Of a stretch of DNA of 33,714 bases, positions 1 to 33,714 are shown in pieces. The stretch lies in the NCBI RefSeq assembly GCF_024449025.1, contig NZ_JAHLKM010000027.1, positions 1 to 33,714 on the forward strand, in the 5' to 3' direction. The translations under genes and the position numbers were made by a program. The DNA is from Natronomonas aquatica. Lineage in GTDB: Archaea > Halobacteriota > Halobacteria > Halobacteriales > Haloarculaceae. A model generated the notes under the pieces. It saw only the letters and a list, made by a program, of their open reading frames with translations, did no database searches and was not told where the DNA came from. Within the stretch, counting starts at the first letter, position 1; each line of letters starts with the position of its first letter.

Positions 1-28
1 CCAGAGTGATACCGTCCAACCGACTCAT
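1..28 (-). CDS. Possible 5' end of an unidentified gene running off the left edge
   Basis: A minus-strand ATG at 28-26 opens a frame (M-S-R-L-D-G-I-T-L) that stays open to the window edge. It lies 46 bases beyond the stop of pus10 in the same direction, so it would be the next gene downstream. An ACTACTTA-like AT-rich stretch upstream could be a weak promoter. Only nine codons are visible, so no function can be given and the call may be wrong. Confidence 0.3.
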
Positions 29-74
29 TACACGAAATCGAGTCTACACCGGTAAGTAGTTTCGCACGACCGTA

Positions 75-1340
75 TCACTCCCCACCGTTCGCTTCCGACA
101 CGCCGGCGCCGCTTGCGGGTGACCCCTCGCGGTCGCGTTCGTATTCGGGCGTCAGGAACGGCTCGTCCCGTCCCTCGACGTCGATCACGTCGAGAGTCTC
201 GACTGTCGCCTCGATGCCGAGTTCCCCGGCCAGGCTCGGCTCGGTCCGCCCCTCGTCGCCGCTTACGAGTTCCTTGATGTAGAGCCCACCCTCGCCGTGT
301 ATCTCGACGGTCGCGGTGTACTCGTCGGTCAGCGAGCCGTCGATGTCCAGCACCGTCCGTTCCCGCACGAGGTCTGCCCGCCGGTGGTCGACGCGATTCG
401 GGGTTCGCTGTTCGATCGTCGTCCCCTCCAGGGCCCCGATCGCGGCCTCGAACGCCGAGGGGTCGACTGGCTCCTCGAAGCCGACCGTCGCCCGGTACGT
501 CTTCGAGGCGTCGTGGCCTTTGACCCGCTCGATCATCTCGTAGGTGACGAACTGGAGTCCCTCGATTTCGACAGCGCTGCCCGTGTCTTCGTTGACTTCC
601 CGCTGGAGGGCTTTGAGGTCCGCGTCCCGGCGACGGGGCTCTTTGATCTCGAGGACGAACGGCCGACCCGACCCGAGCATCAGGGCGTCGACGTCCTCGC
701 GGCCGGCGCCGTGAAAGACCGCGTCGGTCCCCCGGAACGCGCTCAGGAAGGACGGTTCGAGGAGTTCCTCGACGCTCGTCTCGAACTTCACCCACTCGGT
801 CTGGGGGATCCCGCGTTCGAGTTTCCGGTAGCGCCCGTAGATCGAGACGGAATTTCGCTGGATCTCGATCTCGTCGGCCTCCATATCGACGAGGAACTGC
901 ACGTCCGGACGCTCGAAGTCGACGTCCGCGCCCAGCTGCCGGCCGACCCGCCGCCCGATCTCGCGGTTCAGCTCCGTGCCGAGTTCCTCGCCGGCTTCTT
1001 CATCCAGCCCGGCGTCGAGCCGCAACAGCCGGTCGTTCTCCTCGAACAGCGGCGGCACCCGGGTCCCAACCTGATAGGTGTACAGTTCGGTCTCCCCGAG
1101 GGCCTCGACGGCCCGCCGTGCGAGTTCGTCGAACCGGTCACAGAGCCCCTCACAGACCCAACACGGCTCTTCTGGGCCCTCATAGGGCTCGTCGTCGGCC
1201 AGCGCGACCGCCGTCCGGAGCGCACGCCCCCGTTCGTCGTTCGTCAGCCCGAAGCTCCGGTCGGCGACCGGGCGTCCGAGACAGGAGTCACAGAGAGGCC
1301 CGGTAGCAAGGAGGTCACGCGCGGTCTCGAGGATGTCCAT
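75..1340 (-). CDS. pus10: tRNA pseudouridine synthase Pus10 (archaeal)
   Basis: 421 residues, starting at MDILETARDLL. In archaea Pus10 makes pseudouridine 54 and 55 in the T-loop of tRNAs, replacing bacterial TruB. The N-terminal part has two CxxC pairs (C17/C20 and C60/C63) that fit the family's zinc site within the THUMP-containing accessory region. The C-terminal catalytic half carries GREDVDALMLGSGRPF near residues 213-228. The aspartate of its RED (D216) is the likely catalytic residue by analogy with the RxD motif of pseudouridine synthases. The open frame extends 175 codons further upstream but loses family resemblance and runs into glmU, so the MDILE start is preferred. The gene is divergent from glmU, with 123 bases between the start codons. 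Length and motifs fit a complete archaeal Pus10. Confidence 0.93.
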   Translation of the reverse strand: MDILETARDLLATGPLCDSCLGRPVADRSFGLTNDERGRALRTAVALADDEPYEGPEEPCWVCEGLCDRFDELARRAVEALGETELYTYQVGTRVPPLFEENDRLLRLDAGLDEEAGEELGTELNREIGRRVGRQLGADVDFERPDVQFLVDMEADEIEIQRNSVSIYGRYRKLERGIPQTEWVKFETSVEELLEPSFLSAFRGTDAVFHGAGREDVDALMLGSGRPFVLEIKEPRRRDADLKALQREVNEDTGSAVEIEGLQFVTYEMIERVKGHDASKTYRATVGFEEPVDPSAFEAAIGALEGTTIEQRTPNRVDHRRADLVRERTVLDIDGSLTDEYTATVEIHGEGGLYIKELVSGDEGRTEPSLAGELGIEATVETLDVIDVEGRDEPFLTPEYERDREGSPASGAGVSEANGGE

Positions 1341-1428
1341 CGGAACGAGTTCGTCGCCGCGTCGCCTTCGATGTTGTGTTCTGGAGCCGGTCTTCGAACG
1401 GCTGTCGTTCGCCGACACCTCGAGTGCC

Positions 1429-1440
1429 GATACTTTCATT
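1429..1440 (+). promoter_or_regulatory. Possible box A promoter of glmU-glmS
   Basis: The AT-rich element GATACTTTCATT lies about 25-33 bases before the glmU ATG at 1464, the distance expected for an archaeal TATA-like box giving a very short or absent leader. The match to consensus is weak. Confidence 0.3.
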
Positions 1441-1463
1441 CTTCGGCAGCCGCGAGGGAAGGT

Positions 1464-2648
1464 ATGGAAATCACTACCGGCGTCGTCCTCGCCGCGGGGG
1501 AAGGGACGCGACTGCGGCCGATGACGGCCAACCGCCCGAAACCGATGCTTCCCGCCGCCGGTCGACCGATCCTCGAACACGTCCTCGATGTCCTCGTGGA
1601 GTGTGGGATCGAGAAGCTCTGTCTCGTCGTCGGCTACCGGCGCGAGCGGATACAGGAATATTTCGGCCACAGCTACCGCGACACCCCGATCACCTACGTC
1701 CACCAGGCGAAACAGCTCGGGAGCGCCCACGCCCTCCAGCAGGTCGAGGGAGAAATCGAGGGACCGATGCTGGTGCTCAACGGCGATCGCGTCATCGACG
1801 AGCGGATCATCGAGGACGTCCTCGCGAGTTTCGACGACAGTCCGACGCTTTCGGCGCTGGAACACCCGACGCCGGCGGAGTACGGCGCGGTCGAGGTGTC
1901 GGACGACCGGGTCGTCGCGTTCGCCGAAAAGCCCGATACGGACGATTTCAGGCTGATAAACGCCGGAGTATACGCGTTCGGACCGTCGGTGTTCGACGCG
2001 ATCGCTCGAACCGACCGCCGTGCGGGCGAACTCCGGCTCTCGGACGTGATCGGGACGCTCATGGACGAGGGAACGGTCAAGGGCGTCCGTACCGACGGCC
2101 TGTGGGTCGACGCGACGTACCCGTGGGATCTCCTATTTCTCACCCGCGAGTTGCTGCGTCGGGGACGCGTCACACAGCCCGAAGGCGAGTCGGACGTCTG
2201 GGTGGCCGAAAGCGCACGGATCCACCCGGACGCGACACTGCAGCCGCCGGTCGTCGTGGGGACGGACTCGGAGGTAGCCGCCGGCGCCGTCTTGGGGCCG
2301 AACGTCGCCGTCGGGTACAACGCGACGATCGGGGCCAACACCACACTCCGAGACGTCCTTCTGGACAGCGACTGCCGGATCGAGGCGGGGACGACGCTGC
2401 TCGATTGTGTCGTCGGCGAGATGGCCGACATCGGCGCCGGGACGGTCGCTCCCGGCGGTCCCGGTGACGTCCGCGTCGGCGATACAGTCTTCGAGGACCA
2501 GCAACTCGGCGCCGTTTTGGCCGACCGGGCGTCCGTCGGCGGCGGCGTCACCTTCGCCTCCGGCACTCTTGTCGGCGCGAACGTCGATATCGGCCCCGGC
2601 GTCTACGCGAGCGGCACGATCGACGACGACACGGAGGTCGTCCGCTGA
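1464..2648 (+). CDS. glmU: Bifunctional sugar-1-phosphate nucleotidylyltransferase / acetyltransferase (GlmU-type)
   Basis: 394 residues. Residues 1-230 form a nucleotidyltransferase domain with the signature VLAAGEGTRLRPMT near residues 8-21 and KPML at 26-29, then NGD around the metal site. Residues from about 235 form a left-handed beta-helix of hexapeptide repeats (I-G-A-N-T-T, V-A-A-G-A-V). This is the layout of GlmU, which acetylates glucosamine-1-phosphate and joins it to UTP to make UDP-GlcNAc. The stop overlaps the glmS start by one base (TGATG), so the two genes are almost certainly co-translated, and this supports GlmU over a generic glucose-1-phosphate uridylyl/thymidylyltransferase such as AglF. 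The ATG at 1464 is chosen because the frame upstream is out-of-family and overlaps pus10. No phosphoglucosamine mutase gene is in the window. Confidence 0.85.
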   Translation: MEITTGVVLAAGEGTRLRPMTANRPKPMLPAAGRPILEHVLDVLVECGIEKLCLVVGYRRERIQEYFGHSYRDTPITYVHQAKQLGSAHALQQVEGEIEGPMLVLNGDRVIDERIIEDVLASFDDSPTLSALEHPTPAEYGAVEVSDDRVVAFAEKPDTDDFRLINAGVYAFGPSVFDAIARTDRRAGELRLSDVIGTLMDEGTVKGVRTDGLWVDATYPWDLLFLTRELLRRGRVTQPEGESDVWVAESARIHPDATLQPPVVVGTDSEVAAGAVLGPNVAVGYNATIGANTTLRDVLLDSDCRIEAGTTLLDCVVGEMADIGAGTVAPGGPGDVRVGDTVFEDQQLGAVLADRASVGGGVTFASGTLVGANVDIGPGVYASGTIDDDTEVVR

Positions 2649-4438
2649 TGTGCGGGATCATCGGTTGTGTCGGCCGTGATGACACCCTCGGGACGCTGGT
2701 TCACGGCCTCTCGAAGCTCGAATACCGCGGGTACGATTCGGCGGGCGTCGCCCTCGGCGGGGAGACACTCGGCGTCCTCAAACGCGCCGGCGAACTCGGG
2801 GCCCTCCGGGACGCCCTCGAGGGGGGTCCGGACCTCTCGGGGTCGGTCGGGATCGGCCACACCCGCTGGAGTACACACGGGCCGCCGACCGACGAGAACG
2901 CCCACCCCCACCTGGACTGTGCGGGATCGGTCGCCGTCGTCCACAACGGCATCATCGAGAACTATCAAAAGCTCCGGGACGAACTATCGGACGCCGGCCA
3001 CGAGTTCGAAAGCGACACCGACACCGAAGTCGTCCCGCATCTGATCGAGGCTGGGCTCGAATCCGGCGCCGACCCCGAGACCGCCTTCCGGGCCGCGATC
3101 GACCGGCTGGAGGGGAGTTTCGCCATCGCCTGTCTGGTCGCCGGCCGCGAATCGGTGTTCGTCGCGCGCAACGACTCGCCGCTGGTGTTGGGAATCGACG
3201 GGGACGCGACGTACCTCGCCAGCGACGTCCCCGCGTTCCGGGAGTTCACCGACCGCGTCGTCTATCTCGACGACGGCGAGTTCGCGGAACTGTCCGCGGG
3301 CGGCTGGCAGGTCACCGACGCCGACGGCGCTCCGGTCGAGAAATCGATCGAAACCGTCGCCTGGGATCCCGAAGATACCGGCAAGAGCGGCTACGACCAC
3401 TTCATGCTCAAGGAGATCCACGAACAGCCCCGGGCGCTCCGGCAGTGCCTCCGGGGCCGGGTGGACGAACTTGGCGGGACCGTCTCCGTCGAAGAGCTCG
3501 GAGATCTCGACTTCGATCGGATCCATCTCGTCGCGGCGGGGACGAGCTATCACGCCGCGGTCTACGGGGCGGGACTGCTCTCGGCCGAGGGAATCTCAGC
3601 GCAGGCCCACTACGCCCACGAGTACGCGAGTTCGCCGCCACCGATCGAGGACGCGACCGTCGTCGGTGTCTCACAGAGCGGCGAGACCGCCGACACGCTC
3701 GCGGCGACCCGGGAGGCCAGACGGCGCGGCGCCGGGACGCTCGCGCTCACCAACACCGTCGGCTCGACGATGGCCAGAGAGTGCGACGACGCCTTCTACA
3801 TCCGGTCGGGCCCCGAAATCGGCGTCGCCGCGACGAAGACCTTCGCCGGCCAACAGACCGCTCTCAACCTCCTGACGCAGGTCGTCGCGGACGGAACGCC
3901 GGACCGGGATCTCGTCTCCGCGTTGCGGGATCTACCTGGCGACGTCCAGACGATCCTCGACGAATCGAACGCCGAGGCGGTCGCCGAGGCGTATCTCGAC
4001 GCCGAGGCGTACTTCTTCATCGGGCGGGGGCTGAACTTTCCCGTTGCCCTGGAGGGGGCGTTGAAAATGAAGGAGATCAGCTACGAACACGCCGAGGGCT
4101 TTGCCGCCGGCGAACTGAAACACGGGCCGCTCGCGTTGGTCACCGCGAACACGCCCGTGTTCGCGACTGTCGTCGGCGATGGCGAACTCGCGCGCAAGAC
4201 GGTCGGCAACGTAAAGGAGGTCGAGGCCCGCGACGCGCCGGTCGTCGCCGTCACGGACGGCCGATCCGACGCCGACCGGTACGCCGATCACACCCTCGAG
4301 ATCCCCGAAACGGATCCCCGAACGGCGGCGATCCTGGCGAACGTCCAGCTCCAGCTCGCCTCCTATCACACCGCGGCGAAGCTCGGTCGGTCGATCGACA
4401 AGCCGCGGAACCTCGCAAAGAGCGTCACTGTCGAGTAA
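2648..4438 (+). CDS. glmS: Glutamine--fructose-6-phosphate aminotransferase (isomerizing)
   Basis: 596 residues, full length. It makes glucosamine-6-phosphate from fructose-6-phosphate and glutamine, the entry step to UDP-GlcNAc and so to surface and N-linked glycans. Cys2 right after the initiator Met is the glutaminase nucleophile (MCGIIGCVG), followed by HTRWSTHG and HNGIIENY. Two SIS domains follow, with GTSYHAA at about 298-304 and SQSGETADT at about 341-349. HAEGFAAGELKHGPLALV lies near 480-497, and the protein ends with DKPRNLAKSVTVE, the conserved GlmS tail. It overlaps glmU by one base. A T-run (GGTTTTTG) about 45 bases after the stop may end the transcript. Confidence 0.96.
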   Translation: MCGIIGCVGRDDTLGTLVHGLSKLEYRGYDSAGVALGGETLGVLKRAGELGALRDALEGGPDLSGSVGIGHTRWSTHGPPTDENAHPHLDCAGSVAVVHNGIIENYQKLRDELSDAGHEFESDTDTEVVPHLIEAGLESGADPETAFRAAIDRLEGSFAIACLVAGRESVFVARNDSPLVLGIDGDATYLASDVPAFREFTDRVVYLDDGEFAELSAGGWQVTDADGAPVEKSIETVAWDPEDTGKSGYDHFMLKEIHEQPRALRQCLRGRVDELGGTVSVEELGDLDFDRIHLVAAGTSYHAAVYGAGLLSAEGISAQAHYAHEYASSPPPIEDATVVGVSQSGETADTLAATREARRRGAGTLALTNTVGSTMARECDDAFYIRSGPEIGVAATKTFAGQQTALNLLTQVVADGTPDRDLVSALRDLPGDVQTILDESNAEAVAEAYLDAEAYFFIGRGLNFPVALEGALKMKEISYEHAEGFAAGELKHGPLALVTANTPVFATVVGDGELARKTVGNVKEVEARDAPVVAVTDGRSDADRYADHTLEIPETDPRTAAILANVQLQLASYHTAAKLGRSIDKPRNLAKSVTVE

Positions 4439-4477
4439 CGACGGTCCCGACGTTCCCCGAGAAATCGAAGTTAGCTA

Positions 4478-4490
4478 AAGCCGGTTTTTG
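4478..4490 (+). terminator. Possible T-tract terminator after glmS
   Basis: A GGTTTTTG tract lies about 45 bases past the glmS stop and just before the sppA TATA box. Archaeal termination often uses such U-rich tracts without a strong hairpin. Weak evidence. Confidence 0.25.
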
Positions 4491-4501
4491 TGCTATCCAC
4501 G

Positions 4502-4509
4502 TTTATATA
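4502..4509 (+). promoter_or_regulatory. Box A (TATA) promoter of sppA
   Basis: TTTATATA is a near-consensus archaeal TATA box. Its centre is about 30 bases before the ATG at 4536, so the transcript should have almost no leader. It also supports choosing 4536 rather than the upstream in-frame start at 4488, which lies before the promoter. Confidence 0.75.
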
Positions 4510-4535
4510 CTCACTCCCGACGAGCGGCCGAACGA

Positions 4536-5540
4536 ATGTCAGGACTGACAGACCGTATACGTTCGATAGTCGCTACCGGGATCCGATCGCGGCTGGTGAT
4601 CGTCGTCGTCGCGCTTTTGATCGGCGCGCTTCTGGCGCCGATGGCCTACAGCGTCGGAAACCGGACCGCCGAATCGGCCGAGCAAGTCGCCGTTATCGAG
4701 GTCCCCGGGCTCATCTCGCCCGGAACGAGCGGGCCGGTCGTCGACGCGCTCGTGGAGGCCAGACAGAACGACTCCATCGCCGCCGTCGTCCTGAAAGTCG
4801 ACACGCCCGGCGGCTCGCTGGCCGCGACCGAAGAGATCGCCCTCGAGGTCGAGCGGACGGCGGCGGAGATGCCCGTCGTCGTCAGCGTCGGCCAGATGGC
4901 CGCCTCCGGCGGGTACTACGTCAGCGCGCCGGCCGACGAGATCTACGCCAATCCGAGTTCGATGATCGGCAGCGTCGGTATCAACTTCGCCACGCTCAAC
5001 GCCGACGCCGACGCCGGCTACCGGACGATCCAGTCCGGGCCGGACAAATCCGGCGGCTACACCGAGGCCGAAGCCATCGAGATGGCAGAGGTGATGGTCG
5101 AGGGGTTCTACGGGACCGTCCTCGAACATAGGGGCGAAAAACTCGAACTCTCGAAGGCCGAACTCGCCCACGCCAAGGTCTATCCGAGCCAGGCGGCGCT
5201 CCACAACGGGATGATCGACGAGGTCGGCACGACCGAGATGGCGATCGCACGTGCCGCCGAACTCGCCGGACTCGATCGCTACGAGACCGTCGAACTCGAT
5301 ACGACACCCGACGCCCCTGGATTCCCGCTGTTCGGAACTGAGGGCGGGAACGACACCGCTTCAGCCGTCGCGTTGCTCGATCCGGCGCCGGGCGTCGAGA
5401 CGCCCGTCCCGACCGCCCTCTACGGGACGATCCCCGAAAGCGACGTGATCGTGACGACGGCCGGCTCCGAGCCGGTCAGTACAGCCGACGAGGTTGAGAC
5501 GACAGCCGGGACCACCACGGAGGTGAGCGAAGGTGAGTGA
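4536..5540 (+). CDS. sppA: Signal peptide peptidase SppA-type protease (S49 family)
   Basis: 334 residues. SppA enzymes degrade signal peptides and other membrane-embedded fragments left after protein export. An N-terminal membrane segment covers about residues 19-40 (LVIVVVALLIGALLAPMAYSV), putting the catalytic domain outside the membrane. The S49 core follows: VVLKVDTPGGS near 84-94, and MAASGGYYVS at 121-130, where S124 is the likely nucleophile. SGPDK at 167-171 follows, where K171 is the likely general base. This Ser-Lys spacing is close to that of single-domain archaeal and Bacillus SppA. The C-terminal 60 residues are a low-complexity acidic/Thr tail. The 3' end overlaps the next gene by 8 bases, suggesting an operon. 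Confidence 0.88.
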   Translation: MSGLTDRIRSIVATGIRSRLVIVVVALLIGALLAPMAYSVGNRTAESAEQVAVIEVPGLISPGTSGPVVDALVEARQNDSIAAVVLKVDTPGGSLAATEEIALEVERTAAEMPVVVSVGQMAASGGYYVSAPADEIYANPSSMIGSVGINFATLNADADAGYRTIQSGPDKSGGYTEAEAIEMAEVMVEGFYGTVLEHRGEKLELSKAELAHAKVYPSQAALHNGMIDEVGTTEMAIARAAELAGLDRYETVELDTTPDAPGFPLFGTEGGNDTASAVALLDPAPGVETPVPTALYGTIPESDVIVTTAGSEPVSTADEVETTAGTTTEVSEGE

Positions 5541-6558
5541 CAGCAGACGACTCGTTGCCTTCCTCGCCATCGTCGGGCTCGTCGTCGTCGGCGCCGCAAC
5601 CGTCGGCTTCATTACGGCAGACCGGCCGGCGGAGGCGTCCGGCGCGACGGTTGAAAAGGGGTATTACACCGACGAGAGCTTGATGTCGGAGGCTGAACTC
5701 GAGCCGAAGTCCGGCGAGATCGAACTCGAAAAGGGCCCCTCGCGGACGGTCGCGATCACGACCGACGGCCCTGTCTCCGAACTCGACCCCGTCGTCACCT
5801 CGCTCGTCGACGCGGGCCACGAGGTCCGGATCGTCGGCGGCGGCGGAGCGTCGCTCCCGCCGGAACTCGCCATCGCCGGCGTCCGTCCCGCCCCGACGAC
5901 GGGCGAGGAGACCGACCTCGTCGAAACGCTCGATGACGCCGATGCGTTCCTCGTCGTCGGAAACGCCGACTTCGACGCCGACGAGCGCGAGGCGATCGAG
6001 GAGTTCGTCGACAACGACGGCCGGTTCGTCGTCGCGACCGACGACGCCAGCACCGACGCCGATCTCACCTCCCTGACCTCCGAGTTCGGCCTCGCCGTCG
6101 GCGACGGGTACCTCTACAATATGGGCGAAAACGACGCGAACTACCGGCGCGTCTACGGATCGGGTGCCGGTCCGGTCGCCGACGCCGACCGGTTCGTGTT
6201 CGATCGCGTCTCGCCGGTCTCCGGGACCGGGACGACGGTCGCACGCGTCGACGCCGAGGGGACTCATTACTCGACGACTCGGTCCCCCGGTACCTTCGAT
6301 TTGGCCGTCCGGAGCGAGAGCGTCATGTTGATCGGCGATTCGAAGATATACGCCCCGCTGAACTACAATCGCGGAGACAACGCACAACTGGTCTCACAGT
6401 CGCTTTCGTTTCTGACCGGCGGCCCGGCCGACCCCTACACGGCCGAACGCGACGACGAGGCGCCGTCCCGTCCGCCCACGGACGGGGCTGCCGGAGGGTC
6501 GGACTCGGGATCCGAAGAATCGGTTCGGAAGGAATCGACGGCGCCGCCGGCGGAGTAG
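5533..6558 (+). CDS. Membrane-anchored DUF4350-like protein
   Basis: 341 residues with a GTG start that overlaps the end of sppA by 8 bases, so translation is probably coupled. An N-terminal hydrophobic segment (about residues 6-28, LVAFLAIVGLVVVGAATVGF) is a signal anchor. The middle part reads like a GATase-like/DUF4350 domain, with repeated Rossmann-type strands such as DAFLVVGNADFDADEREAIEEFVDNDGRFVVATDD near 140-175. MLIGDSKIYAPLNYNRGDNAQL is near 270-290, and the protein ends in a disordered acidic tail rich in Ser and Pro. DUF4350 proteins have no settled function. The pairing with sppA suggests a role at the outer membrane face, but that is inference. Confidence 0.7.
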   Translation: MSDSRRLVAFLAIVGLVVVGAATVGFITADRPAEASGATVEKGYYTDESLMSEAELEPKSGEIELEKGPSRTVAITTDGPVSELDPVVTSLVDAGHEVRIVGGGGASLPPELAIAGVRPAPTTGEETDLVETLDDADAFLVVGNADFDADEREAIEEFVDNDGRFVVATDDASTDADLTSLTSEFGLAVGDGYLYNMGENDANYRRVYGSGAGPVADADRFVFDRVSPVSGTGTTVARVDAEGTHYSTTRSPGTFDLAVRSESVMLIGDSKIYAPLNYNRGDNAQLVSQSLSFLTGGPADPYTAERDDEAPSRPPTDGAAGGSDSGSEESVRKESTAPPAE

Positions 6559-6610
6559 TTCGCTTTCCCGGACCGTCGAGAGCGGTGAGGTGCCAGTCGT
6601 CCGCCGTCCG

Positions 6611-7231
6611 TTACCCGCCTTCCTCGTACTCGACGTCGACGAAGGCCATCCCGTGGGCCGAGTAGACGTCGATCGAGCCGACGAGGTTCTCCCGGACGTG
6701 GTCCTTCCAGGCCCCCATGGCCTCGTCGATCCACGCTTCGATCGTCGCCTCGTCGGGATCGTCCGCGTCCAGTTCCTCCCTCGCGAGCCGTCGCGTCGGC
6801 CGCTGTTCGATGACTTGTTGACCCTTGGCGACGAAGCGAAACGGTCGGAGGTGGACCTCGTTTTCGGCCTTGCTCTCCGTGGAGTCGTCCGCGAGATGGC
6901 GGATCGTCGGCTCAACCGTCCCCTCGAACGGCGGCGTCAGGCCGAACACCGCTTTCCCCTTGCGGCCGATATCCTCCTGCCCGTTGTAGGCCGCAGTCTC
7001 GACGACATCTTCGGGGTCGACGACGATCGTCTCGATGGCGTCGATCGACTCCGGATCGATCTCGTCTCCGTCTTCCTCCTGATCGCCGCTTTCCGGTTCC
7101 GTCCCCGTTTCGGATCCCGTCCCTTCGTCGACGGTTTCGCCGTCCGTTCCGGCGTTCGTCTCCGACGGTTCGACCGTCTCGTCGGCGTCCGCTGCTGGCT
7201 CGATCGACGTGTCTTTTTCGTCGCTCGGCAT
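6611..7231 (-). CDS. Conserved haloarchaeal acidic protein, function unknown
   Basis: 206 residues. I do not recognise a named family. The first 60 residues are an extremely acidic, low-complexity tail rich in Asp, Glu, Thr and Gly. The folded part begins at about DPESIDAIETIVVDPEDVVETAAYN and includes KGKAVFGLTPPFEGTVEPTIRHL and HLRPFRFVAKGQQVIEQRPTRRL. It ends with DVYSAHGMAFVDVEYEEGG. There is no signal peptide or membrane segment, so it is probably cytoplasmic. It is convergent with the DUF4350-like gene and has its own TATA box (7255-7262) about 27 bases upstream, implying a leaderless single-gene transcript. Confidence 0.75.
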   Translation of the reverse strand: MPSDEKDTSIEPAADADETVEPSETNAGTDGETVDEGTGSETGTEPESGDQEEDGDEIDPESIDAIETIVVDPEDVVETAAYNGQEDIGRKGKAVFGLTPPFEGTVEPTIRHLADDSTESKAENEVHLRPFRFVAKGQQVIEQRPTRRLAREELDADDPDEATIEAWIDEAMGAWKDHVRENLVGSIDVYSAHGMAFVDVEYEEGG

Positions 7232-7254
7232 GTGATCCGGTAGTGGGCCGACCC

Positions 7255-7262
7255 GTATAAAT
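7255..7262 (-). promoter_or_regulatory. Box A promoter of the 6611-7231 gene
   Basis: Read on the minus strand the site is ATTTATAC, centred about 27 bases before the ATG at 7231. This matches a leaderless haloarchaeal promoter. Confidence 0.6.
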
Positions 7263-7362
7263 CGGCGGAAACGGGGTCGACATGGCGAGGGTCGGTAGAT
7301 CTCGGGGGCGTCGACACGCCCGGCGACGAAGGTCCTTTCACCGTCGATACCCTTCGTTCCGT

Positions 7363-7695
7363 ATGGAACAACCAGAGCCGGCGACCGGATGGCCCGACGG
7401 GCCGATCTCGGAGACGGAGGCAGCGGCCAAACTCGACGGGGACGCCGTCGCCGTCTGGGTGATGGACCCCGACAGCGGCGTTCGGTCGGTGTCGGTCCCC
7501 GCCGACGCGCCCGACTCCCCCGTGGTCGATCTCGTCATCGAGACCGAAACCGGGTTCGAGATGTACAGTTACACGGGCGGGCAGTGGATGGACTACGGCA
7601 CACAGCGCAAAGACGACGAGGAGGCCCCGTCGATGGCGGGAACGCTCGCCAGCTACCGCCTCCTCGCCGGCGAATCCGACCTCGATCTCGGGTGA
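7363..7695 (+). CDS. Small conserved haloarchaeal protein, function unknown
   Basis: 110 residues starting MEQPEPATGWPDGPI. It is acidic with no membrane segment. The pattern DAVAVWVMDPDSGVRSVSVPADAPDSPVVDLVIETETGFEMYSY looks like a compact beta-rich fold. No catalytic motif is evident. The open frame continues upstream to 7282, but those residues are Arg-rich and unlike haloarchaeal protein, so the ATG at 7363 is preferred. It lies upstream of the cetZ unit in the same direction but is separated from it by a clear promoter, so it is probably transcribed alone. Confidence 0.65.
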   Translation: MEQPEPATGWPDGPISETEAAAKLDGDAVAVWVMDPDSGVRSVSVPADAPDSPVVDLVIETETGFEMYSYTGGQWMDYGTQRKDDEEAPSMAGTLASYRLLAGESDLDLG

Positions 7696-7760
7696 ATACC
7701 GCCGGATCCCGGACGGCAGACCCGGCTCGATCGGCGATGCGGTCGATTCCCACCCGAACA

Positions 7761-7768
7761 TTAAATAC
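7761..7768 (+). promoter_or_regulatory. Box A promoter of the mini-ORF/cetZ unit
   Basis: TTAAATAC is centred about 26 bases before the ATG of the 34-codon ORF at 7791 and about 127 bases before the cetZ ATG. The spacing fits transcription starting at or next to the mini-ORF start codon, which would leave cetZ with a translated leader. Confidence 0.65.
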
Positions 7769-7790
7769 CGTTTCACTGGATGAAGGACGT

Positions 7791-7895
7791 ATGTCCCCCT
7801 CCGTTGTGACACGCACGTACACCGAGGCGACCGATACGGGATCGACGGCACCGGCCGCCCCATTCGATCGTCGCGGCCCCTCCCGGAGCCGATGA
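7791..7895 (+). CDS. 34-residue ORF overlapping the cetZ start (candidate leader peptide)
   Basis: The ORF starts MSPSVVTRTYTEATDTGS and ends in GPSRSR. Its stop codon overlaps the cetZ ATG in the ATGA arrangement typical of translational coupling. A TATA box sits at the right distance for the transcript to begin at this ATG, so ribosomes would meet this ORF first. The peptide is rich in Thr, Ser, Pro and Arg and lacks the acidity of ordinary haloarchaeal proteins, so it may act through being translated rather than as a protein. Conservation is unknown. Confidence 0.45.
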   Translation: MSPSVVTRTYTEATDTGSTAPAAPFDRRGPSRSR

Positions 7896-9061
7896 AACTC
7901 GCGATCGTCGGCGTCGGCCAGGCTGGCGGGAAGATCCTCGATCAGTTGATCGAGTACGACACCACGCGCAACACCGGGTTCGTCGAACACGCTGTCGCCG
8001 TCAACTCCGCGAGGACGGATCTGGCCGGCCTCACGTACGTCCCCGAGGCGGACCGGCTTCTGGTCGGCCAATCGATCGTGAGCGGCCACGGGGCCGGGAC
8101 CGACCCCGAGACCGGCAAGCGGTGTGTCGGCGAGGATATCCACGAGATCGACGACGCGGTCGGCGGCGTCGCCACGAGCGGTATCGACGCGTTCCTCCTT
8201 ATTGCCGGCCTCGGCGGCGGAACCGGCAGCGGCGGCGGCCCGGTCATCGCCGACCACCTGGGCGAGATATACGCCGAGCCGGTCTACGGGCTCGGGATCC
8301 TCCCCTCGACCGACGAGGGTGGGATCTACAACCGCAACGCCGCCAACTCGCTCCAGCGGTTCGCCCGCTCGACTGACAGCCTCCTGCTTTTCGACAACGG
8401 GGCCGCGAAATCGAGCGGCGAGACCCTCTCGGAAGGCTACCGGGAGATCAACGACGAGATCGCCACCCGGTTCGGGAACCTCTTTTCGGCCGGCGAGATC
8501 GATGCGATGGGCGGAGACGTAGCCGAAAGCGTCGTCGACTCCTCGGAGATCATCAACACGCTGGGCGACGGCGGGATCACGTCGATCGGCTACGCGACGG
8601 AGGCCATCGAGACCGACGAGGGCGGCCTGCTCGATCGGTTCCTCGGATCGGACGACGACGATCTCGCGTCGTCCGGGGACGCGACCAACCGGATCACGTC
8701 ACTCGTCCGGCGGGCGACGCTCGGAAAGCTGACGCTGCCGTGTGAGCCCGACAGCGCGGCCCGGGCGCTTTTGATCGTCTCCGGGCCGCCGGAACACCTC
8801 AGCCGAAAGGGTATCGACAGCGCCCGCGACTGGCTCGAAACCGAGACAGACTGCCGGGAAGTCCGGGCCGGCGACTACCCGCTTCCCGACGAGGGTCGGG
8901 TCGCCGCACTCGTCGTACTCTCCGGGGTCACCGAGGTGCCGCGGATCGAGGAAATGCAACAGCTGGCGGTCGAAAGCGACACCGGTCCCGAAGACGACGA
9001 GCAAGACGAGAAGGACTTCGAATCACTGCTGGAATACGGGGACGACGACGGCTCGGAGTGA
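7892..9061 (+). CDS. cetZ: Tubulin/FtsZ-superfamily protein, CetZ family
   Basis: 389 residues. CetZ proteins are GTP-binding, filament-forming relatives of tubulin and FtsZ found in haloarchaea, where CetZ1 controls cell shape and motility. The start MKLAIVGVGQAGGKILDQLIEY (residues 1-22) is the CetZ/FtsZ nucleotide-binding T1 region. The tubulin signature GGGTGSG is at 108-114. GYREINDEIATRFGNLF near 185-200 lies where the GTPase-activating T7 loop is expected. The C-terminal tail is acidic and probably disordered. It lacks the N-terminal extension of FtsZ. Which CetZ subgroup it belongs to cannot be told by eye. A weak GGAG lies 3 bases before the ATG, and the upstream mini-ORF overlaps the start. 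Confidence 0.85.
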   Translation: MKLAIVGVGQAGGKILDQLIEYDTTRNTGFVEHAVAVNSARTDLAGLTYVPEADRLLVGQSIVSGHGAGTDPETGKRCVGEDIHEIDDAVGGVATSGIDAFLLIAGLGGGTGSGGGPVIADHLGEIYAEPVYGLGILPSTDEGGIYNRNAANSLQRFARSTDSLLLFDNGAAKSSGETLSEGYREINDEIATRFGNLFSAGEIDAMGGDVAESVVDSSEIINTLGDGGITSIGYATEAIETDEGGLLDRFLGSDDDDLASSGDATNRITSLVRRATLGKLTLPCEPDSAARALLIVSGPPEHLSRKGIDSARDWLETETDCREVRAGDYPLPDEGRVAALVVLSGVTEVPRIEEMQQLAVESDTGPEDDEQDEKDFESLLEYGDDDGSE

Positions 9062-9158
9062 CCGCCGGTGGTCGGCGGTTCGGTCCCAATCTCTCCCGTC
9101 CGCCTCCCGACTTTGGTCGCCCCCGAAACTTCTTGATCGTTCCCCCCGAGCCAGCCAC

Positions 9159-10412
9159 GTGGCCAGCGCCGCGTCGCTCTCGGAACCGCGGGTACTCGCC
9201 CACGCCAAGCGTCGTCTCTTTCCCGAGGACGGCGACCAGAACGCCTACGCCGTCGTCGACACGCAGTTTTCGACCGCCGAGTGGCTCGCCGAACGGTCGG
9301 TTCCGCCGTCGATTCGCGAACGGCTCGCCCCGTTCAACCACGTCCGGGTCGGGTCGGGATACCCGGATCTCGTCGGCGTCAGATCGCTCGACTCGGAGCT
9401 TCTGGCCGTCGGTCGCTTCGGTGATCGCCCGCCGCTCGTCGCCGTCGAAGCGAAGGGGTACACGACCGGGGGCACTGTCGACGCCGAACGCGGCGTCGTT
9501 CAGGCCTACGACCGGCTGGGCGAGGCCAATGCCGCCTACGTCGCGGCGCCGCTCGCCGCCGTCTCCCGGACCGACCGGACGCTCGCATGCGAACTCAACG
9601 TCGGCGTCCTCGGCGTCGAACCCGACGGCACCGTCACACCGCTGGAACGACCGCGGGTCGTCGGCAACCGGACCGCCGACGAGGCGACCGCCATCCGTTT
9701 TCAGGCGACCGCCCAGGGGGTCGCCGAGAAATCGTTCGGCCTGAATCACCCCAAGAACTATCTCGCGTATCCGCTCGCGCTGTATCATCCCGATGACACC
9801 GAAGAGGTCCTCGAAGAGCGCGTCGTCGGCGCCACCGACAGCGCCCGGACCGGCGCGGCGTTCCTCGGGCTGATCGAGGAGCGGCCAGACGGGGTCGAAC
9901 GGACCCCGCTCGGCGGCGAGGTCGTCCGGTTCGCGCTGGACCGACACGGTACGGTCGACGCCGCCCTCTCGGCCTTCGAGGAATGGCAGGGCTCTCCGGT
10001 TCGGTTCCGCGAACTCGATCCGGCCTGGGGGGCGATGGCGAGACGCGTCGTCTGGGCGTATCCGGCGACGCGGTTGCTCGTCGAGGAGCTTCAGACGATG
10101 TACGACGACGGGATCGTCGACCCCTCGCTCGTGGATCTCCTCGAGTGGCTCGCCGTCGGGCATCCGACGTTCGCCGTCGAGCTGTTCGTCCGTGGCACCG
10201 ACGACGCCCGAAGCCGGGTGCTCACAGCCGACGGCGATTTACGGATCGAGGAACTGAGCGACGGCGAGGTTTTCCATTCACCGACCGTCTTCCAGCTGAA
10301 GGCGATGCTCTTTCACGCCGGCATTCTCGAGGATCGCGGCGCCGAACCGTCCCGGCTCGATCCGACGACCGACAGCTGGCGGCTCCGGAACCCGCTGGAA
10401 CCGCTCCGGTGA
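9159..10412 (+). CDS. Haloarchaeal protein with a PD-(D/E)XK nuclease-like N-terminal domain
   Basis: 417 residues from a GTG start. Residues 60-100 contain the pattern GYPD70-LVGV followed by LVAVE97-A-K99, the spacing and hydrophobic context of a PD-(D/E)XK nuclease core. GVVQAYDRLGEANAAYVAAPL follows, as in nucleases that bind DNA through helices after the core. The C-terminal half (from about residue 215) includes FGLNHPKNYLAYPLALYHPDD and probable helical DNA-binding or regulatory segments, ending in a winged-helix-like stretch (DGEVFHSPTVFQLKAMLFHAGIL). I cannot match it to a named family. It follows cetZ by 97 bases in the same direction. A nuclease role is inference from the motif only. 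Confidence 0.6.
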   Translation: MASAASLSEPRVLAHAKRRLFPEDGDQNAYAVVDTQFSTAEWLAERSVPPSIRERLAPFNHVRVGSGYPDLVGVRSLDSELLAVGRFGDRPPLVAVEAKGYTTGGTVDAERGVVQAYDRLGEANAAYVAAPLAAVSRTDRTLACELNVGVLGVEPDGTVTPLERPRVVGNRTADEATAIRFQATAQGVAEKSFGLNHPKNYLAYPLALYHPDDTEEVLEERVVGATDSARTGAAFLGLIEERPDGVERTPLGGEVVRFALDRHGTVDAALSAFEEWQGSPVRFRELDPAWGAMARRVVWAYPATRLLVEELQTMYDDGIVDPSLVDLLEWLAVGHPTFAVELFVRGTDDARSRVLTADGDLRIEELSDGEVFHSPTVFQLKAMLFHAGILEDRGAEPSRLDPTTDSWRLRNPLEPLR

Positions 10413-10509
10413 GAGCGCCGCTGTCCCGTTCGGGTTCGGCTGTCCCCGATACCCGTCCGGACGGCGGGTCGGCCGACGGATCTTTCGGCCCGCCGCCCGT
10501 CGATGGTGT

Positions 10510-10953
10510 ATGTCGAGTGTCAGCGACACCTACATCGAGAACCGCCAGCGGGTCCAGCCGACCCACACGAACAACCACGCATCGGCCCACGGGGGCAACG
10601 TCGTCAAGTGGATGGACGAGGTGGGGGCGATGTCCGCCATGCGTCACGCGGGCGAGACGTGCGTTACTGCCCGTATCGATGAGCTCAATTTCAAGCGCCC
10701 GGTTCCCCAGGGGGACACCTGCGTGATCGAATCATACGCCTACGCGGCTGGCCGAACGAGCGTCCGGGTCCGCCTCCGGGCGTTCCGCGAGTCGCCCCGA
10801 ACCGGCGACCGGGAGGGGACGACCGACTCGCATTTCGTCTTCGTCGCGGTCGACGGCGATGGAGAGCCCGTTCCGGTGCCGGAACTGACCGCCGAGAGCG
10901 ATCGCTGTCGGGAGTTGCGTGCCGCAGCACTCGAGGCCGAGCCGACCGGGTGA
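10510..10953 (+). CDS. Acyl-CoA thioesterase, hotdog fold (YciA/BFIT-like)
   Basis: 147 residues. Hotdog thioesterases release free acid and CoA from acyl-CoA. The family pattern is clear: THTNNHASAHGGNVVKWMDEVGAMSAMRHAG at about residues 18-48, where the central helix with its Asp/Glu forms the active site. ARIDELNFKRPVPQGD near 55-70 matches the conserved strand region of the acyl-CoA hydrolase group. The protein is single-domain and of normal length for one hotdog unit, so it should act as an oligomer. Acyl chain length cannot be inferred. Confidence 0.82.
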   Translation: MSSVSDTYIENRQRVQPTHTNNHASAHGGNVVKWMDEVGAMSAMRHAGETCVTARIDELNFKRPVPQGDTCVIESYAYAAGRTSVRVRLRAFRESPRTGDREGTTDSHFVFVAVDGDGEPVPVPELTAESDRCRELRAAALEAEPTG

Positions 10954-11014
10954 GAGCCGCCCTACCGCCGAACCAGGAACCCACGATGCCGGACGGTCGT
11001 GACCGACGAGTCGG

Positions 11015-12193
11015 TCAGTTCAGGCCGCTCGTCCCAGCCTGATCGATGACGGTGTGTTCGGTCTGGTTCTCCCGGACGTACCCCCAGTCGATCTCTACTC
11101 CCAGCCCGGGCCCCGACGGAACGCCAACCGACCCGTCCTCGAGCCGTTCGACGTCCCCGTCGAACCCCCGCTCGGTCATCCAGTCGAACTCTGGGTGGAG
11201 CAATCCGTGCTCGTGGTACGTGTTGTTCCGGATCGCGCTGAGACAGTGCAGGTGGGCGGGTCCCCCCACGTGGAGTTCGACATCGATGCCGAACGCTTCG
11301 GCGAGTCTGGCGATCTTCATCACGCCGGTTATTCCCCCGTCCAGATGTGCATCCCCGCGAACGAGATCGAGCCAGCCCGACCGTAGATGGTCGGCCCGCC
11401 CGAACGGGCCGCTCCGAACGTGCTCACAGCCCAGGATCGGCGTCGAGAGTTCGTCGGCGAGTTTCCCCGTACTGTACCCGCTTTGGCCCGTATCGGCCAG
11501 CGGGTCCTCGTACCAGTAGAACCCTAGCTCGTCGAGAACGGTTCCGACCCGGATCGCGTCCGTATAGATCTCGTACTCGCTGGCCGGATCGAGCATCAGG
11601 TCCATCCGATCGCCGACGCGGTCCGCAACGGCCCGACAGAGCTCGATATCCTTCTGTGAGTCGCCCCAGGGATGTATCTTGAATCCCGAATACCCGTCCT
11701 CCAGACATGCCTCCGCGTAGTCGGCGTACGCCTCCGCCGAATCGAGTCCGTCCGGCTCCTCGTCTGGGTGCGCGGTCGAAGCGTATGCCGGGATCCGTTC
11801 CCGATACCCGCCCAGTAGCGTAGAGATGCTTTCCTCGTAATAGGTCCCGGCGAGATCCCACAGCGCGATATCGATCGGCCCCATCCCGAGGTGATCCGTA
11901 TGCCGAAACGCCTGCCAGAGTTGCTGCCAGATCCGTTCCCGTTCGAGGGGGTCGGCACCGATGAGAAACTCCGGTGTAGCCATCTCGATCTGTGTCACCA
12001 TCGGCGGCACCTGCATGAACCCCCGATAGTGGCCCTCGATTCCGGTGTCCGTCCGTATCGTCAGCACGAACCCTGGCTGTTCCAACATGTTCCCCCTTTC
12101 GTATACCTGATGTCCGTCCCTCGTGCCGACGTTCTCAAGGCGGTATACGAACTCGTGTATCTCTACCTCGTCTATTATCATACCAACGACCAT
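11015..12193 (-). CDS. Enolase-superfamily enzyme, mandelate racemase/muconate lactonizing group
   Basis: 392 residues. Enzymes of this group abstract the proton alpha to a carboxylate, most often to dehydrate a sugar acid. With the start at 12193 the predicted active site is complete. It has K172-x-H174 (FKIHPWG), metal ligands D202 (MLDPAS), E229 (YWYEDPL) and E257 (GCEHV), and the D281/H308 pair (RGDAHLDGG, ELHVGG) of the mandelate-racemase subgroup. The substrate is unknown. The start is chosen because a GGGAGGG ribosome-binding site lies just before MVVGMIIDEV; an alternative start is four codons later. A VOC-family gene lies 50 bases upstream on the same strand and may be co-transcribed, although a CTTTTTCATATC stretch between them could be a separate promoter. 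Confidence 0.85.
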   Translation of the reverse strand: MVVGMIIDEVEIHEFVYRLENVGTRDGHQVYERGNMLEQPGFVLTIRTDTGIEGHYRGFMQVPPMVTQIEMATPEFLIGADPLERERIWQQLWQAFRHTDHLGMGPIDIALWDLAGTYYEESISTLLGGYRERIPAYASTAHPDEEPDGLDSAEAYADYAEACLEDGYSGFKIHPWGDSQKDIELCRAVADRVGDRMDLMLDPASEYEIYTDAIRVGTVLDELGFYWYEDPLADTGQSGYSTGKLADELSTPILGCEHVRSGPFGRADHLRSGWLDLVRGDAHLDGGITGVMKIARLAEAFGIDVELHVGGPAHLHCLSAIRNNTYHEHGLLHPEFDWMTERGFDGDVERLEDGSVGVPSGPGLGVEIDWGYVRENQTEHTVIDQAGTSGLN

Positions 12194-12243
12194 TCCCTCC
12201 CGATATGAAAAAGCTTCCTCAGCCTCACACGCTAGCGGCGGGA

Positions 12244-12648
12244 TCAACGGTGACGGTGCTCGAGCAGTTCGATCCGGACACCGGCCGGGTCGGCGAAGAA
12301 CGCGATTTTCAGGTCACCGAAGACGGACGGCTCCATGATGAAGTCGATCCCGGCCGCCGTGAGTTCCTGGTGGGCCTGATCGATGTCATCGACGACGAAT
12401 CCGAAGTGGAGAAATCCGGGTGGGATCTCACTGCTCAACCCGGCGGCCTCGTAAGGTGCCCGATCGAATAGGTATACTCGCTTGTCCGCGACCTCGAGCG
12501 CCGCGTAATTGACCGCCGTCGCACCAGCCCCACTATCGGCATCCCCTCGCTCCAAGAGTTCGGCATCGAAGTGCTCGCGGTAAAACGTAGCGCACTCGTC
12601 GATGTCTTCGACCTTCAACGCCACGTGGAAGAACGACTCAGGCTCCAT
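12244..12648 (-). CDS. VOC-family metalloprotein (glyoxalase/dioxygenase fold)
   Basis: 134 residues. Two beta-alpha-beta-beta-beta modules are visible: FFHVALKVEDIDECATFYREHFDAELL (residues 6-32) and FLHFGFVVDDIDQAHQELTAAGI (about 80-102). Likely metal ligands are H8, H81 and the Glu of GVRIELLEH near the end. VOC enzymes include glyoxalase I, methylmalonyl-CoA epimerase and ring-cleaving dioxygenases; the sequence alone does not choose between them. The start at 12648 has a GAGGAG ribosome-binding site 3 bases upstream and an AATATTTG TATA-like box about 27 bases upstream. The open frame extends to 13035, but that part is read through tRNA-derived repeats and is not real coding. Confidence 0.78.
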   Translation of the reverse strand: MEPESFFHVALKVEDIDECATFYREHFDAELLERGDADSGAGATAVNYAALEVADKRVYLFDRAPYEAAGLSSEIPPGFLHFGFVVDDIDQAHQELTAAGIDFIMEPSVFGDLKIAFFADPAGVRIELLEHRHR

Positions 12649-12849
12649 AGCTCCTCGATGGCTGCCATCTTCAAATATTTCCGGTCGACGGAACGCGACC
12701 GTCCCCTCCGTGACGTTGAGACCCTTGGCCACGTGTTCAACGAACGGATCGAACATGTGAGGACCCGCGGCACGCCGGGAGTGAGTAAATCCGAAAAGGT
12801 TGCGACGTTCGGCGAGGGAATGGCTGAACGAGCGAAGCGAGTGAGAAAG

Positions 12850-12927
12850 TGGACTCGCCGGGATTTGAACCAGAGGAAGACGGTCGCCTCGCTCCGCTCG
12901 ACGCTGCGACTTCCAGGGTTCAAATCC
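12850..12927. repeat. Rearranged copies of the tRNA-Ala 3' end forming a long hairpin
   Basis: Bases 12850-12871 repeat exactly the 22 bases 12994-13015 at the 3' end of the tRNA-Ala gene (T-arm and acceptor strand), 144 bases away and in the same orientation. A second, inverted piece (GGTTCAAATCC, 12917-12927) pairs with 12861-12871. Inside it GGAAG (12875-12879) faces CTTCC (12910-12914). The whole 12861-12927 stretch can thus fold into one hairpin whose arms are T-arm sequence. The flanks contain GCGAAGCGAG-type simple motifs common in haloarchaea. The rest of 12649-12993 has no gene that I can support. A scar of past integration at the tRNA is the likeliest origin. Confidence 0.7.
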
Positions 12928-12993
12928 GCGCGCCCGCTTCGCTCGCGCTCGGCTCGTTCGTTCTCGTACCCTCGTAGAAGTCGGTCGCTCCGA

Positions 12994-13065
12994 TGGACTC
13001 GCCGGGATTTGAACCCGGGGCCTCTCCCATGCCAAGGGAGTGATCTACCGCTGATCTACGAGCCC
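12994..13065 (-). tRNA. tRNA-Ala (anticodon GGC)
   Basis: 72 bases with the CCA end not encoded. The acceptor stem is GGGCTCG/CGAGTCC, including the G3-U70 wobble pair that identifies alanine tRNAs. The anticodon arm is CTCCC-TTGGCAT-GGGAG, giving anticodon GGC for GCC/GCU codons. The T-arm is CCGGG-TTCAAAT-CCCGG. A GGTTTATGA element about 35 bases upstream on the minus strand is a likely promoter. Its 3' end is repeated nearby (12850-12871). Confidence 0.95.
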
Positions 13066-13256
13066 GCGATCCATCGAACAGTATCCCGAGACGATTCATA
13101 AACCCATCGAAGCCGCAGGCACCGTGCGGCACCGTCTCACAGCCGGGCGGACGTCTCGCGTCCCGCACCAGCCGCTTCGGCCCGTTTCTTTGGGACGGAG
13201 CGGCGGGGTACGACGGCCGACCCAAACATTATTGAAAATTGGCCCGAGGGGCGGAT

Positions 13257-14231
13257 ATGGAGTACACCAGCCTCGGGAGTACTGGCATGGACGTCAGTAA
13301 GCTCTGTCTGGGCTGTAACAGCTTCGGTGACCGTCACGAATGGATGCTCGACAGGGAGGAGAGTCTCGAGATCATCGAGCGCGCGATCGAACTCGGCGTC
13401 AACTTCTTCGATACGGCGAACAACTACTCCTTCGGGAAATCGGAGGAGATACTGGGCGAAGCGCTTCGGGAGCACGACCGTGACGAGATGGTCGTCGGGT
13501 CGAAGGTGTACTTCCAGGTCGATCCGGACAACCCCAACTCGGGGGGGCTCTCTCGGAAGACGATCACCCAGGAGTTGGATAATACGCTGGATCGTCTGGG
13601 CCTGGACACGCTGGATCTGTACCAGATCCATCGATGGGACGAGGACACGGACATCGAGGTGACGATGCGGGCTCTCGACGACACGATCCGTCAGGGCAAA
13701 ACCCGGTACGTCGGGGCAAGCACAATGTGGGCCCACCAGTTCGCCGACGCGTTGCATACGAGCGATTCGCTCGGACTCGAGCGGTTTGCGACGATGCAAA
13801 ACCATTACAACCTGGTCTACCGCGAGGAGGAGCGCGAGATGCTCCCGTTGTGCAGTCGCGAGGGTATCGGCGTCATGACGTGGAGTCCGCTCGCTCGTGG
13901 GTTTCTCGCTCGCCCCCACGCGAAAACGACCACGACCCGTGCCGAAACGGACGATATCCTCAAAGAGCGGGCGGCGGTGTACCGGTCGCGTGGCGGTGAA
14001 GAAATAAACGAGCGGGTCGCCGACCTCGCCGCCGAAAAGGGGGTGTCGATGGCCCAGATCAGTCTGGCGTGGCAACTCCACGGAGACTGGATAGATACGC
14101 CGATCATCGGAACGACGAGCGTCGAGCACCTCGAGGACGCGGTCGAGGCTGTCGATCTCTCGCTTTCGGACTCCGACATCGCGTACCTCGAGGAGCCATA
14201 CGAGCCGGGTCGAATCCTCGGACACTCTTGA
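13257..14231 (+). CDS. Aldo/keto reductase
   Basis: 324 residues from the ATG at 13257, with an ACATTATTG TATA-like box about 27 bases upstream. It is an NADPH-dependent carbonyl reductase with a TIM-barrel fold. The catalytic tetrad is intact: D52 (FFDTANNYS), Y57, K83 (VGSKVY) and H125 (YQIHRW). The C-terminal cofactor region includes SPLARGFLARPHA and TPIIGTTSVEHLEDAVEA. It resembles the YccK/Gfo-like, potassium-channel beta-subunit group with the conserved start YTSLGSTGMDVSKLCLGCNSFG. The substrate is not inferable. An upstream TTG at 13239 is in frame but lies at the promoter. Confidence 0.9.
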   Translation: MEYTSLGSTGMDVSKLCLGCNSFGDRHEWMLDREESLEIIERAIELGVNFFDTANNYSFGKSEEILGEALREHDRDEMVVGSKVYFQVDPDNPNSGGLSRKTITQELDNTLDRLGLDTLDLYQIHRWDEDTDIEVTMRALDDTIRQGKTRYVGASTMWAHQFADALHTSDSLGLERFATMQNHYNLVYREEEREMLPLCSREGIGVMTWSPLARGFLARPHAKTTTTRAETDDILKERAAVYRSRGGEEINERVADLAAEKGVSMAQISLAWQLHGDWIDTPIIGTTSVEHLEDAVEAVDLSLSDSDIAYLEEPYEPGRILGHS

Positions 14232-14300
14232 ACGAGAACCACAGCGGCGGATCGTCGGATCTCCGTTAGAGTCAAACACCTGCCCCGGGAAACGAGACAC

Positions 14301-14717
14301 ATGAGCACGGAGCAGGAGCAGCGAACCATCCGGTGTCTGGTGGCGAAGGTCGGCCTCGACGGCCACGATCGGGGGGCCCACGTCATCGCGCGGGCGTTCC
14401 GCGACGCCGGGTTCGAGGTCATCTACTCGGGGCTGCACAAATCGCCGGACGACATCGTACAGGCGGCCGTCCAGGAGGACGTCGACGTGCTGGGCATCTC
14501 GATCCTCTCGGGGGCCCACGACACGCTCGTCCCGAAGATCATGGACGGGCTCGGTGAGTACGACGCCTTCGAGGACACGCTGGTGATCGTCGGCGGGATC
14601 ATCCCCGAAGACGACCGCGAGGAGCTCTATGAGGCCGGGGTCGCGGAGATCTTCGGCCCCGGCGCGTCGATGGCGGAGACGATCGAGTTCGTCCGCGAGA
14701 ACGCTCCCGAACGATAG
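14301..14717 (+). CDS. mcmA2: Methylmalonyl-CoA mutase, B12-binding (small) subunit
   Basis: 138 residues. It binds adenosylcobalamin for the rearrangement of methylmalonyl-CoA to succinyl-CoA. The base-off/His-on motif D-x-H-x-x-G is present as D20-G-H22-D-R-G25 (KVGLDGHDRGAHVIARAF). LGISILSGAHDTLVP near 75-89 and VIVGGIIPEDD near 100-110 complete the flavodoxin-like fold. In archaea this domain is a separate protein; the large catalytic subunit is not in this window. The ATG of meaB follows its stop directly with no gap, so the two are one operon. Confidence 0.92.
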   Translation: MSTEQEQRTIRCLVAKVGLDGHDRGAHVIARAFRDAGFEVIYSGLHKSPDDIVQAAVQEDVDVLGISILSGAHDTLVPKIMDGLGEYDAFEDTLVIVGGIIPEDDREELYEAGVAEIFGPGASMAETIEFVRENAPER

Positions 14718-15764
14718 ATGGCGGGTGAGGACACCCTCGTCGACGAGCTGTTGGCCGGGAAACACCGGGCGCTCGCTCGCGTGATCACGAAGATCGAGAA
14801 CCGCTCGCCGGGGTATCGCGATCTCGTCTCACAGCTGCACGACCACACCGGCGACGCGGAGGTCATCGGGATCACCGGCTCGCCGGGGGCGGGGAAATCG
14901 ACGCTCGTCGACAAGATGGCCGCGACCTACCGGGAACGCGGCGAGACGGTCGGCGTCATCGCCATCGATCCGTCCTCTCCGTTTACCGGCGGGGCCGTGC
15001 TGGGCGACCGAATCCGGATGGGCTCGAACGTCGGCGACATGGACGTTTTCTTCCGATCGATGTCGGCCCGGGGATCGCTGGGGGGGCTTTCGACGGCGAC
15101 GACGGACGCGGTGAAGGCGCTCGACGCCTTCGGCAAGGACAAAGTCATCGTCGAGACCGTCGGCGCGGGCCAAAACGAGATCGAGATCGTCAAGACCGCC
15201 GACACCGTTGCCGTGCTGGTTCCGCCCGGCTCCGGCGACGACGTCCAGATGCTCAAGGCCGGCATCCTAGAGATCGCCGACATCTTCGTCGTCAACAAAG
15301 CCGACATGGACGGTGCCGACCGGACGGTGATGGAGCTCCGGGAGATGGTCGAGATGCGCGATGCGTCCCCTATGGCGGGCCACCACGGGGCCGACGCCAT
15401 GGCGAGCGAAGATACCGAACCGGCGGACGAGGAGACGGGGTGGGAGCCACGGATCATCGAGACGGTCGCAAAGACCGGCGAGGGTGTCGAGGAGTTCCTC
15501 GGTACGATCGCCGACCATACGGCGTGGCTCACCGAGAGCGGCGAACTCGAGTCCCAGACCCGGAAACGCTACGAGGCCGAGATCAAAACGCTGCTCAGAG
15601 AGGACACGGCGGCGCTCTTAGAGGAAGAACTGGCTGCCCGTGGCGGGCTCGAGACCTACGTTGATCGGGTTCTCGACCGAAAGACCGACCCCTATTCGGT
15701 AGCCGACGAACTCGTCGCACCGATCGCGGCCTGCGTTCGGGAACGACGCGAGAACGGGGACTGA
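14718..15764 (+). CDS. meaB: Methylmalonyl-CoA mutase-associated GTPase MeaB
   Basis: 348 residues. This G3E-family GTPase protects and reloads the mutase with cofactor (MeaB/ArgK). Walker A is GSPGAGKS at 54-61. The switch regions are DPSSPFTGGAVLGDR near 84-98 and ETVGAGQ at 146-152, and NKAD at 193-196 gives guanine specificity. A C-terminal helical dimerisation arm ends in DPYSVADELVAPI. An insertion of about 30 acidic residues (MAGHHGADAMASEDTEPADE) follows the NKAD motif, probably a haloadaptive loop. It begins immediately after the stop of the B12-binding subunit. Confidence 0.94.
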   Translation: MAGEDTLVDELLAGKHRALARVITKIENRSPGYRDLVSQLHDHTGDAEVIGITGSPGAGKSTLVDKMAATYRERGETVGVIAIDPSSPFTGGAVLGDRIRMGSNVGDMDVFFRSMSARGSLGGLSTATTDAVKALDAFGKDKVIVETVGAGQNEIEIVKTADTVAVLVPPGSGDDVQMLKAGILEIADIFVVNKADMDGADRTVMELREMVEMRDASPMAGHHGADAMASEDTEPADEETGWEPRIIETVAKTGEGVEEFLGTIADHTAWLTESGELESQTRKRYEAEIKTLLREDTAALLEEELAARGGLETYVDRVLDRKTDPYSVADELVAPIAACVRERRENGD

Positions 15765-15785
15765 CGACGAGGAAGGCGGGACCTG

Positions 15786-16808
15786 TCAGGAGAGTTCGAT
15801 CGAGACGGGCGTCGATGACGGCGGCCCCCGGTCGAGCAGTTCTTCGATCGCGTCGAGTTCCGCCCGGAGCGTCGCCTCGTCGCCCTCGGCGAGCGCCTCG
15901 CGGGCGCGGGTGGTCCGGTTCCGCGCGGCGCTTACGGCCTCGCCCTGATCGCGGGCCCACTCGCCGGTGAGTTCGTGCCCGAGCCAGTCGCCAAGCAACT
16001 CGACGAAGGCCCGTTCCCAGCCGGTAAACTCGGTCCTGTCGCCCCGATCACAAAAACACAGCGTCCCGTAGCGGCGGTCGCCGACGTATACCGGTGTCCC
16101 GATGTACGATGAGAACCCGGCCTCGGAGTCGGCCTCGGAGTCAGCCGTGACGGCGACGATCCCGCCGCCATCGACGGTCAGGTCGCCGATATCGTCCGAC
16201 AGAATCATCCCGTCGGCGGTATCGAACGTGAGTGACCCGTCGACGCTCTCGACGAGGATCTCGACACCGCCCTCGGAGTCGCTGACCAGCGCCGCGTACT
16301 CGACCTCCAGCGTCTCACGGCCGAGTTCGAGTAGCTCCTCGACGGGCGTCGAGACGCTGTCGATGACGGTCCGTGCGAGCCGTCTGAGCGCCGATTCGCG
16401 CCGTTGGACGGCCTCCTCGGCGCGGTACCGGGCCGAGACGTTCTCGATCCGGTTGGCGAGGACGCGCCACTGTTCGGGCCCGCGCCGCTTCCGGAAGTAG
16501 TCGGTGACGCCCTCCGATACCGCCTCGCTGGCGATTTCCTCGCTGCCGCGGGCGGTAAAGAGAATGAAAGGGAGGTCGGCGTCCATCTCGCGGACGTACC
16601 GGAGCAACTCGAGCCCGGTCATCTGTGGCATGTGGTGATCGCTGACGACACAGTCGATCTCGCCCGCCTCGACTACCTCTAGGGCGTCGTTCGGGTCGGT
16701 CTCGACCCGGATCGAGAAGGAATCGCGGAGGTCGCCGAGCTGGTTGGCCATGAGATCGGCCAGGGATGGATCGTCGTCGACGAGCAGTACACGAGTGGGA
16801 CCGGCCAT
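15786..16808 (-). CDS. Response regulator with receiver and GAF domains
   Basis: 340 residues. Residues 5-120 are a receiver domain: acidic pocket DDD (11-13), phospho-acceptor D57 (VVSDHHMP), and the FTARG switch motif near 82-86. The lysine region is FRKRRG. A helical linker (about 120-155) leads to a GAF-type domain (about 155-290), with LEVEYAALVSDSEGGVEILVES and GFSSYIGTPVYVGDRRYGTLCFCDRGDRTEFTGWERAFVELLGDWL. The C-terminus is a short coiled helix. There is no DNA-binding or kinase domain, so output is probably through protein contacts or a bound ligand. This architecture is common in haloarchaeal signalling. No partner histidine kinase is adjacent. Confidence 0.85.
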   Translation of the reverse strand: MAGPTRVLLVDDDPSLADLMANQLGDLRDSFSIRVETDPNDALEVVEAGEIDCVVSDHHMPQMTGLELLRYVREMDADLPFILFTARGSEEIASEAVSEGVTDYFRKRRGPEQWRVLANRIENVSARYRAEEAVQRRESALRRLARTVIDSVSTPVEELLELGRETLEVEYAALVSDSEGGVEILVESVDGSLTFDTADGMILSDDIGDLTVDGGGIVAVTADSEADSEAGFSSYIGTPVYVGDRRYGTLCFCDRGDRTEFTGWERAFVELLGDWLGHELTGEWARDQGEAVSAARNRTTRAREALAEGDEATLRAELDAIEELLDRGPPSSTPVSIELS

Positions 16809-16892
16809 ATCCCGACTCCGGCGTACAGTGGGTTAATGTTTCCGCCCGATTCACCTGACAGAACGGCGGATCCCCCCGACATCGGCCACCGG

Positions 16893-17480
16893 CTACTGGT
16901 ACCGCTCCTCGTTCCAGGGGTTGGCACTTTTCGAGTAGCCCCGCTTCTCCCAGTAGCCGCGTTCGGCGTCGGTCAGTATTTCGATCCCGGAGAGCCATTT
17001 GGCGCCTTTGTAAGCGTACTTGTGTGGGGTGACGACGCGGAGCGGGCCGCCGTGGTCGCCGGGCAGCGGTTCGCCGTCGAGTTCCCACGCCAGGAGAACG
17101 CCCTCCCGGAGACAGTCGGACAGCGGTAAATCGGTCGTGTAGCCGTCATGGGCGTGAAAGAGGACGTGTGTCGCGCCGTCCTCGAGGACGACGTGGTCGG
17201 CGAGCGTCGAGAAGGGGAGCCCCCGGAACTCACAGTCGAACCGGGACCAGCCGGTGACACAGTGGAAGTCCTGCCGCTGTGTCTCGGCGCCGAGCGCCCC
17301 GAGATCGCTCAGCGGACGGGCCAGTTCGGTCCCGACCGCCCCCCACACCTCGAGGGTCGCCTCGGCCGGCACCGACGGGGTCTCGCCCTTCGAGAGGACC
17401 GGAAACCGATCGACCTCGCGCTGGCCCGGCGGGAGACGGCCGCCGCCGAACGACTCGTGGATGTCCGTCAGATCTCGCAT
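16893..17480 (-). CDS. Molybdopterin-dependent oxidoreductase, YedY/sulfite oxidase-like
   Basis: 195 residues, a short single-domain member of the sulfite-oxidase fold. C74 in DFHCVTGWSR is the expected cysteine ligand of molybdenum. GLPFSTLADHV, HAHDGYTTDLPLSDC and GGPLRVVTPHKYAYKGAKWLSGIEIL are conserved cofactor-binding segments. There is no signal peptide, so this is a cytoplasmic version. The substrate is unknown; related proteins reduce oxidised sulfur groups. The C-terminal GYWEKRGYSKSANPWNEERYQ is typical of the prokaryotic group. Confidence 0.85.
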   Translation of the reverse strand: MRDLTDIHESFGGGRLPPGQREVDRFPVLSKGETPSVPAEATLEVWGAVGTELARPLSDLGALGAETQRQDFHCVTGWSRFDCEFRGLPFSTLADHVVLEDGATHVLFHAHDGYTTDLPLSDCLREGVLLAWELDGEPLPGDHGGPLRVVTPHKYAYKGAKWLSGIEILTDAERGYWEKRGYSKSANPWNEERYQ

Positions 17481-17564
17481 ACGTTTCCACGGGGGTGGCG
17501 GACAGGTAGGGCTGTCGCTCCGGCGAACTCGCCGACCCCGAACTCGGTGACCGATCGATGGAAC

Positions 17565-17612
17565 ATTATTTCGTATTATGATTAGAAATACCTATCAATA
17601 TAGAAAAATAAT
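17565..17612. promoter_or_regulatory. AT-rich island with imperfect dyads between divergent genes
   Basis: This AT-rich stretch lies in the 221-base gap between the sulfite-oxidase-like gene (minus) and the ribbon-helix-helix gene (plus). ATTATTTC at 17565-17572 faces GAAAAATAAT at 17603-17612, and an inner TGATTAG/CTATCA dyad lies between them. It is far more AT-rich than its surroundings and could be a promoter or a binding site. No function can be shown. Confidence 0.3.
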
Positions 17613-17701
17613 CTTAGTGTATTCCGGTGATGAATTCCTTGCTGACGAAAACCCCCCCCGACAGTCTTAAATACCCAATCCACGAAGGCCGAACTGTTCC
17701 G

Positions 17702-17914
17702 ATGCCGAAGGTACAACTCACCGTCCCGGAGCACCTCGAGATGCAGATCGCACAGCTCGTCGAGGAAGGCGAGTTCGTAAACCGGGAGGAAGCGATCGAG
17801 GAGCTGTTGTCCACCGGGCTCCGGGCGTACAAGACCAGCGGCCCGATGGAGGACGACGAACCGGGGTTCGAGGAGGACGGGATGATGGGCCACGACGACG
17901 AGTACGTCTTCTGA
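17702..17914 (+). CDS. Ribbon-helix-helix (CopG/Arc-type) small DNA-binding protein
   Basis: 70 residues from the ATG at 17702. The first 45 residues read as a ribbon-helix-helix: strand MPKVQLTVPEHL, helix EMQIAQLVEEGEFV, then NREEAIEELLSTGLRAY. Such proteins bind operator DNA as dimers through the beta strand. A very acidic 25-residue tail rich in Asp, Glu and Met follows (MEDDEPGFEED). A TTAAATAC TATA box at about 17667-17674 is centred some 31 bases before the start, giving a leader of only a few bases. No toxin partner is adjacent. Confidence 0.75.
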   Translation: MPKVQLTVPEHLEMQIAQLVEEGEFVNREEAIEELLSTGLRAYKTSGPMEDDEPGFEEDGMMGHDDEYVF

Positions 17915-18014
17915 CGGTCCCGCTTCAGCTTCCCCGCGATCGTCGCCCCCTTTGCCGGTTCGGTTATCAGTTCTCCGCGTAGAGGAGTCGATCCACCGAA
18001 TCGTGGCGTATGCA

Positions 18015-18038
18015 GTGCGGTACCGCACAAAGGTTAAA
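18015..18038 (+). promoter_or_regulatory. 14-bp perfect palindrome abutting the UPF0058 TATA box
   Basis: GTGCGGTACCGCAC (18015-18028) is a perfect 14-base palindrome. Five bases later GTTAAAC (18033-18039) forms a TATA-like box centred 27 bases before the ATG at 18063. A palindrome at the BRE/TATA position is where an archaeal repressor or activator would act. Confidence 0.5.
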
Positions 18039-18062
18039 CGGCCTGTTGTTATACACATGAAT

Positions 18063-18341
18063 ATGCACAAAGAAGAGCTGCTCGAGTTACACGAGAAGAT
18101 GGTCTCTATTATGGAGCATTTCCGGGGAATGGACGACATCGACGGCTCGGTGTTCGATCCCTACGACGAACTCGACGTGACCCCAGACGACATCCACAAA
18201 TCGAAAAGCGAACACAAACACGCGGTGTTCGTCCTCGGGAACGCCCTGGCGAACGTCATGGCCGAAGACGAATTCTCCGACGCGGGCCGGATCGGCAAAC
18301 GGATGGAAGAACTCGCCGACGACGCGGAGTCGAAACTGTAG
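18063..18341 (+). CDS. UPF0058 family protein
   Basis: 92 residues beginning MHKEELLELHEKMVSIMEHF, the typical start of this short archaeal family of unknown function. It is mostly helical and acidic, with KSKSEHKHAVFVLGNALANVMAEDEFSDAGRIGKRMEELADDAE in the second half. An alternative ATG lies two codons upstream (18057). The 18063 start is preferred because the TATA-like box is 27 bases before it and because homologues start at MHK/MKK. The gene stands alone, with a palindrome next to its promoter. Confidence 0.85.
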   Translation: MHKEELLELHEKMVSIMEHFRGMDDIDGSVFDPYDELDVTPDDIHKSKSEHKHAVFVLGNALANVMAEDEFSDAGRIGKRMEELADDAESKL

Positions 18342-18407
18342 CGACGAGTGCCGGTCCGGACGCCGACGAACACGTAACCTAAGACGGTGGGGGTCGAAGG
18401 GTGGATA

Positions 18408-19745
18408 ATGGAATCGCTGCGGAGCGGCGAGACGACTCCCCTCTCGGCCGGGGTCGTCAGCCGGACGGTGCGACTGTCGGACGCCCCGCGGCCGCGGACC
18501 GCCCTCGGGGCTGCGGATCCCCCACGGACGTTCTGGGCGGCCCCCGGAGAGGCGACAGTCGTCGGAAGCGGCGCGGCGGCGACGGTACGGGCCGACGGCC
18601 CCGACCGGTTCCGGAGCGTCCGGGCGGCAGCCGACGAACTGTTCTCGAGCGGCGACGTCCACGCCGGGACGCTCGCGGCCCGCCCCCGTCTGTTCGGCGG
18701 CTTCTCGTTTCACGACGACCACACCGGTCGGGAGCCGTGGGACGGCTACCCGGGCGCGAGGTTCGTGTTGCCGCGGCGCCAGACGACCTTCGCCGACGAC
18801 GAGGTCTGGCTGACGGTCAACGCGGTCGGGGAATCCCCCGAAGAGGTCGAACGACAGCTCGAAGAGGCCCGCGAGACGATCCGGCGACGTCCAACCTCGG
18901 GGGCAGTCGGGGACCCTCCGGGGATCGTCGAACGGACCGAAACCACCTCGAAATCCGAGTGGTGCGAGGGTGTCACCGCCGCTATCGAGCGGATCGAGGC
19001 GGGAGAACTGCGGAAGGTCGTCCTCGCACAGGCGCTTCGGGCGTCCCTTTCGAGCCCGCTTTCGATCCCCGATGCCCTGACACGGCTGGGAGAGACGTAT
19101 CCGGACTGCTATCGGTTCCTGTTCGAACCCGACGACCGCGGCGGTGGTTTCTTCGGAGCGACACCGGAACGGCTGGTCGATCTCCGTGGTCGGACCGTCG
19201 AAACCGGCGCGCTCGCCGGGACGACCGGTCGCGGCGAGACGCCCGAGGAGGACGAGTGGCTCGCCGAGGAGCTTCTGGCCGACGAGAAGAACGCCCACGA
19301 ACACGATCTCGTCGTCGGCGCCGTCCGGAAACAGCTCGAACCGCACGCGGCCTCGATCAGGACCGGAACGCGGCGGATCCGCCGGCTCGCGACCGTCCAG
19401 CACATCGAAACGCCGATCACGGCCGAACTCGCTTCGGATGAACACGTTCTGAAACTCGTCGAGGCGCTGCATCCCACCCCGGCTGTCGGTGGCCTTCCGC
19501 CGGACCGGGCGCTCGAGACTATCCGTGATACGGAACCCTTCGGACGCGGGTGGTACGCCGCCCCGGTCGGGTGGTTCGACGCGGCCGGCTACGGCTCCTT
19601 CGCGGTGGCGCTGCGGTCGGCCGTCGCACGCGGCGATGTCGCGACGCTTTTCGCCGGCGTCGGCGTCGTCGCCGACTCCGATCCCGACCGGGAGTGGGAC
19701 GAGGTACAGCTGAAATACCGGCCGATCCTCGACGAGCTGGAGTGA
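18408..19745 (+). CDS. menF: Isochorismate synthase MenF
   Basis: 445 residues. It converts chorismate to isochorismate, the first dedicated step of menaquinone synthesis. The chorismate-binding domain runs from about residue 180 to the end, with KVVLAQAL near 203, FFGATPERLV, ETGALAGTTGRG, KNAHEHDLVV and VQHIETPI. LHPTPAVGGLP, RGWYAAPVGWFD and FAGVGVVADSDPDREWDE follow near the C-terminus. The first 150 residues are the variable N-terminal half. The ATG at 18408 lies 28 bases after a GTAACCTAAG TATA-like box; the in-frame GTG at 18387 is too close to it. menD begins 4 bases after the stop, so the two form an operon. Confidence 0.92.
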   Translation: MESLRSGETTPLSAGVVSRTVRLSDAPRPRTALGAADPPRTFWAAPGEATVVGSGAAATVRADGPDRFRSVRAAADELFSSGDVHAGTLAARPRLFGGFSFHDDHTGREPWDGYPGARFVLPRRQTTFADDEVWLTVNAVGESPEEVERQLEEARETIRRRPTSGAVGDPPGIVERTETTSKSEWCEGVTAAIERIEAGELRKVVLAQALRASLSSPLSIPDALTRLGETYPDCYRFLFEPDDRGGGFFGATPERLVDLRGRTVETGALAGTTGRGETPEEDEWLAEELLADEKNAHEHDLVVGAVRKQLEPHAASIRTGTRRIRRLATVQHIETPITAELASDEHVLKLVEALHPTPAVGGLPPDRALETIRDTEPFGRGWYAAPVGWFDAAGYGSFAVALRSAVARGDVATLFAGVGVVADSDPDREWDEVQLKYRPILDELE

Positions 19746-19749
19746 TCCG

Positions 19750-21513
19750 ATGGACGAACCCAACGTCAACACCCTCTGGGGCCGGATCGTCGCCGACGAA
19801 CTCGCGAAGGCGGGCGTCGAAACCGCGGTGATGGCGCCGGGGAGCCGGTCGACGCCGCTGACGGTCGCGTTCGCTACTCACTCCGGAATCGACGCGGTCT
19901 CACTGCTCGACGAGCGCTCGGCGGCGTTCTTTTCGCTCGGGTACGCAAAGCGAACCGGCCGGCCGGCCCCGCTGGTCTGTACCTCCGGGACGGCGCTTTC
20001 GAACTTCCATCCGGCTGTCGTCGAGGCCGATGCCGCCCGTGTGCCGATGGTGCTTTTGACCGCCGATCGACCCCCCGAACTGGCCGACAGCGGCGCCAAC
20101 CAGACGATCGATCAGGAGAAGTTCTACGGGGATTTCGTCCGTCAGTACCGGAAACTCCCCGAGCCCGAGGCGGCCGACCGGAAGCTCCGATCCCTCCGGA
20201 CGGCCCTCTCGCGGGCTGTCGGGGTCGCGGGCGGGCCCGATGCCGGCCCGGTTCACCTCGACGTGCCGTTCCGGAAGCCGCTCGAGCCGAACGCCGACCC
20301 GGCCGGGCGTCCCGAGGGTGTCCCGGCCGGCCGGCTTCCGGACGGATTCGAAACGCCCAAACGCCCGGCGACGGACGGACGGGACGGGCCGTTCGTCTCG
20401 ACGATGCGTGGACGGGCGCGACTCTCGGAGGCGGATCGACGCTCGATCGTCGGGGCGATCGAGGCCGCCAACCGGGGAATCATCGTCTGTGGCCCCTCGG
20501 ATCGGCCGGTCCCGGCCCCCGACGCGCTGTCCGCGTTCGCGCGAGCGAGCGGCTTTGCGGTCCTCGCCGATCCCCTTTCGGGCCACCGGTTCGGGCCACA
20601 CGTCGAGGGGCTGACCGTCTGTGGGGGCTACGGCAGCTATCTCCCGGCGATCGAGGCGACGCCGGACGTCGTCGTCAGGTTCGGCGCGTCGCCGACCTCG
20701 AAGGTACTCCGGAACTACCTCCGGGACGCCGGCTGCCGGCAGTTCCTCGTCGATCCGGCGGGCGGGTGGCGGGAGGCGACGTTCACCGCGACGGACCTCG
20801 TCGTCGCCGACGAGACGCGGTTCGCTTCGGACCTCGCGGGCGCGCTCGACCGTGAAGCCGGAGACTACGCCGCCCGACTCGCCGATGTTGAATCAGCCTA
20901 CTGGGACCGCATCGACGGCGAGGAACCGATCGAAGGTGCCGTCCTCGCCGAGGCCGTCAGGCTCGCGCCCGATCCGGCGACCGTCTTCGTCTCGAACTCG
21001 ATGTCCGTCCGGGACCTCGATCGGTTCGGTCGCCCTCGATCGGCGTCGCTTTCGGTCCTCGGGAACCGCGGCGCCTCGGGCATCGACGGGATCACCTCGA
21101 GCGCGCTCGGAGCCGGATACGGGACGACCGATCCGCTCGTTATCCTCACCGGCGATCTGGCGTACTACCACGACATGAACGGCCTGCTTTCGGTCGCTCG
21201 CGCCGACGTCGACGCGACGATCGTCTGTCTCAACAACGACGGTGGCGGGATCTTCCATCTGCTACCGATCGAGGACCACGACAGCTTCGAGCGGTGGTTC
21301 CGGACACCGCACGGGCTCGATTTCGAACACTCGGCTGAACTGTACGAGCTGGCGTTCGCCAGAACGGACGACCGCGCCGAGTTCCGTGACCTCTACACCG
21401 AGGCGGTCGGACGTGACGATACCCGGATTATCGAAGTGAGGGTCGATGCCGAAAAAAACCACAACGACCGCAGACGCCTCGAACGGACGGTTATCGACCG
21501 TCTGGCTAAGTGA
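19750..21513 (+). CDS. menD: 2-succinyl-5-enolpyruvyl-6-hydroxy-3-cyclohexene-1-carboxylate synthase MenD
   Basis: 587 residues. This thiamine-diphosphate enzyme joins isochorismate to 2-oxoglutarate in menaquinone synthesis. The N-terminal domain has PGSRSTPLTVAF (R33) and E55 in LLDERSAAFF, the glutamate that activates the cofactor. TSGTALSNFHPAVVEA follows. The C-terminal cofactor domain has GDLAYYHDMNG near 468-478 and NNDGGGIFHLLP near 495-506 (Mg-diphosphate motif). It lies 4 bases after menF. The remaining men genes (menC, menE, menB, menA) are not in the window. A strong hairpin with a T-run follows the stop. Confidence 0.94.
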   Translation: MDEPNVNTLWGRIVADELAKAGVETAVMAPGSRSTPLTVAFATHSGIDAVSLLDERSAAFFSLGYAKRTGRPAPLVCTSGTALSNFHPAVVEADAARVPMVLLTADRPPELADSGANQTIDQEKFYGDFVRQYRKLPEPEAADRKLRSLRTALSRAVGVAGGPDAGPVHLDVPFRKPLEPNADPAGRPEGVPAGRLPDGFETPKRPATDGRDGPFVSTMRGRARLSEADRRSIVGAIEAANRGIIVCGPSDRPVPAPDALSAFARASGFAVLADPLSGHRFGPHVEGLTVCGGYGSYLPAIEATPDVVVRFGASPTSKVLRNYLRDAGCRQFLVDPAGGWREATFTATDLVVADETRFASDLAGALDREAGDYAARLADVESAYWDRIDGEEPIEGAVLAEAVRLAPDPATVFVSNSMSVRDLDRFGRPRSASLSVLGNRGASGIDGITSSALGAGYGTTDPLVILTGDLAYYHDMNGLLSVARADVDATIVCLNNDGGGIFHLLPIEDHDSFERWFRTPHGLDFEHSAELYELAFARTDDRAEFRDLYTEAVGRDDTRIIEVRVDAEKNHNDRRRLERTVIDRLAK

Positions 21514-21551
21514 CCGCTTCGGAATGACTGTCGGGCGATCGAACGTTTCGT

Positions 21552-21594
21552 CTCCGTCTCCACCGGCGGTGACCGGAGACGGAGGCTTTTATAC
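21552..21594 (+). terminator. Hairpin after menD running into the next gene's TATA box
   Basis: CTCCGTCTCC (21552-21561) and GGAGACGGAG (21575-21584) form a perfect 10-base-pair stem with a 13-base loop that itself contains a small CACC/GGTG dyad. Two bases after the stem comes CTTTTATACC. Its T-run completes a terminator-like structure, and TTTATA is the box A of the gene starting at 21621 (about 30 bases downstream). The site may therefore end menFD transcription, regulate the next promoter, or both. Confidence 0.6.
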
Positions 21595-21620
21595 CGTGCC
21601 GGCTTTCAACCCGGATACTG

Positions 21621-22925
21621 ATGGTTCGGGCCCCCGGACACGCAGGAGCGTTGCTTTTTGTGGGCCTACTGTGCTGTTCGCTTCTCGTCGGGGGGATCGG
21701 GGCTGCAAGCGGGACACAGCGTGCCGACACACAACAGCCGGCATCTTCCGGCGACGGGTTCGGGGATCTCGAAACAGGGACCTTCGAGGCGGATCGGACG
21801 GTGTTCGTTATTACGGTCCGCGACAACGGAAGCGCGAGGTGGCGTTTCAGGTACGAACAGCGGCTGGAAAACGACACCGATATCGAGGATTTCGAAACGT
21901 ACGCCGAGCGGTTCAACGAAAACGACACAGAGAGCTTTCGGAACTTTCGGGAACGTGCGCTGACGCTCGTCGACTCCGGAAGCGAAACGACCGGCCGGGA
22001 GATGTCCGCCGGCGGCTTCCGTCGGAACGCCCGGATCGAGGAACGGCCCCCGGCCGGCAGCGAGTTCGGCGTCGTCGAGATGTCGTTCGTCTGGGACGGG
22101 TTCGCCACGGTCGAGAGAGAAACCGTCGTCGTGGGTGATGTCTTCGTCGGCGGTCTCTACGTCGGCCCCGACCAACAGCTCCGGTTCGATCGAGGGCCGA
22201 ACCTCCAGTTCGAATCAACCGCCCCGGAGCCGGATACCACCGCGGCGGGGACGCTACCGGAGAGCGAGACGATCACCTGGATCGGAGAGGCATCGTTCGC
22301 CGACAGACAGCCACGGGTCGTCTTCGTCGAGCGGGATTCCGGGACCGCCCCCGGGGGAACGGACACCGACGGCGATACCGACACTGACACTGACTCGACG
22401 CCGGACACCGACACGGCGACGGAGAACTCCGCCGGATCGATCGGCTCCATCGTTCCTCTCGTGGTCGTCGGTGCCGTGATCCTTCTCGGGGTTGGTGCGG
22501 TGTTCGTCTACCGGGCTGGCTTGCTCGCGACGGGGACGATCGAAGCCGACGGCTCGTCCCCGAACGACACGTCGGCCGATCCGAGTACGGAGGCCACACC
22601 GACGACAGCGATGAACGACGCCGACACGGAGACGATGGCGGAGCAAAACGATGGTTCGACCCCCGGGGCGCCCCAGCCGATCGCGGACGAAGAGTTCCTC
22701 TCGGACGAAGAGCAGGTTGTTGCGCTCTTGGAATCCCGGGGAGGCCGGATGAAACAGGTCGAAATCGTCGACCGGACGGACTGGTCGAAATCGAAAGTCT
22801 CGATGCTGCTGTCCGATATGGAGTCCGAGGGGACCGTTTCGAAACTCCGTGTCGGACGGGAGAACATCGTCTCGCTTGCCGGACACGAACCCGACGCGGC
22901 TGGATCACCGTTCGACGACGAGTGA
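21621..22925 (+). CDS. Membrane-anchored winged-helix protein (haloarchaeal one-component regulator type)
   Basis: 434 residues. Residues 8-30 are a signal peptide-like hydrophobic stretch. An extracellular beta-rich domain covers about 50-240 (FEADRTVFVITVRDNGSARWRFRYEQRL), then a low-complexity Thr/Asp linker (TDTDGDTDTDTDSTPDTDT). A transmembrane helix lies at about 276-303. The cytoplasmic end (about 355-425) is a winged helix (EEQVVALLESRGGRMKQVEIVDRTDWSKSKVSMLLSDMESEGTVSKL). The layout suggests direct sensing outside and DNA binding inside, a design recurrent in haloarchaea (DUF7345/DUF7343-like, from memory). The transcript should be leaderless, from the TTTTATACC box. The target genes are unknown. 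Confidence 0.8.
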   Translation: MVRAPGHAGALLFVGLLCCSLLVGGIGAASGTQRADTQQPASSGDGFGDLETGTFEADRTVFVITVRDNGSARWRFRYEQRLENDTDIEDFETYAERFNENDTESFRNFRERALTLVDSGSETTGREMSAGGFRRNARIEERPPAGSEFGVVEMSFVWDGFATVERETVVVGDVFVGGLYVGPDQQLRFDRGPNLQFESTAPEPDTTAAGTLPESETITWIGEASFADRQPRVVFVERDSGTAPGGTDTDGDTDTDTDSTPDTDTATENSAGSIGSIVPLVVVGAVILLGVGAVFVYRAGLLATGTIEADGSSPNDTSADPSTEATPTTAMNDADTETMAEQNDGSTPGAPQPIADEEFLSDEEQVVALLESRGGRMKQVEIVDRTDWSKSKVSMLLSDMESEGTVSKLRVGRENIVSLAGHEPDAAGSPFDDE

Positions 22926-23021
22926 TCGGCTCGCCACCATCGGGGATGCCAAACCGGCCCACAGCGGTGGTGAAACGCAACCGTTATACGTTCATCTCAG
23001 GTATGTCGGAACGCGAGTAAC

Positions 23022-23096
23022 GCTCCGTTGGTGTAGTCCGGCCAATCATCTTGCCCTCTCACGGCAAGGACCAGGGTTCGAATCCCTGACGGAGCA
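23022..23096 (+). tRNA. tRNA-Glu (anticodon CTC)
   Basis: 75 bases. The acceptor stem is GCTCCGT/ACGGAGC with discriminator A. The anticodon arm is TTGCC-CTCTCAC-GGCAA, giving anticodon CTC for GAG. The T-arm is CAGGG-TTCGAAT-CCCTG. A CCGTTATACG box A lies about 35 bases upstream, and a T/C-rich stretch follows the gene. The gene marks the left edge of the AT-richer accessory DNA and a recombinase gene follows, so its 3' end is the likely integration site. No second copy of its 3' end was seen in the window. Confidence 0.95.
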
Positions 23097-23200
23097 CTCC
23101 TTTCCTTTCGCCGTCCGGTGGTTTTGACCAGTGAATAATGGGTATATCCACCAATGTCATTGGGCAATCCGACTCAAGCGGCGTATCGAACCCCGCGCCC

Positions 23201-23269
23201 TCTTGCGATTCGCATGAAATTAAGGGCAAGTAGATTCAGACGGGAAAATCGACTGCCTTCTTGCGATTC
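23201..23269 (+). repeat. Direct repeats upstream of the first recombinase (possible Int arm sites)
   Basis: TCTTGCGATTC occurs exactly at 23201-23211 and 23259-23269, 58 bases apart, each preceded by C/T-rich sequence. They lie in the 221-base gap between tRNA-Glu and the recombinase gene. Tyrosine recombinases of integrative elements often bind such short direct repeats near the attachment site. The rest of the gap has no gene. Confidence 0.45.
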
Positions 23270-23317
23270 CCGAAAGAGGGGGAACAAGCAACCGGGTATC
23301 AACCGAGGTGACAGGCA

Positions 23318-24445
23318 ATGAAGAACTCGAAAGAGGCAATCAACCCCCTTGAGGGCATTTCTATTGTGCCCGAACCGTCCGAGAAACTGCTCAACGAACG
23401 ACAGATCGTTGACTACCGGACTGAACGGGAACAGTGTCTCGAATGGTTACTGACGTTCGGCAAAGATCCGAGTAGCGCTGATGGGTATGCGCACTCGACG
23501 GTCAGAAATCGCGCCAGCCGTATGGACCAGTTCTATCGGTTCGTCTGGGAACAAGAAGACCGGTATACCTCATCGATTACGACCGATCATGCGGACGCAT
23601 ATCTGAATTACCTCGCTCGCCAAGAGAAATCAAACGGGCACAAATCCGCCTGTCGGAAGGCAGTAATGATGCTGTATAAATGGCGGTCACACCGCCGTGG
23701 CGGTGATGAGTGGACACCGCAAATCACGTTCACGCGGTCAAGCCAATCGACCACTCCTCGTGACTACCTGACGCGAGAAGAACGTGCCAAGATCCGAGAC
23801 GCTGCGCTGGAATATGGGAGTGTACCTAACTTTGATAACGTGTATGGTGATCGTCGTGAGCGGTGGAAAGCTTACCTTGCACAGCGATTTGAGAAACCAA
23901 AATCCGACATATCACGGGAAGACTGGGAGCGGGCGAACAGCTGGAAAATCCCGACGCTCGTCTGGACCAGCCTCGATGCAGGGCTCCGGCCTATCGAAGT
24001 TGAACGTGCAACTGTTTCGTGGGTGGATGTAGAGAATAGTGTACTCCGGATTCCTCATGAAGAAAGCTCGAAGAATGAAGAAAACTGGATCGTCAGTCTT
24101 CAGGACCGAACCGCAGAAATGCTTGAGCACTGGTTATCACAGCGGCAGACGAATGAGAAGTACGACGACACGGATGCGTTGTGGCTCACGCGTGAAGGAA
24201 ATTCATATGGATCCAGCGCACTCCGTTATGTCCTGCAGAAGCTATGCGATATTGCGGGAATTTCAACGGAAAACCGGACGATGAGCTGGTACGCGATTCG
24301 GCATTCCACAGGAACCTATATGACTCGTGAAGAGGATCTCGCTGCCGCACAGACACAGCTACGGCATCTCAGTCCGGAGACGACAATGAAATATGACCAG
24401 ACCCCCCCGGATACGCGCAGAAATGCACTTCAGAAGATCGATTAA
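23318..24445 (+). CDS. int: Tyrosine recombinase / integrase (haloarchaeal type)
   Basis: 375 residues. It should integrate and excise the element at the neighbouring tRNA gene. The N-terminal SAM-like core-binding domain is about 35-130 (HSTVRNRASRMDQFYRFVWEQ). The catalytic residues are R224 (SLDAGLRPIEVERA), K252, R328-H329 (SWYAIRHSTGTYM), H350 (LRHLSPETTMKY) and the nucleophile Y359. The usual HxxR box is YxxR here. Translation starts from a real Shine-Dalgarno site (GAGGTGA, 6 bases before the ATG), unlike the leaderless chromosomal genes. The stop codon directly abuts that of the next, convergent recombinase. Codon use and base content are more AT-rich than upstream genes. Confidence 0.9.
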   Translation: MKNSKEAINPLEGISIVPEPSEKLLNERQIVDYRTEREQCLEWLLTFGKDPSSADGYAHSTVRNRASRMDQFYRFVWEQEDRYTSSITTDHADAYLNYLARQEKSNGHKSACRKAVMMLYKWRSHRRGGDEWTPQITFTRSSQSTTPRDYLTREERAKIRDAALEYGSVPNFDNVYGDRRERWKAYLAQRFEKPKSDISREDWERANSWKIPTLVWTSLDAGLRPIEVERATVSWVDVENSVLRIPHEESSKNEENWIVSLQDRTAEMLEHWLSQRQTNEKYDDTDALWLTREGNSYGSSALRYVLQKLCDIAGISTENRTMSWYAIRHSTGTYMTREEDLAAAQTQLRHLSPETTMKYDQTPPDTRRNALQKID

Positions 24446-25813
24446 TCACGATGAACTAGACGGTTCCTCATTTGAGAGAAGTTGACGACTTATTTCGGCT
24501 CTATTCCCTGTCGTGTCCTTTAGATGTGCGTTGACATGGAACCCACTATCTGTCGAGGTAATTGCGTCTTCAGGGACAGTTTCTTTTGCTTGTCCGAATT
24601 TTGTTTGGATGTCAACGTCAGCGTACGGCTCGTATTCTGGATTGTTCGCCGCTCGCTCAGCCTTTGACCGACTTTTATTCAACGTCTCGCGTCGCTCTTC
24701 AGCCGCGGAATTCCCATATGTCGACACCGTCGTCTCGTACGTATTGTGCCGCAACTGATCGTTGGTCTGATTTAGCGAACCGTCCGATTCCATGTGCTGA
24801 CCAATAGAGTGTCGAAGACTGTACCATCGTACCGGTCTGTCCTCATACGGGACTTCAGCTTCGTCACACAGCTTGCGGACGAGTCTACAGAGACTCCCGG
24901 ACTGGTATGGGTTACCTTCTCGGTTCAGCCACAGTCTATTGGCTCCATCATATTTCTCTAGATGCCGTCGTTCACGGATCCAGTAGCTCATGGCTTCATC
25001 CGAATCATCAGACAAGGATATAATCTCTTTCTCACGCTCTTTCGACGCCGCTTCTGTGGGTATCTCCAAAACCTGCCTTTCAGGCTTGTACCAACTCACT
25101 TTGGCTCGGCCGACCTCAATCGGCGTGAGGCCCGCATCGTATCCCACTGAAACAAGCGACCATATTTTCGCACTTTGATCCGCCTTCCGCCAATCCTCAC
25201 GATTCACAGCCTCTTTCGGTTTACTGAGCCGTTGGGCGACAAGGCCATTAATCCGGTCGCGTTCTTCAGACGACGTTTCATAGTATGACGGGAGCTTTCC
25301 GTATGATTGTGCTACTTCTAATATTCGACCAACCTCTTCGTAGGTAAATTCAGCTGCACTTGTATGATTTCCATCGGAGAATTTGATGCCTGGCTGCCAT
25401 TCAAATTCTAGATCGTTAGTGTAGTACCGCCACTCAAAGTACTTTTTCAGTGCGTCCGATAACTTGCGTTTGCTATCATATAGTTCACCGTTTTGCTTGG
25501 TGATTGTATCCTTCGCAAGAAGCAGTAGCAACTCATCAGCTTGATCAGGACCGATTGTAACTTCATTTTCTATGTCTAGTAGTGAGATAGCATGACGGTG
25601 AAGTTGATCTAACCGGCTTATGTAGTTTGACGCGGTCCGGTCTGCCAGCTCGTCCTCTTTGACATGGTTTTTACCTCGCTCTCGCATCCACTCATAGAAT
25701 GACTGGTACTCGTCATCTATCTGGACGTGACTGTCGCCAGCTAGTTCGGCAAGGTGTTCGCTAATCTGTTGTAGTTCGGTGCTGTTGTCGTCCGTACAGG
25801 TATCCTCTACCAT
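24446..25813 (-). CDS. Second tyrosine recombinase homologue lacking catalytic Arg I
   Basis: 455 residues and clearly homologous to the neighbouring recombinase: residues 201-240 here align with about 196-235 there (NREDWRKADQ against SREDWERANS, and DAGLTPIEVGRAKVSW against DAGLRPIEVERATVSW). The first catalytic arginine is threonine (T230, codon at 25124-25126). The other residues remain: K258, R334-H335 (RWYSLRHSIG), H356 and Y366. An extra C-terminal tail of about 80 polar residues follows the tyrosine. A TTTAAG TATA-like box (about 25841-25850, minus strand) sits about 32 bases before the ATG. It may be a regulator, a directionality factor derived from a recombinase, or a decaying integrase. 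The frame is intact, which argues against simple decay. Confidence 0.85.
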   Translation of the reverse strand: MVEDTCTDDNSTELQQISEHLAELAGDSHVQIDDEYQSFYEWMRERGKNHVKEDELADRTASNYISRLDQLHRHAISLLDIENEVTIGPDQADELLLLLAKDTITKQNGELYDSKRKLSDALKKYFEWRYYTNDLEFEWQPGIKFSDGNHTSAAEFTYEEVGRILEVAQSYGKLPSYYETSSEERDRINGLVAQRLSKPKEAVNREDWRKADQSAKIWSLVSVGYDAGLTPIEVGRAKVSWYKPERQVLEIPTEAASKEREKEIISLSDDSDEAMSYWIRERRHLEKYDGANRLWLNREGNPYQSGSLCRLVRKLCDEAEVPYEDRPVRWYSLRHSIGQHMESDGSLNQTNDQLRHNTYETTVSTYGNSAAEERRETLNKSRSKAERAANNPEYEPYADVDIQTKFGQAKETVPEDAITSTDSGFHVNAHLKDTTGNRAEISRQLLSNEEPSSSS

Positions 25814-25950
25814 ACTCTACACCCGGTACTATCTACTCCGCTTAAATGGTTAGGCTTATACAGCACGGGCCAACGGATTACTGACTCTGAGTAGATGAAA
25901 TGAAATCGGGATTTGAGGTGACAGAATCAGAGAAAAACTATCAGGGAGCT

Positions 25951-26052
25951 ACCGTATTAGAACGGTGGTCTCTTTCCGGCTACGCCGGTGAGATCAGGAT
26001 GGCTCCACTTGATCCGGCCGTTCGTCCCGGCTTGGGGGCAGCGTAGCCGCTG
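25951..26052. other. Cluster of short hairpins (small structured island)
   Basis: Four short perfect inverted repeats fall within about 100 bases: ACCGT/ACGGT (25951-25955/25962-25966), CCGGC/GCCGG (25976-25980/25984-25988), GATCA/TGATC (25992-25996/26010-26014) and CAGCG/CGCTG (26039-26043/26048-26052). The island is more GC-rich than what follows. It could be a small structured RNA or part of an origin; chance is not excluded for stems of five pairs. Confidence 0.3.
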
Positions 26053-26260
26053 GCTTCAGCAGTGTGATGGCTTCTTGAACCAGGAAGGTATCGGAGTTCA
26101 TTAGCAAAGGTTCGGAGAGGTGCTACACACGAGAATTATCAGAAATCTATTATAGTTGATGTGGCTTTGGAACGACGCTTCTCTCATAGTATGGATATTT
26201 ATTTATTTTATTATACTGAATATATCTAACCTTTTTTCAATTTCTTCTCATACAATTCTG

Positions 26261-26700
26261 ATGCTATTTATAACGAGCGGCGCTGTACAGCGGTTTCATA
26301 CTTTGCATATGCTATTTATAACATCGGCGCGATTTCTGTTGTCTGGCGGTTTTTGGTTTTTCGTATGCTATTTATAACGAAGGGATTCTCATCTTTTATC
26401 AATATTTTGTTAGGTGATCTTACTATCCATAGTTGCGGGTTAATTGAGTGTGATCGTAATTGTTAGTGAAATTCCACTCCCGTCTATGAATTTCCGGGGA
26501 TTCGTACTGTTTTTCTGGTAAAACGGGGGACGTTTGCTTGCTTGCGGTTTTTATGAATTCGTATTGAATTTATAACGAGGGTTAGTACCCGTTACCCTCG
26601 TCACCGCGATCATTCTATGATTCTGCAAATTAGACCGAATTCCGCACCGGTTCCCTGTGGCGATTTTATGTGTTCTATATTGAATTTATTGTGAATTTAT
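26261..26700. repeat. Repeated AT-rich motifs (iteron-like)
   Basis: ATGCTATTTATAAC occurs exactly three times (26261-26274, 26309-26322, 26365-26378), 48 and 56 bases apart. The variant ATTGAATTTATAAC is at 26563-26576, and its core TGAATTTAT recurs twice at 26681-26689 and 26692-26700. Copies 1, 3 and 4 continue with CGA. Each contains a TATA-like core, but the spacing leaves no room for genes between the first copies. They may be binding sites for a replication initiator or a repressor. Confidence 0.6.
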
Positions 26701-26744
26701 AGAATTCGCCTGTTCCAGCACCTACTCCGCTAAAATCTCTTGAT

Positions 26745-26765
26745 GTTGCTAAGGGCTTTAGCAAC
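26745..26765. other. Perfect hairpin in the non-coding stretch
   Basis: GTTGCTAA (26745-26752) and TTAGCAAC (26758-26765) are separated by a 5-base loop, GGGCT, and extended by one T-A pair. It could be a terminator for rightward transcription or an origin hairpin. A GGATATATCAAATACC stretch just downstream (26771-26786) is a possible rightward TATA region for the folded segment beyond it. Confidence 0.4.
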
Positions 26766-26852
26766 ACTAAGGATATATCAAATACCGTAACCCCCGTCTC
26801 AAAACAACTCTATCACTCCCGTGATTTTCCGTAGTTGTGTGTACCTATTGGT

Positions 26853-27296
26853 GGCTTAGAGGCATTCAACCTCAGAGCCGGTTGTCTCTCCCGCCGACGG
26901 GCGGCCCACATTCAAGCGCTATGTGGGATCCGGCTTGTGTATCTTCTCCTCACTTTTGTTAGGTGAAACTGCTACCGCGTTGACGCGGGTGTCGTTGGGG
27001 TTATCGTCGTGGGGTACTGCACCCGCTGTAAGAGGTGTACAGCAGAGCTGCCTTTCTGGGCGAGCCACAACGCGCGGTAGGAGTAACCGCGCTGTTTGGC
27101 TGGCACGTGTGGACTGCAGTCACCCTGTCGGGGTAGCTTGTTCCCTCACTCCAATAAGCCATCATACCAAGTTACTGCAGCAGTCAGCTACTGGCTGTAC
27201 TGGCTTCAAGAATCAACTGTTCATAGCGGCGTCCAATCAGTCGTGTAGCTATCGGGACTGTAGTCCCTACACTACTATCCGGTCACTAATGCGGAT
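26853..27296 (+). ncRNA. Candidate structured non-coding RNA (run of about ten hairpins)
   Basis: Many perfect or near-perfect inverted repeats with short loops follow each other. GGCT..GAGG/CCTC..AGCC spans 26853-26879. A three-way junction has P1 AGCCGG/CCGGCT (26876-26881/26930-26935), P2 CCGCC/GGCGG (26891-26895/26900-26904) and, directly abutting, P3 CCCACAT/ATGTGGG (26905-26911/26921-26927). CCGCG/CGCGG spans 26975-26988. GGGT/ACCC (27012-27024) abuts GCTGTA/TACAGC (27025-27043). A long stem GCCA-AAC-GCGCGGT with its partner has a 7-base loop (27064-27100). ACCC/GGGT spans 27122-27134, CAGTCAGC with a bulged partner 27181-27202, GTGTAG-GGACT with its partner 27243-27272, and ATCCG/CGGAT 27277-27296. 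Wobble pairs (T26857-G26875, G26875-T26936) weakly favour the plus strand. Transcription is not shown. Confidence 0.4.
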
Positions 27297-27321
27297 TCGT
27301 ACTATTATTGATCGGCCAGAG

Positions 27322-28485
27322 TTATGGCGAAATTACCTGCCGGATGTCAAGCCATGTGATCTGACCACTCCCGCGATCTAAACACGACCGTGCGGCATCA
27401 TCTATGATCTGTGCCAACTCAGCTGCACTCATTCCTTGGGTCCAGCCAGCAATCTGTTCAAGATGGTCTTCGGAGAGGCTGTTCGGTCGGTCAGCCAGTT
27501 GTACGCGGAGAATCTCTTTTCGGGCTCTTTGATCTGGTAATCCGATGTGTGCCTTCTTGTCTATCCGACCCGACCGGATTCCTGCTTCGTCTAGTGATTC
27601 CAGTCGATTAGTCGCGCCGATGAAGATGATATTGTGGTCTGACGCTGTTTCCAGATGGTTGAGAAATTCGTTGACGACTTTATTGTCTTCTTCGTGGGCG
27701 GTCTGATTGCCGCGCCGTTTTAAGACTGAATCTAATTCGTCTAGAAATACGACTGCACCGCCCTCTTCTGCGGCAACCTGCCTTGCCTCGTCGAATAGCG
27801 TCCGTACTTTTTGTGCCGATTCGTTGATCCATTTACTCTGGACATCGGACCCACTTAATTCGACAAATGGAAATGCGAGTTCTGACGCAAGTGCTTGCGC
27901 GAGATATGTCTTGCCAGTCCCGGGTGGGCCGTGGAAGATGATATTTGATGGAGAGATGTCGAGTTGCTTGGCCTGCTCTCTGTGGGTCGTCAGTGGTTTG
28001 ATAACATCTCGACGGAGCTCCTGTTTGACATCGGTGAAGCCACCTACATCGTCGAAGGATACGTCTGTCTCTGTCTCCCACCGATATTGCAGCTCCGGTG
28101 AATCCAATGACATCGGACTTGATCCTCTACTGTCTCCTGGTTCGGAGTCGTCTCCGTCGCTGGTCCGCGTCGTTGACTGCTGGTTCGATGCCGATTGTGT
28201 CTCACGGTGAACGGGGTCCGGTGTTAGTTGTTGTCGGGTCGATTGGTCGTATGAATCAGACCATTGCATTGTCTTTTCTCGGACTACTTCGGGATCAATC
28301 GACTGGGTATCTTGGGTCGAGGTGGTGGGTGTATCGAAGCTATACCAAGCATAACCAATCACAACAATCGCTCCTACAGCAAGTAGAATACCACTGGAGA
28401 TGATCGCTCCAATCGCAAGGGTAATAGTTCCAATAAGTCCAGCCGTCGCTATCGGAAACTTAGCGAATATCATTATGTGAATCAC
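27322..28485 (-). CDS. Membrane-anchored AAA+ ATPase (FtsH/Cdc48-like module, no protease)
   Basis: 387 residues. Residues 8-48 are hydrophobic (one hairpin of two short segments or one long one), placing the ATPase on the inner membrane face. A disordered Ser/Thr/Gln/Asp linker follows (about 52-135). The AAA+ domain starts at VSFDDVGGF (142-150), with Walker A GPPGTGKT (186-193), a pore-loop-like SKWIN (217-221), Walker B VVFLDE (245-250) and sensor-1 GATN (290-293). GIRSGRID (302-309) is the arginine-finger region. It ends after the helical lid (GWTQGMSAAELAQIIDDAAR) without a zinc protease domain, so it is not a complete FtsH. It overlaps the upstream nuclease gene by 4 bases. The GTG at 28485 is used; an ATG at 28473 is equally possible. 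It probably remodels a partner protein. Confidence 0.85.
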   Translation of the reverse strand: MIHIMIFAKFPIATAGLIGTITLAIGAIISSGILLAVGAIVVIGYAWYSFDTPTTSTQDTQSIDPEVVREKTMQWSDSYDQSTRQQLTPDPVHRETQSASNQQSTTRTSDGDDSEPGDSRGSSPMSLDSPELQYRWETETDVSFDDVGGFTDVKQELRRDVIKPLTTHREQAKQLDISPSNIIFHGPPGTGKTYLAQALASELAFPFVELSGSDVQSKWINESAQKVRTLFDEARQVAAEEGGAVVFLDELDSVLKRRGNQTAHEEDNKVVNEFLNHLETASDHNIIFIGATNRLESLDEAGIRSGRIDKKAHIGLPDQRARKEILRVQLADRPNSLSEDHLEQIAGWTQGMSAAELAQIIDDAARSCLDRGSGQITWLDIRQVISP

Positions 28486-29057
28486 TCACCGGTTGTTATC
28501 CAAGGTAGGAGCGTCAGTTCATCGGGCTCTACAACATAGTTTTCATCTGATCCAGGGTATCTGCGCGGTTCACGGTCTGTTACTGTTTCTTGATCCGCAT
28601 ATCCATGCAACCGTACACGCACACTTTCCGCTCCCCACCCAATAATGTGAGCGAGGATATAGAGATCCGCGCCTAACGTCTTATGTGGTTGAACGAGGAG
28701 ATCTGGTCGATCCATAGCTGTTGTTGCGGTTCCCTTGACATCGATTGATTGGTCCCATAGATCGAGATCGATCCCGTCGTCGCCAGATCGGTATGCCTGC
28801 GTGTCAATATTGGATGAGTAGGCTTCTCCAACTGCCATTTCACAGATGATCCCGATCAAATGACTCATACGCGAGTCTGAGGAATACACGTCACCGCCAT
28901 CAATACGTTCGTATGAGTGATTACGATCGTATGATAAAGCAGCCGCTCTTCGGATCTGATGCTTATCTAATTCAACGACCGGAAGCGATTCAACTGAAAC
29001 GTCTGTTGGCGAAACCGTGCCGAGGGATTTTTCTCGGGTGGACTGTTTTTGTTTCAT
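28482..29057 (-). CDS. PD-(D/E)XK nuclease-like protein
   Basis: 191 residues. The core reads E78 (CEMAVGEAY), then GDD94-GID97 (RSGDDGIDLDLWDQ), then ID106-V-K108 (SIDVKGT). This is the E...D...(D/E)xK layout of restriction-type nucleases, in the GE/GDxGxD/DVK form seen in several phage and mobile-element proteins. Helices and strands follow (TLGADLYILAHIIGWGAESVRVRLHGYADQETV). The N-terminal 35 residues are polar and variable. Translation starts after a GGTGA ribosome-binding site 8 bases before the ATG. Its stop overlaps the AAA+ start, so the two are one operon and probably one machine. The 5' region carries a folded segment (29083-29158). I do not know a named family for it. Confidence 0.7.
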   Translation of the reverse strand: MKQKQSTREKSLGTVSPTDVSVESLPVVELDKHQIRRAAALSYDRNHSYERIDGGDVYSSDSRMSHLIGIICEMAVGEAYSSNIDTQAYRSGDDGIDLDLWDQSIDVKGTATTAMDRPDLLVQPHKTLGADLYILAHIIGWGAESVRVRLHGYADQETVTDREPRRYPGSDENYVVEPDELTLLPWITTGE

Positions 29058-29082
29058 GCTGTTTCACCTTTCTCGGGTGGAC
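29030..29082. repeat. 14-base direct repeat flanking the nuclease start codon
   Basis: TTTCTCGGGTGGAC occurs at 29030-29043, inside codons 5-10 of the nuclease gene, and at 29069-29082, in its leader. The period is 39 bases, with the start codon between the copies. On the mRNA strand the motif reads GTCCACCCGAGAAA. It could be an operator pair, a small tandem duplication, or a translational control site. Confidence 0.55.
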
Positions 29083-29158
29083 AGCCCTGGTCGCGTGTGC
29101 CACCACGCGGCCCCTCTAGCCGTGATGCCGTTGGGGCAAGGGCTACCTGTGCATAGGT
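29083..29158 (-). promoter_or_regulatory. Candidate structured 5' leader of the nuclease-AAA+ operon
   Basis: A compact three-way junction and an extra hairpin fill the segment. P1 is AGCCCT/AGGGCT (29083-29088/29139-29144). P2 is a 9-pair stem (29089-29097/29104-29112, one T-G wobble on the plus strand) directly abutting P1. P3 is TGCC/GGCA (29126-29129/29135-29138), directly abutting P1'. P4 is ACCT/AGGT (29145-29148/29155-29158), again abutting. An AT-rich GAAATACAAAT (minus strand, about 29174-29187) could start transcription near 29155, which would place the fold in a leader of about 100 bases ending in a Shine-Dalgarno site. The single wobble would favour a plus-strand RNA instead, so the strand is uncertain. 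No known riboswitch class was recognised. Confidence 0.4.
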
Positions 29159-29241
29159 GCTGTACTTAGTAGTAGATTTGTATTTCTAACCGGATAGTGT
29201 GAACATCGTTTAAGACTACGTAAGGTTATCATCCTGTGACG

Positions 29242-29493
29242 ATGGAAGATATTCCACAGCCCTCTTCAGAACCATACGCGTCTGGCGACCGGGTTCGAGT
29301 TTACGTCTCTTCTGATGACCCTGATTCGCAGCATCACGACCTCACAGTAGAAATAATAGACGTACTCCGAGATGATTTAAATTCAGAGACCGGACGGGAT
29401 CTTGACGCGTACTACTATTCAGTACGCGATATTGAGACCGAAGAAATTCTTCCGGTACAGTTTCGTCATCACGACTTAATACCTGAAAGCTAA
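29242..29493 (+). CDS. Small haloarchaeal protein, DUF8139-like
   Basis: 83 residues starting MEDIPQPSSEPYASGDRVRVYV. It looks like a small beta-barrel (SH3/KOW-like) fold: GDRVRVYVSSDDPDSQHHDLTVEIIDVLRDDL, then ETGRDLDAYYYSVRDIETEEILPVQFRHHDLIPE. Proteins of this kind are scattered across haloarchaea, often in accessory DNA; the DUF8139 label is from memory. A GTTTAAGAC TATA-like box lies about 30 bases upstream. An in-frame GTG two codons earlier is possible. It is divergent from the nuclease gene and convergent with the helicase gene, with 24 bases between the stops. Function unknown. Confidence 0.7.
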   Translation: MEDIPQPSSEPYASGDRVRVYVSSDDPDSQHHDLTVEIIDVLRDDLNSETGRDLDAYYYSVRDIETEEILPVQFRHHDLIPES

Positions 29494-29517
29494 CACTCAG
29501 AAAGTCACAATATCTAC

Positions 29518-32500
29518 TTATATCGTTTCCCAGACTTCCGGGACTTGGCTAATATCATCAATCGGGACAACTCGGTACCCCATTCGCTTGAGGCGATTTC
29601 TCTTTTGCTCGTCGTCTTTTTTCACGTAATCTTTCTTATGGACAGGTCCATCGACGAACACCGCTATCGGCGTCCCTTCCCGGTGGTAGAAGAAGTCCGG
29701 CTTAGCAACCGGCTCATCGCCATCGTAGATGGTATGTTGTGCTTCATCCGGGAGTTCGAAGCCCCCATCTCGAATCGCATGAAGTACTTCCCGCTCAAAG
29801 CTGGAATCGCAGGCGTTCAGTAATTCTTCGAATTCGCTTTCATCTTCAGTCTCGTCAGAAACTTCGCTCAAGCCAGCAATTTCCATAGTCTCCAGCCAGC
29901 CATTGACTAATGTTCTGTCGAACAGTTCGTGCTCTCGCTGGTTGTAGAAGGACATCAGACACTCGTAACACGCCCGCTCACAGCCTTCGTCATCTGGAGC
30001 TCCATGAAGGACTGTCTGAGCTTCTCGAACAACGCCCCGGAACCGTGCTTCATCCATTAACGAGTGAAGCATCCCAGCACCACCTTCGCTCGTTTCGTAG
30101 ATAACGATTGTTTTGAAGCCATGTTCCCCAATAGACGGTTTCACGAACGTATCAATCTCCTCTTCATCCAGATCAAAGGCAACGAGAATACCTTGATATA
30201 GAGCTTCTTTGAGCGTGTGGAAGAACTCATCGGCTTGCTCTGGTTCGACATCTGACGGAAGGGGTGTCGTCAGCGTCATCGTATCGTGCTGTCCCTCTGA
30301 AAAGAGCTCTATGTCCTGCTTGATGGCCTCTTCAGACGCATTTGCGTAGCAATCGGGATCATCTTCGTCGACGTGATTTTCGATTTGATCCTCGCTCGTC
30401 AGCCATCTGTTGCACTCCATACAGAGCGCGAAGCCGTGGAAATCTTCATCGGCATCCCGGAGTCCGCTGTTGACGATAACGATGTTCGCGCTTCCTTCGT
30501 AGGTGATGCGCGCATTGAGGACATCACCTTCGAGATCGTATATTTGTGGATCAGATCGTTCGTAGTAACTATTGATCTCGTATCCCTGCCGCCGACGCTC
30601 TTCCTCATCACTAGTAATGTACTCCTCAGGCTGAGCGTGTTGATCAGGAAACTCCATCGCGTTTGGATTCGGATGCGTCCCGTCGAATGGAGTCTCACAT
30701 GAGGGGCACGCAGCGGCCTCTTGTGCGTCTTCTCCCATCAGGATGGCCTCACACTCGGGACAAACACGCATCTGTCGTGTGACCGGCTCAGCGTCTTCTG
30801 TCTGTGGGCGAGCATACCGTATTGCAAATCGCTCACCAGCGTAGTATACGTGGTTTCCTGGGGCGAATTCGTTTATTGCTCGCGTCTGATCGCGCTGAAT
30901 GTCGTCTTCGCGGGACGTAAATGTCAGTGTCGTGCTGTCCCGGGGGAACCCGTAATTCGGCAGGAAACCTTGGGATCGCAGATATTGGTAGGTGTAGAAG
31001 CGCTTGTTGCCCGAGCGCATATCGTCGAGACGCTCTTCGATTGCATTGCGCTCGATGCGATCTTGATACGATCCACCTTCGGTACCTAGTAGTTGATTCA
31101 GTCGACGCAGTTCACGGTACAGACGGCTATACTCCCGTCGCCAGGGATCAAACGCCGCATCGAGGTTAACCACGAAATTACTCACCTGTCGCTCAATGAA
31201 GTCGTCGGTGAACCACTCCGCAACTTCATCATCGTCGCGCTCCCGGACGAACGCCTGTTTCACGGCCTGAACGATTTCATCTTGGTTATTGTCGACAGCA
31301 GTCTCTAGATCGCCCCGGAAGTCAGGCATAATTTCGTAGTTGTTCTCTTCCGGTTCGATCACCAGCATCTGCTGCGGCTCACTCGGGAACTTCAGAGCAA
31401 TATGTTCCAGCACAAGCGCGTTTATGTGAGACTCAATCAAATCCTGGTTGTTCAGCAGGAACGTCGGTGGGCTGATTTCCCCGGCGATGATCCGCTCTGG
31501 ATTTCGGTAGAAGTACTGATCGTGAGATCCACGTCCAAACCCACGCCCACAAAATGTCGTTACGAGCGATGGCTGATTCTGACGACCCGCCCGTCCGGAG
31601 CGCTGAGCATAGTTACTGGGATTCGGCGGGACGTTTCGCATATACACATTCGAAAGATCACCGATGTCGATCCCGAGCTCCATCGTCGGTGTCGAGACGA
31701 TCGTGTTCACTTTCTCGCCTTCCCGGAAATCCGACTCCAGCTGTTTTCGCTTCTCGTTTTCAACCTGTCCGCTGTGCTCGCCGGCGATAATGTCTACCGC
31801 GTCATCGAACGACTCTGTGTAGAGATTATGGAAGTAGGACGTTTCGAGGTCTGTTTCTTCGGGAGTGATTGAATCACAACTGTAGTTCAGACACACATCG
31901 AGTTCTTCGCGGGTGGTCGGCGTGCCACATTTCGGGCAGATCCGAACGTCATCCGGATCGGCGTGTGTCACGCGAATCGCGCTGTGACTCAGCATATAGA
32001 CTTTCCCCGTGTACTGGAGCGATTCCTGTGTCAGGAGCTTGAGTATCTCATCGTCACTAATGGTGTCAACGACACTGTTGATGATTTCCGTAGCAGTCTC
32101 AACATCGACATCGAGTGCACGGGCAGTCCATCGAACATGCCGAGAGCGGGGATGGGTGAGACGCCGAACGCGATGTCGCCCACTCGTGCTTGCGGTGTCG
32201 CTATACCCAACTGGGAAATTGAAGAATTCCTGTCCGTGGAAGTGCACCTCGTCGTCTAGTTGGTTGATGACGTTGCGTTTGAAATCCGCGAAATTCATCG
32301 TACTCTCGTGGTCAATGGCGATACTCCGCCGAAACATGTCCAAGAAGCCATTAAGATACTCTTCGCGGATCTTCGAACTGGTATCTGAAAGGACCGGAGT
32401 TGATTCCCACACTTCCTCGTCATCGGCTAGTCGATCAAGATTTTCGTACTTGATGTCGATTAGTCCGACATCTTCGAGGCTTTGTTGGGTTCGCTGTTGC

Positions 32501-33696
32501 TCACGACCTAGTTCGAGGATGACGTTGAATAGGAGATATTCACTGTAATTAATTCGATCCTCTGCAGAGGGGCCATACCGACCGCCGTCTAATGCTGGCG
32601 GAAGTGCGTCTTCCTCTTCAAGCAGATCGAATACTTCGTTACCGAGCTCAGTGAGTGTGACATCTTCTTCTCGTTCAAGCGTGTGATAGAGGGAACGTCG
32701 GAACCGAACGCGCTGGTAGAGATTGTTAAGGTGCGCTGCTTGTAGAGCAGTATCCTGCCGATTGTCTGAAAAGGCGATCGTCTTCTGTTGATCCTCGGGC
32801 AGGTTCCGCATCGTATTCCCGATGAGAACGTCGGTCGCGGTTGACCGCCCCACCGTTCCGAACGTGAATAGCTTGTTGAACTCGTTTTTAACCCGTCGCG
32901 TGTAGTGAACGCCGCAGTTCGGACAGAAAAGGAACGGTTCGTTCACGCGCATAACTTCGACCCCCTGAGCGGCGAAGCATCCACAGTCGAGTTGTCCCTG
33001 TTCAATGTGTCCTGGCGTCAGTTGGTCACACTCGGGACAGTAGGTCGCTGGGCGCGGTTCTGCTTCGCTGTATGTATCGCTAAGTTGGTCGTTATCATTC
33101 ACCCACTCGTTTGGGAGTGGAGCCGTTTCAGGATCCCACTGACCCCGCATAAGATACGCATCCTCTTCGTCTTCGTCTGTATCAACGAGGGTACTCAGAG
33201 CACCCTGCGAAACCTGATTCTCGCCGTCGATTACGACCGTGTAGTACTCCTGTCCGCAGCCTCGGCAGAACGACAGCGGGTACGCAGCCCGCGTACGGTC
33301 GTGTTCTTGTGCACAGGTTCGACACTCGATGTCGCCTGCGTCACTTAGATGCGGGACTTCATCGTCGAACGCCTCGTCCGTGAGGCAGGAGACGAGCCCA
33401 CTACCCTGACTAAAGAACGAGTGCAGCTTCGGGATGAATATTGGTTGCTGTTCACCCTGGATCTCGGTCGTACCTACAGTCCCGACCAACAGAGCAGCCT
33501 GTAGCTCACGCTCGATGGCTTCGCGGTCAGCGTTCGGACGGTACTGCTCTTGGTACCGGGTTACAAGATCATCTTCATCGTCTTCGTCACCGGCAAAAAT
33601 CTGCTGACTCTGTGAACTCAGCTCCTCATCCAAGAATTTGGTCGTGTCGCAAAGCGGTCTAGAGTTTGCCTCTGGTGCTCTCAATTGAGAGGTCAC
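29518..33696 (-). CDS. C-terminal part of a DUF1998-type SF2 helicase with a Vsr/DUF559-like nuclease domain
   Basis: 1392 residues. Visible in order are LHSFFSQGSGLVSCL (91-105), zinc-type cysteine clusters (C125/C128, C144/C147, C220/C223, C258/C261), and helicase motif IV-like TIAFSDNRQDTALQ (306-319). Next come motif V TPTMELGIDIGD (669-680), motif VI QRSGRAGRQ (698-706) and a DUF1998/MZB region with YETSEGGAG and CERACYECLMSFYN. The last 100 residues form a nuclease-like domain (FEREVLHAI, KPDFFY, VFVDGPVHKKD, RLKRMGYRVV). Walker A and DEAH motifs are absent. An in-frame TGA (33702-33700) lies just before the GTG at 33696, so the first RecA domain must be a separate gene, frameshifted, or lost. 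DruE of Druantia and DISARM helicases share the domains. Assignment to either is not supported here. Confidence 0.75.
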   Translation of the reverse strand: MTSQLRAPEANSRPLCDTTKFLDEELSSQSQQIFAGDEDDEDDLVTRYQEQYRPNADREAIERELQAALLVGTVGTTEIQGEQQPIFIPKLHSFFSQGSGLVSCLTDEAFDDEVPHLSDAGDIECRTCAQEHDRTRAAYPLSFCRGCGQEYYTVVIDGENQVSQGALSTLVDTDEDEEDAYLMRGQWDPETAPLPNEWVNDNDQLSDTYSEAEPRPATYCPECDQLTPGHIEQGQLDCGCFAAQGVEVMRVNEPFLFCPNCGVHYTRRVKNEFNKLFTFGTVGRSTATDVLIGNTMRNLPEDQQKTIAFSDNRQDTALQAAHLNNLYQRVRFRRSLYHTLEREEDVTLTELGNEVFDLLEEEDALPPALDGGRYGPSAEDRINYSEYLLFNVILELGREQQRTQQSLEDVGLIDIKYENLDRLADDEEVWESTPVLSDTSSKIREEYLNGFLDMFRRSIAIDHESTMNFADFKRNVINQLDDEVHFHGQEFFNFPVGYSDTASTSGRHRVRRLTHPRSRHVRWTARALDVDVETATEIINSVVDTISDDEILKLLTQESLQYTGKVYMLSHSAIRVTHADPDDVRICPKCGTPTTREELDVCLNYSCDSITPEETDLETSYFHNLYTESFDDAVDIIAGEHSGQVENEKRKQLESDFREGEKVNTIVSTPTMELGIDIGDLSNVYMRNVPPNPSNYAQRSGRAGRQNQPSLVTTFCGRGFGRGSHDQYFYRNPERIIAGEISPPTFLLNNQDLIESHINALVLEHIALKFPSEPQQMLVIEPEENNYEIMPDFRGDLETAVDNNQDEIVQAVKQAFVRERDDDEVAEWFTDDFIERQVSNFVVNLDAAFDPWRREYSRLYRELRRLNQLLGTEGGSYQDRIERNAIEERLDDMRSGNKRFYTYQYLRSQGFLPNYGFPRDSTTLTFTSREDDIQRDQTRAINEFAPGNHVYYAGERFAIRYARPQTEDAEPVTRQMRVCPECEAILMGEDAQEAAACPSCETPFDGTHPNPNAMEFPDQHAQPEEYITSDEEERRRQGYEINSYYERSDPQIYDLEGDVLNARITYEGSANIVIVNSGLRDADEDFHGFALCMECNRWLTSEDQIENHVDEDDPDCYANASEEAIKQDIELFSEGQHDTMTLTTPLPSDVEPEQADEFFHTLKEALYQGILVAFDLDEEEIDTFVKPSIGEHGFKTIVIYETSEGGAGMLHSLMDEARFRGVVREAQTVLHGAPDDEGCERACYECLMSFYNQREHELFDRTLVNGWLETMEIAGLSEVSDETEDESEFEELLNACDSSFEREVLHAIRDGGFELPDEAQHTIYDGDEPVAKPDFFYHREGTPIAVFVDGPVHKKDYVKKDDEQKRNRLKRMGYRVVPIDDISQVPEVWETI

Positions 33697-33714
33697 AGTT
33701 CATTGCTGTTTTGG

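Follow-up and report, generated by a model that had tools for sequence, protein, structure and literature searches.

Two overlapping genes on the reverse strand of the window (the whole stretch of 33,714 nucleotides analyzed here, which is contig C31 of the 3.2-Mb, 82-contig genome of Natronomonas aquatica) constitute, by sequence comparison, a conserved and mobile unit. The upstream gene, NUC (28482..29057), encodes a 191-a.a. PD-(D/E)XK-like protein, and the downstream gene, AAA (27322..28485), encodes a 387-a.a. AAA+ ATPase that is predicted to be membrane-anchored. NUC is preceded by a switch-type 5' leader RNA (29058..29147, reverse strand), which the preliminary description did not include, belongs to an RNA family unlisted in Rfam 15, and is the more surprising of the two results. 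With a little better than even confidence, NUC and AAA are interpreted as a leader-gated, two-gene conflict module that moves as a unit among mobile elements and defence islands, and that most likely acts against viruses or competing elements. The pair is a tangible candidate for a previously undescribed defence or conflict system of archaea, and offers defined candidate catalytic residues for mutation.

The AAA protein has a classical AAA+ module (Pfam AAA, 2.8e-38; AAA_lid_3, 2.5e-7), with a Walker A motif at residue 186, a KWINES pore-loop, and a DELD Walker B motif that contains Glu250. Two hydrophobic segments at the N-terminus (residues 1-19 and 25-43) potentially anchor it in the membrane. 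No peptidase domain was found with Pfam, as AAA_lid_3 reaches residue 382 of 387 and the protein then ends; the AAA+ ATPase without a protease put forward in the preliminary description is therefore confirmed. Among PDB sequences, AAA is closest to the D2 domain of Cdc48/VCP (1e-84), and its closest match in NCBIfam is FtsH. However, AAA is a single ring domain with its own N-terminal membrane segments, it scores far below the cut-offs of these families, and it lacks the M41 metalloprotease that follows the AAA module of FtsH. Two AAA relatives (L103, 9360-10865; L104, 8508-10022) have, in place of the membrane segments, a long extension at the C-terminus, and appear to form a soluble sub-family. 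Distant membrane AAA+ relatives (L125, 6497-7870; L126, 6506-7882) share a conserved plasmid gene cluster with a DUF87 ATPase; the replicons are of type MPF_T, and the cluster may belong to a transfer apparatus of haloarchaea. No AAA relatives were found in IMG/VR viral contigs.

In an alignment of 14 NUC homologues, Glu73, Asp93, Asp97, Asp106, and Lys108 make up the invariant acidic/lysine set. Four of these (Glu73, Asp97, Asp106, and Lys108) match the conserved E ... D ... (D/E)-x-K active-site signature, and the E-x23-D-x8-D-V-K spacing agrees with the signature of PD-(D/E)XK nucleases. An earlier assignment of the motif to Glu78, Asp94, and Asp106-x-Lys108 holds for the last two residues, which are invariant, whereas Glu78 and Asp94 vary among the homologues and Glu73 and Asp97 belong in the set. 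NUC is called a putative nuclease, with a predicted fold, at the level of motifs only, because it has no family match in Pfam, PADLOC, or NCBIfam, a PDB sequence search with the NUC profile retrieved nothing, and the AlphaFold model, built from a shallow alignment of 3 sequences, has a pLDDT of 53.8 and gave no structural match with Foldseek. In this low-confidence model, the motif residues lie on a helix and then on strands. A comparison of NUC with archaeal Hjc by hhalign gave no signal. The phage protein family phrog_18407 matches 8 of the 14 homologues (PHROG matches are families without an assigned function), and solo distant homologues occur at loci L025-L035, several of them close to integrases. 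These distant homologues and phrog_18407 suggest a broader virus/plasmid family of nuclease-like proteins. No NUC relatives were found in GenBank phages and plasmids or in IMG/VR viral contigs.

The NUC and AAA ORFs share 4 nt (GTGA), in agreement with the translationally coupled pair first described. A profile search for AAA over 391 class-level genomes yielded 13 close members (>370 bits), and NUC is directly adjacent on the same strand in 6 of these loci, which come from two GTDB families: the window, contig C64 (a second copy within the N. aquatica genome), Halorubrum halophilum B8 (G434), Halorubrum persicum C49 (G347), G123, and G322. The copies often overlap and are about 45-53% identical across subgroups. 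By the author's own estimate, which assumes random placement, ~0.002 adjacent cases would be expected among 13 AAA loci, and the pairing recurs in archaeal genomes far beyond chance. AAA relatives without NUC are present in contig C80 of the N. aquatica genome and in G186, G417 has NUC without an adjacent AAA, and no third gene is constant beside the pair. Between contig C64 and H. halophilum, a 2.39-kb block, 89% identical, consists of the two genes with flanks of about 200 bp, beyond which the sequences are unrelated. Since this block holds just NUC and AAA in unrelated surroundings, the pair is taken to be the unit of transfer. Judged by dN/dS, both genes are under purifying selection (0.15-0.24 for both in the closer trio; full range 0.09-0.24), with values of 0.09 for NUC and 0.14 for AAA against their orthologues in L101.

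The pair is located in an integrated element, as had been proposed, downstream of a tRNA-Glu(CTC) that serves as the attachment site (23022..23097, forward strand) and of two integrases: a tyrosine integrase (23318..24445, forward; Pfam Phage_integrase, 8.8e-16) and a second integrase-family protein (24446..25813, reverse; Pfam Phage_integrase, 8e-8). This layout is repeated in L101, which has the same tRNA-Glu, both integrases, AAA, and NUC in common with the window; in G123, the pair is found near an integrase beside a tRNA-Leu. Most genes that flank AAA-family loci are involved in restriction or defence. They include McrBC (McrB-McrC), AddAB (AddB-AddA), Mrr, Hma, a GmrSD-like HEC-05, DrmMI/type IIG enzymes, a D12 methylase, a GajB-like helicase with an HNH protein, and DruE-like helicases.

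In the window, the neighbouring gene (29518..33637, reverse strand) codes for the C-terminal portion of a DruE-like helicase (PADLOC DruE3, 2.6e-78) and is broken at the contig end; it is not the helicase-nuclease that it had been taken for. PADLOC alignments of this ORF start around profile position 930-1040, and Pfam finds only Helicase_C. The gene is probably truncated by an IS, because the ORF starts about 20 codons inside a ~77-bp repeat of contig ends and has an in-frame stop just upstream. The 77-bp sequence at positions 33638-33714 recurs at the ends of contigs C44, C49, and C58, and probably corresponds to the end of the inserted IS, which broke the assembly. DruE was considered as a constant partner of NUC-AAA and rejected, as it is absent as a conserved neighbour of the pair; the likeness to Druantia is limited to this broken fragment, and neither a complete DruE nor other Dru components were found among the ORFs scanned. 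Divergent from NUC lies a gene for an 85-a.a. haloarchaeal protein (MEDIPQP...; 29236..29493, forward strand), which is an occasional companion: homologues are divergent beside NUC in G417 (L110, 10828-11076) and beside AAA in contig C80 (L036). An accessory or anti-defence function of this protein is possible. On the other side of the pair, a 1.17-kb non-coding stretch (26088-27260) shares 69% identity with the end of contig C29 of the same genome and is missing from the otherwise syntenic L101 element. It contains four copies of a 41-nt repeat with the core TATTTATAAC, and gave no match in Rfam.

NUC-AAA was originally said to match no named system, and the PADLOC comparison agrees with this. 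The component HMMs of Gabija, Hachiman, Zorya, PARIS, and the other PADLOC systems gave no match to NUC and no matching pair, and those that match AAA (IetA, TRIP13, and mad8) do so partially. IetA is the best of these (2.2e-32), and IetAS likewise places a defence AAA+ ATPase in a two-gene operon. On the other hand, the IetA match spans the AAA core only and reaches 104.8 bits against an NCBIfam cut-off of 510, and the partner IetS is a subtilase, whereas NUC is PD-(D/E)XK-like and has no S8 or any other Pfam domain. The general idea is also in common with ATPase-nuclease dual-enzyme defence pairs (PMC11291478), and no homology of NUC to any such pair in PADLOC was found.

The leader extends from the 5' strand of a helix, P1, to the base before the NUC start codon (AUG, 29055-29057), and was delimited by a covariance model (CM) and folding. 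In the 5' to 3' direction on the reverse strand, it consists of the P1 5' strand GGTAGCCCT (29139..29147), the P3 hairpin GGCCGCGTG-GTGGCA-CACGCGACC (29089..29112), a shared middle strand AGGGCTGTC (29080..29088), and the P4 3' strand ACAGC (29058..29062) immediately before the AUG. The CM (R1) matches the window leader at 29005-29115 with 72 bits (E-value 3.9e-14, own genome). About 50 nt before P3, an AT-rich zone comes to an end, which is consistent with a transcription start near P1. Upstream of NUC, GGCCGCGTG-N6/7-CACGCGACC is unchanged in all six pair loci, and the rest of the leader diverges. Across a wider set of 106 aligned CM matches (105 distinct), 98.3% of the cells of P3 pair, and compensatory changes occur in 7 of its 8 pairs, with variants such as GCGTG/CACGC, CGGTG/CACCG, ACGTG/CACGT, GTGTG/CACAC, and GCCTG/CAGGC. 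The covariation score of P3 is 0.387, compared with 0.078 ± 0.010 for shuffled and 0.015-0.058 for slid controls. Because the CM was trained on an invariant P3, these changes are new information, and the covariation supports conservation of the 5'UTR fold.

Two partners are available to the strand that follows P3 on its 3' side: one lies about 50 nt upstream (forming P1), and the other is the pre-AUG strand (forming P4). RNAalifold on a MAFFT alignment recovers P3 only, since MAFFT misaligns P1 and P4, and the two helices were therefore assessed by dealing partner strands among 63 leaders less than 60% identical, a procedure that does not fully remove relatedness. The mean helix score is 6.56 for P1 against 5.27 (sd 0.14) for shuffled partners and 5.88 for P4 against 4.22 (sd 0.13), and no shuffle attains the observed value in either case. 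P1 and P4 have at least 3 nucleotides in common in 61 of 65 leaders, and the forced P1 and P4 folds of these 65 differ by a median of -1.9 kcal/mol under standard energy parameters, which do not represent molar salt. With the same parameters, the two folds of the window leader are nearly equal in energy, at -37.8 kcal/mol with P1, as a three-way junction, and at -36.0 kcal/mol with P4. Folded as a single sequence, the leader is unremarkable (z -1.16), and the support is comparative. Comparison and modelled energies thus indicate that P1 and P4 are mutually exclusive, with one of them predicted to occlude the initiation site. Translational riboswitches and other structured leaders similarly use exclusive helices, one of which covers the pre-AUG bases; the NUC leader differs from those known in its absence from Rfam 15 and in a shared region that extends about 13 codons into the coding sequence.

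In the proposed mechanism, the AAA+ protein would act as a membrane-embedded, hexameric remodeller, sensing or threading a target, and would license or deliver NUC, the effector, for cutting DNA. As a nuclease is dangerous, translation of NUC is proposed to be gated by the leader through its two exclusive folds. In the P1 fold, the pre-AUG bases would be free and NUC translated; in the P4 fold, they would be paired and initiation blocked, with a presumed trigger selecting between the two. AAA, being translationally coupled to NUC, would follow its expression. The sequence comparisons support the pairing, mobility, purifying selection, defence context, and leader architecture, whereas nuclease activity, membrane topology, the trigger and direction of switching, an antiviral role, and the initially suggested action on incoming DNA are inferred.

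The main rival to the defence reading is a role of the pair in processing or maintaining the DNA of its host element (transfer, replication, or resolution), because the wider AAA relatives are grouped with DUF87 ATPases in MPF_T-typed plasmid clusters and not in defence loci. NUC would then cut its own element, while AAA would anchor or move DNA at the membrane. The integrases that the pair adjoins at a tRNA, those frequently found near distant NUC homologues, and the phrog_18407 matches would fit such a role. Nevertheless, the Halorubrum pairs and that of contig C64 have no integrase nearby and lie among restriction genes, and NUC-AAA transfers between backgrounds as an isolated cassette; this explanation is rated rather unlikely. 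Less probable still is an addiction pair resembling toxin-antitoxin systems, in which the coupled AAA+ protein would neutralize or remodel a toxic NUC. The translational overlap, the toxin-first order, the tight translational gating of NUC, and the mobile context would all be expected of such a pair, but membrane-anchored AAA+ proteins of 387-503 a.a. would be unusual antitoxins, and the related NUC of G417 has no adjacent AAA.

It is very unlikely that the leader acts at the DNA level, as an operator or transcription element, rather than as an RNA switch. Although P3 is a strong inverted repeat that is conserved exactly in the NUC loci, elsewhere it varies by compensatory pairs while it retains a C.A mismatch and the hexaloop, P1 and P4 covary through their shared strand, and the leader lies downstream of the AT-rich promoter zone and abuts the AUG. 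Weakest of all, and scarcely credible, is the explanation that NUC and AAA are unrelated island genes brought together by chance. Haloarchaeal islands do gather many defence genes, which makes adjacency less improbable than at random positions, but six co-oriented, often overlapping copies, about 45-53% identical across subgroups, greatly exceed the expectation given above.

The conflict-module reading finds no marker in the leader by itself, as the leader also precedes many small proteins that are not related to defence. A pattern search of the 391 genomes located the element before unrelated genes, and 19 of these instances were used for the CM. At E ≤ 1e-3, the CM detects the leader in 174 of 292 haloarchaeal genomes, with up to eight per genome; across the phylum, it matches 12 of the 24 genomes that belong to the order and 0 of 124 outside it, which bounds its false-positive rate. 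The leader is thus a two-fold structured element found in more than half of the sampled haloarchaeal genomes, and in viral contigs, before unrelated genes. Rfam 15 gave no match at the gathering score for the window region or 13 leader loci, and a literature search found no description of the element. The 104 proteins encoded downstream fall into 19 sequence clusters. The largest (n = 40) includes both small zinc-finger proteins and SWIM zinc-finger proteins, the latter carrying this annotation in named plasmids; a family of ~100 a.a. (n = 17) is found on Haloprofundus halobius plasmids, and NUC (n = 8), a DNA-methyltransferase-like protein, and others follow. The leader is present before 8 of 8 close NUC genes and absent from distant NUC homologues and AAA-only loci. 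That it is fixed before every SWIM zinc-finger gene was considered and rejected, as five named plasmid SWIM genes have no or a weak match.

The genes that bear the leader also share their first ~13 codons (ATGtcaActAc..Ac......gAAaAa.gtacCGAc), and the first 14 codons of NUC (29016..29057, reverse strand) are, like the leader, conserved among unrelated proteins. These otherwise unrelated proteins have N-termini of the type MSTTHTxxExRTD in common, as well as the underlying nucleotides. Two explanations are conceivable: the RNA element continues past the start codon, or the encoded peptide is itself important.

Leaderless transcripts are common in haloarchaea. In Hfx. volcanii, a 5'UTR stem-loop reduces translation to a degree that scales with its stability (PMC2636863). 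Very few natural riboswitches are known from archaea, and the fluoride riboswitch of Thermococcus was the sole experimentally determined one as of 2021 (PMC8241225). A broader reading, plausible if somewhat short of an even chance, is that the leader represents a haloarchaea-wide, virus-shared class of riboswitch-like translational switches with a common trigger. Its targets would be scattered mobile and chromosomal genes, namely those for SWIM and small zinc-finger proteins, a DNA-methyltransferase-like protein, and NUC, and an RNA sensor would arm NUC-AAA as a defence module. Once the trigger is identified, a so far unexplored level of gene control in archaea, toxic or defence genes included, would become accessible. 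The DNA-methyltransferase-like protein (456 a.a.; leader at L143, 1429-1528) is one of the few large proteins that bear the leader. In three IMG/VR viral contigs, the leader precedes small genes (L251, 2784-2883; L253, 1416-1514; L258, 2983-3084), suggesting that viruses use, or have captured, the element.
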